Shown: one piece after another, positions 1-64,000 of the stretch
Layout of the letters: every line of letters starts with the position of its first letter
Position numbering within the stretch: the stretch's first letter is position 1
From: Streptomyces eurocidicus
GTDB taxonomy: Bacteria > Actinomycetota > Actinomycetes > Streptomycetales > Streptomycetaceae
Reading direction: 5' to 3'
Length of the DNA stretch: 64,000 nt
NCBI RefSeq assembly: GCF_002891295.1
Contig: NZ_LGUI01000011.1
Location: 186,001 to 250,000, forward strand
The notes under the pieces: generated by a model
Database searches by the model: none
Told to the model about the DNA's origin: nothing
The model's input: the letters and a program-made list of their open reading frames with translations, nothing else
Program-made: the position numbers and the translations under genes

Positions 1-3105
<3,105 letters not shown>

Positions 3106-3125
3106 GGTTGTGGAGTCCTCGTCCT

Positions 3126-4304
3126 TTACTTAGCCGCAGCCAGCTCGGCGGCCTTGTCGGCCGCGCCGTCCATGGTGTCCACGCGCTGCACGAGCGGGTG
3201 GTTGGCGTCGGACAGGATCTTGCGACCCAGCTCCGCGTTGTTGCCGTCGAGGCGCACGACAAGCGGCTTGGTGACGGCCTCGCCCTTGCTCTTGAGCAGC
3301 TCGAGGGCCTGGACGATGCCGTTGGCGACCTCGTCACAGGCGGTGATGCCACCGAAGACGTTGACGAACACGGACTTGACGTCCGGGTCGCCGAGGATGA
3401 TCTCAAGACCGTTGGCCATGACCTCGGCGGAGGCGCCGCCACCGATGTCGAGGAAGTTGGCGGGCTTGACGTTGCCGTGGTTCTCACCGGCGTACGCGAC
3501 GACGTCGAGGGTGCTCATCACGAGACCCGCGCCGTTGCCGATGATGCCGACCTCACCGTCGAGCTTGACGTAGTTGAGGCCCTTGGCCTTGGCGGCCGCC
3601 TCGAGGGGGTTGGCCGCGGCCTTGTCCTCGAGCGCCTCGTGCTCCGGCTGGCGGAAGTCGGCGTTCTCGTCGAGCGAGACCTTGCCGTCGAGGGCCAGCA
3701 CGTCGCCGTTGGCGACCTTGGCGAGCGGGTTGACCTCGACGAGGAGCGCGTCCTCGGCGACGAAGGTCTTCCACAGGGTCACCATGACCTCGGCGACCTT
3801 CTCGGCGACCTCGGCCGGGAACTTCGCCTGGGCGACGATCTCGCGGGCCTTCTCGATCGTCACACCCTCGTTGGAGTCGACCGGGACCTTCGCGAGGGCC
3901 TCGGGGGTCTTCTCCGCGACCTCCTCGATGTCCATGCCGCCCTGCACCGAGGCCATGGCCAGGAAGGTGCGGTTGGTGCGGTCGAGGAGGTACGAGACGT
4001 AGTACTCCTCGAGGATCTCGGGAGCGGTCTCGGCGATCATCACCTTGTGGACCGTGTGGCCCTTGATGTCCATGCCGAGGATGTCCGTCGCACGGGCGAC
4101 GGCCTCGTCCGGCGTGGCGGCCAGCTTCACGCCGCCGGCCTTGCCACGGCCGCCGACCTTCACCTGCGCCTTGACGACCGAACGGCCGCCCAGCTTCTCG
4201 GTGGCCTCGCGCGCCGCCTCAGGCGTGTCGATGACTTCACCGGCCAGCACCGGTACACCGTGCTTGGCGAAGAGGTCCCTCGCCTGGTACTCGAACAGGT
4301 CCAC
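3126..4304 (-). CDS. sucC: Succinyl-CoA ligase (ADP-forming), beta subunit
   Basis: A 392-residue protein starting with the family N-terminus (M/V)[15 protein letters not shown]. It has an N-terminal ATP-grasp fold ([16 protein letters not shown] near residues 45-60) and a C-terminal CoA-ligase domain ([28 protein letters not shown]) and forms the heterodimer or tetramer with SucD. GTG at 4304 is chosen because AAAGGGA lies about ten bases upstream and homologues begin at this residue. An in-frame upstream extension of 32 codons is Arg/Pro-rich and unlike the family. First gene of the sucC-sucD operon. Confidence 0.97.
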
Positions 4305-4609
4305 GCGCGTCAGTCCCTTTTCCATGGATATCGCGGTTCGTTGTCTGCGCGGGCGTGCCGCAGGGCAGCGTGAGGACGCGATCTTTGACGAGGGCGGCAC
4401 ACGTTCACCGTTGACGCGGCATGTCCGTCTCGCAGGTTATCCCCGAGGGACGGAGGTCCCTAAATCGCAGGTCACACTCTGGCCGTGATTACGCTCACAG
4501 ATCGCCTACCGGCCGTCACCCGTCCGGAGCCGGGGGACTGGGCCGTCCGGGGGCGGCGGGGGCTTCCGGCCCGGCCGCCGTGCCCGCCGTCCCGCCCCCG
4601 CCGAGCCCG
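4305..4609. other. Intergenic region upstream of sucC
   Basis: No gene was found. The part near sucC must hold its promoter and leader. A small hairpin occurs at 4446-4461 (agggac/gtccct). The side near 4500-4609 is GC-rich with several short inverted repeats and probably ends the VWA transcript, whose stop is at 4610. Confidence 0.5.
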
Positions 4610-5917
4610 TCAGGCCCCCGGTATCGGCAGGGGCCGTTTCTCCAGCGCGGCCGCCATCACCTCGGGGAAGAGGTCGGGTGTGCAGGCGAAGGCGGGCGCG
4701 CCGAGGGCCGCCAGCGCCGCCGCGTGCTCGCGGTCGTAGGCGGGGGCGCCCTCGTCGGAGAGGGCGAGCAGCGCCACGAACTCCACGCCGGACGCCTTCA
4801 TGGCCGCGACGCGCTTCAGCATCTCGTCCCGGATCCCTCCCTCGTAAAGATCACTGATGAGGACCACGACGGTTTCCGTCGGCCGGGTGATGCGCGACTG
4901 GCAGTAGGCGAGCGCGCGGTTGATGTCGGTGCCCCCGCCGAGCTGGGTGCCGAAGAGCACGTCGACCGGGTCGGACAGCTGGTCGGTGAGGTCGACGACG
5001 GCGGTGTCGAAGACGACGAGCCGGGTGTCGAGGGAGCGCATCGAGGCGAGGACGGCCCCGAAGACCGAGGCGTGGACGACGGAGGCCGCCATCGAGCCCG
5101 ACTGGTCGACGCACAGGACGACCTCCTTCCGCACGGACCGCGCCGAGCGGCCGTGGCCGACCAGGCGCTCGGGCACGACCGTGCGGTGCTCGGGCAGATA
5201 GTTCTTGAGGTTCACCCGGATGGTGCGGTTCCAGTCGATGTCGTGGTGGCGGGGCCGGGCGACACGGGCCGAGCGGTCGAGGGCCCCGTCCAGCGTCGCG
5301 CGGGTGCGCTGGGCAAGGCGTCTCTCCAGGTCCTCGACGACCTTACGGACGACGGCGCGCGCGGTCTCCTTGGTGGACCCGGGCATGGCCTTGCCGAGGG
5401 AGAGCAGGACGCCGACGAGATGGACGTCCGCCTCGACGGCCTCCAGCATCTCCGGCTCCAGGAGCAGCGTGGCCAGGCCGAGGCGGTCGATGGCGTCGCG
5501 CTGCATCACCTGGACGACGGACACCGGGAAGTACGTACGGATGTCACCCAGCCAGCGGGCGATCCGGGGCGCGGACTCCCCCAGACCGCCCTCGCGCCGG
5601 GCCGGCCCGGTGGGCGACGCGGTGGGCGATCCCGTGCCGTAGAGCGCCTCCAGGGTCCGGTCCATGGCGAGGTCCACCCCGCCGAGCACGGAACCGGCGG
5701 ATCCCCCACCGCCGGCCTCCGCTTCCCCACCGAGCACCAGCCGCCAGCGGCGAAGCCGCTCGGGGGCTGGGGCGGAGGCGGAGGCGGGGGCCGGGGCGGA
5801 GGGGCCGGAGGCGGAGGGGCGGGACGCGACGGGGTGGTCGGACACGACGGTGGGAGGGGTGGTCGCCTCGACCGCCGGTGTCGTGCCGGTCGTGCCGGTC
5901 GTGCTGATCGCCGTCAT
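4610..5917 (-). CDS. VWA domain protein of the MoxR/DUF5682 operon
   Basis: A 435-residue protein. Residues 1-80 are low-complexity Ala/Pro/Ser/Thr. The middle helical region carries DIDWNRTIRVNLKNY (226-240), typical of this MoxR-linked group. A von Willebrand factor A domain follows, with an intact MIDAS DxSxS (D271, S273, S275), a conserved GGGTDI motif and LISDLYEGG. The ATG at 5917 overlaps the stop of the DUF5682 gene in an ATGA junction, so the two are translationally coupled. MoxR AAA+ ATPases typically act with VWA partners that bind metal or client protein, so this is the likely adaptor of the MoxR encoded at 8802-9902. Client unknown. Confidence 0.88.
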   Translation of the reverse strand: MTAISTTGTTGTTPAVEATTPPTVVSDHPVASRPSASGPSAPAPASASAPAPERLRRWRLVLGGEAEAGGGGSAGSVLGGVDLAMDRTLEALYGTGSPTASPTGPARREGGLGESAPRIARWLGDIRTYFPVSVVQVMQRDAIDRLGLATLLLEPEMLEAVEADVHLVGVLLSLGKAMPGSTKETARAVVRKVVEDLERRLAQRTRATLDGALDRSARVARPRHHDIDWNRTIRVNLKNYLPEHRTVVPERLVGHGRSARSVRKEVVLCVDQSGSMAASVVHASVFGAVLASMRSLDTRLVVFDTAVVDLTDQLSDPVDVLFGTQLGGGTDINRALAYCQSRITRPTETVVVLISDLYEGGIRDEMLKRVAAMKASGVEFVALLALSDEGAPAYDREHAAALAALGAPAFACTPDLFPEVMAAALEKRPLPIPGA

Positions 5918-8805
5918 CGTCCCGTCCCGTCCGTGGTCGCGCCGGTGGCGGCCGGCAGGGCGCCGCCCTCCGTACGGACCGGGGTGTCTCCCCGGTCCGT
6001 CCCGCTCGTCGTAGCTGTCCCGCCCGGCCCGGCCTTCGCACCCGGCCGGGCGGTCCCGTCCGCCCTGGCAGTCCCGTCCGCCCCGGCAGTCCCGTCCGCC
6101 CCGGCAGTCCTGTTCGCCCCGGCCATCCCGCCCGACCTGCCCTCCACCGTGGGCAGCAGGTGACCGTCGCACCCGCCGCCGCTTCCCGCGCCCCCGCTGT
6201 CCCCTTGGCAGGCACCGCCTCCGTCCCGGCGCGGATCCGGGTCGAGGCCCAGCAGTGCGTACAGCGTCGGCAGGACGGCCGACGCCCGGTCCTCGTCGAG
6301 CCCGGCCCCGAAGCCGTGGGCGTCCTGCTCGCCGGGGACGGCCGGGCGGCTGCCCGGGCTCCCCCGCCGGACGAGTTCCCCGAGCGTGCGGCGCACCCCC
6401 GTCTCGTAGGCGGAGAAGGTGCGGCGCAACAGCGGCAGCACGGACGTGAAGGCCGCGGGTGGCACTCCGACCAGCCAGGCGTCGACGAGGGCGAGCAGGC
6501 TCTCGTCGTGGACGAGCAGCATGCCGCCCGCGCTCCCGGCGCCGAGGAAGCCCTCGATCCAGGCGGCGGCCTCGGCGGGCTCGGTCCCGGCCGAGAGGGC
6601 GAGGCCCATGAGCCGGGCGGCCCGGTCCTCGGTCAGCCATCGGTCGTCGAGCAGCAGTCGTGCCGCCCTGCCCCGTATCCCCCCGGGCAGCCCGTCCCGC
6701 TCGGCGAGCACCCGCAACACCCCGGCCCAGCGCTCCCGCCTGTCGGCGTCGTCGCCGCCGGCGTCCTCGGGGAGGGCGGGGTCCGGGTCGCCTCCGGACG
6801 TACCGGCCGGACCGGTGGCGCCCGTGCCCGTCTCCGCCGCACCCGGCGCCTCGGCCGGACCCGGTGCCTCCGCCGTACCCGATGGCTCCGCCGTACCCAC
6901 GTGCTCCCGCGTGTCCGGCGTACGTGCCCGGCCCGACTCGGTCAGCAGGCCGACCGCCTGGTGCACGGCGTCCAGATGGCCCCTCATCTCGGCCGCCGCG
7001 TCCGTGTCGAGTCCCGCGCACGCAGCAGGGAGGCCGACGAAGACGCGCTCCGCCAGCCCCGCCGCGACCTCTCCGAGGGCCGTGGCGTCCGTGCGGCGTA
7101 CGTCGCCGTACCGGACGGAACGGACCAGCGCGGGAAGGGCCCTGGCCAGCTGGGCGACGTCCGTGTCGAGCGCGGCGCGGTCCGCGAGGACGCGCATCAC
7201 GGTGGGCAGGGCGTCGGGCAGCCCGGCGAGCAGGCAGCGCTCGGCGAGGGACGTGAGTCCGGCGAGCGCCGGGGTCGCGACGGCCCGGGACTCGGCCTTC
7301 GCGGTCGCGGCGGCCGCCACCGTCGTGCCCCAGGCGGCCGCTTCGGCCACCCGGACGGACAGCTCCGGCTCCCAGCGGAGCCGCCAGGTCTCACGGAAGG
7401 TGCCCAGGCCGCCGCGGGAACGCACCGGCTTCCCCCAGCCGATGCCGAGGAGGCGCAGCCGGTGCAGCAGCCGGCTGCGGGCGGCGTCGGTGTCCTTACG
7501 CAGATCCAGCTCGCAATCCCGCTCCACCGCCTCGGGCTTGAGGCGCAGGGTGCGCTGGAGCCGGGTGAGGTCGCGCAGCAGGGGCGTGGCCGGGGCCTCG
7601 TCGGGGATCTCGCCCAGGGCGTCGCCGATGACGAGCCGCTCCCGGACGAGCGCGAGGGGGACGTCGGAGCCGTCGCACATCACGGCCCGGACCGCGTCGG
7701 TGGTCTCGTTCAGCCCGGCGAGCGGGCGGCCCCGCAGGGCGGCCAGGGTGTCGGCGAGCCGTACGGCCTCGATGACATGGGCGGAGGAGACGGGGAAGTC
7801 CTCCTCGCGCAGCAGGCGTGCGACCTTGGTGAGCCAGCGTTCGACGGGCCGGTCGGGGGCGTGGAAGAGGTGGCCGTACCAGCCGGGCGAGTCAATGCCC
7901 GCGCCGTAGCCGCTGTGACGGGCGAGGCGCCTGTTGGTCCAGGGCACCCAGCTGAGCTCGGTCCTGACCTTGGGCAGGCCCTTGAGGACCTGTCGGTCCG
8001 CGGCGACGGTGCGCTTCTCGGCGAGGGCCGGTACGTGCCAGGCGCCGCAGACGACGGCGATCCCGTCCCCGAACTCACGGCGTGCCTCACGCAACTTCAG
8101 CCTCATGTGCGCCTCGCGCACCACGTCCCGGGCACGGTCGGCGGCCTCGCCGACGTCGCTGTCCCCGTATCCGTATCCATATCCGTCCCCGTCCCCCCGA
8201 TCGCCGAGGCCGGGGCCTCCGCCGTCCCCGTCCCCGTTTCCGGGCCCGAACCCGAACCCGTCCCGCAGCTCGGTCATGGCCTCGGCGAGGGCCTCGAAGG
8301 GGGCGAGGGCGTCTCCCCCGGTGGGGCCGCCGCCACGGCGGTGCTCGACGGCGTCCTCCCACCACAGCTCGGGGTCGTCGTATCCGGCGGCGGCCGCGAG
8401 CGCGGCCAGCGGGTCGGCGCCCGGCGCGGAACGCCCGCCCTTCTCCCCCCGGTCCGGCTCCCGTTCGGGGTCCCGCAGCGCGAGCGTGTGCGCGGCGGGC
8501 AGATCGATGAACCGCACGGCCACGCCGTGGTCCAGGGCCCAGCGCAGGGCCGCCCACTCCGGGGAGAACCCGGCGAACGGCCAGAACGCGGCGCGCCCGG
8601 GGTCGTCCGGCACATGGGCGAGCAGGGCGACCGGGGGCCGCATGCCCGGGTCGGCCGCGAGGCGGACGAGCGGGTCCGCCTCGGGCGGCCCTTCGATCAG
8701 CACGGCGCCGGGCCGGCACTGATCGAGCGCGGCCCGCACGGCCCGCGCGGAGCCGGGGCCGTGGTGGCGCACCCCCAGCAGGGCGGGCGCGGCGGGCCCG
8801 GTCAT
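5914..8805 (-). CDS. DUF5682 family protein
   Basis: A 963-residue cytoplasmic protein starting with the family signature LLGVRHHGPGSARAV (residues 9-23), then VLIEGPPEADPL and a long alpha-helical body. It is the middle gene of three coupled genes: its ATG overlaps the MoxR stop (8802-8805) and its TGA overlaps the VWA start (5914-5917). Two regions are low complexity, an acidic Gly/Asp/Tyr stretch near residues 195-220 and a C-terminal tail with GADGTA repeats (from cgtccgccccggcagtcc repeats near 6055-6120). Those parts are probably disordered and variable in length. No catalytic motif was recognised. Family function is not established. Confidence 0.85.
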   Translation of the reverse strand: MTGPAAPALLGVRHHGPGSARAVRAALDQCRPGAVLIEGPPEADPLVRLAADPGMRPPVALLAHVPDDPGRAAFWPFAGFSPEWAALRWALDHGVAVRFIDLPAAHTLALRDPEREPDRGEKGGRSAPGADPLAALAAAAGYDDPELWWEDAVEHRRGGGPTGGDALAPFEALAEAMTELRDGFGFGPGNGDGDGGGPGLGDRGDGDGYGYGYGDSDVGEAADRARDVVREAHMRLKLREARREFGDGIAVVCGAWHVPALAEKRTVAADRQVLKGLPKVRTELSWVPWTNRRLARHSGYGAGIDSPGWYGHLFHAPDRPVERWLTKVARLLREEDFPVSSAHVIEAVRLADTLAALRGRPLAGLNETTDAVRAVMCDGSDVPLALVRERLVIGDALGEIPDEAPATPLLRDLTRLQRTLRLKPEAVERDCELDLRKDTDAARSRLLHRLRLLGIGWGKPVRSRGGLGTFRETWRLRWEPELSVRVAEAAAWGTTVAAAATAKAESRAVATPALAGLTSLAERCLLAGLPDALPTVMRVLADRAALDTDVAQLARALPALVRSVRYGDVRRTDATALGEVAAGLAERVFVGLPAACAGLDTDAAAEMRGHLDAVHQAVGLLTESGRARTPDTREHVGTAEPSGTAEAPGPAEAPGAAETGTGATGPAGTSGGDPDPALPEDAGGDDADRRERWAGVLRVLAERDGLPGGIRGRAARLLLDDRWLTEDRAARLMGLALSAGTEPAEAAAWIEGFLGAGSAGGMLLVHDESLLALVDAWLVGVPPAAFTSVLPLLRRTFSAYETGVRRTLGELVRRGSPGSRPAVPGEQDAHGFGAGLDEDRASAVLPTLYALLGLDPDPRRDGGGACQGDSGGAGSGGGCDGHLLPTVEGRSGGMAGANRTAGADGTAGADGTARADGTARPGAKAGPGGTATTSGTDRGDTPVRTEGGALPAATGATTDGTGR

Positions 8806-9902
8806 ACGGAGACCTCCCGGCAGGCGCGGTAGAAGTCCTTCCAGCCCTCCCGCTCACGGACGACGGCCTCCAGGTATTCCTGCCAGACGAGCCGGTCGGC
8901 GGCCGGGTCACGGACCACGGCGCCGAGGATCCCGGCGGCCACGTCCCCGGCACGCAGCACGCCGTCGCCGAAGTGCGCGGCGAGGGCGAGGCCGCCCGTG
9001 AGGACGGAGATCGCCTCGGCGGTCGAGAGCGTGCCCGAGGGCGACTTGAGCTTGGTGCGGCCGTCGGTGGTGACGCCGTCGCGCAGCTCGCGGAAGACGG
9101 TGACGACGCGCCGGATCTCGTCGGCGCCGTCGGGGGCGGCGGGCAGGTCGAGGGAGCGGCCGATCTGGTCGACGCGCCGGGAGACGATGTCGACCTCGGC
9201 CTCGGGCGTGGCGGGCAGGGGCAGCACGACGGTGTTGAAGCGGCGGCGCAGGGCGCTGGAGAGTTCGTTGACCCCGCGGTCCCGGTCGTTGGCCGTGGCG
9301 ATCACGTTGAACCCGCGCACGGCCTGCACCTCCTGCCCCAGTTCCGGGATGGGCAGGGTCTTCTCGGACAGGATGGTGATGAGGGTGTCCTGCACGTCGG
9401 CGGGGATGCGGGTGAGCTCCTCGATCCGGGCCGTCGCCCCGCCGGCCATGGCCCGCATCACGGGGCTGGGCACGAGCGCCTCGCGGCTGGGGCCGTCGGC
9501 GAGCAGCCGGGCGTAGTTCCAGCCGTAGCGGATCGCCTCCTCCGGGGTGCCGGCCGTGCCCTGGACCAGCAGCGTCGAGTCGCCGCTGACCGCGGCGGCG
9601 AGGTGCTCGGAGACCCAGGTCTTGGCGGTGCCCGGCACACCGAGGAGGAGCAGCGCCCGGTCGGTGGCGAGCGTGGTGACGGCGACCTCGACGGTGCGGC
9701 GCGGGCCCACGTACTTCGGTGTGATCACGGTGCCGTCGGGCAGCGTGCCGCCGAGCAGATACGTGGCGACCGCCCACGGCGACAGCCGCCAACGCTCGGG
9801 CCTGGGGCGGTCGTCGGCGGCCGCGAGGGCCTCCAGCTCCCCGGCGAAGGCGTCCTCCGCATGCGGTCGCAGGGCTTCGGTGGAGATTCCGGGCACGGTC
9901 AC
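8802..9902 (-). CDS. MoxR-type AAA+ ATPase
   Basis: A 366-residue ATPase with Walker A GVPGTAKT (88-95), an acidic Walker B-region motif ARIEELTRIP, sensor region NVIATANDRDRGVNELSSALRRRF and a C-terminal lid. GTG at 9902 is preferred: GAGGGGGA lies just upstream and the protein then begins TVPGISTEALRPHAEDAF. A second GTG at 9896 gives better spacing, and a longer in-frame upstream extension reads through the promoter. MoxR ATPases are chaperone-like remodellers that work with VWA proteins. This gene heads a three-gene coupled operon (MoxR, DUF5682, VWA) driven from the divergent region at 9940-10028. Confidence 0.9.
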   Translation of the reverse strand: MTVPGISTEALRPHAEDAFAGELEALAAADDRPRPERWRLSPWAVATYLLGGTLPDGTVITPKYVGPRRTVEVAVTTLATDRALLLLGVPGTAKTWVSEHLAAAVSGDSTLLVQGTAGTPEEAIRYGWNYARLLADGPSREALVPSPVMRAMAGGATARIEELTRIPADVQDTLITILSEKTLPIPELGQEVQAVRGFNVIATANDRDRGVNELSSALRRRFNTVVLPLPATPEAEVDIVSRRVDQIGRSLDLPAAPDGADEIRRVVTVFRELRDGVTTDGRTKLKSPSGTLSTAEAISVLTGGLALAAHFGDGVLRAGDVAAGILGAVVRDPAADRLVWQEYLEAVVREREGWKDFYRACREVSV

Positions 9903-9939
9903 AAGTCCCCCTCGTCGTGCGGTTCCGGGTACGTGAACC

Positions 9940-9962
9940 ACCCTGCACCACCCCACTGACAA
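9940..9962 (-). promoter_or_regulatory. Predicted DNA-damage (RecA-NDp/PafBC-type) promoter for the MoxR operon
   Basis: On the minus strand TTGTCAGTG (9962-9954), an eight-base spacer and CAGGGT (9945-9940) match the actinobacterial consensus TTGTCRGTG-N8-TAN3T except for the first base of the -10. Predicted transcription begins near 9933, about 30 bases before the MoxR start. The core is an exact inverted copy of the element at 9996-10008. Confidence 0.65.
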
Positions 9963-9998
9963 TCGGCCCCGGCGAAGAGGAACCGCAGGTCGGAGCGA

Positions 9999-10021
9999 TT
10001 GTCAGTGGGGGCCGTTAGCTT
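9999..10021 (+). promoter_or_regulatory. Predicted DNA-damage (RecA-NDp/PafBC-type) promoter for the SWIM gene
   Basis: TTGTCAGTG (9999-10007), an eight-base spacer and TAGCTT (10016-10021) match the full consensus TTGTCRGTG-N8-TAN3T known for RecA-independent, PafBC-controlled DNA-damage genes. The -10 ends seven bases before the ATG at 10029, so the mRNA is probably leaderless. Together with 9953-9965 it forms a 13-bp exact inverted repeat. Confidence 0.78.
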
Positions 10022-10028
10022 TGACGGC

Positions 10029-11435
10029 ATGAATCCGCAGGGGGAGATCGGGACGGCGGAGACGGTGCTCGCACTGGCACCTGACGCAGCATCACGTAAG
10101 GCGGGCGCACGGCTCGCGGAGCCCGGGAGGTGGTCGGGGACGGCCTGTTCGCCCGGGGGTGCGGCCGGTTCGCGCGCGGGCGCCGTGTGGGGGGAGTGCG
10201 CGGGCAGCGGCAGCGCGCCCTATCGCACGGTCGTCGATCTTTCCGGGGCGGGCGGGCCGGCCTTCCACTGCTCCTGTCCGAGCCGGAAGTTCCCGTGCAA
10301 GCACGCGCTCGGGCTGTTGCTGCTGTGGTCGGAGGGCGGGGAGGCGGTGCCGGAGTCCGGGGCGGCGCCGCCCGGCTGGGCGGGGCAGTGGCTGGCGCGC
10401 CGCCGGCAGCGCGCGGAGGGCCCGGCGGCCGCGGTGACCGCCGGGGCCGGGCCCGCCGGGGGCGCCCCGGCGACGGGCGGGGAAGCCGCGCGGCGGCGCG
10501 CGGAGCGCCGTGCGGCCCGGATCGCCTCCGGCGCCACGGAGTTGGAGCGGCGGCTGGCCGATCTCCTGCACGGCGGCCTCGCGTCCGCCGAGGCGTCGGC
10601 CTACGGGCCGTGGGACGAGACGGCGGCCCGCATGGTCGACGCCCAGGCACCCGGCCTGGCCTCGCGGGTGCGGGAGTTGGCGTCCGTGGCGGGGGCGGGC
10701 ACGGGGGTGGACCGGGCCTCGCGGCTGCTGGAGGAGTGCGCCCTGCTGCACACCCTCAGCCAGGGCTATCTGCGTGTCGACGGGCTGCCGGAGCCGCTGG
10801 CGGCGACGGTCCGGGCGCGCGTCGGCATCACGGCGGACACGGCGACGCTGCTCGCGACGTCGCCACCGGTGCGCGACGACTGGCTGGTCCTGGCCCGGCA
10901 GGACGCCGACGACGGCCGGCTCGTCACCCGCCGCACCTGGCTGTACGGGCGGCGGACGGGCCGGATGGCGCTGCTCCTGTCGTACGGGCCCGTGGGCCGC
11001 CCGCCGGAGCTCGCCCTCCCGGTCGGCGTCTCGCTCGACGCCGAGCTGGCCTACTACCCCGCCGCGCGCCCGCTGCGGGCCGCGCTGGGCACCCGCCACT
11101 CGGCGCCCGTCCCGAGCCCCGAGCCCCCTCCCGCCGGTGACGTCGCGACGGCCCTCGCCGCGTACGGCGAGGCACTGCGGGACGACCCGTGGCTGGAGAG
11201 CTGGCCGGTGGTGCTGGGGCCGGTGATACCGGTGCGGACTCCGTCGGGCGAGTGGCAAATGGTGGACGCGGAGGGGGAGTCCGGGGTGCCGGTGGATGTG
11301 CGGCAGGGCGAGCGGGTGGGGGTGTGGCAGTTGGCCGCCGTATCGGGAGGCGGGCCGGTGACGGTGTTCGGGGAGTGCGGGTTCCGGGGGTTCGTACCGC
11401 TGGGGACGTGGGGGCCGGAGCCGGTGCCGCTCTGA
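10029..11435 (+). CDS. SWIM zinc finger protein
   Basis: A 468-residue protein with an N-terminal SWIM finger: C81-S-C83 then C90-K-H92 (pattern CxC-x6-CxH), preceded by the typical YRTVVDLSG...FHC strand. SWIM fingers bind DNA or protein and occur in recombination proteins and transposases. The rest is helical with an Ala/Arg-rich linker around residues 140-170. ATG at 10029 is chosen because a perfect -10 element ends seven bases before it. Divergent from the MoxR operon and followed by DUF5691, its usual partner. The direct biochemical role is unknown. Confidence 0.88.
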   Translation: MNPQGEIGTAETVLALAPDAASRKAGARLAEPGRWSGTACSPGGAAGSRAGAVWGECAGSGSAPYRTVVDLSGAGGPAFHCSCPSRKFPCKHALGLLLLWSEGGEAVPESGAAPPGWAGQWLARRRQRAEGPAAAVTAGAGPAGGAPATGGEAARRRAERRAARIASGATELERRLADLLHGGLASAEASAYGPWDETAARMVDAQAPGLASRVRELASVAGAGTGVDRASRLLEECALLHTLSQGYLRVDGLPEPLAATVRARVGITADTATLLATSPPVRDDWLVLARQDADDGRLVTRRTWLYGRRTGRMALLLSYGPVGRPPELALPVGVSLDAELAYYPAARPLRAALGTRHSAPVPSPEPPPAGDVATALAAYGEALRDDPWLESWPVVLGPVIPVRTPSGEWQMVDAEGESGVPVDVRQGERVGVWQLAAVSGGGPVTVFGECGFRGFVPLGTWGPEPVPL

Positions 11436-11454
11436 GCTCTGCGGGTGGCCGCCG

Positions 11455-11712
11455 CTGCGCGGGGCCTTGTCCCCTACCCGCCCCTTCCCGTAACCGGGGG
11501 CGAGCCCCCGGGCCCCTTTTCCGCGCTGACGCGCGGTGTCCTCAAACGCCGGCCGGGCTGGATTTTCGCCCTGTCCGAGCTCGGCTTTCCGCCCGGTCCT
11601 GGGCAACAACTCAGCCCGTCCGGCGATTGAGGACCGGGGTCCGGGGCGGAGCCCCGGTTCGGGAAGGGGCGGGGCGGGGACAAAGCCCCGCGCAGCGGCA
11701 CCCCGCACCGCC
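11455..11712. repeat. Large intergenic palindromic repeat, copy A
   Basis: This carries the modules of the large repeat family: a left end cccctacccgccccttcccg, an inner unit around cctcaaacgccggccgggct, a spacer with gagctcggctttccgcccgg, and right-hand complements ending gggaaggggcgggg. The outer and inner modules are inverted repeats of each other. It sits about 20 bases after the SWIM stop. Together with the remaining bases to 11812 it fills the gap to DUF5691. Confidence 0.85.
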
Positions 11713-11812
11713 CTCGCAACCGCCCGCCCCGCGCCCAGCGGGCAAGAGCTGACGCCCAGGGCGAAACCCCAGGACGTTCCCGTCACTTCACCCCGGCCGG
11801 AAAGGCAACCCC

Positions 11813-13471
11813 ATGACCGTCACCTGGGACGATCTCGTCTCCGCCGCACTGCTCGGCACCGGACGCCGCACCCCGCCCGTCCTCCCCCGGCCCGGGCAGG
11901 ACACCGCCGCCGCCCTCCTGGACGCCGCCGCCCTGCACACCGTACGGCGGCGGGCCGGGCTGCGGCCCGTCGTGGTGCGGGAGCGGCCCGCGACCGCGCC
12001 GGAGGACCCCCGGCCGGAGCCGCCGCCCGCCGCGCGGCGCCGGCTGGCGCTGCTGCTCGCCGACCGGTCCGCGCCGGGCGGCGGAGGCGGGCGGCGCGGC
12101 TCCGCGCCCGACCTCACGGAGCTGCTGCCCCAGTGGCTGGCCACCGCCAACCGGCACGGGTACCGCGCTCCGGCCCCGCTGCTGCCCGCGCTGCTCGAAG
12201 CGGGCCGGGCGCGCACCGACCTGCGGGCGGCGGCCCTCACCCTCGGCGGGCCCCGGGCCCGGTGGCTGGCCGGGCTGAACCCCCAGTGGAGGTACGCGCT
12301 GCGCGCCTGCCCCTCCGACGGCGCACCGCCGCACCACCACACCACCGATACGCGTACGGGTGCGGGTACGGGTACGGGCGGCACCGAGGCATCCAACAGC
12401 CTTTGGGAAGAGGGCCTCTTCGCCGAGCGGGTCACCGTGCTCGCCTCCCTGCGGCGGCGGGACCCGGCGGCCGGCCGGGAGCTGCTCGCGGGCACCTGGG
12501 CCGCGGAGCGGGCCGAGGACCGGCTGATGTTCCTCGACGCGCTGCGCCCGGAACTCTCCCCGGACGACGAGCCGTTCCTGGAGCGGGCGCTGTCCGACCG
12601 CAGCCGCAACGTCCGGGCCACGGCGGCCGAGCTGCTGTCGGCGCTGCCCGGGTCCGCGCTCGCCGCGCGGATGGACGAGCGGGCGCGCACCTGCGTCGCC
12701 CTGGAGCGCGCGGACGGCGCCGTGAGGATCGTCGTCGAGGCCCCGCACGAGTGCGACAAGGGGATGCAGCGCGACGGCGTCGTCCCCAAGCCGCCGAACG
12801 GGCGCGGCGAGCGGTCGTGGTGGCTGACGCAGGTGGTGGAGGCGACGCCGCCGGCCGTGTGGTGCGAGCGGTTCGGCGGTCTGAGCCCGGAGGAGGTCGT
12901 GGCGCTGCCCGTCGCGGACGGCTGGCAGCCGGATCTGCACGCGGCCTGGTGCCGGGCCGCCGTCCGGCAGCGGGACGCGGCCTGGTCCCGGGCCCTGCTC
13001 GGGCCCGCCACGACGCCGCCCACGGCGGAGGGTTCCTCCTGGCGGGACCCGGCGAAGCTGCTGTCCGCGCTGGAGCCCGGGGAGCGGGCGGAGTGGGTGG
13101 CGGACTTCGTGGCCGTGCACGGGCTTTCGGACGCGTTCCGGCTGCTGGGGGTGTGCGCCGTGCCCTGGGCGGAGCCACTGGGCACGGCGGTCGTCGACGC
13201 CCTCGACATCGCCCGGGACGCGGGCAGCTACCCCTGGAGCTTCAGCGGCGTGATGGGCCTCGCCGAGCGCTGCCTGGACCCGGCGCAGGCCGACCGCCTG
13301 GAGGTGCTCACGGCGCTGCCGGAGGACTCCCCGGAGCCCGCGGGGTCACCGGGCGCCGCCGCGTACTGGTCGGAGGCTTTCCAGCGGCTCGTCGGCACGC
13401 TTCGGCTGCGCGCCACGATGCGAGCGGAGCTCGCGGGGGTGGGGGTTTCCCCTACCCGCCCCTTCCCGTAA
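11813..13471 (+). CDS. DUF5691 family protein
   Basis: A 552-residue protein beginning MTVTWDDLVSAALLGTGRR, the signature N-terminus of the DUF5691 family, with HEAT-like helical repeats in the middle (LEEDRLMFLDALRPELS-like segments, ARATAAELLSALPGS). It lies downstream of the SWIM gene and opposite the MoxR operon, the usual neighbourhood. The last nine residues (GVSPTRPFP) and the stop codon TAA are encoded by the left end of the large intergenic repeat, so the native C-terminus has probably been replaced or extended. RBS-like ggaaagg lies about ten bases upstream. Function unknown. Confidence 0.85.
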   Translation: MTVTWDDLVSAALLGTGRRTPPVLPRPGQDTAAALLDAAALHTVRRRAGLRPVVVRERPATAPEDPRPEPPPAARRRLALLLADRSAPGGGGGRRGSAPDLTELLPQWLATANRHGYRAPAPLLPALLEAGRARTDLRAAALTLGGPRARWLAGLNPQWRYALRACPSDGAPPHHHTTDTRTGAGTGTGGTEASNSLWEEGLFAERVTVLASLRRRDPAAGRELLAGTWAAERAEDRLMFLDALRPELSPDDEPFLERALSDRSRNVRATAAELLSALPGSALAARMDERARTCVALERADGAVRIVVEAPHECDKGMQRDGVVPKPPNGRGERSWWLTQVVEATPPAVWCERFGGLSPEEVVALPVADGWQPDLHAAWCRAAVRQRDAAWSRALLGPATTPPTAEGSSWRDPAKLLSALEPGERAEWVADFVAVHGLSDAFRLLGVCAVPWAEPLGTAVVDALDIARDAGSYPWSFSGVMGLAERCLDPAQADRLEVLTALPEDSPEPAGSPGAAAYWSEAFQRLVGTLRLRATMRAELAGVGVSPTRPFP

Positions 13472-13526
13472 CCGGGGGGCTGACGCCCCCGGGCCCCCTT
13501 CCGCGCTGACGCGCGGTGGCCTCAAT

Positions 13527-13558
13527 CTCCCCCAGCTACCGCTGGGAGGCACCCCCAG
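13527..13558. mobile_element. 32-bp palindromic mini-element inside repeat copy B
   Basis: It runs from ctcccccag through ctaccgctgggaggcac to cccccag, a self-complementary element that interrupts the large repeat between its tcaat module and the ccgggctgg module. Copies of the large repeat at 11455 and 25540 lack it at this site. Calling it mobile is an inference from that presence/absence pattern. Confidence 0.6.
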
Positions 13559-13647
13559 CCGGGCTGGATTTCCGCCCTGTCCGAGCTCGGCTTTCCGCCC
13601 GGTCCTGGGCCGACTTTCCGTACAGTCCGGGCGACGAATCAGCCCGT

Positions 13648-13704
13648 CTGGGGGCACCTCCTGGGGGCACCCCCAGCGGTAGCTGGGGGAGGTAGCTGGG
13701 GGAG
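13648..13704. mobile_element. Nested pair of palindromic mini-elements
   Basis: An outer copy (13648-13660 plus 13692-13704) is split by a complete inner copy (13661-13691). Both read ctgggggcac...gtagctgggggag. The inner copy sits inside the outer one after cacctc, as expected from insertion of one copy into another. Confidence 0.65.
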
Positions 13705-13822
13705 TTTGAGGACACCGCGCGGGACGGGGTCCGGGGCGGAGCTCCCCACGTGGCGGAGCCGCATATCGGATGCTGCGGGAAGGGGCGGACCCCGTCCAAG
13801 ACACCCGCGGCCGGAACGGTCG

Positions 13823-14236
13823 CTACGCGTCCGTCGGCTGGCGGACGTTGGCGTTGACCCACTCCACGATGGACGCGGTCGTCGCGCCGGGGGTGAAGAT
13901 CGCCGCCACGCCCTGCTCCTTGAGCGGGGCGATGTCCGCCTCGGGGATGATCCCGCCGCCGAAGACCTTGATGTCCTCGGCGTCCCGCTCCCGCAGCAGT
14001 TCGAGGACCTTGGCGAAGAGGGTGTTGTGCGCCCCGGAGAGGATGGACAGGCCGATCGCGTCGGCGTCCTCCTGGATCGCGGTGTCCACGATCTGCTCCG
14101 GGGTCTGGTGCAGGCCGGTGTAGATGACCTCCATGCCGGCGTCGCGCAGCGCGCGGGCGATCACCTTGGCGCCGCGGTCATGGCCGTCGAGCCCCGGCTT
14201 GGCCACCACGACGCGGATCGGACCGGTCACTCCCAT
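13823..14236 (-). CDS. icmB: Cobalamin-binding small subunit of isobutyryl-CoA mutase
   Basis: A 137-residue B12-binding domain with the diagnostic motifs of the class: GLDGHDRG (DxHxxG with the lower axial His), LSIL (SxL) and FGGGIIP. Length and sequence match IcmB, which combines with a separate large subunit (IcmA, not in this window) to interconvert isobutyryl-CoA and n-butyryl-CoA for fatty acid and polyketide precursor supply. ATG at 14236 is preferred because GGAGG lies eight bases upstream. An upstream in-frame extension of 32 codons is unlike the family. The small subunit of another acyl-CoA mutase is the alternative. Confidence 0.88.
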
Positions 14237-14615
14237 CACTGCCTCCATGTACGACTGCCGGCAACCGGCCGTGAGGTTCCCCGGACCATGGGGCCGGAGA
14301 CGTGAACGAACGTTATCCCCAGCATCCCGCAACCCGCCGTTTCGCGGAGGAGAGCGAGGGGGAAATCACACGTGGGACAACACTTTCGCTACGCACCGTC
14401 TTCGTACTGCCGAGCCTCACGGATCGTGAGGCCACCCGTTTCTCCGGGGGCGGCGGGCCCGAAGCGGTCGCGAGGGAGCCGCGGCGAGGTCGCCGCACCG
14501 CCGTGCCGGCAGCCGCACGGGGCGGCGGTGCGGCCGACCGGCGCCGCGACTTCCCATGAGTGCGCGCGGGGGGACGGAGCCGCCTTCTGTGTGCCGTTCG
14601 GGAGGTCGGTCGGCC
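14237..14615. other. Divergent intergenic region between icmB and the lipase
   Basis: No convincing gene was found. It carries an exact hairpin gcctcacg/cgtgaggc (14414-14421 with 14425-14432) near the middle. Promoters for both flanking genes should lie here. Confidence 0.45.
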
Positions 14616-15485
14616 ATGGGGGCACTGCGCTTTCTCACTCTCCTCTCCGCACTGCTGCGCCCCTCGGCGGCGCGCACCCGGTCCACCGCGCTGGAGCTGG
14701 CGATCTTCACCGGGCATGTGCTGCTCTATCCCACGGGCCTCAGACAGGAGCGCCGCGCACGACCGCCTCACGCGCTTCCCGCCACCCCGGCTCCCCCATC
14801 CGGCCCAACCGACACGCCCGAGCTCGCAGAGAAACCGGCAAAAGACGGCGGCCACACACCCGTTCTCCTCCTCCACGGCTTCATCGACAACCGTTCGGTT
14901 TTCGTCCTGCTGCGCCGCTCGCTGCGCCGGCACGGCTGGCAGCACGTCGAATCCCTCAACTACTCCCCCCTGACCTGCGACGTCAGGACGGCGGCCCAGC
15001 TGCTCGCCCGGCATGTGGAGGATCTCTGTACGCGCACGGGAAGTTCCGGCGTCGATGTGGTGGGGCACAGCCTCGGCGGCCTGATCGCCCGCTACTACGT
15101 CCAGCGGCTCGGCGGCGACGCCCGGGTCCGGACGCTGGTCACGCTGGGCACCCCGCACGGCGGCACCCGGGTGGCGCCGCCGATGTCCGTCCATCCACTG
15201 GTGCGGCAGATGCGGCCGGGCTCCGAGGTGATCAGGGAACTGGCCGGTCCCGCCCCGAATTGCGGGACCCGTTTCATCAGTTTCTGGAGCGACTTGGACC
15301 TTTTGATGGTGCCCGTGGAGACCGCCCGCATCGACCACCCGGACCTCCTCACGCGCAATGTGCGCGTGACGGGCGTCGGCCATCTCGCGCTGCCCGTCCA
15401 CTGGGCGGTGGCGGCGGGCATCCGGCAGGCCCTGACCACCGAGGAACCGGCCGCCGACGCCTCGGGGGCCGCCTCCGTCGCCTGA
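14616..15485 (+). CDS. Alpha/beta-hydrolase lipase/esterase
   Basis: A 289-residue protein. The family oxyanion motif VLLLHGFIDNRS lies near residues 85-97 and the nucleophile elbow GHSLGG near 150, followed by LVTLGTPHGG, as in the triacylglycerol lipase/PGAP1-like group. The catalytic His is probably in VGHLALPVH near the C-terminus. The N-terminus has a hydrophobic segment (LELAIFTGHVLLYPTG) that may anchor it to the membrane. ATG at 14616 is chosen for GGGAGG about ten bases upstream. A start at 14556 would add 20 polar residues. Monocistronic, between icmB and the M23 gene. Confidence 0.85.
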   Translation: MGALRFLTLLSALLRPSAARTRSTALELAIFTGHVLLYPTGLRQERRARPPHALPATPAPPSGPTDTPELAEKPAKDGGHTPVLLLHGFIDNRSVFVLLRRSLRRHGWQHVESLNYSPLTCDVRTAAQLLARHVEDLCTRTGSSGVDVVGHSLGGLIARYYVQRLGGDARVRTLVTLGTPHGGTRVAPPMSVHPLVRQMRPGSEVIRELAGPAPNCGTRFISFWSDLDLLMVPVETARIDHPDLLTRNVRVTGVGHLALPVHWAVAAGIRQALTTEEPAADASGAASVA

Positions 15486-15794
15486 CCTGCGGCGGAGCCC
15501 GGCCGGAAGTCCGCACGGCGATCGGGTGAGCGGTCGGCCCGGCACTCTGTCCGGCGTCCCTCCCGGCACCCCGACCGGCACCCCGACCGGCCGGCTGCCC
15601 GGGGCCTGTTCGACTTCCGCCCACCCGAAAACCGAACAAAGCTCGAACGTCAAATCGGTTTCCCGGGGTTCAGTCCACCGAAAGGCGGCTAAATGCCCGT
15701 GCCGCGCCCGCCCGAAACGTGACGAAGATTGTCGCCATCCCATACCGCCGGGTACAGTCGCCGCTAATTCTCCGGCTCCCGAGGCGAAAGAGAA
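15486..15794. other. Leader/promoter region of the M23 peptidase gene
   Basis: No gene. It contains the promoter at 15729-15758 and a stretch of AT-richer sequence (15620-15700). I looked for the conserved blocks of the c-di-AMP (ydaO) riboswitch that precedes some Streptomyces wall hydrolase genes and did not see them. Confidence 0.5.
15729..15758 (+). promoter_or_regulatory. Predicted housekeeping-type promoter of the M23 gene
   Basis: TTGTCG (15729-15734) and TACAGT (15753-15758) are separated by 18 bases, giving a transcript start near 15765, about 30 bases before the GTG starts and their purine-rich ribosome-binding site. Confidence 0.55.
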
Positions 15795-17321
15795 GTGGTG
15801 GTGAACGACCGTCACCCGTCGGCGGGCTCCAGCCCGACCGGTCCCGCTCAGGACGTCTCCTACGGGCACTACGCGTCGTACGAGCAGCAGAGCGCGCAAT
15901 CCGGCTATGCCGGGTACGACGGCTACGACACCGGCCAGTGGCCGTCGGGCCAGTGGGACACCACCAGCCAGTGGGGCGCCACCGGCCAAACCCAGATCTG
16001 GGACTTCAGCGGTTACGACACGGGTCAGCACACCGGCCAGTGGGACACCTCGGGCGGCCACCCGGACGCCTCCGTCCCGGGGCAGCACCAGGGCGGCCAG
16101 GACCAGGGCCAGTGGCAGAGCGGCTCCTGGGACTCCGGTTCCTGGGACACCTCCGGTGCCACCGGCGCGTACGACACCTCGGGTCAGTGGGACACCGGCG
16201 GTGCGCACGCGCAGAGCTGGGACACCGGCGCCGGCCAGTACCCCTCCTGGGACCAGGGCACGGGCACGGGCTGGGGTGACCTCAGCACCCAGCAGACCCA
16301 GACCTGGGACACCAGCGCCTACGCCGCCATGGACACCGGCACCGGGGGCGGGCAGCCGGCCGGAGCGCAGCACACGCCGACCCTGATGGTCGATCTCTCC
16401 GGCGTCGACCTGGGCCAGGGCCGGGCGGCCGTGCCCGGCGCCCGGTCCGTCGCCGAGGCCGAGACCCGCACCATGTCGGTGATCGACATGGACCTCCCGG
16501 AGCAGGCCGCCCCCGGGGACGGCGCCGCCGGAGGGTCCTGCCCGCCCGGCGCGGACCTCCCGGGCCCGGCCCGCAGCCGCCGTAAGGGCGCGCCCGCCCG
16601 CACGGGTTACCGCCCGCGCCGTAAGGCACTGCTGACCGTCGCCGTTCCCTCGGTCGCCGTCATGGGCGTCGCCGGGATCGCCGCCGCGTCCGTCTCCGGT
16701 GGTGGTGACGACGCGAAGAAGCCGCAGGCCGCCTCCGCCCCCGACACCTCGGGCGTCCCGAGCCTCGCCAACAGCAAGCTGGACACCCAGCTCGCCAGCC
16801 TCAGCCACGGCGCCGACGACTTCGCCAGCCGCGCCAACCGCACCCAGGAGCGCATCGACCTCAAGGAGCGCCAGGAGACGGAGAAGAAGCGGAAGGCCGA
16901 GGAGGCGGCCCGCAAGGAGGCCGAGCGCCCGAAGTTCTCCCTGCCGGTCGCCCAGCACGGGCTGAGCGCCTACTACGGACAGGCCGGCGTCAACTGGATG
17001 TCGGTGCACACCGGCATCGACTTCCCCGTGGGCTACGGCACGCCGGTCATGGCGGCCACCGACGGCACGGTCCGCACCCAGTACAACGTCGCCTACGGCA
17101 ACATGGCGATAGTGACGTCCCCCGAAGGCGTGGAGACCTGGTACTGCCACCTGAGCAGCACCAAGCTCCGTTCCGGCCAGGTCAAGGCCGGGGACGTCAT
17201 CGCCTACTCCGGCAACTCCGGCAACTCCACCGGCCCGCACCTGCACTTCGAGGTCCGGCCCGGCGGTTCGGCCGTCGACCCGCTGCCCTGGCTGCGGGGC
17301 AAGGGCTTCGACCCCACGTAA
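15795..17321 (+). CDS. M23 family metallopeptidase with repetitive N-terminus
   Basis: About 508 residues. Residues 20-180 are rich in Gly, Gln, Trp, Asp, Ser and Thr with many (G)QWDTS, SWDTS and related repeats and no charged Lys/Arg. A basic segment and one membrane span follow (KALLTVAVPSVAVMGVAGIAAASV, about 275-298), then a Lys/Glu/Arg coiled coil, then a LytM/M23 domain with HTGIDFPVGYGTPVMA and TGPHLHFEVRPGG. The zinc ligands H and D of HTGID and the last H of HLH are present, so it should be an active peptidoglycan endopeptidase outside the membrane. Three consecutive GTG codons (15795, 15798, 15801) make the exact start uncertain. Confidence 0.88.
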   Translation: MVVNDRHPSAGSSPTGPAQDVSYGHYASYEQQSAQSGYAGYDGYDTGQWPSGQWDTTSQWGATGQTQIWDFSGYDTGQHTGQWDTSGGHPDASVPGQHQGGQDQGQWQSGSWDSGSWDTSGATGAYDTSGQWDTGGAHAQSWDTGAGQYPSWDQGTGTGWGDLSTQQTQTWDTSAYAAMDTGTGGGQPAGAQHTPTLMVDLSGVDLGQGRAAVPGARSVAEAETRTMSVIDMDLPEQAAPGDGAAGGSCPPGADLPGPARSRRKGAPARTGYRPRRKALLTVAVPSVAVMGVAGIAAASVSGGGDDAKKPQAASAPDTSGVPSLANSKLDTQLASLSHGADDFASRANRTQERIDLKERQETEKKRKAEEAARKEAERPKFSLPVAQHGLSAYYGQAGVNWMSVHTGIDFPVGYGTPVMAATDGTVRTQYNVAYGNMAIVTSPEGVETWYCHLSSTKLRSGQVKAGDVIAYSGNSGNSTGPHLHFEVRPGGSAVDPLPWLRGKGFDPT

Positions 17322-17409
17322 CCCCGGCCGGGGCGGAAGCCTCGGGTGCGGCCCCGGCCGAGGCACGGCCGGGGCCGCAGCCATGACCGGAGCGGCCGGG
17401 CGGCACCGC

Positions 17410-17465
17410 ACCCGGCACCCGGCACCCGGCACCCGGCACCCGGCACCCGGCACCCGGCACCCGGC
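17410..17465. repeat. Eight perfect copies of a 7-bp tandem repeat
   Basis: acccggc is repeated exactly eight times, and the last base is also the last base of the pcrA stop codon. The repeat fills the convergent gap between the M23 gene and pcrA. Copy number is likely to vary between strains. Confidence 0.9.
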
Positions 17466-19960
17466 TAGAGCTTCTCCACCGGGGCGTACCGCAGCAGCAG
17501 GCGCTTCGGCTTCTCCTCGCCGAAGTCGACCGTCGCCTCGGCGTTGTCGCCGCTGCCCTTGACCCCGACGACCGTGCCGAGGCCGAACGAATCGTGCGTG
17601 ACGCGGTCGCCGACGGCCAGGGCCACCACCGGACGGTCCTTCGTACGACGCGTGGCGAAGCCTCCCGGGCCCGCCTTGCCGCCGCCGAAGCCCGTGGAGG
17701 TGCCGCCGCCCGAGCGGGAGGAGGAGAACGACGAGGAGACGGAGCCCATGGTCGCCGACGGCGTGGCGGGACCCGTGCGCCGCCACTGCACGAACTTCTC
17801 GGGGATCTCCTCCAGGAACCGCGACGGAGGGTTGTACGACGGCTGGCCCCAGGCGCTGCGCATGCTCGCCCGGGTCAGATAGAGCCGCTCGCGGGCGCGG
17901 GTGATGCCCACATAGGCGAGCCGCCGCTCCTCCTCCAGCTCCTTGGTCTGACCGAGGGCGCGCATGTGCGGGAAGACGCCGTCCTCCATGCCGCTGAGGA
18001 AGACGACCGGGAACTCCAGGCCCTTGGCGGTGTGCAGGGTCATCAGCGTGATGACCCCGGTGCCCTCGGTGTCCTCGTCCGGGATCTGGTCGGAGTCGGC
18101 GACCAGCGCGACCTTCTCCAGGAAGTCCGCGAGCGTCCCCGGGGTCTCCTCGTCGCGCTCCTGCTCGAACTCCAGGGCCACCGCGGCGAGCTCCTGGAGG
18201 TTCTCGACGCGGGTCTCGTCCTGCGGGTCGGTGGACGCCTGGAGCTCGGCGAGATAGCCCGTGCGCTCCAGGACGGCCTCCAGGACCGTGGCCGGGCCGG
18301 CGCCCGACTCCACGATCGTGCGGAGCTCCTCCATGAGGACGTTGAAGCGCTTGACGGCGTTGGTCGAGCGGGCCGCCATGCCGTACGCCTCGTCGACGCG
18401 GCGGAGCGCCTGCGGGAAGCTGATCCGCTCCCGCTGCGAGAGGGCGTCGATCATGGCCTCGGCGCGCTCGCCGATGCCGCGCTTGGGGACGTTGAGGATC
18501 CGGCGCAGGGGCACGGTGTCCTCGGGGTTGGCGAGGACGCGCAGATAGGCCAGGACGTCGCGGACCTCCTTGCGCTCGTAGAAGCGCACGCCGCCGACGA
18601 CCTTGTAGGGCAGGCCGACGCGGATGAAGATCTCTTCAAAGACGCGCGACTGGGCGTTGGTGCGGTAGAAGACGGCGACGTCGCCCGCCTTGGCGTCGCC
18701 CGCGTCGGTCAGGCGGTCGATCTCGTCGGCGACGAACTGGGCCTCGTCGTGCTCGGTGTCCGCGACGTAGCCCGTGATGCCCGCGCCCTCGCCGGCCTCG
18801 GTCCACAGGTTCTTCGGGCGGCGGTTCGCGTTCCGCTCGATCACGGCGTTGGCGGCGCTGAGGATCGTCTGCGTGGAGCGGTAGTTCTGCTCCAGCAGGA
18901 TCGTGGTGGCGTCCGGATAGTCCTCCTCGAACTGGAGGATGTTCCGGATGGTGGCACCGCGGAAGGCGTAGATCGACTGGTCGGCGTCGCCGACGACGCA
19001 CAGCTCGGCCGGGTCGAGGTCCGGGACGCTGCCCGCCGTGCCGACCAGCTCGCGCACCAGGGTGTACTGCGCGTGGTTGGTGTCCTGGTACTCGTCGACC
19101 AGGACGTGGCGGAAGCGGCGGCGGTAGTGCTCGGCCACGTCCGGGAACGCCTGGAGGAGGTGGACCGTGGTCATGATGATGTCGTCGAAGTCGAGGGCGT
19201 TGGCCTCGCGGAGCCTCGACTGGTACATCGCGTAAGCCTGGGCGAGGGTCTTCTCGAAGCCTCCCCCGGACTCCGTCTGGGAGGTGCCCCCAGCCGCCTG
19301 CGCCGCGAAGTCCTCCTCGTCGATCAGCTCGTTCTTCAGGTTGGAGATCTTGGCGCTGAAGGACTTCGGCGGGAACTTCTTGGGGTCGAGGTCCAGGTCG
19401 CGGCAGACGAGCGCCATGAGGCGCTTGGAGTCGGCGGCGTCGTAGATCGAGAAGGAGGAGGTGAAACCCAGCTTCTTGCTCTCGCGGCGCAGGATCCGCA
19501 CGCACGCGCTGTGGAACGTCATCACCCACATGGCGTTGGCGCGGGGGCCGACGAGCTCCTCGACGCGCTCCTTCATTTCGCCCGCGGCCTTGTTGGTGAA
19601 CGTGATCGCGAGGATCTGGCCGGGGTGGACATGGCGCGCGCCGAGCAGGTGGGCGATGCGGTGGGTGAGCACCCGGGTCTTGCCGGAGCCGGCGCCCGCG
19701 ACGATCAGCAGCGGGGAGCCCGTGTGCACCACGGCCGCGCGCTGCTGGTCGTTCATCCCCTCCAGCAGGGCGGCCGGGTCCACGACGGGGCGGGCCGCGC
19801 CGTCGCGGTAATACGCCTCCCGGGGCACGGGGGCGTCGAAGGCGCCGCCGAAGAGGTCGTCCGGCACCCGCTCGGGGGCCGCGTCCTCCGGGGGAGGCGG
19901 GTGCTCCTCGTCCGCAGGGCCGAGGTCCGCCAGGAAGCTGTCGTCAAAGAGGCTGCTCAT
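17465..19960 (-). CDS. pcrA: ATP-dependent 3'-5' DNA helicase, UvrD/PcrA family
   Basis: An 831-residue superfamily 1A helicase. Motif I GAGSGKT is at 89-95. Motif II DEYQDTN, QNYRS, motif V TLHTAKGLEF and motif VI GITRARERLYL follow in order, with a C-terminal Tudor-like segment (ALAVGDRVTHDSFGLGTVVGV). It unwinds DNA in nucleotide excision repair, mismatch repair and replication restart. Residues 223-234 (AGGTSQTESGGG) are encoded by the 33-bp palindromic mini-element at 19261-19293, an in-frame insertion. ATG at 19960 is preceded by a DNA-damage type promoter whose -10 ends ten bases upstream. Confidence 0.96.
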   Translation of the reverse strand: MSSLFDDSFLADLGPADEEHPPPPEDAAPERVPDDLFGGAFDAPVPREAYYRDGAARPVVDPAALLEGMNDQQRAAVVHTGSPLLIVAGAGSGKTRVLTHRIAHLLGARHVHPGQILAITFTNKAAGEMKERVEELVGPRANAMWVMTFHSACVRILRRESKKLGFTSSFSIYDAADSKRLMALVCRDLDLDPKKFPPKSFSAKISNLKNELIDEEDFAAQAAGGTSQTESGGGFEKTLAQAYAMYQSRLREANALDFDDIIMTTVHLLQAFPDVAEHYRRRFRHVLVDEYQDTNHAQYTLVRELVGTAGSVPDLDPAELCVVGDADQSIYAFRGATIRNILQFEEDYPDATTILLEQNYRSTQTILSAANAVIERNANRRPKNLWTEAGEGAGITGYVADTEHDEAQFVADEIDRLTDAGDAKAGDVAVFYRTNAQSRVFEEIFIRVGLPYKVVGGVRFYERKEVRDVLAYLRVLANPEDTVPLRRILNVPKRGIGERAEAMIDALSQRERISFPQALRRVDEAYGMAARSTNAVKRFNVLMEELRTIVESGAGPATVLEAVLERTGYLAELQASTDPQDETRVENLQELAAVALEFEQERDEETPGTLADFLEKVALVADSDQIPDEDTEGTGVITLMTLHTAKGLEFPVVFLSGMEDGVFPHMRALGQTKELEEERRLAYVGITRARERLYLTRASMRSAWGQPSYNPPSRFLEEIPEKFVQWRRTGPATPSATMGSVSSSFSSSRSGGGTSTGFGGGKAGPGGFATRRTKDRPVVALAVGDRVTHDSFGLGTVVGVKGSGDNAEATVDFGEEKPKRLLLRYAPVEKL
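19261..19293. mobile_element. Palindromic mini-element inserted in frame inside pcrA
   Basis: The 33 bp from ctcccccgg to cccccag closely matches the elements at 13527, 13648 and 22019, but here lies in coding sequence. Being 33 bp it adds eleven codons without frameshift. The resulting GGTSQTESGGG segment is glycine-rich and unlike the charged flanks (DEEDFAAQ before, FEKTLAQAYAMYQ after). Confidence 0.7.
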
Positions 19961-19969
19961 CGCCTCCCG

Positions 19970-19992
19970 AGTCTAGGCCGCCGCACTGACAG
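19970..19992 (-). promoter_or_regulatory. Predicted DNA-damage (RecA-NDp/PafBC-type) promoter of pcrA
   Basis: On the minus strand CTGTCAGTG (19992-19984), an eight-base spacer and TAGACT (19975-19970) match TTGTCRGTG-N8-TAN3T with one difference, at the first base. Predicted transcription starts at about 19963, so the pcrA message is leaderless or nearly so. Confidence 0.72.
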
Positions 19993-20023
19993 CCGGTCCC
20001 CGTTCCCCGAACGCCCTTCGAAT

Positions 20024-20133
20024 GAGGCCCACGTCACGCCCGGTTGAGGCCCACGTCACGCCCGGTTGAGGCCCACGTCACGCCCGGTTGAGGCCCACGT
20101 CACGCCCGGCCGAGGCCCGCGTCACGCCCGGCC
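20024..20133. repeat. Five tandem copies of a 22-bp repeat upstream of pcrA
   Basis: The unit gaggcccacgtcacgcccgg plus tt or cc is repeated at 20024, 20046, 20068, 20090 and 20112. The first three copies are identical, and the last two end in cc, one with a further substitution. There are no spacers, so this is a minisatellite and not a CRISPR array. Confidence 0.88.
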
Positions 20134-20199
20134 GCCGGGCCGGACACGACGGCGACCGCGCAAGGCCGACCCCCGCCGCCCCCGGCCGACCCCCGCCGG

Positions 20200-20559
20200 C
20201 TACGTCCAGAGGACGGCGACGAAGATGTTGGCCGCCGTCAGCGCGCCCACCGTGCCGAAGGCCGCGGCCTCGACCTTCTCGTCGTCCCGCTTCACGTAGA
20301 CGAGGCCGAGGATCACGACGAGCAGGGCCAGCTTCACGCCGATCTTGACCGTGTTGACGGTGTTGCCGTCGGCCTGGTTGAGGCCGACCAGCGCCACACC
20401 GGTGACCAGCATGGTCAGCGCGCCGTGCAGCATCGCGGGAACCATGCGCGCCTCGCCCTTGCCCATGGCCTTCATCTGGGTCATGAAGCCGCCCAGCAGG
20501 GCCGCGATGCCGATGATGTGGAGGCCGACGACGGCGTGAATCAGTACGTCCATGAGCAC
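20200..20559 (-). CDS. Small integral membrane protein, four predicted helices
   Basis: A 119-residue protein with hydrophobic segments at about residues 5-25 (LIHAVVGLHIIGIAALLGGF), 45-60, 73-88 (VKIGVKLALLVVILGLVYV) and 98-117. No known catalytic motif. GTG at 20559 and ATG at 20553 (two codons later) are both possible. TAGGGT about ten bases upstream could be the -10 of a leaderless transcript. It lies between pcrA and the NlpC gene, as in related streptomycetes from memory. Function unknown. Confidence 0.78.
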   Translation of the reverse strand: MLMDVLIHAVVGLHIIGIAALLGGFMTQMKAMGKGEARMVPAMLHGALTMLVTGVALVGLNQADGNTVNTVKIGVKLALLVVILGLVYVKRDDEKVEAAAFGTVGALTAANIFVAVLWT

Positions 20560-20657
20560 CGACCCTAGCCCGGCCCATACCAGCCACCGGCGGCGAGGTG
20601 GGGCTCTATGCCCACATCGGTCAGGCAGGACGTATATGAATCCAACCGTCTGCGGGT

Positions 20658-20734
20658 CGGCCGGTCACCCTCTGTCGCACTGCGGCCGATTCCAGGCATT
20701 ACCGGTCATGTGCGTTCTGGAGCGTGACCGGCCG
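20658..20734 (+). other. Long inverted repeat in the leader of the NlpC/P60 gene
   Basis: cggccggtcac (20658-20668) is exactly complementary to gtgaccggccg (20724-20734), enclosing 55 bases with further short complementarities. It lies about 150 bases before the wall-hydrolase start in a gene-free stretch (20560-20881). It could fold as an RNA leader structure or mark a regulator site. No known riboswitch consensus was recognised. Confidence 0.45.
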
Positions 20735-20881
20735 CAATAGCGTCCCTCTCCAGACGGCGGTGGCCCGCGCTCTCCCCCCTCGTGGCGGGCCGCCGCCGTA
20801 CCCGTCCGCCGCGTGCGGAACGGGCCCGGCACGACAGCAGGTGTGCACCACCAGCAGGTGTGGAAGGAAGTGACGGCCGAC

Positions 20882-21970
20882 GTGGCATCGCACCGAAAGC
20901 CCAGGCAGCATCCGCTCACCGGAGCCACCGCGCGGACCGCCGCCGGTCTGGCCCTCGCGGGCGCGGCCACCGCCACCGTCCTGGACGGCTCCGCCCACGC
21001 CGCCCCGCACCCGACGCCGTCCCAGCTGCGGACGCAGATCGACCGGTACTACCAGCAGGCCGAGGCCGCCACGGAGCGCTACAACGGCGCCAAGGAGAAG
21101 GCCGACCGGGCGGAGTCCACGCTGGAGGGCCTCCAGGACGAGGCCGCCCGCCGGACCGCCCGGCTCAACACCGCCCGCAACGCCCTGGGGTCCGTCGCCA
21201 CCGCCCAGTACCGCGAGGGCTCCATGCCGACGAGCGTGCGGCTGCTGATGTCCTCCTCCCCCGAGCAGTACCTGGAACGGGCGTCCATGACCGACCGGGC
21301 CGGCGTCCGGCGGAGCATCGCCGTCACCCGGTACCGGCACGAGCTGCGGGACGTCGAGCAGGTGCGGACGACCGCCGGGGACCGCCTTACGGAGCTCCGG
21401 CAGGAGCGGGCCACGCTCGCGCGGCAGAAGCGCGCGGTCGAGTCGAAGCTGACCGAGGCCCGGAAGATCCTGGACCGGCTGCCCGAGGAGGACCGCACGG
21501 CGGTGGCGCGGGGCGAGGTGGTGCCCGCCGCGGTCGACGGCGTCGCGGCCGTGGCGTCGGCCGCGCCCGCCGCGCTCCGGGCGGACCGGTCCGCGCCCCG
21601 CGACGCGCTCCAGGCCCCGACCCAGCGCGCCGCACAGGCCGTGGCCTACGCCTACGCCGCGCTCGGCAAGCCGTACGTCTGGGGGGCGACGGGCCCGTCC
21701 TCCTTCGACTGCTCCGGGCTGGCGCAGGCGGCCTGGCAGGCGGCGGGGGTGTCGCTGCCGCGTACGACGTATACGCAGATCAACGCCGGGCGGCGGGTCT
21801 CACGGGGGGCTCTCGCCCCGGGTGACCTGGTGTTCTTCTACCCGGGGGTGAGCCATGTGGGGATCTATGTGGGGGGCGGACGCATGATCCACGCGCCGCA
21901 CCCCGGGGCGCCGGTGCGGGTCGCGCCGGTCGACGAGATGCCGTTCGCGGGGGCGGCGCGGCCGGCCTGA
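20882..21970 (+). CDS. Secreted NlpC/P60 family peptidoglycan hydrolase
   Basis: A 362-residue protein. The signal peptide runs to about residue 40 (ARTAAGLALAGAATATVL...SAHA). A long coiled-coil region (about 45-195) resembles other Streptomyces P60 proteins. The C-terminal NlpC/P60 domain has the catalytic Cys in SSFDCSGLAQAAW and the His in VSHVGIYVGGG, so it should cleave D-Glu-meso-DAP-type bonds in the wall. GTG at 20882 is chosen because the protein then begins ASHRKPRQH like family members and GGAAGGAAG lies 11 bases upstream. GTG at 20870 is the alternative. The gene ends next to repeat copy C. Confidence 0.9.
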   Translation: MASHRKPRQHPLTGATARTAAGLALAGAATATVLDGSAHAAPHPTPSQLRTQIDRYYQQAEAATERYNGAKEKADRAESTLEGLQDEAARRTARLNTARNALGSVATAQYREGSMPTSVRLLMSSSPEQYLERASMTDRAGVRRSIAVTRYRHELRDVEQVRTTAGDRLTELRQERATLARQKRAVESKLTEARKILDRLPEEDRTAVARGEVVPAAVDGVAAVASAAPAALRADRSAPRDALQAPTQRAAQAVAYAYAALGKPYVWGATGPSSFDCSGLAQAAWQAAGVSLPRTTYTQINAGRRVSRGALAPGDLVFFYPGVSHVGIYVGGGRMIHAPHPGAPVRVAPVDEMPFAGAARPA

Positions 21971-21988
21971 AGCGCGGACCATACGCAC

Positions 21989-22228
21989 GGGGCTCCGCCC
22001 CGGGCCCCGGTCCTCAAACTCCCCCAGCTAACGCTGGGAGGTACCCCCAGACGGGCTGATTTGTCACCCGGAACCGGGCAGGGAACCGCCCCTGGCACAG
22101 GGGAAGCCGAGCTCGGACCGGGCGAAAATCCAGCCCGTCCGGCGATTGAGGACACCGCGCGGAAAGGGGGCCCGGGGGCGGACCCCCCGGTTCCGGGAAG
22201 GGGCGGGTAGGGGAAAACCCGGCAAACG
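21989..22228. repeat. Large intergenic palindromic repeat, copy C
   Basis: It begins ggggctccgccccgggcccc, holds the inner module with gagctcgg in the middle and ends gggaaggggcgggtagggg. It fills the convergent gap between the NlpC gene and the esterase gene. A mini-element copy occupies 22019-22050. Confidence 0.85.
22019..22050. mobile_element. 32-bp palindromic mini-element in repeat copy C
   Basis: Nearly identical to the element at 13527-13558 and placed at the corresponding point of the large repeat (after cctcaaa/cctcaat), so one insertion event may predate the copying of the composite. Confidence 0.6.
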
Positions 22229-22231
22229 CCG

Positions 22232-23347
22232 TCAGCCCCGCACCTGCCGCGTCAGCCACCGGAACACATCCGGCACCTGCCGCTTCCACACCGCCGTCCC
22301 ATGCCCCCCGGCGCCCGCCGGGATCATCTGCACCTGCACCGTCGTCGGCGGCTTCGCCGCCTGCTTGAGGGCCAGGCCGCCCTGGTAGCCGTCGCCCTCC
22401 GCGCCGGAGACGAACAGCGCCGTCCGCGGCGGCGTCTTCGCGTGTTCGAGGATCGTCAGCGGGTTGTGCTCGCGGCGCAGCTCGGGCGTCTTCGCGGTCA
22501 GGGAGGCGGGCTCGCCGACCGGGTCGTTGTAGCCGGAGAGGCTCACGCCCGCGCGGTAGCGGTCGGGGTGCGAGACGGCGAGCTTCGCGGCGCAGTGCGC
22601 GCCCGCCGAGTAGCCGGCGACGGCCCAGCCGTCGGCCTTCTCCTCCGCCCGGAAGGTGTCGGTCACCATCTTGCGGACGTCGACGCTCAGCCAGGTGTCG
22701 GCGTTGACCTTGCCGGGGATGTTGGCGCAGCCGGTGTCGACGTCGCCGAGGAGCGTGGTGCGGGGCGCCACGACGATGAACGGCGCGACCTCGCCCTTCT
22801 CCATCATCGGCTTGAGCTGGGTGTTGACCTCAAGAGTGCCGAACCACGCCTTCGCCGAGCCGGGGAAGCCGGGCAGCACCTCGACGACGGGGAACTTCCG
22901 GTCCTTGTACGCGGGGTCGTCGTACTGCGGCGGCAGCCAGACGTAGACCTCGCCCTCCACACCGGATATCCGGCCCTTGAGCCTGGTCTCCTGGACTCCG
23001 GGCCCCATCCGCTTGTCCGAGGCGGGCGTGAACTTCTGGACCACCTTCGGCTCGGCGTCCGCGTTCTTGCCGCCGGTGCCGTCCGGGCCGAGGTCGACGG
23101 CCGCCCGGACGTGGTCGCCGGTGCCGAGGAGGTCGTCCCAGGTGTCGAAGAGGCCGTTGGAGTTGTTGACGATCACGAAGACCATGGCGAGGGCGGTCGC
23201 CTGTGCGAAGAGCAGCATGCACAGCCGCACCACGAGCCGTACGAGCCGGGGCCCGCGGGTCCGGCTCCACAGGGTCAGCGGCAGGACGAGCGCCACCACG
23301 ACCAGGGCGATCGTGGTGAGGAAGAAGGGTGTCCCCGTCAGGCTCAT
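22232..23347 (-). CDS. Membrane-anchored alpha/beta-hydrolase, esterase D/mycolyltransferase-like
   Basis: A 371-residue protein with an N-terminal membrane region (about residues 8-28 and 38-62). A hydrolase domain follows, with VYVWLPPQYDDPAY, FPVVEVLPGFPG, the nucleophile elbow GYSAGA and a C-terminal GAGGHGTAVWK carrying the probable catalytic His. Distantly related to antigen 85-type and esterase D enzymes, so extracytoplasmic ester hydrolysis or acyl transfer is likely; substrate unknown. ATG at 23347 gives a normal N-terminus; an upstream extension adds 17 polar residues. No clear operon partner. Confidence 0.82.
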   Translation of the reverse strand: MSLTGTPFFLTTIALVVVALVLPLTLWSRTRGPRLVRLVVRLCMLLFAQATALAMVFVIVNNSNGLFDTWDDLLGTGDHVRAAVDLGPDGTGGKNADAEPKVVQKFTPASDKRMGPGVQETRLKGRISGVEGEVYVWLPPQYDDPAYKDRKFPVVEVLPGFPGSAKAWFGTLEVNTQLKPMMEKGEVAPFIVVAPRTTLLGDVDTGCANIPGKVNADTWLSVDVRKMVTDTFRAEEKADGWAVAGYSAGAHCAAKLAVSHPDRYRAGVSLSGYNDPVGEPASLTAKTPELRREHNPLTILEHAKTPPRTALFVSGAEGDGYQGGLALKQAAKPPTTVQVQMIPAGAGGHGTAVWKRQVPDVFRWLTRQVRG

Positions 23348-23505
23348 CAGGCTCTCGTTTCGGGTGTCGGCCCGGCGCGGGGCCTGGGCCCTACGCAAGT
23401 GAGAGCCTCTCGTCCGTTCTAGATGGCCTGACGGTCTCCTCGGTTCCAGCCCGCTCCGGGTCGGTACGGGCGCGGGTGCGGCCGGTCAGCCTGCCGGCTG
23501 GCCGG

Positions 23506-24189
23506 TCAGACCAGCCTGCGGGCCGTCGCCCAGCGGGTCAGCTCGTGCCGGTTGGACAGCTGGAGCTTGCGCAGCACCGCCGAGACATGGGACTCCACCG
23601 TCTTCACGGAGATGAACAGCTGCTTGGCGATCTCCTTGTAGGCGTAGCCGCGGGCGATCAGGCGCAGCACCTCGCGCTCGCGCTGGGTGAGGCGGTCGAG
23701 GTCCTCGTCGACGGGCGGGGCGTCGGTGGAGGCGAAGGCGTCGAGGACGAAGCCGGCCAGCCGGGGCGAGAAGACGGCGTCGCCGTCCTTGACCCGGAAG
23801 ACGGCGTCGACCAGGTCGGTGCCGGTGATGGTCTTGGTGACGTAGCCGCGGGCGCCGCCGCGGATGACCCCGATGACGTCCTCGGCGGCGTCGGAGACCG
23901 ACAGCGCGAGGAAGCGGACCGGGTGCTCCGGGTCGGCCATCAGCGGGGCGCAGCGGCGCAGCACCTCCACCCCGCCGCCGCCGGGGAGGTGGACGTCCAG
24001 CAGGACCACCTCGGGGCGGGTCGCGGTGATGACGGTGACGGCCTGGTCGACGTCGGCGGCCTCGCCGACGACCTCGACGCCCGTACGGTCGGTGGCCCCG
24101 ATCTCCGCCTGCACACCCGTACGGAACATCCGGTGGTCGTCCACCAGCACGACCCGCACGTGGCGCTCCGTCGTCTCTTCGGTCGTCAT
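23506..24189 (-). CDS. NarL/LuxR-family response regulator
   Basis: A 227-residue protein. The receiver domain has DD at 17-18, the phosphoacceptor D65 in LLDVHLPG and the conserved KTI near 118. The C-terminal LuxR helix-turn-helix is intact (LTQREREVLRLIARGYAYKEIAKQLF...VKTVESHVSAVLRKL). Its ATG overlaps the stop of the sensor kinase gene (ATGA, 24186-24189), so the two form a coupled two-component pair. The PspC domain of the kinase suggests envelope stress as the input. Confidence 0.93.
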   Translation of the reverse strand: MTTEETTERHVRVVLVDDHRMFRTGVQAEIGATDRTGVEVVGEAADVDQAVTVITATRPEVVLLDVHLPGGGGVEVLRRCAPLMADPEHPVRFLALSVSDAAEDVIGVIRGGARGYVTKTITGTDLVDAVFRVKDGDAVFSPRLAGFVLDAFASTDAPPVDEDLDRLTQREREVLRLIARGYAYKEIAKQLFISVKTVESHVSAVLRKLQLSNRHELTRWATARRLV

Positions 24190-25451
24190 GCCGCCGCCCT
24201 CTCCATTTCCAGCTCCACTTCGGTTCCCCCACCGGGCACGGAACGCAGTCTCGCCGTGCCGCCGTTGCGCTGCATCCTGCCGATGATGGACTCGCGGACG
24301 CCCATCCGGTCGTCCGGCACCGCGTCCAGGTCGAAGCCGGGCCCCCGGTCGCGCACGGAGAGGAAGACCGTGCGCCCCTCGACCTCGGCGTAAACCTGGA
24401 CGGCGCCGCCCTCGCCACCGTACTTGGCGGCGTTGACCATGGCTTCACGAGCGGCCTGCATCTGTGCGGCCAGCTTCTCGTCCAGGGCGCAGTCGCCGAC
24501 GACCACGACCTCGATCGGCACCCCGTGGTGGTCCTCGACCTCGGCGGCGGTGGCCTTGACGGCCTCGGCGAGGGTCTCGGGCTCCTCCGCCTCGTCCTTC
24601 CCGCGGCCCTCCGGCCGGTACAGCCAGGCGCGCAGCTCGCGCTCCTGAGCGCGGGCGAGCCGGGCGACCTCGCGGGGGTCCTCGGCGTTGCGCTGGATCA
24701 GGGTGAGGGTGTGCAGGACGGAGTCGTGGACGTGCGCGGCGACCTCGGCCCGCTCCTGGGCCCGGATGCGCATGGTGCGTTCGGCCGAGAGGTCCTGGGT
24801 CATCCGTACGAGCGAGGGGCCGGCCAGCAGCGCGATGCCGACCAGGACGGCCAGCGACGCCTGGAGGACGGTGCCGAGGTGCTCGCCCGAGCCCTGGAGC
24901 ACGACGATGCCGGTGACGCCTACGCCGGCCAGGGCGACGCCCGCGGCGCCGCGCGCGAGCGGCAGGACGCGCTTGCGGCGGCTGACCTCCATCCAGTGGG
25001 CGCGGCGGGCGTTGTCGGCCTGGCGCCAGACGAGGGCGACGCCCGCGCCGACGAGCAGCAGCGGCCAGATGTAGGCGTTGGCCCGGCCGAGGTGGAGGTT
25101 GTCGACGAAGATCGCGGCGCCGATGACGAGCGCGACGAGCGCGAAGACCTGTCCCCGGTCGGGCTTGCGGGCGAAGAGCCGCCGCCGTCCGTCGGGCCAG
25201 GTCTCGGCGGGCGCCGGGCGCGGCGCCTCGACGCCGCCGACGCCGAGCGGCACGACGAACCAGAACACCGCGTAGAGCACCGCGCCCATGCCCTGGGCCA
25301 GCAGCAGGGCCAGGAAGACGATGCGCACCCAGGAGACCGGCGCCCCCAGGTGCCCGGCGAGGCCACGGGCGACGCCGCCGAGCATCCGGCCCTCGGCGCT
25401 GCGGTAGAGCTTGCGCAGTGGGGGGCTGTCGGGGGGTGGGGCGGTGGTCAT
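24186..25451 (-). CDS. PspC-domain sensor histidine kinase
   Basis: A 421-residue protein. An N-terminal PspC domain (RKLYRSAEGRMLGGVARGLAGHLGAPVSWVRIVFLALLL) is followed by further membrane helices. A HisKA_3 dimerisation region has the phosphoacceptor His in AAHVHDSVLHTLTL, and the HATPase_c domain shows AREAMVNAAKYG, VRDRGPGFD and a GGT box. PspC proteins sense or transmit membrane stress, and fusion to a kinase is a recognised actinobacterial arrangement. ATG at 25451 is preferred; the 12-residue upstream extension is not PspC-like. Operon with the response regulator. Confidence 0.92.
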   Translation of the reverse strand: MTTAPPPDSPPLRKLYRSAEGRMLGGVARGLAGHLGAPVSWVRIVFLALLLAQGMGAVLYAVFWFVVPLGVGGVEAPRPAPAETWPDGRRRLFARKPDRGQVFALVALVIGAAIFVDNLHLGRANAYIWPLLLVGAGVALVWRQADNARRAHWMEVSRRKRVLPLARGAAGVALAGVGVTGIVVLQGSGEHLGTVLQASLAVLVGIALLAGPSLVRMTQDLSAERTMRIRAQERAEVAAHVHDSVLHTLTLIQRNAEDPREVARLARAQERELRAWLYRPEGRGKDEAEEPETLAEAVKATAAEVEDHHGVPIEVVVVGDCALDEKLAAQMQAAREAMVNAAKYGGEGGAVQVYAEVEGRTVFLSVRDRGPGFDLDAVPDDRMGVRESIIGRMQRNGGTARLRSVPGGGTEVELEMERAAA

Positions 25452-25539
25452 GGTCCGATCGTCACATGTGGTCGTGGGCGCGGGCATCAGGGTCGACCCT
25501 GACGGGACCCGGGGGTGCCCTGCGAGGTGCCCTGCGGGC

Positions 25540-25812
25540 GGCTTTGTCCCCTACCCGCCCCTTCCCGTAACCGGGGGCTTCGCCCCCGGGCCCCCTTTCC
25601 GCGCTCCGCGCGGTGTCCTCAAGCGCCGGACGGGCTGAGTTGTTGCCCGGAACCGGGCTGAGAAGTTGTTGCCTGGGGCCAGGCGGAAAGCCGAGCTCGG
25701 ACCGGGCGAAAATCCAGCCCGGCCGGCGATTGAGGCCACCGCGCGTCAGCGCGGAACGGGGGCCCGGGGCGGAGCCCCGTTCGGGAAGGGGCGGGTCGGG
25801 GAAAGCCCCCGG
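25540..25812. repeat. Large intergenic palindromic repeat, copy D
   Basis: A full copy with modules cccctacccgccccttcccg, ccgggggcttcgcccccggg, cctcaagcgccggacgggct, gagctcgg, a right inner module and gggaaggggcggg. It accounts for nearly all of the 372-base gap between the sensor kinase gene and the kinase gene at 25824. Confidence 0.87.
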
Positions 25813-25823
25813 CAGGGCACCCC

Positions 25824-27623
25824 CTACCGACCGCGGCGGAAGCCGTCCCGCACCGCGTCGAACACCGGCCGGTGCCGGTCCCAGTCCGCCTTCGGCGCCG
25901 AGAGGTAGATCGCGTACTCGTTGCCCCCCTCCCGCCCGAACCCCAGGTCGATCGCCCGGAAATCCCGCGCACGGCCCTTGAACTCGAACTCCCAGACCGC
26001 CGCCGGCTCCCCCCGGTACGTGGTCTCCTGCATCCGCCCGCGCTGGTAGCCGTCCACCTTGGTGCGCATCTGCGACTCGACGTCCTTCCAGTGCTGGAGG
26101 TGGTCGGAGCTCGCGAAGTCCAGGACGTTGACCTTGAGGTTCGCGAGGCCGGTCCCGTCGATGTAGTCGACCTCCACGGACGACTTGGCCCGCCGGGTCC
26201 AGCCGTCCGGCACGGGGAAGGAGACGCCGAGCTTCTCCTCCTTGACCAGGTGGTAGCCCTTGGGGACGACCGGGGGCGGTTCGACGGAGGACGAGGGTCT
26301 CGTCGGCGCCGGGGAGGAGCCCGGCTTCGGGGCGTCCTTCGCGGGCGCGTCGCGGGCGGTGACGTCCTCGGTGCCGCCGTCGCGGAGGTAGAGGGCGGCG
26401 GCACCCGCCAGGCCGGCGACCGCGACGACGGAGACCGCGATCACGATCCACGTCGGCGCGCGCCTGGAACGGCGTTCGCCGCCGTCGCCCTTACGGCCGC
26501 TGCCGTCCTTCTTACGGTCGCTGCCGTCCTTACCGATGCCGCCGTCGCCCTTACGGACGCCGCTGTCGCCCTTACGGATGCCACCGTCGCTCTTACGCTC
26601 ACCGACGTCCTTACAGACGCCGCCTTCGCTGCCGCCCCTGCGCACCGGCTCGGGCACCGCCACGGGCTCCGTCGGCACCGCCGAGGGCCGGGACGAGGGC
26701 CGGGACGCCGCCCCGCCGCCGGAGGCCCCCCGCACGCCCTCGGGGTCCAGCGACATGAGCGCCGTCTCCGCCTCCGCCGCCGGCTCCCGCAGGATCTGCT
26801 CGGCGAGTTCGGCCGGGGGTCGCAGGTCCGGCTCCTTGGCGAGGAGGGTCTCGACGAGCCGGGTCAGCGCGCCCGCCCGGCGCGGCGGCTCCAGGGGGTC
26901 CATGGCGATCGCGTAGGCCGTCTCGACGGCCGTGTCCTTGCGGAACGGCGGGCGGCCCTCCAGCGCCTGGTACAGGGTCGCGCCGAGGGCCCACAGGTCG
27001 GAGGCGGGGCCGGGCTTGCCGCCCTTGACCCGCTCGGGCGCGATGTAGTCGATCGAGCCGACCATCTCACCGGTCTTGGTGAGGGTCGAGGTGCCGGTGG
27101 ACTGGGCGATGCCGAAGTCGGTGAGGACGACCCGGCCGTCGTGGCCGAGCAGGACGTTGCCCGGCTTCACATCGCGGTGCAGCACCCCGGCGGCGTGCGC
27201 CGCGCGCAGCGCCGCGATCATTCCGCGCCCGATGCGGGCGGCCTCCTCGGGGGTGACCGTGCCGTTCTGGAGGACGTCGCCGAGCGTCCGGGAGGGCACG
27301 TACTCCATGACGATGCAGGGCAGCCCCCGGTCGTCGACCACATCGTGGACGACGACCACGTTGGGGTGGGTGATCCGGGCGGCGGCGCGGGCCTCGCGGC
27401 GGGTGCGCTCGTGGAGCGTGGCGAGCTCGTCCTCGTCCAGATAGGGCGACACATGCAGCTGCTTGAGCGCCACCTGACGGTCGAGCAGCTCGTCCTGGGT
27501 GCGCCAGACCGTGCCCATGCCGCCGCGGCCTATCCGGTCCAGGAGCCGATAGCGCCCGGCTATCAGCCGACCCTGGTCCGGCAGCGGCCCCGCCGCCTCG
27601 GACCCGGACACCGACTCCGTCAC
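25824..27623 (-). CDS. Transmembrane serine/threonine protein kinase (PknB type)
   Basis: A 599-residue protein. The kinase domain covers about 22-290: glycine loop IGRGGMGTVW, VALK lysine K54, HRDVKPGN, DFG and an activation loop ending APER. A disordered linker with basic KGDGG/RKDGS repeats precedes one membrane helix (about 391-413), and a 186-residue external part contains GYHLVKEEKLGVSFPVPDGW, with no PASTA repeats. GTG at 27623 has GGAGGGG upstream. The kinase at 40646 has the same order of parts and a related external domain, so they are paralogues. Autophosphorylation is expected; targets unknown. Confidence 0.92.
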   Translation of the reverse strand: MTESVSGSEAAGPLPDQGRLIAGRYRLLDRIGRGGMGTVWRTQDELLDRQVALKQLHVSPYLDEDELATLHERTRREARAAARITHPNVVVVHDVVDDRGLPCIVMEYVPSRTLGDVLQNGTVTPEEAARIGRGMIAALRAAHAAGVLHRDVKPGNVLLGHDGRVVLTDFGIAQSTGTSTLTKTGEMVGSIDYIAPERVKGGKPGPASDLWALGATLYQALEGRPPFRKDTAVETAYAIAMDPLEPPRRAGALTRLVETLLAKEPDLRPPAELAEQILREPAAEAETALMSLDPEGVRGASGGGAASRPSSRPSAVPTEPVAVPEPVRRGGSEGGVCKDVGERKSDGGIRKGDSGVRKGDGGIGKDGSDRKKDGSGRKGDGGERRSRRAPTWIVIAVSVVAVAGLAGAAALYLRDGGTEDVTARDAPAKDAPKPGSSPAPTRPSSSVEPPPVVPKGYHLVKEEKLGVSFPVPDGWTRRAKSSVEVDYIDGTGLANLKVNVLDFASSDHLQHWKDVESQMRTKVDGYQRGRMQETTYRGEPAAVWEFEFKGRARDFRAIDLGFGREGGNEYAIYLSAPKADWDRHRPVFDAVRDGFRRGR

Positions 27624-27756
27624 CCTGCACCCCTCCGGTTCCCCCGCAAGTGATCGATGCGCCACGATATCGGCCACCCTCTCAGGGGATATCTCAGGGA
27701 ACGGCCAGGGTCGCCGGGTGTGCCGCAAGCGCGTTCCGGTTGACACCATGTCCTGT

Positions 27757-29085
27757 ATGACCGACACACCCACCAGCGAGGACGCGCAACCGGCGGGCGC
27801 GGTTCACGGCATGACGCACGAGGCCCGGCCGCCCCTGCGGCGCAGCCGTGACCACAAGGCGATCGCCGGCGTCTGCGGCGGCGCGGGCCGCTGTTTCGAC
27901 CTCGACCCCGTCGTCTTCCGGGTGGTGCTGGGCGTCCTCTCGGTCACCGGCGGGCTGGGCCTGATCCTCTACGGGTTCGCGTGGCTGCTGATCCCGCTGG
28001 AGGGCGAGGAGGAGAACGAGGGCCGCCGGATGCTGTCGGGCCGGGTCGACGGCCCGGCGCTGACGGCCGTGCTGTGCGCGCTGGTGGGTTGCGGCCTGTT
28101 CCTGTCGATGCTCAACAACAGCGCGGTGATGTCCTTCGGGCTGATGCTGACGATCGCCACGGCGGGCGCCGCGTACTGGTCGCGGCACCGGACGGAGGAG
28201 CGGGAGGACGTGCCCGCCGCCGAGAAGCACGCGCAGAAGCCGAAGACGGCCCCGGCGCCGCCCGAGACCCAGGCGCCGCCCGCCCCGGGCGGCCCGTCCT
28301 GGTGGCGGGACCCGATCGTCAAGGACGGCACGACGGGCCCGATGGGCGCGGAGACCGGCTATCTGTGGGGCCCGGACGACGGCCCGCGGGACCGGTGGCC
28401 CGAGCCGGGGCCCCGGGGCCGGGAGGCGGCCGCCCGCCCGGCGAAGGCGGCGCAGGGCAGGCCGCTCGGCGGCCGGACGTTCCTGCTGGCCCTCCTCGCG
28501 TTCGCGCTGGGCACCGGCCTGGCCTGGCACCACCAGCCGCTCGGCACCTGCCTGGAGATCGGTCTGGCGGCGGCGCTGGGCGTCTTCGGGCTCGGCATCT
28601 CGGTCAGCTCGCTCTACGGGCGCACGGGCGGCGGCACGGTCGTCGCGGCCGTGCTGACGGCGGTCCTGCTGACGGGTGCCGCCGCCCTGCCGAAGTCGGT
28701 GAGCACCGACTGGACGCGGTCGACGTGGCGCCCGGCGGACGCCGCGGCGGTGCGCGGGGAGTACCGGGTGGGCAGCGGCGTCGGCGTCCTCGATCTGACG
28801 GACCTGAAGTGGCCGGGGGACGCCCCCCTCCGCACGGCCGCCGAGGTCGGGGCCGGGCAGCTCAGGGTGGTGCTCCCGCAGGACGTCACCGCGAAGCTCA
28901 CGCTCGACGTGGGCGTCGGTGACATCCAGCTGCCCGGCGAGGCGCGCGACGACATCGACGTACGGTCCGGGCAGCGGCGGAGCACGACGCTGGGCCCGCT
29001 CCCCGGGAAGTCCTCCCGGGGCACCCTGGAGCTCCGTCTCAAGGTCGGCATCGGACAGGTGGAGGTGACCCGTGCGGCGGCATGA
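27757..29085 (+). CDS. PspC-domain membrane protein, LiaF-like C-terminus
   Basis: A 442-residue protein. A PspC domain near residues 28-80 (RRSRDHKAIAGVCGGAGRCFDLDPVVFRVVLGVLSV) is followed by about four more membrane spans and a Pro-rich loop. The extracytoplasmic beta-rich C-terminus (GVGVLDLTDLKWPG, AEVGAGQLRVVLPQDV) resembles the toast-rack/LiaF C-terminal fold. It is divergent from the kinase gene at 25824 and near the PspC kinase system, so a shared role in envelope-stress signalling is a reasonable inference. ATG at 27757 is chosen. ATG at 27748 and a farther start are alternatives. Confidence 0.86.
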   Translation: MTDTPTSEDAQPAGAVHGMTHEARPPLRRSRDHKAIAGVCGGAGRCFDLDPVVFRVVLGVLSVTGGLGLILYGFAWLLIPLEGEEENEGRRMLSGRVDGPALTAVLCALVGCGLFLSMLNNSAVMSFGLMLTIATAGAAYWSRHRTEEREDVPAAEKHAQKPKTAPAPPETQAPPAPGGPSWWRDPIVKDGTTGPMGAETGYLWGPDDGPRDRWPEPGPRGREAAARPAKAAQGRPLGGRTFLLALLAFALGTGLAWHHQPLGTCLEIGLAAALGVFGLGISVSSLYGRTGGGTVVAAVLTAVLLTGAAALPKSVSTDWTRSTWRPADAAAVRGEYRVGSGVGVLDLTDLKWPGDAPLRTAAEVGAGQLRVVLPQDVTAKLTLDVGVGDIQLPGEARDDIDVRSGQRRSTTLGPLPGKSSRGTLELRLKVGIGQVEVTRAAA

Positions 29086-29326
29086 CTTCGAACCGGGCAA
29101 GCTCGTGGTCGGGCTGGTGCTGCTGGGCGGCTGCGCCGCCTATCTCGCCGCGGCCCACGGCTCCTGGCACTTCCCGGCCTACGCCCTGCTGCCGGTCCTG
29201 GCCGCCGGCTTCTGCCTGGCGGGCCTGGTGTCCTTCCTGGCGTTCGTGGTGCGCCGGGCCCGCGCCCGGGGCGCCGACCCGGACGGGCCGGGCGGCGGTG
29301 CCCCCTCGCGCGGGGGCACCGGGTGA
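29072..29326 (+). CDS. Small two-helix membrane protein overlapping the PspC gene
   Basis: 84 residues starting at GTG (29072), 14 bases inside the preceding gene, with GGAGGTGACCC as ribosome-binding site. Two hydrophobic segments are visible (LVVGLVLLGGCAAYLAAA and FPAYALLPVLAAGFCLAGLV), and a Gly/Arg-rich tail follows. The overlap implies translational coupling, so it probably works with the PspC protein. No family recognised. Confidence 0.78.
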   Translation: MRRHDFEPGKLVVGLVLLGGCAAYLAAAHGSWHFPAYALLPVLAAGFCLAGLVSFLAFVVRRARARGADPDGPGGGAPSRGGTG

Positions 29327-29341
29327 GCCGGTAAGGGTGCC

Positions 29342-30367
29342 TCAGGCGCCCGTGCGGACGCCCAGGGCGCTGCCGGCCAGCCACTCCTGCCAGTCGATGT
29401 TCCAGTCGCCGTAGCCGTTGCCGAAGCGGTCCATCGGCTTGGGCTTGGTGCTGCCGACGACCCGCACGACGTCGCCCTTGAGGCTCATCCCGTACAGCCA
29501 CTTGGCGTTCTCGGTGGACATGCCGATGCAGCCGTGGCTGACGTTCTCCTTGCCGAAGGACTCGGCGTTGTCCGGGGCCGCGTGCACGTACTCGCCGCTG
29601 ATCGTCTCGCGCATGCTGAAGTCGTACGAGCCGAAGAACCCGTCGGGGTGGTTGCGCGGGATGCCGATGGAGAGCGAGTCCATGACGACCCGGCCCTCCT
29701 TGGCGAGGATCGTCTTGATGCCCTCGCGGGTGCCGAAGCCCTTGGACTCGTCGCCGCCGCTGATCTCGATGGTGCGCAGGGTCTCGCCGTTGCGCACGAC
29801 GGTCATCTTGCGGGTCTTGAGGTCCACGGTGTTGACCATGGAGTCACCGACCGTGAAGGAGACCTTACGGTCGCCCGCGGCGGCCGTGCCCTCCGCGAGC
29901 CGCACCCCCGCGAGGCGCGCGTCGAGGGTCACCTTGGTGCCGGTGGGCCAGAACTTCTCGGGCCGGAAGTGGACGCGGGTGTCGCCCTTGGTCTCGTTCC
30001 AGTGCCAGGCGCCCGCCACCCGCGGGGAGGTCGAGACCTTCAGCCGCCCCTCGATGCCGGCCCGCAGCTCGGGCGAGACCTTCTGCTGCTTGAAGACGAG
30101 GGCGAGCGGCTGGCCCACGCCGACCTTCTCGCCGTTCTCCGGGGCTATCTCGGGCCGTACGACCCTGGCGGCGCCGGCCAGCATCTTCGCGGGCGGCGCC
30201 GGCTTCTCGGTCACGGGCGCGGCGGAGGGCGACGGCGCGGCGGAGGACGGTGAGGACTTCGCGGCGGGCCGCTCCTCGGCCTCGGCGCCTCCCCCGCACG
30301 CGGTGACGGCCAGGCCCGTCAGGGCCACGGCGGCGGACAGCCCGACGCAACGGGAAAGGCGGCGCAT
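29342..30367 (-). CDS. L,D-transpeptidase lipoprotein (YkuD domain)
   Basis: A 341-residue lipoprotein: signal sequence with lipobox LAVTAC (Cys at about residue 24), a Ser/Pro-rich linker, an Ig-like domain (about 80-190) and a YkuD catalytic domain with the signature SHGCIGMS holding the active-site Cys and His. Such enzymes make 3-3 (meso-DAP to meso-DAP) crosslinks in actinobacterial peptidoglycan or attach proteins to it. ATG at 30367 is supported by AGGAGA five bases upstream. Size and layout match the mycobacterial Ldt family. Confidence 0.92.
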   Translation of the reverse strand: MRRLSRCVGLSAAVALTGLAVTACGGGAEAEERPAAKSSPSSAAPSPSAAPVTEKPAPPAKMLAGAARVVRPEIAPENGEKVGVGQPLALVFKQQKVSPELRAGIEGRLKVSTSPRVAGAWHWNETKGDTRVHFRPEKFWPTGTKVTLDARLAGVRLAEGTAAAGDRKVSFTVGDSMVNTVDLKTRKMTVVRNGETLRTIEISGGDESKGFGTREGIKTILAKEGRVVMDSLSIGIPRNHPDGFFGSYDFSMRETISGEYVHAAPDNAESFGKENVSHGCIGMSTENAKWLYGMSLKGDVVRVVGSTKPKPMDRFGNGYGDWNIDWQEWLAGSALGVRTGA

Positions 30368-30470
30368 GGTTCTCCTACCGGTGTTTCTTCCGGCCACGGC
30401 GATGCCGGGGGGCGTGGGCCGCCGGGCAGCGCCCGGGGCCGCGGAACGCCCCGCGACGCCGGGACATGGC

Positions 30471-30498
30471 GATGCCGAGGCGGGTATGCCTCGGCATC
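30471..30498. terminator. Hairpin after the class II aldolase gene
   Basis: gatgccgaggc (30471-30481) and gcctcggcatc (30488-30498) form an exact 11-bp stem with a six-base loop. It is the most notable element of the gap 30368-30604. It lies downstream of the aldolase gene and upstream of the transpeptidase gene on the minus strand. Confidence 0.65.
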
Positions 30499-30604
30499 GA
30501 TCCATCGTATGCGGCGCATGTGGCGACATATGAGGCCCGAAAGGACGAGCGACCCCCGCCGACAGGAGGGGGCGCCGCCCCGCCCGCCGCCGTGACCGGC
30601 CGGG

Positions 30605-31393
30605 TCAGTCCAGCAGCTCCGGCTCGCTGCGCGTGATCTGCTGGTACAGCGGCTGGTAGTTGATCCAGGCGACCAGGTCGTTGCCCAGCTGCTCGCGCGT
30701 GTGCTCCGCGTTCGCGGGGTCGATGAGCACCGGCTTCCCGGCGGCCTTCGCCGTGAGCTGGACCTGGCAGGAGCGCTCCATGGTGATGAACCACCACGCG
30801 GCCGCGTCGACCGAGTCGCCGACCGTGAGCAGCCCGTGGTTGCGCAGGATCACGGCCTTGTGCGGGCCGAGCGCGGTGGCGATGCGCCGGCCCTCCTCCT
30901 CGTCCACGACGACGCCCGTGTAGTCGTCGAAGAGCGCGTGGTCCTGGTAGAAGGCGCAGACGTCCTGCGTTATCGGCTCCAGGAGCTCCCCCAGCGAGGA
31001 CAGGGCCCGCCCGTAGGTGGAGTGGCTGTGGGCGGCGGCCACCACGTCCGGCCGGGCCTTGTGGACCTGCGCGTGGATGGCGAACGCGGCCTGGTTGACG
31101 TGGTACCGGCCCTCGACGACCTGGCCCAGGTGGTTGACCATGATCAGGTCGCTGACGGTGATGTGCTTGAAGGACATCCCGAAGGGGTTGACCCAGAAGC
31201 AGTCCGTGAACTCCGGGTCCCGCGCGGTGATGTGCCCCGCGACGCCCTCCTCGAAGCCGAACCGCCCGAAGAGCCGCAGCGCGGCGGCCAGCCGCTCCTT
31301 GCGGTGGCGGCGTTCGTCGTCGGTGTTCTCGTGCTTCGGCGGCATGGCGAACCGCAGTCGGTCGGTGGGAACGGGCTCGGGCGTCTGCGACAT
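30605..31393 (-). CDS. Class II aldolase/adducin family protein
   Basis: A 262-residue single-domain protein with the aldolase II fold: GVAGHITARDPEFTDCFWVNP near the N-terminus and metal-binding AAAHSHSTYGRAL plus a later ILRNHGLLTVG. The HxH pair and the third His needed for the divalent metal are present, so catalysis (an aldol cleavage such as fuculose- or ribulose-phosphate aldolase, or a related reaction) is plausible. The substrate cannot be told from sequence. Monocistronic; the large repeat copy E lies just upstream. Confidence 0.88.
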   Translation of the reverse strand: MSQTPEPVPTDRLRFAMPPKHENTDDERRHRKERLAAALRLFGRFGFEEGVAGHITARDPEFTDCFWVNPFGMSFKHITVSDLIMVNHLGQVVEGRYHVNQAAFAIHAQVHKARPDVVAAAHSHSTYGRALSSLGELLEPITQDVCAFYQDHALFDDYTGVVVDEEEGRRIATALGPHKAVILRNHGLLTVGDSVDAAAWWFITMERSCQVQLTAKAAGKPVLIDPANAEHTREQLGNDLVAWINYQPLYQQITRSEPELLD

Positions 31394-31514
31394 GAGGCGG
31401 CTCCTTCGCTGCGCGTCCGGGGTACGGGTTTTCGGCTCCGGTACGCAACGGAAGCTACCTCCGGGTACGCGTGGGCGACAGAGGCGCGGCGGCCGGGTGT
31501 GCGCCTGCGGCGGG

Positions 31515-31695
31515 CCTTTCCCCTACCCGCCCCTTCCCGAACGGGGCTCCGCCCCGGACCCCGGTCCTCAAACGCCGGACGGGCTGAAATCAGCCCGTCC
31601 GGCGTTTGAGGACACCGCGCGGCAGCGCGGAAGGGGGGCCCGGGGGCTTCCCCCCGGTTCGGGAAGGGGCGGGGCTGGGGAAAAGGCCCCCCGTG
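31515..31695. repeat. Large intergenic palindromic repeat, copy E
   Basis: A compact copy without the gagctcgg spacer: cctcaaacgccggacgggct is directly followed by its complement agcccgtccggcgtttgagg, giving a near-perfect long palindrome. Its left half overlaps the last 35 or so codons of the hydrolase gene on the minus strand. Confidence 0.87.
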
Positions 31696-32552
31696 TGCCC
31701 CAGGATCGCCTCGGCCAGCGGCCCCAGACACTCCCGCGGCAGAGCGTGCCCTATCCCCGGCATCACCACGAGGCGGGCCCCGGCGATCGCCTGCGCGAGG
31801 TGGCGGGCGTGCGGCGGTGGGAAGACGGGCTCGGCGGTGCCCTCGACGACGAGCGTGGGGACGGTGTTCCGGGCCAGCTCGGCCGTCCGCAGCAGGCCCG
31901 AGGCGTCGGCGCGGTCGTGGGCGGTGGTGACGTCGTAGCGGCCGGCGTGCTCGATGTCGCGGCGCTCCCGCTCGCGCAGCTCCTCGGCGTGGAAGGGGAG
32001 CTCGTCGCCGCTGAGCAGCCGCCAGTGGGCCACCCGCCGGTCCAGCTCGGCCTCCAGGCCGTGGTCCTCGACCGGGCGGGCCCACAGCTCCGCGACGCGC
32101 GGATCGACGCCGGGCAGGTCGGCGGCGGCGGTCTCGGTGCCGTCGGGGGCGGTCAGCGGGCGCTCGCTGAGCGCGCAGGTGCCGATCAGGGTGGCGCTCA
32201 GCAGCCGCTCGGGGTGGTCGGCGAGGAGCAGCTGGGCCAGCAGGCCGCCGAGGGACAGGCCGGCGATGTGCGCGCGTCCGGCGCCGTGGGCGTCCAGGAC
32301 GGCGAGCGCGTCCTCCGCGAGGTCGCGGATGCGGTACGGCCGCCGCTCGTAGGCCCGGGTGGAGCGGCCGGTGTCACGGTGGTCGTAGCGGATCACGCGG
32401 TGGCGGACGGCGAGGGCGTCGACGAACTCCTCGGGCCAGCCCAGGGCGGACACCGTGGCGCCCATGATCAGCAGGAGCGGAGGCGCGTCGGCGGGCCCGC
32501 GCGCCTCGGACCACAGCCGTACGCCGGGTGCGATGTCGACGGTCCGCCGCAC
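31590..32552 (-). CDS. Alpha/beta-hydrolase fold protein with repeat-encoded C-terminus
   Basis: A 320-residue protein. It has LLLIMGATVSALGWPEE, RVIRYDHRDTGRS, the nucleophile elbow GLSLGGLLA, an acid in VEGTAEPVFP and His in MPGIGHALPRE, so the catalytic triad is complete by about residue 280. The remaining residues from about 287 (GGLFPSPAPSRTGGKP onward, ending LKRRTG) are encoded by the large intergenic repeat, which supplies the stop. The tail is Pro/Gly/Arg-rich and unrelated to the family. Substrate unknown. Confidence 0.85.
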   Translation of the reverse strand: MRRTVDIAPGVRLWSEARGPADAPPLLLIMGATVSALGWPEEFVDALAVRHRVIRYDHRDTGRSTRAYERRPYRIRDLAEDALAVLDAHGAGRAHIAGLSLGGLLAQLLLADHPERLLSATLIGTCALSERPLTAPDGTETAAADLPGVDPRVAELWARPVEDHGLEAELDRRVAHWRLLSGDELPFHAEELRERERRDIEHAGRYDVTTAHDRADASGLLRTAELARNTVPTLVVEGTAEPVFPPPHARHLAQAIAGARLVVMPGIGHALPRECLGPLAEAILGHTGGLFPSPAPSRTGGKPPGPPSALPRGVLKRRTG

Positions 32553-32622
32553 GGCCCGCCCCCTCCCGTATGTCCCGCGCGCCCCGCTCCGGTTCCCGGG
32601 GCCGTCCCCCCGGGGAAACGAC

Positions 32623-32659
32623 CGCGCCGCCTCCCCGTCACGGACGGGAAGGCGGCGCG
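32623..32659. terminator. Hairpin downstream of guaA
   Basis: cgcgccgcct (32623-32632) pairs exactly with aggcggcgcg (32650-32659), with additional pairing of cccgt and acggg inside. It lies about 25 bases after the guaA stop on the minus strand. Confidence 0.75.
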
Positions 32660-32681
32660 AGGCCCGTTCAGCGGGTGGGGA

Positions 32682-34277
32682 CTACTCCCACTCGATGGTG
32701 CCCGGGGGCTTGCTGGTGATGTCGAGGACGACGCGGTTGACGTCGTCGACCTCGTTGGTGATGCGGGTCGAGATCTTGCCCAGCACGTCGTACGGCAGGC
32801 GCGACCAGTCGGCGGTCATGGCGTCCTCGGAGGAGACCGGGCGCAGCACGATCGGGTGGCCGTAGGTGCGGCCGTCGCCCTGGACGCCGACGCTGCGGAC
32901 GTCCGCGAGCAGGACGACCGGGCACTGCCAGATCTCGCGGTCGAGACCGGCGGCGGTCAGCTCCTCGCGGGCGATGGCGTCGGCCTCGCGGAGCAGGTCC
33001 AGACGCTCCTTGGTGACCTCGCCGACGATGCGGATGCCCAGGCCGGGGCCGGGGAAGGGCTGGCGCTGGACGATCTCGTCCGGCAGGCCCAGCTCGGCGC
33101 CGACCATGCGGACCTCGTCCTTGAACAGCTGGCGCAGCGGCTCGACGAGCTCGAACTCCAGGTCCTCGGGGAGGCCGCCCACGTTGTGGTGGGACTTGAT
33201 GTTGGCGGTGCCGGTGCCGCCACCGGACTCGACCACGTCGGGGTAGAGGGTGCCCTGGACGAGGAACGCGACGTCCTCGCCCTCGGCGCCGGCCTCGGCC
33301 ACGATCTCGGCCTGGGCCTGCTCGAAGACGCGGATGAACTCCCGGCCGATGATCTTGCGCTTGGTCTCCGGGTCGGAGACGCCGGCGAGGGCGGTCAGGA
33401 AGCGCTCCTGGGCGTCGACGACCTTCAGCTGGACGCCGGTGGCCGCGACGAAGTCCTTCTCGACCTGCTCGGTCTCGCCCTTGCGCATCAGGCCGTGGTC
33501 GACGTAGACGCAGGTGAGCTGGTCGCCGATGGCCTTCTGGACGAGGGCCGCGGCGACGGCGGAGTCGACGCCGCCGGACAGGCCGCAGATGGCGCGCTTG
33601 GTGCCGACCTGCGCGCGGATCGCGGTGACCTGCTCCTCGATGACGTTGCCGGTGGTCCAGGTGGGCTGGATGCCGGCGCCGCGGTAGAGGAAGTGCTCCA
33701 GGACCTGCTGGCCGTGCGTGGAGTGCATGACCTCGGGGTGGTACTGGACGCCGTAGAGCTTCTTCTCGTCGTTCTCGAAGGCGGCGACGGGGACGACGTC
33801 CGTGGACGCGGTGACCGTGAAGCCCTCGGGGGCGGCGGAGCAGGCGTCGCCGTGCGACATCCACACCGGCTGCTCGGCGGGGGTGCCCTCGAAGAGGGTC
33901 GAGCCCGGCCGGGAGACGGTCAGCGGCGTACGGCCGTACTCACGGGCACCGGAGTTGTCGACGGTGCCGCCGAGGGAGGTGGCCATCAGCTGGAAGCCGT
34001 AGCACATGCCGAAGACGGGGACGCCGGCCTCGAACAGGGAGCGGTCCACGGTGGGCGCGCCCTCTTCGTAGACGGACGAGGGGCCGCCGGAGAGGATGAT
34101 CGCCTTGGGCTTCTTCGCGAGCATCTCGGCCACCGGCATGGTGGACGGGACGACCTCGCTGTAGACCCGTGCCTCACGGACGCGGCGGGCGATGAGCTGG
34201 GCGTACTGCGCGCCGAAGTCGACAACGAGCACCGGCTCCGCGGTGTTGTCGTGGGCGGCGGTGGGTGCTGCTGACAC
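32682..34277 (-). CDS. guaA: GMP synthase (glutamine-hydrolysing)
   Basis: A 531-residue two-domain enzyme that converts XMP to GMP in purine synthesis. The class I glutamine amidotransferase domain has the nucleophile C92 in FGMCYGFQ and the His/Glu pair in YHPEVMHS. The ATP-pyrophosphatase domain begins with the P-loop [15 protein letters not shown] and ends with the dimerisation domain. The GTG start at 34277 has GGAAGG about eight bases upstream. A -10 like TAGAAT lies at 34328-34323. The order matches other streptomycetes. Confidence 0.97.
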
Positions 34278-34322
34278 GGGTGCGGCCTTCCGGCGGGGTG
34301 AGGAGGGGGTCTCTATTTGTCG

Positions 34323-34328
34323 ATTCTA
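34323..34328 (-). promoter_or_regulatory. Predicted -10 element of guaA
   Basis: TAGAAT on the minus strand lies about 46 bases before the guaA GTG start in a locally AT-richer stretch. The -35 is poorly conserved, so this is a weak call. Confidence 0.4.
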
Positions 34329-34383
34329 CCGGGGCGCGGGGGCTTGCTTTTGTCTCACCATCCGAACCCGGACCCGGCCGGTC

Positions 34384-34413
34384 TTGGCCGCGGGGCGGTT
34401 CCGGGGCCATACT
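34384..34413 (+). promoter_or_regulatory. Predicted promoter of the chorismate mutase leader
   Basis: TTGGCC (34384-34389) and CATACT (34408-34413) are 18 bases apart. The -10 ends seven bases before the leader ATG at 34421, so the leader peptide is probably read from a leaderless transcript. Confidence 0.55.
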
Positions 34414-34420
34414 GTCCCCC

Positions 34421-34501
34421 ATGCGCAAGCACCTGACCTACGTCTTTACCTATGGCGACCGGCCCGTCCGGCTGCCATGGTCGTGCTGCTTGAGCAACTG
34501 A
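34421..34501 (+). CDS. Aromatic-residue leader peptide of chorismate mutase
   Basis: A 26-codon open frame starting MRKHLTYVFTYGDRP and ending with a Trp-containing tail (LPWSCCLSN), too short for normal gene calling. It holds two Tyr, one Phe and one Trp codon within 20 codons. Its stop lies 12 bases before an intrinsic terminator, and the first structural gene downstream encodes chorismate mutase, the branch enzyme to Phe and Tyr. This is the layout of a ribosome-mediated attenuator sensing aromatic aminoacyl-tRNA. Translation and regulation are inferred. Confidence 0.65.
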   Translation: MRKHLTYVFTYGDRPVRLPWSCCLSN

Positions 34502-34513
34502 CAAGCGACTTCC

Positions 34514-34556
34514 CAGGCGCCCCGGGCCGACAAGGCCCGGGGCGCCTGTCGTTTTT
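34514..34556 (+). terminator. Intrinsic terminator (candidate attenuator) before chorismate mutase
   Basis: A 15-bp exact stem (34514-34528 with 34534-34548), loop gacaa, is followed by tgtcgttttt. A U-tract is unusual for Streptomyces terminators and makes this a classical intrinsic terminator. It lies between the leader peptide and the gene at 34607. Confidence 0.85.
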
Positions 34557-34606
34557 CCCGGGTCTCGCCGCTCCGGGGGCCACCGCCCCTTTTTGGAGGA
34601 TCAGAC

Positions 34607-34903
34607 ATGAGCGCGCAGAGCACCGTCCTGAAGGCCGACACCGGCGCCCGCACCGACGCGGCCGCGGACGTCATCACGGGCGCCCGGCAGCGGATCGACG
34701 ACCTCGACGGCCGGATCATCGGCCTCGTCCAGGAGCGCATGGCCGTCTCGGCCGTGATCCAGCGCGAGCGCATCGGGTCCGGCGGCCGCCGGGTGAACCT
34801 GTCCCGCGAGATGGAGGTCCTCAACCACTACAGCGAGCAGCTGGGCAAGCCGGGCACGGCCCTCGCGATGACGCTGCTGGAGCTGTGCCGGGGCCGGATC
34901 TGA
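34607..34903 (+). CDS. Chorismate mutase (AroQ class)
   Basis: A 98-residue all-helical protein with the AroQ pattern ITGARQRIDDLDGRIIGLVQERMAVSAVIQRERI and a second part RVNLSREMEVLNHYSEQLG, matching small monofunctional actinobacterial chorismate mutases. It rearranges chorismate to prephenate for Phe and Tyr synthesis. The start has TTTGGAGGA seven bases upstream. It stands alone after the leader and terminator at 34421-34556, which suggests control by attenuation. Confidence 0.9.
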   Translation: MSAQSTVLKADTGARTDAAADVITGARQRIDDLDGRIIGLVQERMAVSAVIQRERIGSGGRRVNLSREMEVLNHYSEQLGKPGTALAMTLLELCRGRI

Positions 34904-35207
34904 CCGCGCCCGCGCCGGGGCCGCCGCCCCCGGCCGCCCGCGCCCGGCGTCGCGCGCCGTACCGCCCCGTCACCCGTACGGCGCGTGACCGGCCCGCGGG
35001 GCGCTTCGTTGGACCCGGTGTCGCACCACCCAGGAGCGGCCCACCGAGATCCATACGTGGTTTCCGTCCCTGTCCATCCGGGCGCCCGGCCACGAACGGG
35101 GCGGATCCGCCGGAGTGTGAGACGTACGCGTGCGTACGTCGTGGGACCTCACTCCGGTGGCACGGCGACCGGTCAGCAGGGGACAGCAGTCCGGCCGCCA
35201 CCGAAGG

Positions 35208-35241
35208 ACGGTCGGTTCCGGGGACGCCTGGAACCGACCGT
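35208..35241. other. 12-bp stem-loop in the 34904-35739 gap
   Basis: acggtcggttcc and ggaaccgaccgt are exactly complementary with a ten-base loop. It is a candidate terminator or structured part of a small RNA; orientation is unknown. Confidence 0.5.
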
Positions 35242-35520
35242 ATCCGGTCGAAACGGTTGCGCCGAGCGCGGTGTGTCCCGCACGATGCAAAGGGAAGGAC
35301 CGGAGCCCGGCCCGCACCGCCATTGGTTCGACCATCCCTTCGACCCTGCGGCGGTACGCACCCCGGACCGGCCCGGACACCCGCTCCGGACAAGCGTTCC
35401 GAGCACCGGTTCCGAGCACCAGGCACTTCCCCGCACCGCCCAGCACGCGAAAGCCCGCGGCGCTCCCCCCGGCGCCGCTCCGCGGCACCGACCCTGCCCT
35501 GACCCTCGGTGCCGGCAGTC

Positions 35521-35571
35521 AAGGGCCCCGTGGCCGCCCGCACGCCCCCGCGGAGGCGGCCCGGGGCCCTT
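35521..35571. terminator. Bulged long stem before the LAXTG protein promoter
   Basis: aagggccccg pairs with cggggccctt, and after a single bulged base ggccgcc pairs with ggcggcc around a 16-base loop. It separates the unassigned gap from the promoter at 35596-35655. Confidence 0.55.
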
Positions 35572-35595
35572 CGCCGTGCCCCCGCCCGAGGCGGT

Positions 35596-35611
35596 TGTGA
35601 AATCGCTCACG
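35596..35611. promoter_or_regulatory. Predicted Crp-type binding site
   Basis: TGTGA, six bases, then TCACG matches the Crp consensus TGTGA-N6-TCACA with one difference and fully fits the GTG-N8-CAC pattern used by actinobacterial Crp. It lies about 40 bases upstream of TACGAT (35650-35655), a good -10 for the gene at 35740. Confidence 0.5.
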
Positions 35612-35739
35612 TGTGCGCGGCGGGTGATCTGGTGTCACATGGGGCGTCCTACGATGACGGGTGAACGTGCCAACCAGCACGGCCATACCGCGCTCTCCCC
35701 CCACCGCGACGGCCTTTACTTCGGAACCCAGAGGTCTCC

Positions 35740-36867
35740 ATGAAGCTTCGCCGCGCTCTGGCGACTGCCGCTGTCACGGCTGCGATCGCTCCCGCCGCGC
35801 TGCTCGCGGCCCCGGCCGCGTACGCCGTGCCGGCGGCGCCCGCAGGGTCCGTGGACGCCGGTTCGTCCGGCGACACCGCGCCCGCCACGTCCGAGGACTC
35901 TTCGGGCGGCGGGGCGAAGGACCCCTCCGCCGCCCCGGCGGCCGGGAAGGCCGTTCTGCCGGTCCCGGCCGCGGACGACAAGAACCCGCCCTCGGAGAAC
36001 CCCTGCAAGAAGCAGGCCGATTCGAAGGAAAAGCGGGCCACCACCGAGCTGATCAGGTTCCCCGACAAGGTCGTCGCCGGTGCCGACCCGCAGGAGTTCT
36101 TCCTCCGGGCCACCAACTCCTCAAAAGACCGCCTGAAGTCGATCTGTCTCCACGTGGACACCATGAGCTGGGTGTCCGACGCAGCCAGCACCGACTCGAC
36201 CGAGTTCGTGACGCTGGAGTGGCAGGACCCGAAGGGGACTTGGCAACCGATCACCAACAAGCGTGACGACTCGATCCACTTCGGCTATGTCGATGACCTC
36301 CCGCCTGACGAGTACACCGACGCCAAGCTCCGGCTGAAGGTCGACGGCAAGGCAAAGGCCGGCGCCGCGAGCACGTACCACTCCGGCATCTTCGCGGGCA
36401 AGGACGACGTGTGCGGCAAGACGGAGGCCAAGGCCAAGGACTCGGAGAAGATCAAGGACCGGAAAACCCTCCAGATCCTGCCCGCCGACACCCAGCCCGG
36501 CAAGATCGACCACTCCAAGAGCCCCTCCCCCTCGCCCAGCCGGCCCGGCGGCGGCGCCAAGTCCTCCGCCAGCCCGAGCCCCAGTTCCTCCGCCAAGGCC
36601 AGTTCCAGTGCCAGCCCCAGCGCGAGCGCGAGCGCCAGCGCCTCTTCGAGCACCGGAACCGCCGGAACCACCACGAGCGGCGGCACGACCACGGGTGGCA
36701 GCGGCACGTCCGCCCAGGGAAGTGCGTCCAGCTCCTCGGCCAACGGTGAGCTCGCCACGACCGGTTCCTCGTCCTCGACCCCGGTGATCGCCGGGCTCGC
36801 CGGGGCCGCCGTCGTGGCGGGTGGCGCGGCCGTGGCCGTCACGCGGCGCCGTAAGAACAACACCTGA
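35740..36867 (+). CDS. Sortase-anchored (LAXTG) surface protein
   Basis: A 375-residue exported protein: signal peptide (LATAAVTAAIAPAALLAAPAAYA), a Ser/Gly linker, a folded domain (about 90-245) with two spaced Cys, a long Ser/Ala/Pro/Thr stalk, then LATTG at 338-342, a hydrophobic helix and the basic tail RRRKNNT. LAXTG is the motif recognised by class E sortases of Streptomyces, so it should be covalently attached to peptidoglycan. ATG at 35740 follows an upstream promoter with a Crp-like site. The folded domain has no family I recognise. A 16-bp terminator stem follows. Confidence 0.88.
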   Translation: MKLRRALATAAVTAAIAPAALLAAPAAYAVPAAPAGSVDAGSSGDTAPATSEDSSGGGAKDPSAAPAAGKAVLPVPAADDKNPPSENPCKKQADSKEKRATTELIRFPDKVVAGADPQEFFLRATNSSKDRLKSICLHVDTMSWVSDAASTDSTEFVTLEWQDPKGTWQPITNKRDDSIHFGYVDDLPPDEYTDAKLRLKVDGKAKAGAASTYHSGIFAGKDDVCGKTEAKAKDSEKIKDRKTLQILPADTQPGKIDHSKSPSPSPSRPGGGAKSSASPSPSSSAKASSSASPSASASASASSSTGTAGTTTSGGTTTGGSGTSAQGSASSSSANGELATTGSSSSTPVIAGLAGAAVVAGGAAVAVTRRRKNNT

Positions 36868-36886
36868 GCACCGGCTCGGTGAACAG

Positions 36887-36919
36887 GTAAGGCCCGCACT
36901 CCTGGAGTGCGGGCCTTAC
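36887..36919. terminator. Bidirectional terminator between the LAXTG and GMC genes
   Basis: Sixteen bases (36887-36902) are exactly complementary to 36904-36919. The stem serves the plus-strand LAXTG gene and the convergent minus-strand GMC gene, whose stop is at 36926. Confidence 0.88.
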
Positions 36920-36925
36920 TCCCTT

Positions 36926-38719
36926 CTACGCCTCGGGCGGCCGCGCCGGAGGCACCGGCGGCACCGCCAGGAACGGCAGCCGCAGCGCCGCGAACGCCTC
37001 CTTGGGGACCGCCGGGTACCGCGGCTCGACCGTGGCCACCCGCTCATACGGGCGGCCCTGTGACGGGCGCGGGTCGGCGTCGCCCTTGTTCGGCCAGAGC
37101 GACATGGCGCGCTCCGCCTGGGCCGTGATGGTCAGGGACGGGTTGACGCCGAGGTTGGCGGAGACGGCGGCGCCGTCGACGACCGAGATCCCCGGGTGCC
37201 CGTACAGCCGGTGGTAGGGGTCGATGACGCCCCGCGAGGGGTCGGCGCCGATGGGGCAGCCGCCGATGAAGTGCGCGGTGAGCGGGGTGCCCATCAGCTC
37301 GCCGACGTTGCTGCCCGCGAAGCCGTTGATCTCCTGGGCGAGCAGGGTGGCGGCCCGGGTCGCCGCCGGGATCTGCGTCGGGTTGGGCGCGCCGTGCCCC
37401 TGCCGGGCCGTGAGCAGTCCTTTGCCGATGCCTTTGTCCTTACGGTAGGTCGTAAGGGAGTTGTCCAGCGACTGCATGACCAGCCCGATGATGGTCCGCT
37501 CGGACCAGCGGCGGTTGGACAGCGAGCGCAGCAGCTGCACCGGGTGCCGGGCGCACCGCGCCGCGAAGGCGAGCGCCCGGGGTGCCCGGGTGCCGACCGG
37601 CACCTGGAGCACGGACAGCAGGCCCATCGCGTTGGATCCCTTGCCGTACCGCACGGGCTCGATGTGGGTGTCGGCGTCGGGGTGGATGGAGGACGTGATG
37701 GCGACGCCGCGGGTGAAGTCGGCGCGGGGCTCGCCGTGGGCCTTGCGGTAACGGCGGTCGTCGGTCTGGGCGCCCACCAGCGCCTCGGAGTTGGTGCGGG
37801 TGAGGCGGCCGAGAACGTCCGGGACGCGGGGCAGCAGCCCCTTGTCCTTCATGGTGTGCAGCAGCGCCTGGGTGCCGTAGGTGCCGGCGGCGACGACCAC
37901 GTACCGGGCGCGCAGGACCCTCGGCCGGGCGCGGGCGGCGGTGTGACGCTTGTCGGTGGGGACGGTGACGACGCGGTAGCCGCCGTCCCGGTGCTCGGTG
38001 ACGGCGACGACGGTGGTCATCGGGTGGATGACCGCGCCGGCCTGTTCGGCGAGGTGCAGGTAGTTCTCGTTGAGGGTGTTCTTGGCACCGTGGCGGCAGC
38101 CGGTCATGCACTCGCCGCACTCGGTGCAGGCCCTGCGGGTGGGGCCCGCGCCGCCGAAGTACGGGTCGGCGGCCTCCCCGCCCGGCGGGGCCTTCTCCGT
38201 GCCGTCGGCGTCCTTGCCGTCGCCGAAGAACACGCCCACGGGCGCCATGTGGAAGGTGTCGCCGACGCCCATCTTCTCGGCGGCCGCCTTGAGATGGACG
38301 TCCGAGGGCGTCATGGTCGGGTTGAGGCGGGCGCCGAGCATCCGGCGCGCCTGGTCGTAGTACGGCCGCAGCTCCTCCCGCCAGTCGGTGATGCCGGCCC
38401 ACTGCGGGTCGTCGAAGAACGCCTTCGGCGGTACGTAGAGGGTGTTGGCGTAGTTGAGGGAGCCGCCGCCGACGCCCGCGCCCGCCAGGACCATCACCTT
38501 GCCGAGGAGGTGGATGCGCTGGATGCCGTAGAGGCCCAGGGCGGGTGCCCACAGGTAGTTGCGCAGGTCCCAGGAGTTCCTGGGCAGCGTGTCCCGGGTG
38601 AAGCGCCGGCCCGCCTCCAGCACCCCGACGTCGTAGCCCTTCTCGGTCAGGCGCAGGGCGGACACGGCGCCGCCGAACCCCGAGCCGACGACGATCACGT
38701 CGTAGTCGAACGCTGACAT
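36926..38719 (-). CDS. GMC family oxidoreductase, cholesterol-oxidase-like, with four-Cys motif
   Basis: A 597-residue flavoprotein with an N-terminal FAD-binding motif VVGSGFGGAVSALRL (about 10-24), GGGSLNYANTLY, and a C-terminal substrate domain with HFIGGCPIG and NPSLTITAQAERAM. It resembles actinobacterial ChoD-type cholesterol oxidases. Residues C198, C201, C204 and C208 form CxxCxxCxxxC inside RRACTECGECMTGCRHGAKN, a ferredoxin-like arrangement. GGAGG five bases before ATG 38719 fixes the start. It is followed upstream by an aldehyde dehydrogenase gene on the same strand (70-base gap), possibly co-transcribed. Sterol or alcohol substrate unproven. Confidence 0.87.
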   Translation of the reverse strand: MSAFDYDVIVVGSGFGGAVSALRLTEKGYDVGVLEAGRRFTRDTLPRNSWDLRNYLWAPALGLYGIQRIHLLGKVMVLAGAGVGGGSLNYANTLYVPPKAFFDDPQWAGITDWREELRPYYDQARRMLGARLNPTMTPSDVHLKAAAEKMGVGDTFHMAPVGVFFGDGKDADGTEKAPPGGEAADPYFGGAGPTRRACTECGECMTGCRHGAKNTLNENYLHLAEQAGAVIHPMTTVVAVTEHRDGGYRVVTVPTDKRHTAARARPRVLRARYVVVAAGTYGTQALLHTMKDKGLLPRVPDVLGRLTRTNSEALVGAQTDDRRYRKAHGEPRADFTRGVAITSSIHPDADTHIEPVRYGKGSNAMGLLSVLQVPVGTRAPRALAFAARCARHPVQLLRSLSNRRWSERTIIGLVMQSLDNSLTTYRKDKGIGKGLLTARQGHGAPNPTQIPAATRAATLLAQEINGFAGSNVGELMGTPLTAHFIGGCPIGADPSRGVIDPYHRLYGHPGISVVDGAAVSANLGVNPSLTITAQAERAMSLWPNKGDADPRPSQGRPYERVATVEPRYPAVPKEAFAALRLPFLAVPPVPPARPPEA

Positions 38720-38789
38720 CTCCACCTCCGGCAGGACAGCCCGCCGGAACGCCACGGGGCGGTCCGGCGGGGTACTTCCGGCACCGCGC

Positions 38790-40418
38790 TCAGCGCAGGC
38801 GCAGTGCCTTCATCACCCGCAGGCTGCGGGTCATGAACTCCGCGTACTTCTCGTCCGTCATCCCGAAGGCCGGGCCCATCGGGAGGATCCGCTGGTGGGC
38901 CACGGTCTGGGCCTCGGTGTACTTGAGTATGCCCTCGGAGCCGTGCCGGCGGCCGAGGCCGGAGTCGCCCATGCCGCCCATGGGCGACTGGGCGCTGCCG
39001 TAGGCGGCCGCGTAGCCCTCGTTGATGTTGACGGTGCCGGTGCGCAGCCGGGCGGCGACCGCGGCGCCCCGGCGGGCGTCCTTGGTCCAGACGCTGGAGT
39101 TCAGGCCGTACGGGGTGGCGTTGGCGCGCTCGATCACCTCGTCCTCGTCCCGGAAGCGGTAGACCGACACGACGGGGCCGAAGGTCTCCTCGGTGCACAC
39201 CGCCATGGGCGCCTCCACCCCTTCGAGGATGGTCGGCTCGTAGAAGAGCGGGCCGATGTCGGGCCGGGGGCGGCCGCCCGCGAGCACGGTGGCGCCCTTG
39301 GCGACGGCCTCCTCGACGTGCCGCGTCACGGTCTCCAGCTGCCGTTCGGAGACGAGCGAGCCCATGTCGGCGCCGTAGGCGAGGCCGGTGCCGAGCCGCA
39401 TGGCCCTGGTGCGGGCGGCGAAGCGCTCGGTGAACTCGTCGGCGACCGACTCGTGGACGTACAGCCGCTCGATGGATATGCACAGCTGGCCGGCGGAGGA
39501 GTAGGCGCCGCGGACGGCTCCGGCGGCGGCCTTCTCGATGTCGGCGTCGTGCAGGACCAGCATGGCGTTCTTGCCGCCGAGCTCCAGGGAGCAGCCGACC
39601 AGGCGGGCCGCGGCGCCCTGGGCGACCTCGCGGCCGGTGCGGGTGGAGCCGGTGAAGGAGACGTAGTCGGCGTGGGCGACGACGGCGGGGCCGATGACCG
39701 GGCCCTCGCCGAGGACGACCTGCCAGACCTCCTCCGGCAGACCGGCCTCGATCATCTGCTCGCGCGCCCAGAGGGCGGTCAGCGCGGTCTCGGTGTCGGG
39801 CTTCATCACGACGGCGTTGCCCGCGACGAAGGCGGGCAGCGCGTCGCCGACCGACAGCTCGAACGGGTAGTTCCAGGGCGCGATCTGGCCGACGACGCCG
39901 CGCGGCTGGCGCAGCTCGGTCACCTTGGTCAGGGTCGGGATGACGCCTGTGTGGCCCTTGGGACGCAGGTACGCGGGGCCCTTGCGCCCGTAGTGGCGGG
40001 CGGCGACGGAGACGGACTGGACCTCCTCATGGGCGTGCAGCCGCGCCTTGCCGGTCTCCAGCTGGATCAGGTCGACGACCTCGGACTGGCGGCGCAGCAC
40101 CAGGTCGTGGAAGCGCAGCATGACGGCGGCGCGTTCGCGTGCCGGTACGGCGGCCCAGTGGCGCTGCGCCTCGCGTGCGCGCGCGAAGGCGGTGGCGACG
40201 TCCTCCGGGGTGGATTCCGGCAGGTCGGCGAGCTTCTCGCCGGTGAACGGCGTGTGGTTGAGGGTGCTGCCGGAGCCGATCACGCCCCGGGTGAGACGGG
40301 CCACGAGGGTGGGCGTGACGACGTCGGCGGCGGTCCGCGTGCCCGCCGGGGCGACAGGATTGCCGCCGTTCTCCGCCGCCACCGTCGTTGCTGTTGCGCT
40401 GTGCCGCGAGTCGGTCAT
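38790..40418 (-). CDS. Succinate-semialdehyde dehydrogenase (NADP-type) family
   Basis: A 542-residue aldehyde dehydrogenase. It has APWNYPFELSVGDALPAF, VSFTGSTRTGREV, the catalytic Glu motif LELGGKNAML and the catalytic Cys in SSAGQLCISIER, as in the GabD2 branch of mycobacteria and streptomycetes. It oxidises succinic semialdehyde or a similar aldehyde to the acid. The first 30 residues are a low-complexity extension. ATG at 40418 is followed by a normal family N-terminus. Directly upstream of the GMC oxidoreductase gene on the same strand. Confidence 0.88.
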   Translation of the reverse strand: MTDSRHSATATTVAAENGGNPVAPAGTRTAADVVTPTLVARLTRGVIGSGSTLNHTPFTGEKLADLPESTPEDVATAFARAREAQRHWAAVPARERAAVMLRFHDLVLRRQSEVVDLIQLETGKARLHAHEEVQSVSVAARHYGRKGPAYLRPKGHTGVIPTLTKVTELRQPRGVVGQIAPWNYPFELSVGDALPAFVAGNAVVMKPDTETALTALWAREQMIEAGLPEEVWQVVLGEGPVIGPAVVAHADYVSFTGSTRTGREVAQGAAARLVGCSLELGGKNAMLVLHDADIEKAAAGAVRGAYSSAGQLCISIERLYVHESVADEFTERFAARTRAMRLGTGLAYGADMGSLVSERQLETVTRHVEEAVAKGATVLAGGRPRPDIGPLFYEPTILEGVEAPMAVCTEETFGPVVSVYRFRDEDEVIERANATPYGLNSSVWTKDARRGAAVAARLRTGTVNINEGYAAAYGSAQSPMGGMGDSGLGRRHGSEGILKYTEAQTVAHQRILPMGPAFGMTDEKYAEFMTRSLRVMKALRLR

Positions 40419-40493
40419 GCGGCTGAGCGTATGTCGGGCGGCGCGCTTTGGGTACCCGTTAGTAACCGGATTTCGCCGGTCCCCCGCGCTCGA

Positions 40494-40645
40494 CTACTCC
40501 TGAATCCTGAGGTACTTGACGACGTTCTCGAAGAGCTTGTCGCCGCCCTTACGGCCGTCGCCCGCGGCGGCACGCGGCGCGGTGAGGACGTAGGGGTTGG
40601 CGGGACGGGCCCGCCCGGGGCCGGTGGGGGCCTCGCCCCGTGCCC
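40494..40645 (-). other. Coding-like tail without a start codon
   Basis: The minus strand from about 40590 to the TAG at 40494 reads GDGRKGGDKLFENVVKYLRI and ends QE, with strong GC3 bias and a natural-looking composition. The frame enters from the end of the adjacent kinase gene and has no ATG or GTG start in the intergenic stretch. It may be the remnant of a lost gene or a frameshifted extension. Apart from this the gap 40419-40645 holds the dehydrogenase promoter region. Confidence 0.3.
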
Positions 40646-42208
40646 TCAGGGGCTCGAAACGGGTCTGACGCGTACGAACGTGTCGAGGGCCGTGGTCATA
40701 TGGCGGCGCACCTGCGCGGCGCGCGCCGCCGGTCCCGAGACCCACACGTCGTACGACTTGCCCGCCTCGTCCCAGCAGATGTCGTACGTCCGCAGGGTCC
40801 GGTTCCCGTCCGGGCCGTCCCAGGTGAACTCCCAGGAGGCGGCGGGAAGTCCGCGGTGGCGGGTCTCCGTGACCGTGGCGCCGCGGTAGCCGGGGTAGCG
40901 GGACGGCGCCCGGGCGGCGGCGGTGCGCAGGGTGCCGGCGGGGCCGCCCGGCTGCGGGTCCTGGATGAGGACGCCGAGGCTGAACTCCTTGCCGGGCGAG
41001 TAGTAGAAGACCCGCGGGGGTTCGAAGGAGCGGGTGAAGCCGTCGGGGACGGCGAGGGCGAATCCGGCCGGGTCCTGGACCGCGTGGTATCCGGCGGGGG
41101 CCCGGACGGGGGCGGAGACGGGCGGCTGCGCCCCGGAGAGCGGCGGGGAGACGGTCGGGCGGGACCGGGGCAGGGGCCCGCTCGCGGCCCCCGTCGGCGC
41201 GAGCGGGCCGACGGCGTCCCGGCCGGACAGCAGGGCGGCCAGCCCGGCGCCCACACCGGCCAGGGCCACGACGGCGACGGCCGCCGTAAGGGCGACGCGG
41301 GCCCGGCTCGCGGGCCCGTACGGGGCGTAGGGCGGAGGCGAGCCCCGCTGCCCTCCGGCGGGCTCGCAGACGGGGGCGAGGTACGCGCGCAGCAGCCGCT
41401 GGGCCTCGTCGGCGCCCATCCGGCGGCGGGGGTCGCGCTCCAGGAGGCCGCGTACGACGGGCAGCAGGGGGCCCGCGCCGACGGGTGGCCGGATCTCGTC
41501 GTGGACGACGGCCTGGAGGATGCCGCCGAGGGAGTCCCGGCGGAAGGGCGACTCCCCGCTGAGCGCGACGCACAGCAGCACGCCCACGGACCAGAGGTCG
41601 GAGGCGGCGCCGGTCTCGGCGCCCGCGATCCGCTCGGGCGCGGTGAACTCGGGGGAGCCGACGAACGCGCCGCTCTCCGTAAGGGTCGTGGCACCGGACA
41701 CGTGGGCGACTCCGAAGTCCGTAAGGACGACGCGTCCGGTGCCGGTCTCCAGCAGGACGTTGGCGGGCTTGATGTCCCGGTGCAGCACCCCGCGCGCGTG
41801 GGCCGCGCGGACGGCCCCGAGCAGCGCGACCCCGATCCTGGCCGCCTCGGGCAGGCCGACCGGCCCGTCGGCCACCAGCACGTCGGACAGGGTGCGGCCC
41901 TCGACGAGCTCCATGACGATCCAGGGGCGCCCGTCCTGCACGACGACGTCGTGGAGGACGACGACGTTCGGATGGCTGATCAGGGCGGCGGCCCTGGCCT
42001 CGCGCAGGGTGCGGTCGAGCTGCGCACGCGTGGCGGCACCGGCGAGCGGGCCGCCGTCGACGTGCAGTTCCTTGACGGCGACCTCACGGGCCAGGAGCTC
42101 GTCGGTGGCCCGCCATACGGTGCCCATGCCGCCCCGGGCGATCCTCGTACGGAGGCGGTAGCGGCCGGCTATCAGACCATCGTGCGCGGCGAAGGTCCCC
42201 ATGAGCAC
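40646..42208 (-). CDS. Transmembrane serine/threonine protein kinase (second paralogue)
   Basis: About 518-520 residues. The kinase domain is intact: ARGGMGTVWRA loop, VAVKEL lysine, HRDIKPANV, TDFG and an activation loop ending APER. A Pro-rich linker, one membrane helix (VALTAAVAVVALAGVGAGLAALL) and an external domain with GYHAVQDPAGFALAVPDGFTR follow, related to the external part of the kinase at 25824. No PASTA repeats. GTG 42208 and ATG 42202 are both possible starts; GGGGCAAG lies just upstream. A membrane receptor-type kinase; ligand and substrates unknown. Confidence 0.91.
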   Translation of the reverse strand: MLMGTFAAHDGLIAGRYRLRTRIARGGMGTVWRATDELLAREVAVKELHVDGGPLAGAATRAQLDRTLREARAAALISHPNVVVLHDVVVQDGRPWIVMELVEGRTLSDVLVADGPVGLPEAARIGVALLGAVRAAHARGVLHRDIKPANVLLETGTGRVVLTDFGVAHVSGATTLTESGAFVGSPEFTAPERIAGAETGAASDLWSVGVLLCVALSGESPFRRDSLGGILQAVVHDEIRPPVGAGPLLPVVRGLLERDPRRRMGADEAQRLLRAYLAPVCEPAGGQRGSPPPYAPYGPASRARVALTAAVAVVALAGVGAGLAALLSGRDAVGPLAPTGAASGPLPRSRPTVSPPLSGAQPPVSAPVRAPAGYHAVQDPAGFALAVPDGFTRSFEPPRVFYYSPGKEFSLGVLIQDPQPGGPAGTLRTAAARAPSRYPGYRGATVTETRHRGLPAASWEFTWDGPDGNRTLRTYDICWDEAGKSYDVWVSGPAARAAQVRRHMTTALDTFVRVRPVSSP

Positions 42209-42329
42209 ATCTTGCCCCAGGGCCCACCGGCGCTACCCCGTACGGGGCGGCCGGGTCGACCGGGTCGGCCGGATTCGCCTGCCGGACGCCCCGCGCGGGG
42301 TGTCCGGCTGACCGTAAGGACGATCGGAC

Positions 42330-42360
42330 TTGAACCTGACGTTACGTGAGGTTGCATGGT
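42330..42360 (+). promoter_or_regulatory. MerR-type promoter/operator of the 42367 gene
   Basis: TTGAAC (42330-42335) and CATGGT (42355-42360) are 19 bases apart, the over-long spacing typical of MerR-controlled promoters. The spacer is a dyad: AACCTGACGT (42333-42342) and ACGTGAGGTT (42344-42353) match at nine of ten positions around a central T. Transcription should begin at the ATG (42367). Confidence 0.72.
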
Positions 42361-42366
42361 TGGGGC

Positions 42367-43134
42367 ATGACTGTTTCCGACACCTGGAAAGTGGGCGCGC
42401 TCGCCGAGGCCAGCGGGCTGACCGTGCGCACCCTGCACCACTGGGACACCGTCGGCCTGCTCAGCCCGTCCCTGCGCAGTGCGGGAGGCCACCGCGAGTA
42501 CACCGAGGACGACCTCGTCCGCCTGTACCAGGTGCTGGCCCTCCGCAGCCTGGGGCTGGGCCTGGAGAGCATCTCGCTCTGCCTCGACGGCGGGTTCGAC
42601 CCGGCGCGGCTGGTCCGGGACCACCTGGCGGGCGTGGAATCGTCCCTCGCCGCCCTCGGCGCCCTCCGGCAGCGGCTGGTACGGCTCGACGACGAGCTGT
42701 CCGCCGGCCAGGCGCCCACGACCACGATGCTGCTCGACGCCTTGCGGGCGATCGGCGGCACCGGCACGGCGAGCGAGGAGGTCCTGCGCCGTCACCTGGA
42801 CCCCGACGGGATCCAGGTCCTGCGCACCCGCGCGGCGGCCCTGGGGCCCGCGACGCACTACCTGCTGGAGGTCGAGTGGCCGGAGCTGTACCGCAGGGCC
42901 GAGCGGCTCCGGGCGGCGGGCACTCCTCCGACCGACCGGAAGGTACGGCGGCTGGTGGCGCGCATGGACGAGCTGAGCGCGCTGTTCACCGGCGGCGACA
43001 CCACCGTTTCCGCCGGGGTGCGGGGCGCCTGGCACGAGGACCCGGCGGCGATGTCCGGGGAGACGCCCGCCGCGGCCGACGGATGGCGGGGGCTGGCGGA
43101 GTATCTGGAGGCGGCCCGGGACGCCCGGCCCTGA
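42367..43134 (+). CDS. MerR family regulator with TipAS-like ligand domain
   Basis: A 255-residue protein. A MerR winged helix-turn-helix at about 8-75 (WKVGALAEASGLTVRTLHHWDTVGLLSPS, GGHREYTEDDLVRLYQVLALRSLGLGL) and a dimerisation coil are followed by a helical TipAS-like domain (about 125-255), so it may bind a small molecule or peptide antibiotic. ATG at 42367 fits a leaderless transcript from the 19-bp-spaced promoter just upstream, implying autoregulation. The gene ends just before repeat copy F. Confidence 0.87.
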   Translation: MTVSDTWKVGALAEASGLTVRTLHHWDTVGLLSPSLRSAGGHREYTEDDLVRLYQVLALRSLGLGLESISLCLDGGFDPARLVRDHLAGVESSLAALGALRQRLVRLDDELSAGQAPTTTMLLDALRAIGGTGTASEEVLRRHLDPDGIQVLRTRAAALGPATHYLLEVEWPELYRRAERLRAAGTPPTDRKVRRLVARMDELSALFTGGDTTVSAGVRGAWHEDPAAMSGETPAAADGWRGLAEYLEAARDARP

Positions 43135-43137
43135 CCG

Positions 43138-43345
43138 GGCGGCTTTTTCCCCAGTCCCGCCCCTTCCCGAACGGGGCTCCGCCCCGGACCCCGGTCCTCA
43201 AACGCCGGACGGGCTGATTCTGCCCGGACCGAGCGGAAATTCAGCCCGTCCGGCGTTTGAGGACACCGCGCGGAGCGCGGAAGGGGGCCCGGGGCGTCAG
43301 CCCCCGGTTACGGGAAGGGGCGGGACTGGGGAAAAAGCCCCGCGC
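43138..43345. repeat. Large intergenic palindromic repeat, copy F
   Basis: It begins ctttttccccagtcccgcccc, has cctcaaacgccggacgggct and its complement around a short spacer, and ends gggaaggggcgggactgggg. The two ends are complementary over about 20 bases, giving a complete outer stem. It fills most of the gap between the MerR gene and the small gene at 43404. Confidence 0.88.
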
Positions 43346-43403
43346 CGAGGCACCCGCCCCGTACCCCCCCGCCCCGAGCACCCCTCCCGAAAAGGACCTG
43401 AAC

Positions 43404-43634
43404 ATGAACCGCCGAACCCGTATCCGTACCGCCCTGGCCACGACGTTCCCCACGGCCCTGACCCTCCCGGTCTGCTGGCTCCTGGCCGCCTCCGGCCTGG
43501 TGCCGTGGAACCTCCTCCTCGCCCTGCCGATCGCCCTCGTGGTGCATGCCGCCGTCAGCTACACCCGCCTGCCCGCCGGACCCGGCCGCCCGAGCGCCGG
43601 AGAGGCCGCGGGGCGAGGAGAGGGCCGGTCATGA
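43404..43634 (+). CDS. Small two-helix membrane protein
   Basis: A 76-residue protein with ATG at 43404 and AAAAGGA eight bases upstream. Two hydrophobic segments (ATTFPTALTLPVCWLLAASGLV and NLLLALPIALVVHAAVSY) are joined by PWN, resembling half of a DUF2798-type protein. The tail is Gly/Arg-rich. Downstream of the MerR gene, on the same strand but separated by repeat copy F; it may be a target of that regulator. Confidence 0.7.
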   Translation: MNRRTRIRTALATTFPTALTLPVCWLLAASGLVPWNLLLALPIALVVHAAVSYTRLPAGPGRPSAGEAAGRGEGRS

Positions 43635-43689
43635 GCGCAGGCGCCGGAGTCGCGCGTCGCCGGGCGGCCCGTGGCGAGGGGAAGGCCCG

Positions 43690-43986
43690 TCAGCCCTCGA
43701 CGAGCAGCAGTACGCCCCGGCTGCCCGGCCGCACGGAATGCACCGCTCCGGCCGGTACCACGTACATCTCCCCCGCCTCCAGCACCACTTCCTCCCCCTC
43801 GACCAGCAGCTCCAGCCGCCCCTCCACCACGAACAGCGCCTCCGCCTCCGCGTGCGACTCCGGCGGCAGGCCCTCCCCGGCCATCCGCAGCGCCTTCACC
43901 CGGGCCCCGCCGGTCTCCCCCAGTACGGCCGACCGCCACGCCTCGGGCAGTCCGGCCGCCACGTCCACAACCTTGATCTTTTCCAT
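43690..43986 (-). CDS. Small cupin domain protein
   Basis: A 98-residue single cupin beginning MEKIKVVDVAAGLPEAW. The barrel motifs are visible (PPESHAEAEALFVVEGRLELLVEGEEVVLEAGEMYVVPAGAVHSV), including H and E residues that could bind a metal. TAGCGT about seven bases before ATG 43986 suggests a leaderless transcript; the longer upstream frame is Arg/Ser-rich and unlikely. Function unknown. Confidence 0.78.
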   Translation of the reverse strand: MEKIKVVDVAAGLPEAWRSAVLGETGGARVKALRMAGEGLPPESHAEAEALFVVEGRLELLVEGEEVVLEAGEMYVVPAGAVHSVRPGSRGVLLLVEG

Positions 43987-44156
43987 GTCCCGGACGCTAG
44001 TCGCGCGACGCGACGCGTTGGCTGACCGTCGGGTAAAGCCTGGCGGCCACGGGCCGGGGCGGCACGAAAGGTGACATGAAGGGTGACATGACACTCGTCC
44101 GGCCCGGCTCCGCCCGACCGGACGCACGGTAAGAGCCCATGAGGCATCATCACCGG

Positions 44157-44555
44157 ATGAATCACCTCGCACTGGTGGCCATCGTCGTACGCGACTACGA
44201 CGAGGCCATCGACTTCTACGTCAACGTCCTCGGCTTCGCGCTCGTCGAGGACACCCGTATCGACGAGCGGAAGCGCTGGGTGGTCGTCTCGCCGCCCGGC
44301 GCCCGGGAAGCGGGCCTCCTCCTCGCCCGGGCGGCCAACCCCGCCCAGGAGGCGCGGATCGGGAACCAGACGGGCGGGCGCGTCGGCCTGTTCCTCGACA
44401 CCGACGACTTCGCGCGCGACCACGCGCGGATGCTGGCGGCGGGCGTCGCCTTCGAGGGCGCGCCCCGGCAGGAGCCCTACGGCACGGTGGCCGTCTTCCA
44501 GGACCTGTACGGGAACCGCTGGGACCTGATCCAGCGGCGCCGCACCGGGCACTGA
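44157..44555 (+). CDS. VOC (glyoxalase/bleomycin resistance) superfamily protein
   Basis: A 132-residue protein with the paired beta-alpha-beta-beta-beta pattern: NHLALVAIVVRDYDEAIDFYVNVLGFALVEDT at the start and GTVAVFQDLYGNRWDLIQ at the end. The metal-site positions H (NHLAL) and late acidic residues fit a VOC fold. ATG at 44157 is preferred over 44139, which would add six residues (RHHHR region). Enzymatic role cannot be assigned. Convergent with the DinB gene. Confidence 0.85.
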   Translation: MNHLALVAIVVRDYDEAIDFYVNVLGFALVEDTRIDERKRWVVVSPPGAREAGLLLARAANPAQEARIGNQTGGRVGLFLDTDDFARDHARMLAAGVAFEGAPRQEPYGTVAVFQDLYGNRWDLIQRRRTGH

Positions 44556-44560
44556 GGTCC

Positions 44561-45064
44561 CTACGAACCCGTCCGCCCGTCCACGAGCTCCCGCACCACG
44601 TCCAGGTGCCCGTTGTGCCGGGACGTCTCCTCGATCAGGTGCATCAGCACCCACCGGAGCGTCATGTGCCGCCCGTCCCGCACCGCCCGCCGCGCCCGGG
44701 CCTCCAGGTCCGTCGCGGCCACCAGCTCGCGGTACCGGGCGCTCTGCTCCTCGTACGCGGCGAGGATCTCCGGCAGCGGGATGTCGACGGCCGTGCGCAT
44801 CTCCCAGTCGGGGTCGTCCTCGGTCCACGGAATCGTGTCCTCCTCCCCGAGGAAGACGACCTGGAACCAGTAGTACTCGACGTACCGCAGGTGGTTGAGC
44901 AGCCCGCACAGGGTCATCAGCGGGGAGCCGGGCAGCGGCGCCTTACGGGCGTCCTCGGCGGTCACCCCCTCGCACTTGGCGCGGGCGGTGTCCCGGGCGT
45001 AGTCGAGGAAGGTCGTCAGGGAGGCGCGTTCGTCCCAGGTGGGGGGCGTGTCGGTACGGGTCAC
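44561..45064 (-). CDS. DinB-superfamily (DUF664) protein
   Basis: A 167-residue four-helix DinB fold with SLTTFLDYARDTARAKCEGVT, GLLNHLRYVEYYWFQ, and MHLIEETSRHNGHLDVVREL. The three His positions (in LLNHL and SRHNGH) are those that bind metal in this family, which includes mycothiol- or bacillithiol-dependent enzymes. GTG at 45064 gives the common N-terminus TRTDTPPTWDER. A longer frame reading upstream is unlike the family. A role in thiol-dependent detoxification is possible but unproven. Confidence 0.87.
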   Translation of the reverse strand: MTRTDTPPTWDERASLTTFLDYARDTARAKCEGVTAEDARKAPLPGSPLMTLCGLLNHLRYVEYYWFQVVFLGEEDTIPWTEDDPDWEMRTAVDIPLPEILAAYEEQSARYRELVAATDLEARARRAVRDGRHMTLRWVLMHLIEETSRHNGHLDVVRELVDGRTGS

Positions 45065-45239
45065 CGGCGCATGATCCAGCTCGCCGGCACCCGGCGTCGA
45101 CCGATTTAAGCGACGGCGGGACGGCGGACGGCGGTACGGGCCGCCGGGGCCGGGCGCCCCCGGCGGGTTACCAGGCCAGGCGTCCAGACCAGACGTCACG
45201 GCCCAGGGATCCCGGCCCAGGCATCCCAGCCGACCGCGC

Positions 45240-46232
45240 TCACCCCACAGCCGTGCCGAACCTCCGCCGGTACGCCGACGGGCTGAGCCCCGTGTCCCGT
45301 CGCAGCCGCGCCCGCAGGTTCGCCGTCGTGCCGAGGCCGCTGCTGCGGGCCACCACCTCAAGGCGCTCCTCGCCGCGCTCGATCAGGCGGCGGGCCAGGG
45401 TGACCCGTTCCCCCGTGAGCCAGGCCAGCGGCGTCGTGCCGAGCTCGGCGCGGAAGCGGCGGTGCAGGGTCGCGGGGCTGACGGCGGCCCGCGCCGCGAG
45501 GTCGGCCACCGTAAGGGGCTCGCCGAGCCGCTCCTGCGCCCAGGCCAGCAGCGGGGCCAGCGACTCGTCCGGCACCTCGGGTACGGGCCGCTCGACGAAC
45601 TGGCGCTGCCCGCCGTCCCGGTGCGCGGCGAACACCAGGCGCCGGCTGACGGAGTTGGCGACCTCGGCACCGTGGTCGCGGCGCACGATGTACAGGCCGA
45701 GGTCGAGCGCCGCCGCGCTGCCCGCCGCCGTAAGGATGTCGCCGTCGTCCACGAACAGGACGTCCGGTTCGAGGCGCACGCCGGGGAAGCGGGCGCGGAA
45801 CCCGTCCGCCCACTGCCAGTGGGTGGTGGCCCGGCGCCCCTCCAGCACACCCGCCTCGGCCAGCGTGTACGCCCCGCTGCAGAACCCCACCAGCCGCGCG
45901 CCCCGCGCGTGCGCCCGCCGCACGGCGTCCAGCAGATCCGGGCGGCGCGGTACGTGGGTGTCCGGCCGGTTGGGCACGATCAGGGTGTCCGCGGTGTCGG
46001 CCGCGTCGATCCCGGCGACCCCGGTGAGCGTGAAGAACCCGTCCCGCATGACGGTGTGCGGCTCGGCGGCGCAGAGGGCGAAGTCGTACAGTTCCCGCCC
46101 GAGTTCGGGCCTGCTCAAGCCGAAGATCTCGATGGCGCAGCTGAGCTCGAACGGATTCGAGTTCGCGTCGACGATCACGACGACGCGGTGGAGCCGGGGC
46201 GCGGGATCCGCGTGCGAGGATTCTTGCGGCAT
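45240..46232 (-). CDS. GlxA-type AraC family regulator with DJ-1/PfpI domain
   Basis: A 330-residue protein. The N-terminal class I amidotransferase-like domain (RVVVIVDANSNPFELSCAIEIF, VGFCSGAYTLAEAGVLEGRRATTHW) retains the Cys position (GFCSGA). The C-terminal AraC domain has two helix-turn-helix units (LTVADLAARAAVSPATLHRRF and LEVVARSSGLGTTANLRARLRRDTGLSPSAYRRRF). It is divergent from the cupin gene at 46286 with a 53-base gap, so that gene is the most likely target. Effector unknown. Confidence 0.9.
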   Translation of the reverse strand: MPQESSHADPAPRLHRVVVIVDANSNPFELSCAIEIFGLSRPELGRELYDFALCAAEPHTVMRDGFFTLTGVAGIDAADTADTLIVPNRPDTHVPRRPDLLDAVRRAHARGARLVGFCSGAYTLAEAGVLEGRRATTHWQWADGFRARFPGVRLEPDVLFVDDGDILTAAGSAAALDLGLYIVRRDHGAEVANSVSRRLVFAAHRDGGQRQFVERPVPEVPDESLAPLLAWAQERLGEPLTVADLAARAAVSPATLHRRFRAELGTTPLAWLTGERVTLARRLIERGEERLEVVARSSGLGTTANLRARLRRDTGLSPSAYRRRFGTAVG

Positions 46233-46285
46233 ATGCGATTTCTAGCACTCACACGATCGTCCGGACAGTCCCCAGGATGGGCGGC

Positions 46286-46675
46286 ATGAGTAACGCACCC
46301 ATCGCCCTGCACGAGGCCCTGGCCTCCTTCGACGCCTTGTGGAGCCCCCGCATCGTGTCCCGCGTCAACGACTACGACGTACGCCTCACCAAGGTGGCGG
46401 GCGAGCACCTCTGGCACGTGCACGACCACACCGACGAGTTCTTCCTCGTCCTCGACGGCGAACTCCGCATCTCCCTGCGGGACCCCGAGGAGCGCACGGT
46501 CGTCCTCCCCAAGAACTCGATGTTCACGGTCCCGCGCGGCACGGAGCACAAGCCGTCCGCCCCCACGGGCGCGACGATCCTGCTGTTCGAGCCCTCGGGG
46601 ACGTCGACCGTCGGCGACCGCCACGAGGAGGTCCCCGACCACGTGGACGAGACGACGGGGCACGCCCTGTCCTGA
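46286..46675 (+). CDS. Cupin domain protein divergent from the GlxA-type regulator
   Basis: A 129-residue single cupin: HLWHVHDHTDEFFLVLDGELRISLRD with the metal-binding HxH and Glu, and FTVPRGTEHKPSAPTGA with the fourth His, so a divalent metal site is complete. ATG at 46286 has GGATGGG seven bases upstream; an ATG at 46277 adds three residues. Its intergenic region is shared with the AraC-type gene, suggesting control by it. Confidence 0.86.
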   Translation: MSNAPIALHEALASFDALWSPRIVSRVNDYDVRLTKVAGEHLWHVHDHTDEFFLVLDGELRISLRDPEERTVVLPKNSMFTVPRGTEHKPSAPTGATILLFEPSGTSTVGDRHEEVPDHVDETTGHALS

Positions 46676-46807
46676 GCGGCCGCGTGACGCCGGGCTTCCG
46701 GGGCGACGGGGGTGCTCCGGAAGCCCGGCGAGAGGGGGGAACTGCCGTTCGTTGAATGTCCGTGAGTGCTCATCGGAGCCCTCGGACACGGCAGAGGAAT
46801 GGTGAAC

Positions 46808-47563
46808 GTGAGGACTGAGGAGGAGCGCGCGGCCGCGGACCGCGAGGGCCGGGGCGGGACACGGCGATGGCCGGGGAAGACCCGCGGACCGGGCCGGAAG
46901 CCGCGGAAGCTCAGGCAGCCCCGGAAGAAACGTCCCTGGTGGCAGGAGTTCCTGATACTCGCCGGTGTGGCGCTGGTCCTGGCCCTGCTGATCAAGACCT
47001 TCCTGGTGCAGGCGTTCTCGATCCCCTCCGGTTCGATGGAGAACACCCTCCAGATCAACGACCGGGTCCTGGTCGACAAACTCACCCCGTGGTTCGGCGC
47101 GAAGCCGGAGCGCGGCGAGGTCGTCGTCTTCAGCGCCCCCGACGGCTGGGCGCAGCAGCTCCCGGACGAGGACGGCACCGTCCCGCGCAGCGTGCAGACG
47201 GCGCTCTCCTTCATCGGCCTGATGCCCTCCGCGGATGAGAAGCACCTGGTCAAGAGGGTGATCGGGATCGGCGGCGACACCGTCACCTGCAAGGCGGGCG
47301 AGCCGCTGAAGGTCAATGGGAAGCCCTTGAAGGAGCGGTACCTCCACCCGGACGCGACTCCCTGCGACGACTCCCCGGCCGGCACGGTCAAGGTCCCCGA
47401 GGGTCAGCTGTGGGTGATGGGCGACCACCGCAACGACTCCGCGGACTCCCGCCTGCACCGGGAGGCCCCGGACCACGGCTTCGTACCCGTGAAGAACGTG
47501 ATCGGGCGAGCCGTCGCGGTGGCATGGCCGATCTCCCGCTGGGACACGCTGCCGACGCACTAG
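46808..47563 (+). CDS. lepB: Type I signal peptidase
   Basis: About 251 residues. A basic N-terminal tail, one membrane helix (EFLILAGVALVLALLIKTFLVQ, about 47-68) and the S26A catalytic domain are present: SIPSGSMENTL with the nucleophile S76, KRVIGIGGDTV with the general-base Lys, and GDHRNDSADSR. It removes signal peptides from Sec and Tat exported proteins at the outer face of the membrane. GTG at 46808 gives nine-base spacing from AGAGGA; ATG 46799 and GTG 46802 are possible. Streptomyces carry several such genes; this one stands alone. Confidence 0.93.
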   Translation: MRTEEERAAADREGRGGTRRWPGKTRGPGRKPRKLRQPRKKRPWWQEFLILAGVALVLALLIKTFLVQAFSIPSGSMENTLQINDRVLVDKLTPWFGAKPERGEVVVFSAPDGWAQQLPDEDGTVPRSVQTALSFIGLMPSADEKHLVKRVIGIGGDTVTCKAGEPLKVNGKPLKERYLHPDATPCDDSPAGTVKVPEGQLWVMGDHRNDSADSRLHREAPDHGFVPVKNVIGRAVAVAWPISRWDTLPTH

Positions 47564-47615
47564 GTGTGCCGCGTGGTGGCCCGGCCGGGGGAACGCGGCG
47601 GCGCGGGACGCGGGC

Positions 47616-47660
47616 GTCAAGGAATTCTTGACAAGGTGATCATGTCAAGGTTTCCTTGAC
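47616..47660 (+). promoter_or_regulatory. Two palindromic operators over the promoter of the 47663 gene pair
   Basis: GTCAAGGAATTCTTGAC (47616-47632) and GTCAAGGTTTCCTTGAC (47644-47660) are dyads with the same GTCAAG arms, spaced 28 bases centre to centre. TTGACA (47628-47633) within the first could be a -35, the second overlaps the -10 position, and the ATG at 47663 would be near +1. Repressor binding here would block RNA polymerase. Confidence 0.75.
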
Positions 47661-47662
47661 GC

Positions 47663-47932
47663 ATGTTGACCTCGCGTTCGAAGGACCGGCACCGGGACCT
47701 CTTTCCCGCCACCGCGCCCATGACCGCCGCGCTGCCGCTCGCCATAAGCCTCCCGGCCGTGTCGGTGATGTTCGGCAACCGGTTCGGCACCACCGCCACC
47801 GTCGTCCTGACCGTCCTGGGCCTCGCGCTCATCGCCTGCACGGCCGGTCCGGCCGCGCGGTCCGCGGAGCGGGCGCGCCGTGACGAGGCCGTCCTCGACG
47901 CCCTCGAACCCCTCGCCGGACTGCGCCGATGA
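47663..47932 (+). CDS. Small membrane protein, first gene of an autoregulated pair
   Basis: 89 residues with two hydrophobic stretches (MTAALPLAISLPAVSVMFG and ATVVLTVLGLALIACTAGPA) and a charged C-terminus. It starts two bases after the second operator palindrome, so the message is probably leaderless. The stop overlaps the next ATG (ATGA, 47929-47932). No family recognised. Coupling to an HTH protein suggests the pair senses something at the membrane. Confidence 0.72.
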   Translation: MLTSRSKDRHRDLFPATAPMTAALPLAISLPAVSVMFGNRFGTTATVVLTVLGLALIACTAGPAARSAERARRDEAVLDALEPLAGLRR

Positions 47933-48522
47933 ACAACGCACCGCTGCTCCACCCCGCGGAGATGGACCGGATCCGGGAAGGCATCGCCGCGGCCGTCCTC
48001 GGCGCCCCCGAGGGGCTGGCCGACTCCCTCGAACACGACCCCCACGGCTACCTGCGCCTGGTGGACGCCTCCCGCGTCGGCGCCGAGGAGTCGAGCCGGC
48101 TGCTGCGCGAGGCCGTCCAGGGCGCCAGGGCCGCCGGCCACAGCTGGGACGCGGTGGGCCGCGTCCTGGGAGTGAGCCGCCAGGCCGCCCAGCAGCGCTT
48201 CGCGGGCAAGGCCACGGGCGCGGGCCCGTCGGCACCGCCCGCCGGGGGCCCGGACGCCCCGAAGCGCCGCACCCTCGGCGGACTGTCCGCGTTCAACGAG
48301 ATGGCCGCCCTGGAGGAAGCCGGCCGCGACGGCTGGCACGTCGTCGGCTACGGCCCCTTCTTCCACGAGGTGGAGTGGTCCGGCCACCCCTGGGAACACT
48401 GCCGGGTCACCCTCCCCTCCGCCGCCCGCCACCGTCGGATGGAATCCGAAGGCTGGATCCCGGTCGGCGCGGGCTGGTTCCCCTGGCGGTACTACAAGCG
48501 GCCCGTCAACCCCGGCTCCTAG
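47929..48522 (+). CDS. HTH-containing protein, probable autoregulator
   Basis: A 197-residue protein. A helix-turn-helix near residues 70-92 (HSWDAVGRVLGVSRQAAQQRFAG) resembles sigma-region-4-like HTH units that pair with GTCAAG palindromes in streptomycetes. The C-terminal part (about 115-190) has GWHVVGYGPFFHEVEWSG and GWIPVGAGWFPWRYYKRP, perhaps a small ligand-binding or structural domain. Translationally coupled to the membrane protein gene, and likely binds the two upstream operators. Confidence 0.75.
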   Translation: MNNAPLLHPAEMDRIREGIAAAVLGAPEGLADSLEHDPHGYLRLVDASRVGAEESSRLLREAVQGARAAGHSWDAVGRVLGVSRQAAQQRFAGKATGAGPSAPPAGGPDAPKRRTLGGLSAFNEMAALEEAGRDGWHVVGYGPFFHEVEWSGHPWEHCRVTLPSAARHRRMESEGWIPVGAGWFPWRYYKRPVNPGS

Positions 48523-48791
48523 CCAGGCGCCAGGGACGGTGCGCACCCCACAGGTGGCGATCACCCGCTCCGGTCTCGGCTCCCCGGAGGACGGCACGCT
48601 CTTCTTCCCTGCCAGGGGAGGGCGGAGCCGGTACTGTGGTGGTGCGACGCCCACCCGGCCGGGCAGCCGGGGGCCGCGCCCTGATGGGCGCGACCGCCGG
48701 GCGTAGCGGAACCCACCACCGGAGGCCACGGTGGCGGGCTCCTGGAAGGACCACACGCTGATGGTCCCTCGCTAATTTGTCTGGCGAGGGG
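48523..48791. other. Gene-free region with multiple hairpins
   Basis: No protein frame is supported. TACTGT at about 48636 could be a -10. Downstream the sequence can form gcgccc/gggcgc (near 48698-48713) and ggacca/tggtcc (near 48748-48767). It could be a small structured RNA or simply terminators of the flanking genes. Confidence 0.35.
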
Positions 48792-48929
48792 CTACAGCTT
48801 GTGCCTCACCTCCAGCCACCACCGGAACACCGCGACGATGACGGCGCCCACAAGGGGAGCCGACCAGCGGTAGATCCGGTAGAGCCGGGCCCGCAGGCGA
48901 GACCGGTCCTTCTTCTTGCGATGGCGCAC
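48792..48929 (-). CDS. Small basic single-helix protein
   Basis: A 45-codon frame from GTG (48929) to TAG (48792): a very basic start (HRKKKDRSRLRARLYRIYRW), then a hydrophobic helix APLVGAVIVAVFRWW and a short tail EVRHKL. GGGAGAAAGG lies about eight bases upstream. The basic-then-hydrophobic layout and ribosome-binding site make it a credible inner-membrane small protein. Function unknown. Confidence 0.6.
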   Translation of the reverse strand: MRHRKKKDRSRLRARLYRIYRWSAPLVGAVIVAVFRWWLEVRHKL

Positions 48930-49400
48930 GTGCTGCGCCTTTCTCCCGGGGTGGGCATCACCCACCGGCCATCCCTCTCACGGAGGGCTGACCATGGGCG
49001 CGGCCACCCGGAGGCTCCCGGGGGCCGCGCCCCAAACAGCCCCCGTCAGGCGGGTGGCTGACCGTTGCGGGCGCCCCGGAGAGACCGGCACGTCACGTCG
49101 TCATCACGCGGGAGCATAGCCGTGATCCGCGTCACCCGATAACGGAACGCGGCAAGCAGGCGACCGATGGTGATCGCGGCCGTTGGACCGGACATGGCAT
49201 CCGTACGCGCCGAGACCCAGCCGGCCAGCGCCCGGTGACCGCTCGGTGAGGCGCCGGAGGGCGGAGACGGATACGGGGCAGGCCCCGGAGCGGTGGTGTG
49301 CGCTCCGGGGCCCGCTGCTGCTCATAGTGCTCACGTGGCGGAGCCCTGCTCCGGCTCGGTCACGCTGTCGTCGTGCCGTACGCGGGAGGGCAGACCGCGT
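48930..49400. other. Intergenic region with a strong terminator stem
   Basis: No gene found. ggccccggagcg (49281-49292) and cgctccggggcc (49301-49312) form an exact 12-bp stem with an eight-base loop that ends the convergent side of the two small minus-strand genes. The rest (48990-49250) is unremarkable. Confidence 0.5.
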
Positions 49401-49643
49401 TCACCAGCCCGGCGGGCGTGGCCGCCGTCCCCGGCGCGCCGCCTCCGAGATCCACGAGGCGGCCGCCCGGTCCGTACAGCGGGACCGGCCCGCGGCCGGG
49501 GTGACCGCCTGGGGCAGGCCCGGAGGCCGCAACGCCCCGTAGTCCGTGAACCGTACGACCCCGCACGCGCGGCACCGCGCCTCACCGCCGTCCTGCGCCC
49601 ACCCCGCGAGATGCGGGCACGCGCGCGTCCGGACCGCCCTCAC
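49401..49643 (-). CDS. Small zinc-ribbon protein (DUF6255-like)
   Basis: An 80-residue protein whose N-terminal part reads CPHLAGWAQDGGEARCRACGVVRFTDYGALRPPGLP, a pattern of Streptomyces small proteins I associate with DUF6255. Three or four Cys/His (C9, H11, C23, C26) could form a zinc site. The C-terminal half is Arg-rich and less conserved in appearance, so the true stop could differ if a frameshift exists. The ATG at 49643 overlaps the upstream stop (ATGA), giving a coupled pair. Confidence 0.6.
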   Translation of the reverse strand: MRAVRTRACPHLAGWAQDGGEARCRACGVVRFTDYGALRPPGLPQAVTPAAGRSRCTDRAAASWISEAARRGRRPRPPGW

Positions 49644-49984
49644 CCCGCGCCTCCCCCGAGCATGTGCGCCGACCGCCAGTGGCGCCGCTGGGCGACTAGC
49701 GCGTCCCCCGCCCGGACCTCGTCATCCCCTTCGGCGGCCGCCCGCCGCGCGGCGTCCAGCTCGGCGCACTCGCCACAGCCGTACGCCGGACGGGGCCCGG
49801 CGGGCCAGAGCCCGGCCGCCTCCCGCTCCTCCCTCGTGGCCAGCCGCAACGAGGTGAACGGGACCTCCCACTCCAGCCCGCCGCCGGGCTTGCGCAGTTG
49901 CACGCGACCGCCCGCACCTCCGATCACTTGCGCGAGCCGTCCCTCACGGGTGTCCACCACGAACGCGCCGTTCCTGTACGCCAT
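49640..49984 (-). CDS. Small conserved Streptomyces protein next to XRE pair
   Basis: A 114-residue protein beginning MAYRNGAFVVDTREGRLAQVIG with GGRVQLRKPGGGLEWEVPFTSLRLATREERE, a short beta-rich domain seen beside XRE/DUF397 regulators in streptomycetes, followed by a Cys-containing tail (YGCGECAELDAARRAA). Divergent from the XRE gene with a 163-base promoter region, and upstream partner of the zinc-ribbon gene. Function unknown. Confidence 0.7.
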   Translation of the reverse strand: MAYRNGAFVVDTREGRLAQVIGGAGGRVQLRKPGGGLEWEVPFTSLRLATREEREAAGLWPAGPRPAYGCGECAELDAARRAAAEGDDEVRAGDALVAQRRHWRSAHMLGGGAG

Positions 49985-50066
49985 TGCCCCACGCCTCCCT
50001 CACGTCGACCGCCTCAGCCGATTACACGATGGGACCCCACAGGGTGGGGCGCAACCTTGCACTCCA

Positions 50067-50090
50067 ACCTTCATTCGAGTGAGTGAAGGT
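50067..50090. promoter_or_regulatory. Palindrome upstream of the XRE regulator
   Basis: ACCTTCA (50067-50073) and TGAAGGT (50084-50090) flank a ten-base centre containing cgagtgag. It lies between the two divergent units, 58 bases before the XRE start, and is a plausible operator for the XRE/DUF397 system. Confidence 0.55.
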
Positions 50091-50147
50091 GGGCACAGGT
50101 CCGAGGAGTTGCGATCGGTAGAGTCGTTCGCGAGAGGCGGTGATCAC

Positions 50148-50999
50148 ATGGCGGGCGCAACGCCAACCCTGCTGCGTCGACGGCTCGGGGAGATCCTGAG
50201 GACGATGCAGATGAGGGCGGGCCTGAACCTCGCCGACGCTGCGGAATTGCTGGGCCTGTACGGGGCCCCGACGCTGAGCAAGATCGAGAACGGCAAGCAG
50301 CGGCCGGACCTGGAACGCTTCCTTTCCGCGTACGGGATCGACGACCCCGCAGAGATCGCAGAAACCCGGAAGATCGCAGAGATCGCCTCAACCAGTCGCC
50401 AGCAGAGTCTCTTCGCGCAGTACAAGGACGCGATCCGGCCGCGCTTCGCCGACTTCATCGAGCTGGAGCAGTTAGCGGTGGGCACCGACGCCTACGCGGC
50501 GCTCGCTGTTCCAGGATTACTCCAGACCCCTGAATACGCCTTTGCCATCATCGGAGGCAGCAACACCTGGCAAACAAGTCGCGAGGTAAGGGCATTCACC
50601 TCGCTGCGCATGAAACGTCAGGAACTCCTGACATCCGACCAATTCACGCTGCGATGCGTGCTGGACGAGGCGTGCCTGAGGCGGGAGGTGGGTGGCCCCG
50701 CGATCCTTCGTGGACAGCTAGAACACCTGATGTCCCTCTCCCATCAGGCGAACATCGAACTGCAAGTCATCCCGTTCAAAGCAGGGACGCACAGTGGAGT
50801 CGACGGCGCCTACACACTCTTCCGGTTCGAAGTCGGCGACCCCGTCGTGGCCGTGGAACCGCTCACGGCTTCCCTCTACGTTGAGAAGGATGACCAGGTC
50901 GCGCGCTACGCCGCCGCGTGGGATCGCCTAAGGGCTCAGGCGCTGGACCCCGAGTCCTCCCGCGACTTCATCGCAAGGATCGCCAAGGAGACACGGTGA
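50148..50999 (+). CDS. XRE family regulator (HTH plus DUF5753), with TTA codons
   Basis: A 283-residue protein: N-terminal XRE helix-turn-helix (LGEILRTMQMRAGLNLADAAELLGLYGAPTLSKIENGKQRP, about 12-52) and a C-terminal DUF5753 domain (VPGLLQTPEYAFAII, ILRGQLEHLMSLSHQANIELQVIPF). It is usually coupled to a small DUF397 protein, as here (GTGA overlap). Two Leu codons are TTA (50472-50474 and 50517-50519), so translation should depend on bldA tRNA and development. Codon use is less GC-biased than neighbours. Such pairs often control adjacent accessory genes, here possibly the radical SAM cluster. Confidence 0.9.
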   Translation: MAGATPTLLRRRLGEILRTMQMRAGLNLADAAELLGLYGAPTLSKIENGKQRPDLERFLSAYGIDDPAEIAETRKIAEIASTSRQQSLFAQYKDAIRPRFADFIELEQLAVGTDAYAALAVPGLLQTPEYAFAIIGGSNTWQTSREVRAFTSLRMKRQELLTSDQFTLRCVLDEACLRREVGGPAILRGQLEHLMSLSHQANIELQVIPFKAGTHSGVDGAYTLFRFEVGDPVVAVEPLTASLYVEKDDQVARYAAAWDRLRAQALDPESSRDFIARIAKETR

Positions 51000-51205
51000 G
51001 GTTCAAGAGGAGCAGCTACAGCTCCACCCAGGGCGAGACGTGCGTGGAGATCGCCCTTCCGGAGGACATACCCGCCGGCCCCATATTCATACGCGACTCC
51101 AAACGTCCCACCGGCCCAACCCTCCTCATCCACCCCGCCGCTTACACCCGCTTCACCCAGGCCCTCAGACAAGGCGCCCTGGGGCCCGATAACCCGATGA
51201 CCTGA
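50996..51205 (+). CDS. DUF397 protein, partner of the XRE regulator
   Basis: A 69-residue protein with the DUF397 pattern FKRSSYSSTQGETCVEIAL...IFIRDSKRP and an ending LRQGALG. GTG at 50996 overlaps the XRE stop (GTGA), with AAGGAGAC as ribosome-binding site. Three of its codons are ATA, rare in Streptomyces, which suggests recent transfer. DUF397 proteins act with XRE/DUF5753 partners in a toxin-antitoxin-like or signalling pair. Confidence 0.88.
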   Translation: MRFKRSSYSSTQGETCVEIALPEDIPAGPIFIRDSKRPTGPTLLIHPAAYTRFTQALRQGALGPDNPMT

Positions 51206-51293
51206 ATTCCATAGTTTCTCGCTCCGTATAGCGAAGTCTCAGCCGCGTCCGGGACAATCCCACGTAACGGACGTTCACCTGCTGGGGGCCGCG

Positions 51294-53189
51294 ATGACTC
51301 AGAGCAGCAGCGAGAAGAGAACCCCCCTCTGCATCGCCCCCTTCGTCTCGCTGGCGACCTGGGCCGACGGCGAGACGGTCATCTGCTGTGAGGACAAGGG
51401 GCCGACGGCCGGTCGCCTCGGGCACGTCGGCGACGTCTCCGAGCTGGTCAACAGCGAGAAGATGCGCTCCGCCCGCAAGCAGTTCATGCGCGGCGAGGTG
51501 CCGCCGGGCTGCCGGGCGTGTCTCGGTGAGGCGGCGCACCAGCCGACCGTTCACAACTACTACCAGGAAAGCTTCCGCTGGGAGGACGTCGCGGGGGCCT
51601 ATGACGAGATGACGGGCAGGGTCGGCGAGACGCGGTATCTGCTGATCGCCCTCAGCAACCTCTGCACGTACAGCTGCCGGATGTGTTTCGACAAGCTCAG
51701 CACCCGGCTGAATTCGGACCGGCACCGGATGCTGGGCGTGGAGCCGATCGGATACCGGCGCAACGACATCGACAAGGTCATCGACTTCATCCGGGCGAAC
51801 CCGATCGAGATCATCACGTTCCACGGCGGCAACCCCATCAACGAGCCCCGGTTCATGGACGTGCTGAACGCGCTGCCGAGCGAGGCGACCGTGGAGATCA
51901 TCTCGAACGGCTCCACGATGGTCTCGGGGAAGACGGACATCCGCCCGCACCTGGCCCGCTTCGAGCGGGTGCATTTCAACATCAGCCTGGACGGCACGCG
52001 GCGGACGACCGAATACGTGCGCGTACACAGCGACTTCGACGCGGTGTACCGCCACTTCACCGAGGTCAAGGCGCTACCCAACGCGACCGTCAATCTGCAC
52101 AACACGATCACGAACCTCAACCTGTTCGACCTGCCGTCGTACTACACCATGGTCATGTCGGGGCAGTTCGCCGAGGCCGACTCGCTCTCCAGCTACATCG
52201 CCACGCAGCCGGCCGTCCACCGCGTCTCCACTCTCCCGCCGGAGCTCAGGCGGGAGGCCCGCGACCGCATAGAAGACCTCCTGTGCGCGCTGGGCGACGA
52301 GGACGGGCCTCCGCCGACGGACGCGTTCGGCGTCAAGGCGACCAGGGTGCGGGCGTACGCGCGGAACGTCCTCCGCTGGATCGACTCGGTTCCCTATTCC
52401 CCGCGTCTCTTCACCGAGTTCCTGGAACTGACCCGGAAAACGGATGCCTTCTACGGGTTCGAGCCACTGCCGGAGTACAGCCGCTACCTCGCCTCGGGCG
52501 CGCCCGGCTCCTCGGAACCGGACCGGTCCCGGGCGGCCACGCCCTCACCCATTCCCCGGCTTGTCGCTCCCGGTGCGGGAGCGGCGAAGGGAGTCGTCGT
52601 GTCGCACATCGCCCCCGAGCCCGTCGAAGACCCCGCCGCCCTCGCGGGCCCCTGCCCGTACACGGGTGAGCGCGCGTTCCAGGTATCCGAGTGCATTTTC
52701 CAGTGGACCGCCGCCTACCGGCAGAACTGCACGGCGGTCACGGTACGGATCCAGCTCAACCCGGACTCGAACGTCACCGCTGCCGAGATCGCGACGCTGC
52801 GAACGACGTGGGAGAACGGCATCGAGAACAAGTGGAACCAGAACTTCATCTGCACCGGGCCCTACGGCAGTTCCATCATCACCTTCGACGTGCAGTTCGT
52901 GACCTCCAGTCCGCACCACGTCGTCCGGGTACGCCGAGGACCCGCCCGGAGCAATATGACGCTGTGGGACACGTCCGACTCCGGCGACGACATCGCGCAC
53001 GAGTTCGGCCACATGCTCGGCAATCCGGACGAGTACGTCGACGCCTCGTGCCCGAGCCGTAACCCCGTCAACACCGGGACGGTCATGGACGTCGTCGCCG
53101 GACCGGCGGTGCAGCGCCACGTCAACCGGATCTGTGTCTCGGCGCCGCTCGCGCCCGAGGTCTTCTCGATCGGCCTGGACCTCATCTAG
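51294..53189 (+). CDS. Twitch/radical SAM protein fused to a metallopeptidase domain
   Basis: A 631-residue protein in one frame. Residues 10-80 form an N-terminal twitch-type cluster domain (PLCIAPFVSLATWADG, C13, C31, C32, C73, C76). The radical SAM core follows with C124, C128 and C131 (CTYSCRMC, CxxxCxxC) and TFHGGNPINEP. A linker rich in Pro/Ala/Ser/Gly (about 400-440) leads to a C-terminal domain with HEFGHMLGNPDEY (569-581), a HExxHxxGxxD zinc motif like the Streptomyces protease snapalysin, and a possible Met-turn GTVMDVV. It probably modifies a peptide or sugar by radical chemistry and cuts a protein. Start has GGGGGCCGC upstream. The fusion is unusual, and the substrate is unknown. 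Confidence 0.82.
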   Translation: MTQSSSEKRTPLCIAPFVSLATWADGETVICCEDKGPTAGRLGHVGDVSELVNSEKMRSARKQFMRGEVPPGCRACLGEAAHQPTVHNYYQESFRWEDVAGAYDEMTGRVGETRYLLIALSNLCTYSCRMCFDKLSTRLNSDRHRMLGVEPIGYRRNDIDKVIDFIRANPIEIITFHGGNPINEPRFMDVLNALPSEATVEIISNGSTMVSGKTDIRPHLARFERVHFNISLDGTRRTTEYVRVHSDFDAVYRHFTEVKALPNATVNLHNTITNLNLFDLPSYYTMVMSGQFAEADSLSSYIATQPAVHRVSTLPPELRREARDRIEDLLCALGDEDGPPPTDAFGVKATRVRAYARNVLRWIDSVPYSPRLFTEFLELTRKTDAFYGFEPLPEYSRYLASGAPGSSEPDRSRAATPSPIPRLVAPGAGAAKGVVVSHIAPEPVEDPAALAGPCPYTGERAFQVSECIFQWTAAYRQNCTAVTVRIQLNPDSNVTAAEIATLRTTWENGIENKWNQNFICTGPYGSSIITFDVQFVTSSPHHVVRVRRGPARSNMTLWDTSDSGDDIAHEFGHMLGNPDEYVDASCPSRNPVNTGTVMDVVAGPAVQRHVNRICVSAPLAPEVFSIGLDLI

Positions 53190-53242
53190 GCCCGGAATCC
53201 AGGCCCGGAATCCAGGCCCGAACGCTTTATGACGAGGACGAC
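53190..53242. repeat. Short direct repeat after the radical SAM gene
   Basis: ggcccggaatcca occurs twice in tandem immediately after the stop codon at 53189, before the next start at 53243. It may reflect slippage or a scar of insertion. Confidence 0.5.
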
Positions 53243-53794
53243 ATGAGGGTAATCATCGAGTCATTCACCCGTCCCGACATCGCGCGTATGAAGACCGCGG
53301 TCGCACGGCTGGCCGACGGGCCGGCGGAGGCCGCCGACGACGTGACGATCGAGCTGTACGCGTTCGGCGGCTGCCCGGGACAGCGGGTCGAGTTCCGGGC
53401 CTCCATCCCCTCGCGGGGCGAGGCCGAGGTGTCCCATGCGGACGAGCTGCAGGGCATCGACGAACGGTTCTCGGCCGCGGTCCGCCCCGAGGAGCTGGCG
53501 GCCCTGGGGCGGCACCTGGACGTCGAGAACCTGATGGACCTCCCGCCGAACGCGGACGAGAGGTACGTACCGGGCTCGCTCGTCGGGTCGGTGACCATCA
53601 CGGCGGGGAACGCCCGGATCACCCTGCGGTTCCCCCTGGAGGACGAGGATCCCCCGGAGGGCGAGGAGACGGCGATGAGGATCGATCCCGGGCCGATCCC
53701 GTTCGTGCTGCGGGCCTCGATGGCGCCCCCGAGCGTCCGCCCGGCCCTCGCCCAGCTGGCGGCGGTCGTCAACCGGCTCACCGGCCGCTCGTAG
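53243..53794 (+). CDS. Unrecognised 183-residue protein of the radical SAM cluster
   Basis: Begins MRVIIESFTRPDIARMKTAVARLADG and contains a central segment FGGCPGQRVEFRASIPSRGEAEVSHADE and LVGSVTITAGNARITLRFPLEDE, with a predicted alpha/beta or beta-rich fold, one Cys and no signal peptide. GAGGACG lies seven bases before the ATG. It sits between the radical SAM-protease gene and two glycosyltransferase-like genes with short gaps, so it is probably part of the same operon. It could be a partner, carrier or substrate. No family recognised. Confidence 0.75.
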   Translation: MRVIIESFTRPDIARMKTAVARLADGPAEAADDVTIELYAFGGCPGQRVEFRASIPSRGEAEVSHADELQGIDERFSAAVRPEELAALGRHLDVENLMDLPPNADERYVPGSLVGSVTITAGNARITLRFPLEDEDPPEGEETAMRIDPGPIPFVLRASMAPPSVRPALAQLAAVVNRLTGRS

Positions 53795-53806
53795 GCCCGC
53801 CGCCCG

Positions 53807-54709
53807 ATGCAGGCCATCCACGTCAACTCGACCCTGCCGTCCGTGCCGTACCTGGGGCGGGCGAAGGGCCCCGACGGCTATCGGGTGGAGGACTTCGAAC
53901 TCCTCACGACCGTCCTCTCGGCGGCCGCCTGGCGCCGTTTCAACGGCCCGGTCAAGCTGTACACCGACCACGTCGGGGAGGCGTACTACCGGCGGCTGGG
54001 CATGACGGAGCTGTGGGACGGCGGCATCGACACGGAGGTGCTGGAGTCGCTGCCCTCCGCCATCAGCCACGACGTGTTCTGGACCGCCGGCCGCGTCGCG
54101 GCCCTCCAGGCGGAGACGGCGCCCTTCGTCTCGCTGGACACGGACCTCGTCGTCTGGGGGCCCGTCGACGCCCTGATCACCTCGGATTTCATGGCACTGC
54201 ACTCGGAGCCCCTGCACCACGGTGTGTACAAGCCCCGAGGCGAGCTGAGCACACCCTCCGGTTACGTCTGGGAGGAGTGGGACTGGGACGCGCTCCCCTG
54301 CAACGCCTCGCTGACGTACTACGCGGAGGACCGGCTCACCAAGATGTTCCACGCCAAGGCGATGGAATTCATCCTGGAGAACCCGATCCGGCGGGAGGCC
54401 GAGGCCCGCCTGCCCGTCCACGACGTGTTCGTCGCCCAGCGGCTGCTGCCGATGTGCGCGCTGAGACTGGGGGTGCGACCGGCGTACTTCCTCGACTGGC
54501 CCCGGCCCGAGCGCAACAGCGAGACGATGACCGGCGGTGGGAGGAACCGGCTGGTCACCCATGTCTGGGCCTACAAGAGCGCGCTCAAGAGCGACCCGGA
54601 CGCCCGGGAATCGTTCTGCAGGCGGTGCGTGGCCCGGATCCGTACCGACTACCCCGAGCTCGTGGGAATGCTGCGGCACATTCCCAGCGTCCGGCGGTAT
54701 CTGTCGTGA
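53807..54709 (+). CDS. GT-A-like glycosyltransferase-type protein (first paralogue; DUF6734-like)
   Basis: A 300-residue protein. N-terminal AIHVNSTLPSVPYL, then FELLTTVLSAAAWRRFNGPVKLYTD and, near residues 105-115, FVSLDTDLVVWGPVD, a DxD-type metal/nucleotide-sugar motif of GT-A fold enzymes. The later half has HDVFVAQRLLPMCA and HVWAYKSALK. It aligns along its length with the next protein (IDTEVLES versus VDAELLDT, DVFW shared). I associate the pair with DUF6734, but the family is poorly characterised. Transfer of a sugar to a cluster product is inferred. Confidence 0.75.
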   Translation: MQAIHVNSTLPSVPYLGRAKGPDGYRVEDFELLTTVLSAAAWRRFNGPVKLYTDHVGEAYYRRLGMTELWDGGIDTEVLESLPSAISHDVFWTAGRVAALQAETAPFVSLDTDLVVWGPVDALITSDFMALHSEPLHHGVYKPRGELSTPSGYVWEEWDWDALPCNASLTYYAEDRLTKMFHAKAMEFILENPIRREAEARLPVHDVFVAQRLLPMCALRLGVRPAYFLDWPRPERNSETMTGGGRNRLVTHVWAYKSALKSDPDARESFCRRCVARIRTDYPELVGMLRHIPSVRRYLS

Positions 54710-54763
54710 GGCGGTGCCTGTCATGAGGCGGCCGCTGTCCGCGGGCCGTGGCGGGAGGCGGGC

Positions 54764-55678
54764 GTGAAGGCGATCCACGTCGTCTCCACCCGGCCGGCCA
54801 CGAACTACTACGTCTCGCGAGCCGGGGACTCCCCTTACCGGCAGGAGGACTTCGAGATCCTCACCACGGTCCTGTCGGCTCTCGAATGGCGCCGGCACAA
54901 CGGGGTGATCCGGCTCTACACGGATCCCCCGGGCCGGGAGTTCTACGACCGGCTCGGGCTCCTGGGCCTCTGGGACGGCGGGGTCGACGCCGAGCTCCTG
55001 GACACGGCGTCCCGGACGATCAACTGCGACGTCTTCTGGTCCTTCGGGAAGATCGTGGCCCTGCGGCGGGAAGAGGCGCCGTGCTGCGTCATGGACGTCG
55101 ACCTCATCGTCTGGGAGGACATCCGGCGGCTCGTCGACGCGGAAGTGATGAGCCTGCACGAGGAGTCACTCGCGTTCCCCGCCTACCTCGGCCGCGACCG
55201 CCTCGTCGCACCACCCGGATTCGACTGGAGCGGCCTGGACTGGTCGGCCACCCCGTGCAGCGCCGCGCTGCTCCTCTTCACCGAGGACGCGTTCAAGGAC
55301 GCGTACGCCGACCGGGCGCTGTCGTTCATGGCGGGCAACCCGGTCCGGTCGGAGCCCGACGGGGCGCTGCCCGCGCACCCGGTCTTCGCCGAGCAGCGGC
55401 TGCTGCCCATGTGCGCGAAGGCGAGCGGCGTACGCATCGGTTCGTTCCTGCGGGACTGCACGGGTGCCGAGCTGTGGTCCGGGCGGCGGAACACAGCGTT
55501 CACCCACCTGTGGAACGCGAAGACGCTTCTGCACCACGACCCGGGGAAGCGCGGGGAACTCTGCGCGAGGTACGCCCGCCGGATCCGGCGGGACCACCCG
55601 GAATTCGCGGAGGTGCTCGCGGGGTCCGAGCTCCTCCGGGAACACTTCCGGACGGCGGACGGGCTGCCGCACGCGTAG
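54764..55678 (+). CDS. GT-A-like glycosyltransferase-type protein (second paralogue; DUF6734-like)
   Basis: A 304-residue protein, clearly homologous to the preceding one (AIHVVSTRP, RQEDFEILTTVLSALEWRRHNG, DVDLIVW with a DxD). GTG at 54764 has GGGAGG ten bases upstream. Tandem duplication with divergence suggests the two act on different acceptors or form a heteromer. HPVFAEQRLLPMCAKASGVRIG parallels the first protein. It ends the plus-strand cluster; a repeat region and the Thr leader follow. Confidence 0.75.
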   Translation: MKAIHVVSTRPATNYYVSRAGDSPYRQEDFEILTTVLSALEWRRHNGVIRLYTDPPGREFYDRLGLLGLWDGGVDAELLDTASRTINCDVFWSFGKIVALRREEAPCCVMDVDLIVWEDIRRLVDAEVMSLHEESLAFPAYLGRDRLVAPPGFDWSGLDWSATPCSAALLLFTEDAFKDAYADRALSFMAGNPVRSEPDGALPAHPVFAEQRLLPMCAKASGVRIGSFLRDCTGAELWSGRRNTAFTHLWNAKTLLHHDPGKRGELCARYARRIRRDHPEFAEVLAGSELLREHFRTADGLPHA

Positions 55679-55687
55679 CCCGTCGGG

Positions 55688-55795
55688 GCCGCCCCCGGCC
55701 CCCCACGGCCCGGGGGTGCCCCGCGGCACGGCCGGGGGATGCCCTGCGGCACGGCCCGGGGGTGCCCCGCGGCACGGCAGGGCCCCGCCGGGAGC
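55688..55795. repeat. Imperfect tandem repeats after the glycosyltransferase pair
   Basis: Units of the type gcacggcccgggggtgccccgcg recur about three times. They can form GC-rich hairpins and may terminate the cluster transcript. Confidence 0.6.
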
Positions 55796-55835
55796 CCGCC
55801 GGGAAAACCCCGTGCGCCCCCGCCCCGCGCCCTGT

Positions 55836-55841
55836 TACCGT
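55836..55841 (+). promoter_or_regulatory. Predicted -10 element of the thrS paralogue leader
   Basis: TACCGT ends seven bases before the leader ATG at 55849, so the transcript should begin at or next to that ATG. The -35 is weak. The same spacing is seen for the chorismate mutase leader. Confidence 0.5.
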
Positions 55842-55848
55842 CCCCGGC

Positions 55849-55935
55849 ATGAAGCGCGCCCGGATGGCCATGGCCATCGCCGTCCCCCTCGTCCTCGTCA
55901 TGACGACGACGCCGGAGAGTGTCCCGGCGCGCTGA
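55849..55935 (+). CDS. Threonine leader peptide of the thrS paralogue
   Basis: A 28-codon frame with a hydrophobic middle (MAMAIAVPLVLVM) and three consecutive Thr codons ACG ACG ACG (55903-55911), then PESVPAR and TGA. A 15-bp terminator hairpin starts 14 bases after the stop, and the next gene is a threonyl-tRNA synthetase. Stalling at the Thr codons when charged Thr-tRNA is low would be expected to prevent terminator formation. This is inferred from layout only. Confidence 0.68.
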   Translation: MKRARMAMAIAVPLVLVMTTTPESVPAR

Positions 55936-55949
55936 CAGATGTCCTAGTC

Positions 55950-55983
55950 CGAAAGCCCCGGGGCGAGTGCCCCGGGGCTTTCG
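55950..55983 (+). terminator. Terminator hairpin (candidate attenuator) before the thrS paralogue
   Basis: cgaaagccccggggc (55950-55964) and gccccggggctttcg (55969-55983) are exactly complementary with loop gagt. No separate U-tract follows. It lies between the Thr leader stop (55935) and the synthetase start (56027). Confidence 0.82.
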
Positions 55984-56026
55984 CGTGCTCCGGGCGCCTC
56001 GTCCCGGTGACCGCGAGGAGAACGCC

Positions 56027-57256
56027 ATGCACGACCACCGCAGACTCGGCCGTGAGCTCGGCCTGTTCGACACCGACCCGCTGATCGGGGCCGGGCTTCC
56101 CTACTGGCTGCCCGACGGGGCGGCCGTGCGGCACGCGCTGGAGGAGTACATCCGCGCGGCCGAGCGGAAGGCGGGCTACCGGCATGTGTACTCGCCCGTG
56201 CTGGGCAAGCGCGAGCTGTACGAGATCTCGGGGCACTGGTCGCACTACAGCGACGACATGTTCCCGCCGATGGACCTCGGCGGCGAACAGGTGGTGCTGC
56301 GGCCGAGCCTGTGCCCGCACCACGCGCTGATCTACCGCTCCCGTTCGCGCAGCTACCGTGAACTGCCCCTGCGCATCGCCGAGCTGGGCGGCATGTACCG
56401 CTCCGAACTCTCGGGCGTGCTCGGCGGGCTCACCCGCGTACGGGCCATCCAGCTGAACGACGCGCACATCTTCTGCACCCTGGAGCAGGTCGCCGAGGAG
56501 GCGGCCGGCGCGCTGGAGATGATCCGGCGGGCGTACGAGGCGCTCGGGATCGTCCCGGCCCGCTACCGGCTCTCCCTCCCCGGCCCCGGCGGCAAGTACG
56601 TGGCGGCACCGGAGCTGTGGGAGCGGTCGACCGCGCTGCTCACCGATGTCCTGGACCGCTCCGGGCTGCCGTACGAGGCCGCCGAGGGGGAGGCCGCGTT
56701 CTACGGGCCCAAGATCGACGTGCAGGTCGCCGACGGGGCGGGGCGGGAGTCCACCCTGTCGACCGTCCAGGTCGACTTCCACCAGCCCGAGCGGTTCGAC
56801 CTGCGCTACGTCGGCGCGGACGGCGCGAAGCACCGGCCGGTGATGGTCCACCGCAGCGTCATCGGCAGCGTGGAACGGGCCGTCGCCCACCTCGTGGAAC
56901 AGCACGGCGGCGCGTTCCCCGCCTGGCTGGCCCCCACCCAACTGGCCGTCCTGCCGGTCTCCGAGGCACAGGTGCCGGAGGCGGAGGCCGTCGTACGGCG
57001 GTGCGTGGAACTGGGCCTACGGGCGGAGGTGGCCGGTCCGGAACACGGCGGCCTGGGCGCGCGCGTCCGCCGGGCGCGGCTGGTCCCGTACCAGGCCGTG
57101 ATCGGCGCGAAGGAGGCCGCCGAGGGCCTTCTCGCCGTACGGCTGCGCGACGGCCGCCGCCTCGCGCCACGGCCCGCCGAGGAGTTCCTCGCGGCGGTCG
57201 GCGCGCTCGTCGGGGCCCACAGCACCGCGCTGTGGGACGGGGACGACCGCTCGTAG
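56027..57256 (+). CDS. Short threonyl-tRNA synthetase (no TGS or editing domain)
   Basis: A 409-residue class II synthetase with catalytic core and anticodon-binding domain only; the usual enzyme is about 640-660 residues with N-terminal TGS and editing domains. The zinc ligands are kept: C96 in SLCPHH, His in NDAHIFC and His in HRSVIGS. Motif 2 (GGMYRSELSGVLGGLTRVRAIQL) and motif 3 (GSVERAVAHLVE) are present. GAGGAG is six bases before ATG. It is probably a second ThrRS in addition to a full-length housekeeping one elsewhere. Such paralogues can replace ThrRS under inhibitor stress. Regulated by the Thr leader and terminator upstream. Confidence 0.88.
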   Translation: MHDHRRLGRELGLFDTDPLIGAGLPYWLPDGAAVRHALEEYIRAAERKAGYRHVYSPVLGKRELYEISGHWSHYSDDMFPPMDLGGEQVVLRPSLCPHHALIYRSRSRSYRELPLRIAELGGMYRSELSGVLGGLTRVRAIQLNDAHIFCTLEQVAEEAAGALEMIRRAYEALGIVPARYRLSLPGPGGKYVAAPELWERSTALLTDVLDRSGLPYEAAEGEAAFYGPKIDVQVADGAGRESTLSTVQVDFHQPERFDLRYVGADGAKHRPVMVHRSVIGSVERAVAHLVEQHGGAFPAWLAPTQLAVLPVSEAQVPEAEAVVRRCVELGLRAEVAGPEHGGLGARVRRARLVPYQAVIGAKEAAEGLLAVRLRDGRRLAPRPAEEFLAAVGALVGAHSTALWDGDDRS

Positions 57257-57317
57257 CGTACGGCGGGGCGGGGCCGGGCGGCCCGGCCCCGCCGTACGGC
57301 GACCCATCCGCCGGCTG

Positions 57318-57998
57318 TCAGGCGCCCGCGCCGGAGACCGCGGACATGGTCTTCTTCGCCAGCTCGAACACCGGCAGCATGCTCTGATGCTCCGCCGTGT
57401 CGAACCCCCGGAGCTGTATGACGGCCACGCCCTTGGGGGTCGTCAGCGCGAGTGCCCGCTGCTGCCGGTCCTCCCGCAGCTTGGGGCTGTTGAGCTTGTA
57501 GACGATCTCCACCGCCGGGAGACCGCCGACCTTGATGTCCTTGTACGCGCTCTCGACGAGGTACTGCTCCTCGGCCATGAAGGTTTCGAGCACCTTCCGG
57601 GGGGACGAGTCCGTCGCGGGACCGGTCCACACCAGCATCCTGCTGATCACGCGTTCCTTGGTGTCGAGCTCGCAGGTGCCCTTGAGGGACTTGTGCTCGG
57701 TCACCGACCCGAGGAAGGCGGCGTCGCCCGCCGACATCGACTTCGCCGTCCAGCCCTCGGCCGTCTCGAACGACATGGGAAGGTCGCACACCGACCCGGC
57801 GTCGCCGACCCTGGTGCCGCTGCCCCGCCCGGACTCGGCGCTCGGCGCCGAGGACGGCGCCGCGGACTTCGACGGCTCGGCCTTCCCGGCGGCTTCGGCC
57901 TTGTCGGTCTTTCCGGCCTTGTCGTCGCCGGAGGCGCAGCCGGTGAGCACACCGGCCATGAGCGCGGCGGACACCAGACCCCCTGTGATTCTGCGCAT
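57318..57998 (-). CDS. DUF3558-like lipoprotein
   Basis: A 226-residue lipoprotein: signal peptide with lipobox VLTGC (Cys about residue 21), a low-complexity Lys/Ser/Ala linker to about 65, and a folded domain with SVCDLPMSFETAEGWTAKS, GTCELDTKER and VKVGGLPAVEIVYKLNSPKL. The two Cys (in SVCDLP and GTCELD) could form a disulfide. The layout matches DUF3558-like actinobacterial lipoproteins. Convergent with the thrS paralogue. The gap to the next gene is 58022-58168. Confidence 0.82.
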   Translation of the reverse strand: MRRITGGLVSAALMAGVLTGCASGDDKAGKTDKAEAAGKAEPSKSAAPSSAPSAESGRGSGTRVGDAGSVCDLPMSFETAEGWTAKSMSAGDAAFLGSVTEHKSLKGTCELDTKERVISRMLVWTGPATDSSPRKVLETFMAEEQYLVESAYKDIKVGGLPAVEIVYKLNSPKLREDRQQRALALTTPKGVAVIQLRGFDTAEHQSMLPVFELAKKTMSAVSGAGA

Positions 57999-58122
57999 AA
58001 ACCTTTCCCTGCCGATTACTTAAAGAGAAAGGAAAGTAGCCCGGCAGGCCAAGGCGGTACAAATCGTTATTTCCGGTTGTTCGCCCGTGGTTGCCCCGGC
58101 GGCGGCCGCGCGCGTCGCCGCC

Positions 58123-58155
58123 GGCCCGGGCGCCCTCGCTCGGGGCGCCCGGGCC
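58123..58155. terminator. Hairpin after the 58169 gene
   Basis: ggcccgggcgccc (58123-58135) pairs exactly with gggcgcccgggcc (58143-58155) around a seven-base loop, 14 bases beyond the stop of the small secreted protein gene on the minus strand. Confidence 0.82.
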
Positions 58156-58168
58156 GCCGCCGCGCGCC

Positions 58169-58501
58169 TCAGCCGAACTGCACGCTGCGCGGGATCGCGC
58201 CCCCTTCGAAGCTCTTCGCCATCCCCGGTGGGAGCGTCGCGACGACCGCCGACTCGCAGTCGCCCGGCTCCGTGTAGAACGTGGCCTTCGCGCCCGTGCC
58301 GTTGTCCGCCACCCGGGCGCCCTCGACCAGAAGGCGGCACTCGCCGTTCTGCGGGTTGTCGAAGACGTACTCCTCACCGTTGGTCGAGGTGTAGCTGAAG
58401 GTCCCGGAGGCGGCCTGGGCGCTGGTGGTCAGGCCGGTGGCCAGCACGAGCGCGGCTCCGGCCGTCACCGCGAACCGGCCCAGGCGTGTGAGCGTGTGCA
58501 T
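58169..58501 (-). CDS. Small secreted protein
   Basis: A 110-residue protein with a clear signal peptide (LGRFAVTAGAALVLATGLTTSAQA, cleavage near residue 30) and a mature part of about 80 residues with two Cys (GECRLL and GDCESA) that probably form a disulfide. GGGGAGGACG lies six bases before ATG 58501. No known domain. The mature region contains TSTNGEEYVFDNP and PPGMAKSFEGGAIPRSVQFG. Confidence 0.8.
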   Translation of the reverse strand: MHTLTRLGRFAVTAGAALVLATGLTTSAQAASGTFSYTSTNGEEYVFDNPQNGECRLLVEGARVADNGTGAKATFYTEPGDCESAVVATLPPGMAKSFEGGAIPRSVQFG

Positions 58502-58807
58502 GAACGTCCTCCCCGGCGGGCCGGTGCCCGCTCCCGCTTCGACCGCGCCGACCGCACCCCGGCCGCAGGGGGCGCCGCCGCCCCGCGCGGATGGTTCGCC
58601 ATAGATCTGGCACGAGGTAAGGCAGATAAACCGCTTTACAGAGGATCCATACGAGCAATCCACCCGCACCAGCGACACGATGAACATTCATTCGCCACAA
58701 CCGGCCGAGGAATGCCCGCGAACGCCCGCGGGACGACGGTGAGCCCCGGGGGCACCCGGATGCCGCCGGATCCCCCGGGTGCCCCCGCGTCCGTACGGCC
58801 CGGCATC
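58502..58807. other. Divergent intergenic region
   Basis: No gene. An AT-richer stretch at 58600-58695 (for example agataaaccgctttacag) probably holds the promoter of the small secreted protein. Nothing else was recognised. Confidence 0.5.
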
Positions 58808-59215
58808 ATGAGCACCATGCGCACCCGACCTGTGCTCGTCTACGACGGCGACTGCGGCTTCTGCACGACCTCGGTGAACCTCGCCGAGAAGCATGTGCAC
58901 CCCCGCTGCTCCGTCACCGCCTGGCAGTTCGCCGAGCTGGACGCCCTGGGTGTCACCCAGGAGCGCGCCGAGTACGAGCTGCTGTGGATCACTCCGACCG
59001 GGACGGTGTACGGCGGCGCCCAGGCCGTCGCCAAGCTGCTGCTCAGCGCGGGCGGCGGCTGGGCCGTGCTCGGGGCCGTGCTCAGGCTGCCGCCGGTGCG
59101 CTGGATCGCCCACGGCGTCTACCGGCTGGTGGCGGACAACCGGCAGAAGATGCCGGGCGGCACGGCGGCCTGCGCGCTGCCGGCCGCGCGGCGGCCGGGA
59201 GCGACGGGGTCCTGA
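58808..59215 (+). CDS. DCC family (DUF393) thiol-disulfide oxidoreductase-like protein
   Basis: A 135-residue protein with the signature DGDCGFCTTSVNLAEK (DxDCxxC, residues about 13-28) and later GGAQAVAKLLLSAGG and RWIAHGVYRLVADNRQKM, typical of the DCC family. The CxxC suggests redox chemistry. ATG 58808 and ATG 58817 are both possible starts. The partner is unknown. Confidence 0.87.
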   Translation: MSTMRTRPVLVYDGDCGFCTTSVNLAEKHVHPRCSVTAWQFAELDALGVTQERAEYELLWITPTGTVYGGAQAVAKLLLSAGGGWAVLGAVLRLPPVRWIAHGVYRLVADNRQKMPGGTAACALPAARRPGATGS

Positions 59216-59278
59216 CGACGTTCCCGGGCCGGACCGGCGGGCGGCCGGTCACGCCGCCACGGGCCGGTGGCAGGCCCG

Positions 59279-60247
59279 TCACACCGCCACGGCCGCCGGC
59301 GGCACCGGGCCCTGCGCCGCCCGCTCACCCTGCAACGCGGTGAGCTTGAGCACGAAGAGGCCGGCGAGCACGGCGGCGGCGATGTCGGCGATGTCGGCGA
59401 CGATCAGCACCCCCGTCGCCGCCCTGATCGACTCGAACTTCTGGGCCACGCCGTACAGCCGCTCGCCGATCCAGCCCAGGAACGTCGTCGCGATCCACAG
59501 CCCCCACCACGCGTTCAGACCCGCGCGGGAGACCTCCCGGGGCACGCCGTCCGGCGTGTACGGGAGGCTGGCGTCCCAGATGTCGTTGGCGATCTTCTTC
59601 GGGAACCAGAGGTTGACGACCGGTACAAACCAGCCGCCGATCGACCAGCCCCGGGACATCCGGTGACCGCCCGGGGAGAACACCTCCGCGTTCACGCGCA
59701 CCCGGCGGAACCACAGCACGAAGAGGACGGCGGCGGCCAGGTTGGCGGCGAGCTGGGCGACGGTGACGGCCGACTGGAGGGCGTCGGCCCGGTCCAGGTC
59801 GCTCATGGACACGGACTCGATGCCCCCGGCCAGGACCTGGTTGATCAGCCCGAGCATGGTGAAGCCGGAGTAGAGCGAGACGACGTCGACGACCGCGCAG
59901 ACGGCCAGCAGGGCGACGGTCGCGAAGGCGAGCCCGCGGGGCGAGGAGAGGTAGGCGCCGGGGGCCGGGGCCGGGGCGTACAGCGGCACGGGGCCCTGGG
60001 CGTACGCGGGGCTCTGTGCGTACGCAGGGCTCTGGGCATACGCATTCTCAGGCGGCGGGCCCGGTGCGTACGCCGAGCCCGGTGCGTACGCGTTCTCGGG
60101 CGGCGGCACCCCCACCCCCGGCCGCTCCCCCGCCCCCGGCCGCTCCCCGGCCTGCCAGGCGCCCAGCCCCAGCCGCTCCCCCTCGCACCCTTCGCAACGC
60201 GCCGATCCCTGCATCGCCGGTACCGCCCGACAGTCCGAGCACCACAC
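59279..60247 (-). CDS. DUF4328 membrane protein with N-terminal zinc ribbon
   Basis: A 322-residue protein. An N-terminal CxxC...CxxC (WCSDCRAV and ARCEGCEG) is followed by a Pro/Ala/Tyr-rich repeat segment (ENAYA, PAYAQ repeats, residues about 50-100). Five or so membrane helices follow, with SRGWSIGGWFVPVVNLWFPKKIANDIWDAS, the DUF4328 signature. GTG at 60247 is chosen because GGAGGGG lies nine bases upstream; a start at 60313 would add 22 residues. Function unknown, membrane location inferred. Confidence 0.85.
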   Translation of the reverse strand: MWCSDCRAVPAMQGSARCEGCEGERLGLGAWQAGERPGAGERPGVGVPPPENAYAPGSAYAPGPPPENAYAQSPAYAQSPAYAQGPVPLYAPAPAPGAYLSSPRGLAFATVALLAVCAVVDVVSLYSGFTMLGLINQVLAGGIESVSMSDLDRADALQSAVTVAQLAANLAAAVLFVLWFRRVRVNAEVFSPGGHRMSRGWSIGGWFVPVVNLWFPKKIANDIWDASLPYTPDGVPREVSRAGLNAWWGLWIATTFLGWIGERLYGVAQKFESIRAATGVLIVADIADIAAAVLAGLFVLKLTALQGERAAQGPVPPAAVAV

Positions 60248-60511
60248 GAGACGAACCCCTCCCCCAGAATCTCCGTTCGATTTCCGGAACCCTGACCGCT
60301 GTACGGCCGTCAAGGTTGTACGACGTCTTACGGACCTCCCCGGCGATCCACCACATTCCGACCGCCGGGATCACGCCATTTTCCCGACCCGTGCGATTCG
60401 TCCGGGCGGCCGCCGGGCGACCGGAATGCCGACGTTGGGGCGGGTGTTGGAACCCGTACGCCCTGCCGGGGCGGCACAGGACCCTCCACACCACCCGTAA
60501 GGACGACGACC
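60248..60511. other. Intergenic region between the DUF4328 and PPOX genes
   Basis: No gene was found. The region should carry the two divergent promoters. No strong repeat or hairpin was noted. Confidence 0.45.
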
Positions 60512-60919
60512 GTGGCAACCGGCCTCTCGGACGACCTGAAGACGTACCTCGACGACTCGCGGGCCTTCGCGACCGTGGCGACGCTCCTGCCCGACGGACG
60601 GCCGCACCTCACGGTGGTCTGGGTCAAGCGCGACGGCGAGGACCTTCTGTTCTCCACCACGGTCGACCGCCAGCAGGGCAGGAACCTCGCCCGCGACCCG
60701 CGCGTCACCGTCCTGATCAACCCGCCCGAGAACCCGTACACGTACGCGGAGATCCGCGGCACCGCCACCGTCACCCCGGACGGCACCCACGAGCTGCTGA
60801 ACGAACTCTCGGTGAAATACACGGGCCAGGAGTACGCCGCGTTCAACCCGGCCGCGAAGAACGACGGCGAGCGCGTCGTGGTGCGCATCACACCGGTCAA
60901 GGTCACCGGCCGCCTCTGA
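60512..60919 (+). CDS. PPOX-class (F420-type) oxidoreductase
   Basis: A 135-residue split-barrel protein: LKTYLDDSRAFATVATLLPDGRPHLTVVWVKRDGEDLLFSTT, then RNLARDPRVTVLINPPENPYTYAEIRGTATV and ERVVVRITPVKVTG. These match the F420-dependent TIGR03618-type group of the PPOX-like family. GTG at 60512 has AAGGACGAC about five bases upstream. It reduces an unknown substrate with F420 or FMN. Stands alone before the tRNA. Confidence 0.87.
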   Translation: MATGLSDDLKTYLDDSRAFATVATLLPDGRPHLTVVWVKRDGEDLLFSTTVDRQQGRNLARDPRVTVLINPPENPYTYAEIRGTATVTPDGTHELLNELSVKYTGQEYAAFNPAAKNDGERVVVRITPVKVTGRL

Positions 60920-61080
60920 GGCCGGGCCCCGGGGAATTCCGGCGCGCCGCCCGGACACCGCCGGAGGGAACGCCCCCTCCGGCGGCCCGGCGCGCCGCTC
61001 GGCGGGGAAATGCACCCCCACGCGTCGGGTAATATTGTTTCCGCGACGCCGACCCGTGGAATTGCCCACAGGAAAGCCGA

Positions 61081-61153
61081 GCACTCGTAGCTCAACGGAT
61101 AGAGCACTTGACTACGGATCAAGAGGTTGCAGGTTCGAATCCTGCCGAGTGCA
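61081..61153 (+). tRNA. tRNA-Arg (anticodon ACG)
   Basis: A full cloverleaf: acceptor GCACTCG/CGAGTGC, D arm GCTC/GAGC, anticodon stem CTTGA/TCAAG with loop CTACGGA (anticodon ACG), T arm GCAGG TTCGAAT CCTGC, and discriminator A. CCA is not encoded. With inosine at position 34 it reads CGU, CGC and CGA. Confidence 0.96.
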
Positions 61154-61160
61154 CAGCGAC

Positions 61161-61194
61161 CAGAGGCCCTCAGGAGAAATCCTGAGGGCCTCTG
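61161..61194 (+). terminator. Terminator of tRNA-Arg
   Basis: cagaggccctcagga (61161-61175) and tcctgagggcctctg (61180-61194) pair exactly with a gaaa tetraloop. It begins eight bases after the tRNA and also sits 3' of the convergent acetyltransferase gene. Confidence 0.88.
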
Positions 61195-61214
61195 CCGTAT
61201 GCCCGGGCCGCGGT

Positions 61215-61715
61215 CTACGGGCGCCAGACGTAGCGGACGTCCGGTTCCCGTTCCTCGTTCGTGGAGCCGTCCGTGTGCTCGGCCCGTACGAAGCCGTGGC
61301 GTTCGTAGAAGCGGTGGGCCGGGGTGTTGATCTGGAAGGTCCACAGGTCCAGCCCGGCCGGGAAGCGTTCCTTGGCCAGGGACAGGAAGCGGTCGCCCAG
61401 GCCCCGGCCGCGCCAGGCCGGGGCCAGGTAGAGCTGGTCGACACGGCCCGTGCCGTCCCCGGCCAGGACCAGCACGCCGACGATCTCCCCGGCGCCCGCC
61501 TCCGCGACCCAGGTCTCCCGCTCGGGGATCACCACCTGGCGGAAGTAGGCGCGCACCTCGTCGTCCGAGTGGGCCCGGCGGACCGTCGGCAGGGCCGCGT
61601 CGTACGACCGGAGCCAGACCTCCGCCGCACCCCGGGCGTCCGGGGCGCCGGCGCGGCGGACGGTCACGGCCGGGAGCGGGGGCCCGTCGTGCGGGTTCGC
61701 GGTGTCGGTGTCCAT
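61215..61715 (-). CDS. GNAT family N-acetyltransferase
   Basis: A 166-residue protein with the acetyl-CoA binding motif DQLYLAPAWRGRGLGDRFLSLAKERF (Q/RxxGxG/A type) and the C-terminal HRFYERHGFVRAE. ATG at 61715 is chosen; a second ATG at 61724 would add three residues. Substrate unknown. Confidence 0.88.
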   Translation of the reverse strand: MDTDTANPHDGPPLPAVTVRRAGAPDARGAAEVWLRSYDAALPTVRRAHSDDEVRAYFRQVVIPERETWVAEAGAGEIVGVLVLAGDGTGRVDQLYLAPAWRGRGLGDRFLSLAKERFPAGLDLWTFQINTPAHRFYERHGFVRAEHTDGSTNEEREPDVRYVWRP

Positions 61716-61841
61716 GCCCCGCACCGTCTCAGGACCCGCCTCCCCCGCGCACCTCCTTTCCCCGCCCGCCGGCCGGGAGATCGCCCGGACGCCGCCTCCT
61801 GGAGGACGGATTCCGCCCTACATCCCTTCTACGCTCGCCCC

Positions 61842-63017
61842 ATGACCGCCCGCCCCCGCGTCTCCGACGACCAGCGCCGCGCCCGCCTCGCACGGCGGCA
61901 CCTCCTCTCCCCCGGCCACCGCGCCGCGTCCGTCGAGGACGTCGCCGACGCGCTCGTGGGACTGCACGCCACCGACGCCGCGACCGTGTACCTGTCGGCG
62001 TGCGCGCGGCTGGCCGAGCCCTCGCACACCGAGGTGGAGCGGGCGCTCTACGAGGACGTGACGCTGGTGAAGCTGCTGTCCATGCGGCGCACGATCTTCG
62101 CCGTGAGCTCCGGCCTCGCCCCGTACGTCAGCTCCTCCACCGCCCACGCGATCGCGGTGCGCGAGCGCGCCCAGTTCGTACGCTTCCTCCAGCAGGGCAC
62201 CGAGGGCGGCTGGGACGAGCGGCGGCTCGCGCGGACCGAGCGGGAGGTGCTGGACGCGCTCGCCGCGCGCGGCGAGGCGACCACGGCCGAGCTCGCCAAG
62301 GACGTCCCCGCCCTGCGCGAGACGATCGCGGTCTCGGTGGGCAAGCCGTACGAGTCGCGGCAGAGCGTCGGCAGCAGGCTGCTGCGGCTGCTGGCCTCCG
62401 ACGGGCACGTACGCCGTGGCCGCCCGCGCGGCTCGTGGACCAGCAGCCTCTATCCGTGGGCGCCCGCACCGCGGATCCCGGAGATCGACGTACGGGAGGC
62501 GAAGGCGGAGCTCGCCGGGCGCTGGCTCGGCTCCTTCGGGCCCGCGACGGAGGCCGATCTGAAGTGGTGGACGGGCTGGACGCTCGGCGACACCCGCAGG
62601 GCGCTGGCCGACGCGGGCGCCGTCGAGGTCGAGTTGGCCGGCGGCGCCACCGGCCACGCCCTGCCGGACGACCTGGACGACGTCCCGCCCGCCGGGCCGT
62701 GGGCCGCCCTGCTGCCCGGCCTCGACCCCACCCCGATGGGCTGGCGCGGCCGGGACTGGTACCTGTCGCCGGACCTCGTGCCCGCGCTCTTCGACCGGGC
62801 CGGGAACGTCGGGCCGACGGTGTGGTGGGACGGCCGCGTCGTCGGCGGCTGGGCCCAGCGCGCGAACGGGCGCATCGTCTGGCGGCCGCTCGCGGACGTG
62901 GGGCGCGAGGCGGCCTCCGCGATCGCCGCGGAGGCCGCCAGGCTGGCGGAGTGGGTGGGCGACGTACGGGTCACGCCGCGCTTCCGGACGCCGCTGGAGC
63001 GGGAGTTGGTGCGGTGA
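61842..63017 (+). CDS. Winged-helix DNA-binding protein, HTH_42 (AlkX/AlkZ-like superfamily)
   Basis: A 391-residue protein with the HTH_42/DUF1006 pattern: RLARRHLLSPGHRAASVEDVADALVGLHATDAATVYLS near the start, MRRTIFAVSSGL, and a central winged helix (EVLDALAARGEATTAELAKDVPALRETI). In characterised DNA glycosylases of this superfamily (AlkX/YcaQ, AlkZ) this helix carries a Q-x-Q or Q-x-D motif; here residues 42-44 are His-Ala-Thr. TACGCT ends seven bases before ATG 61842, so the transcript is probably leaderless. Glycosylase activity is uncertain. Confidence 0.85.
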   Translation: MTARPRVSDDQRRARLARRHLLSPGHRAASVEDVADALVGLHATDAATVYLSACARLAEPSHTEVERALYEDVTLVKLLSMRRTIFAVSSGLAPYVSSSTAHAIAVRERAQFVRFLQQGTEGGWDERRLARTEREVLDALAARGEATTAELAKDVPALRETIAVSVGKPYESRQSVGSRLLRLLASDGHVRRGRPRGSWTSSLYPWAPAPRIPEIDVREAKAELAGRWLGSFGPATEADLKWWTGWTLGDTRRALADAGAVEVELAGGATGHALPDDLDDVPPAGPWAALLPGLDPTPMGWRGRDWYLSPDLVPALFDRAGNVGPTVWWDGRVVGGWAQRANGRIVWRPLADVGREAASAIAAEAARLAEWVGDVRVTPRFRTPLERELVR

Positions 63018-63283
63018 GGGGGGTGGTGGGGTGAGCGGAGGCCGGTGCGGTGAGCGGGGGTGTTCGGGTGGCGGGGGTGACGGGGGTGACGCCGTCGGCC
63101 TGTCGGCCCGTCGTTCCGCCGCCCCCCGTCCGTCGATCCCGGCCGCCGGTCACATCCGTCGATCCCGGCCGCCGGTCCCGTCCGTCTGCCCCTGCCGCCG
63201 GTTCCGTCCACCGGTCCCGGCCGCCGGTTCCCCGTCGCCCGCCTCGCTCCGTCACCCCTTCAGCTCAGCGCCCCCGCGCCCCC
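63018..63283. repeat. Gene-free region with degenerate GC-rich repeats
   Basis: It contains irregular repeats of a gatcccggccgccggt-like unit (63130-63230) and a G-rich run after the preceding stop. No gene is supported. Confidence 0.5.
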
Positions 63284-63721
63284 TCACTCCCCCATCACCT
63301 CCGACGCCCGCATCCCCCGCTCCGACGGCTGCTCCCCGTACGGCTTCGTGATGAACTCGATGACACAGGTGCCGCCCGGGTCGCGGACGTAGACGCCGCG
63401 CCCGTCGTAGTCGTGGTTGATCTTCCCCTCCTCCGTCAGCATCGGGTCGGCCCAGAACGGCAGCCCGCGCTCCGCGATACGGGCGCGGACCGCCTCGAAC
63501 TCCTCGTCCGTGACGAGGAAGGCGAGGTGGCTCAGGTTGATGTCCTCGGCCGGGATCATGGAGTCGGCGAAGTCGACGCCGACCGAGTTGGACGTGGTGA
63601 CCTGCGTGAAAGGGCCCCAGTCCAGGGGCGCCTCGGACGATCCCGACAGCCAGGCCAGGAAGGCGCCCGTCTCCCGGCGGTCCTTGACGTGGATGATGAT
63701 GTGGTTCAACTCGTGGGACAC
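63284..63721 (-). CDS. VOC superfamily protein
   Basis: A 145-residue glyoxalase-fold protein: MSHELNHIIIHVKDRRETGAF at the start, AEDINLSHLAFLVTDEEFEAVRARI in the middle and GRGVYVRDPGGTCVIEFITKPYG at the end. The His in NHI and SHL and the Glu in IEF are positioned as a metal site. GTG at 63721 is supported by AAAGGACC six bases upstream. Reaction unknown. Confidence 0.88.
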   Translation of the reverse strand: MSHELNHIIIHVKDRRETGAFLAWLSGSSEAPLDWGPFTQVTTSNSVGVDFADSMIPAEDINLSHLAFLVTDEEFEAVRARIAERGLPFWADPMLTEEGKINHDYDGRGVYVRDPGGTCVIEFITKPYGEQPSERGMRASEVMGE

Positions 63722-63771
63722 GGTGGTCCTTTCTTCGACTCTTCGACTCGCTCCGTCGGGCGCGAGTGGTG

Positions 63772-64000
63772 TCAGGGGTTCCTACCCCGCCCGCCGGGCA
63801 GGGCTAAGGCGCCCAGGGCCGCACACGCGGTGAACGCGGCGGCGGTCAGCAGGGCCCGGCCGTATCCGGCGGTCAGCGCCTGCTGGAGTTCATGGGGCCG
63901 CCGGACCAGCCGGGCGGCCGTGGTGTGCGAGGCGACGGTGGCGAGCACGGCGAGGCCCAGCGCGCCGCCGACCTGGCGGGAGGTGTTGACGAGGCCGGAG
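63772..64000 (-). CDS. MFS transporter, C-terminal part (runs off right edge)
   Basis: The minus strand reads SGLVNTSRQVGGALGLAVLAT and continues with VASHTTAARLVRRPHELQQA, then a last membrane helix (ALLTAAAFTACAALGALALP) and stop. This is the C-terminal end of a DHA2/14-TMS drug-exporter-type MFS protein (NTSRQVGGALG motif). The start is beyond the window. Only the last 75 or so residues are visible. Confidence 0.85.
   Translation of the reverse strand, partial: SGLVNTSRQVGGALGLAVLATVASHTTAARLVRRPHELQQALTAGYGRALLTAAAFTACAALGALALPGGRGRNP

What the first reader, a model, noticed from the sequence alone, without database searches (positions are those of the whole stretch)
51294..53189. Radical SAM/twitch protein fused to a HExxHxxGxxD metallopeptidase
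One uninterrupted frame joins an N-terminal cysteine-rich twitch module, a CxxxCxxC radical SAM core (C124, C128, C131) and a zinc-protease motif HEFGH with Asp579 as possible third ligand, as in snapalysin. I know of no described family with this fusion. It suggests one polypeptide that performs a radical modification and a proteolytic step, for example maturation of a ribosomal peptide or a toxin.
Basis: partly seen in the sequence, partly recalled or inferred. Interest (0 to 1): 0.82.

Follow-up and report, generated by a model that had tools for sequence, protein, structure and literature searches.

The report
Radical enzyme fused to effector-type protease
A Streptomyces-like bacterium and three Streptomyces relatives carry a small, patchily distributed gene cassette in which a radical-chemistry enzyme is joined in one protein to a zinc protease whose own relatives look like injected or secreted effectors, next to a dedicated partner protein and two sugar-transferase-like genes; no description of this combination was found and its product is unknown.

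Summary
ORF 51294-53189 (631 aa) is one uninterrupted frame: an N-terminal-twitch radical SAM enzyme (NCBIfam NF033640, above cut-off), a variable S/T/P/G/A-rich linker, and a metzincin-like zinc peptidase (HEFGHMLGNPDEY plus a GTVMD candidate Met-turn; best solved relative snapalysin). Three Streptomyces carry the same fusion in frame, 75-78% identical, with both domains under constraint and the linker free to change. So it is not an assembly or split-gene error. It is the first gene of a four-gene cassette (fusion, p183, two DUF6734 proteins); 2.5-kb flanks show no match between strains beyond short upstream DNA.

New here: peptidase-domain relatives occur beside T6SS-type genes, fused to an eCIS-core domain, inside giant EndoU-type proteins, fused to a lectin, or beside a fibre-like gene. 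p183 belongs to a partner family that, in each place where I found it, is next to or fused with this peptidase, so it is probably its inhibitor or immunity protein.

RiPP maturation is possible, but I found no precursor peptide. My best reading: a mobile maturation or conflict cassette in which a partner-restrained protease works in cis with a radical SAM enzyme. Substrate unknown. New variant of a known kind; interest about 0.6.

The parts
51294..53189 (+). rSAM-MP: twitch radical SAM enzyme fused to a metzincin-like zinc peptidase, 631 aa
51330..51521 (+). N-terminal SPASM/twitch-like module, residues 13-76, with C13, C31, C32, C73, C76 conserved in 4 of 4 fused proteins
   Evidence: (SPASM 21.2 bits, cut-off 21.5)
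51663..51686 (+). CxxxCxxC of the radical SAM core (C124, C128, C131)
   Evidence: core model resembles EpeE/PqqE
52482..52580 (+). S/T/P/G/A-rich interdomain linker, residues 397-429, with indels between strains
52656..53186 (+). zinc peptidase domain (MP), residues 455-631
52998..53030 (+). HEFGHMLGNPD zinc motif (H569-D579)
53076..53090 (+). GTVMD, candidate Met-turn (M598)
   Evidence: the name Met-turn is recalled knowledge of metzincins
53243..53794 (+). p183: partner protein of the peptidase (putative inhibitor/immunity protein)
53807..54709 (+). DUF6734 protein GTa, probable glycosyltransferase (inferred)
54764..55678 (+). DUF6734 protein GTb, paralogue of GTa, last gene of the conserved cassette

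Best explanation
A four-gene cassette, found in four Streptomyces-type genomes with no similarity detected between their flanking genes. Its first gene encodes one cytosolic polypeptide with a twitch-type radical SAM enzyme and, after a flexible linker, a snapalysin/M6-like metzincin peptidase from a family of effector-type proteases. Shown by sequence: the fusion, conserved catalytic motifs, constraint on both halves, the gene order, and the linkage of p183-type partners with this peptidase. Inferred: (1) p183 binds the peptidase and keeps it inactive in the producing cell; (2) the rSAM domain and the two DUF6734 transferases modify a protein or peptide substrate; (3) the peptidase, tethered to the rSAM domain, cleaves that substrate (or itself at the linker) to release the finished product, used against competitors or phage. 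Steps 2-3 are the least certain, and the substrate is not identified.
For: In-frame fusion in 4 strains, with dN/dS well below 1 for the rSAM domain, below 1 for the peptidase and around 1 for the linker. Same four genes in order, gaps from -4 to 88 bp. In 2.5-kb flanks no blastn match between strains except 84 bp (L029/L030) and 326 bp (L030/L031) just upstream of the first gene. Partner profile: 3 of 346 genomes of the window's phylum match (one is the window's own; 9 candidates scored per genome) and in all 3 the match lies beside or is fused to the peptidase. Two further pairs, in genome G159 and a Paraburkholderia plasmid, were reached through the peptidase. The cis-fused partner in L078 is found at E 8e-11 by a profile built without it. 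Peptidase kin in effector-type settings. Metalloprotease plus inhibitor in one operon has a precedent in protealysin/emfourin (PMC9505478, passages read). rSAM core most like EpeE, PqqE and SkfB. N_Twi_rSAM followed by a GT8 gene in a Vibrio phage.
Against: No precursor gene seen beside the cassette. p183 has no detectable sequence relation to emfourin and its nearest known fold is Mago nashi, not a protease inhibitor. The full fusion model is poor (pLDDT 56.3, pTM 0.39) and its Foldseek list mixes rSAM proteins with unrelated folds. Six cysteines conserved in or just before the peptidase domain of all 4 fused proteins would fit an exported protein better than a cytosolic rSAM tether. HExxH does not prove a protease: a 2025 preprint (abstract start seen in the listing) reports alpha-ketoglutarate-dependent HEXXH enzymes in RiPP pathways. 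DUF6734 as a transferase is inference: the only PDB match at E up to 1 is an ATPase at 0.15. Only four instances are known.
Confidence: 0.42

Rival explanations
1. Conflict cassette in which the peptidase is the weapon: p183 is immunity, and the rSAM and GT parts arm, tag or export the protease (for instance O-glycosylating the S/T-rich linker or modifying the protease domain) rather than building a separate product.
For: Effector-type settings of peptidase kin; patchy occurrence, with a full-length match in 1 of 392 genomes of the window's genus, its own, and 3 of the 8 loci of the genome-contig scan; S/T share of the linker 18-34%; cis-fused lectin-peptidase-partner protein as sister.
Against: An enzyme with several Fe-S cysteine motifs is an unlikely secreted or injected cargo; no signal peptide seen by eye; the one eCIS_core hit of the same genome is on another contig.
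Confidence: 0.3
2. Bifunctional RiPP maturase: rSAM modifies a precursor peptide encoded elsewhere and the fused peptidase removes its leader.
For: SPASM/twitch rSAM fold neighbours are RiPP enzymes; metalloproteases do remove RiPP leaders, though the passages seen of the review PMC10885120 name no rSAM-protease fusion.
Against: No small ORF shared as a gene beside the cassette in four strains; this peptidase family is not among the leader peptidases named in the passages seen of that review; p183 remains unexplained unless it is the substrate.
Confidence: 0.2
3. The two halves share a polypeptide only for co-expression or localisation, and the rSAM and GT parts make a glycan or glycolipid unrelated to proteolysis.
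For: N_Twi_rSAM beside glycosyltransferases in a Vibrio phage and in two loci of the window's genus with other tailoring genes.
Against: The fusion persists in all four strains with the partner gene always next.
Confidence: 0.08

Closest known systems
NF033640 N_Twi_rSAM (twitch domain-containing radical SAM protein)
   Same: Residues 12-388 match over the curated cut-off; twitch and core cysteines present
   Different: The other relatives looked at carry no peptidase by eye: the Vibrio phage protein has 407 aa, and the two other hits over the cut-off in the window's genus lie in called frames of 517 and 508 aa
Snapalysin / small neutral protease (PDB 1c7k, 4hx3)
   Same: HExxHxxGxxD zinc motif; best PDB sequence relative of the peptidase profile
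   Different: Not a secreted stand-alone enzyme here; no match to NCBIfam NF033628 at E up to 1
M6 family peptidases (TIGR03296, PF05547)
   Same: Local match around the zinc motif
   Different: 21.9 of 110.8 bits and 15.2 of 22 bits, below cut-off
Protealysin-emfourin operon
   Same: Metalloprotease with its dedicated small protein in one operon; inhibitor proposed as immunity protein (PMC9505478, passages)
   Different: M4-type protease (recalled); partner unrelated in sequence to p183
Polymorphic-toxin metallopeptidases (Tox-MPTase1-5; PVC metallopeptidase)
   Same: Zinc peptidase as effector module attached to varied N-termini (PMC3482391, passages read)
   Different: The passages seen give HExxH or HExxHxxQ-E signatures, not HExxHxxGxxD, and no rSAM fusion

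Membership tests
N_Twi_rSAM (NF033640) | Whole-protein score over the curated cut-off of 170 bits | tested here: met
   181.8 bits, residues 12-388
N_Twi_rSAM (NF033640) | CxxxCxxC and N-terminal twitch cysteines conserved | tested here: met
   8 of 8 such cysteines conserved in 4 of 4 fused proteins
N_Twi_rSAM (NF033640) | Fe-S clusters and SAM cleavage | not testable with these tools
   needs purified protein
Snapalysin | HExxHxxGxxD zinc motif | tested here: met
Snapalysin | NF033628 profile over its cut-off (300 bits) | tested here: not met
   no match at E up to 1 for P0001; 15 bits for the Paraburkholderia relative
Peptidase family M6 | TIGR03296 or PF05547 over cut-off | tested here: not met
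   21.9 of 110.8 and 15.2 of 22 bits
Emfourin (PF20242), for p183 | Sequence relation to the family | tested here: not met
   no PF20242 match at E up to 1; hhalign E 0.17 and 0.01-0.12 with probability at most 4.1%
Emfourin (PF20242), for p183 | Fold | tested here: inconclusive
   best matches Mago nashi, Z 10.9, rmsd 3.5, 130 aligned; no emfourin row in the lists shown
Emfourin (PF20242), for p183 | Inhibits the metalloprotease of its own operon | not testable with these tools
   needs assay
RiPP biosynthetic cluster | Precursor peptide gene in the cluster | tested here: inconclusive
   none seen by eye among ORFs of 20 aa or more within 700 bp up- and 600 bp downstream in four loci; a frame ending at one place in L029, L030 and L031 differs between L030 and L031 at 4, 7 and 2 codon positions 1, 2, 3, unlike a gene; an unlinked precursor is not excluded
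DUF6734 (PF20508), for GTa and GTb | Gathering score 27 bits | tested here: met
   27.2 and 31.9 bits

The most novel reading that the evidence does not exclude
Radical SAM chemistry in cis with an effector-type protease: a mobile conflict cassette in which the rSAM domain (with two transferases) post-translationally edits the protease, its linker or its partner p183, so that proteolysis is switched on only after a radical modification. It would be, as far as I know, the first protease controlled by a tethered radical SAM enzyme.
Probability: 0.17. Interest if true: 0.87.

Novelty: new variant of a known kind. Interest (0 to 1): 0.6.

Why it matters
Each half is a recognisable kind of enzyme, but I found no description of the fusion, the four-gene cassette or the peptidase-partner pairing in the library searched. 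If the partner is an inhibitor, it defines a protease/inhibitor pair within a protease family spread over T6SS-, eCIS- and lectin-type settings. If the rSAM half acts on the protease or its substrate, it links radical modification and proteolysis in one chain, which is directly testable in ordinary laboratory strains.

Tried and rejected
Assembly or split-gene artefact: rejected, since in-frame fusions with a freely varying linker exist in four genomes. Emfourin membership of p183: suggested by gene order and a GG-containing first strand, not supported by sequence; the fold search gave Mago nashi, which I treat as a resemblance only. Precursor peptide: small ORFs up- and downstream compared by eye, none shared by the four loci. 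An open frame ending at one and the same place upstream occurs in L029 (38 aa), L030 (inside a 71-aa frame) and L031 (39 aa), not in the window; between L030 and L031 it differs at 4, 7 and 2 of 39 first, second and third codon positions, so I take it for conserved promoter DNA. Partner-like neighbours by eye at L092, L094, L095, L128 and L130 did not reach significance with the partner profile (L092 was in the alignments A4 and A7 used) and are not counted. Viral contigs: two scans, no relative. Anti-phage (PADLOC): only weak viperin matches through the shared rSAM core, 30.7 bits, and a 14.6-bit match of the Paraburkholderia partner. eCIS delivery within this genome: one eCIS_core hit on another contig, no link to the cassette. 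Of the 23 giant-frame loci, 16 show HExxHxxGxxD in the frame with fewest stops and 7 do not, and some of the 16 carry a different repeated HELTHQLG motif, so not all need be true relatives. Limits of the absence claims: one search scored 3 candidates per genome and one search finds close relatives only, by exact peptide patterns.

Full report
Naming. I call its genus Streptomyces and its phylum Actinomycetota by inference, because the nearest named relatives are Streptomyces; genomes with G handles are likewise named by inference.

Observation. The frame 51294-53189 on the + strand encodes 631 aa without a stop. It occurs once in the window's genome. Residues 12-388 match NCBIfam NF033640, a twitch radical SAM family, at 181.8 bits (cut-off 170). 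The Pfam matches for Radical_SAM, SPASM and Peptidase_M6 stay below gathering scores. The C-terminal 180 residues are a zinc peptidase domain: its profile finds snapalysin first among solved structures (E 5e-4). H569, E570, H573, G576, E580 and Y581 are invariant among 11 aligned proteins, with D579 and M598 at 90% or more. In the Acidobacteria relatives the third-ligand position is Glu, not Asp.

Is the fusion real? One pattern-based scan of one genome for each of 84,980 species returned 8 loci, three of them full-length relatives: S. albireticuli, S. lasiicapitis and S. flavofungini, best segments 75-78% identical. All three are uninterrupted. Between the four proteins, dN/dS is 0.18-0.45 for the rSAM part, 0.30-0.81 for the peptidase and 0.52-1.26 for residues 389-450, which carry whole-codon indels; 14 of 15 cysteines are conserved. 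In a sample of 392 genomes of the genus (3 candidates scored in each) 21 have some match, but the fusion is seen only in the window's own; one (G159) has the peptidase alone at 56% identity, three match in the rSAM core only, and 16 match inside very long frames of 1,388 to 11,250 aa.

The cassette. Downstream lie p183 and two DUF6734 paralogues, in the same order in all four strains, with gaps from -4 to 88 bp. The window's short ThrRS and DUF397 genes have no match within the 18-kb loci of the three relatives; its XRE gene has a weak one (24% identity) in L030, about 1.7 kb upstream of the fusion. Flanks of about 2.5 kb show no blastn match between strains except 84 bp (L029/L030) and 326 bp (L030/L031) just upstream of the first gene; parts of that stretch can be aligned to the window too. 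DUF6734 was found in 1 of 198 genomes of the phylum, the window's own. The cassette therefore looks horizontally acquired (inference).

The peptidase family. Relatives of the domain lie after VgrG-, DUF4123- and PAAR-type genes in Acidobacteria, between a ClpV-type ATPase and VgrG in an Aquabacterium MAG, at the C-terminus of an eCIS_core protein in Anaerolineales and of a similar protein by eye in genome G482, and within very long EndoU-annotated Streptomyces proteins. Others are fused to a beta-propeller lectin-like part (L078), beside a fibre-like gene (L037, L070, L079), or secreted-looking with a PEP-CTERM-like tail. VgrG, DUF4123, PAAR, ClpV and PEP-CTERM labels are mine, from reading the sequences; only eCIS_core, EndoU and the lectin were matched by profile, the lectin models below their cut-offs (77.3 of 200 and 72.3 of 400 bits). 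A tree of 17 rows puts the four fused domains together (92/91; 91% of bootstrap trees need one change) with the lectin fusion as sister (91/88). Neither fork reaches the program's star, only 3 of 14 inner branches do, and four rows have long branches. One origin of the fusion is the simplest reading.

The partner. p183 aligns with a 157-aa protein beside the stand-alone peptidase of G159 and a 164-aa protein beside the Paraburkholderia one, at 26% identity each. A profile of these six found matches in 3 of 346 genomes of the phylum: the window itself, G726 and G418; each lies beside or in the same polypeptide as the peptidase. The cis-fused case scores E 8e-11 with a profile that leaves it out. 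This constant pairing suggests that the partner acts on the peptidase; inhibition is inferred by analogy with protealysin and emfourin (PMC9505478, passages read). There is no detectable sequence relation to emfourin. The p183 model (pLDDT 82.7, pTM 0.82) matches the Mago nashi fold (Z 10.9, rmsd 3.5, 130 aligned, 12% identity), which tells nothing of function.

The radical SAM half. The full model is poor (pLDDT 56.3) and its Foldseek list is mixed, but its core region aligns to EpeE (Z 10.0), PqqE (9.4) and SkfB (8.9), known to me as SPASM/twitch-type maturases of peptides, closely followed by viperin (8.7) and QueE (8.2). In 3 of 246 genomes of the genus NF033640 matches over its cut-off, the window's own among them. 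The two others lie among genes that read as dioxygenases, methyltransferases and glycosyltransferases (labels by eye). A Vibrio phage carries a relative followed directly by a GT8 gene and further rSAM and GT-like genes. So a link of this rSAM type with sugar transfer recurs, but its chemistry is unknown.

Mechanism. Best reading: p183 restrains the peptidase in the producer; rSAM and transferases modify a substrate; the tethered peptidase releases or activates the product. The substrate may be an unlinked peptide, p183 itself or the linker of the fusion. Six conserved cysteines in and just before the peptidase domain hint that its ancestors worked outside the cytosol. No precursor gene was found beside the cassette, so the RiPP reading is a rival, not the conclusion.

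Novelty. Paper searches for the fusion, for this rSAM family by name and for DUF6734 showed no description (listings seen); a review of RiPP leader peptidases, passages only, names no such fusion (PMC10885120). The library is open-access only. I rate it a new variant: known enzyme kinds in a new covalent combination, in a conserved small operon.

Noticed in passing
window 55919-57256 +: A second, short threonyl-tRNA synthetase (445 aa, matching TIGR00418 from position 165) beside the cassette; a full-length one lies on contig C6. It has no match in the loci of the three relatives. It could be a resistance copy; not tested.
   Followed up: partly
L078 6153-8180 (-): One 675-aa protein joins a beta-propeller lectin-like part, the zinc peptidase and the p183-type partner in cis.
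   Followed up: yes
L072 5968-12704: Vibrio phage K566 carries four radical SAM genes interleaved with a GT8 gene and a weakly GT4-like gene.
   Followed up: partly
L012, L014, L015, L018, L019, L026: Very long frames in genomes of the window's genus carry VHELTHQLGLRDE-like zinc motifs, in five of these six loci twice within about 3 kb.
   Followed up: no
L037 8579-10522; L070 6369-7773; L079 411-2337: A glycine-rich fibre-like gene (the L070 copy has no Pfam match at E up to 0.1) accompanies the partner and stand-alone peptidase in G159, Paraburkholderia and G418.
   Followed up: partly
L093, L094, L095: Genomes of the Aquabacterium MAG's order encode secreted-looking versions of the peptidase with a PEP-CTERM-like tail (label from memory).
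   Followed up: no
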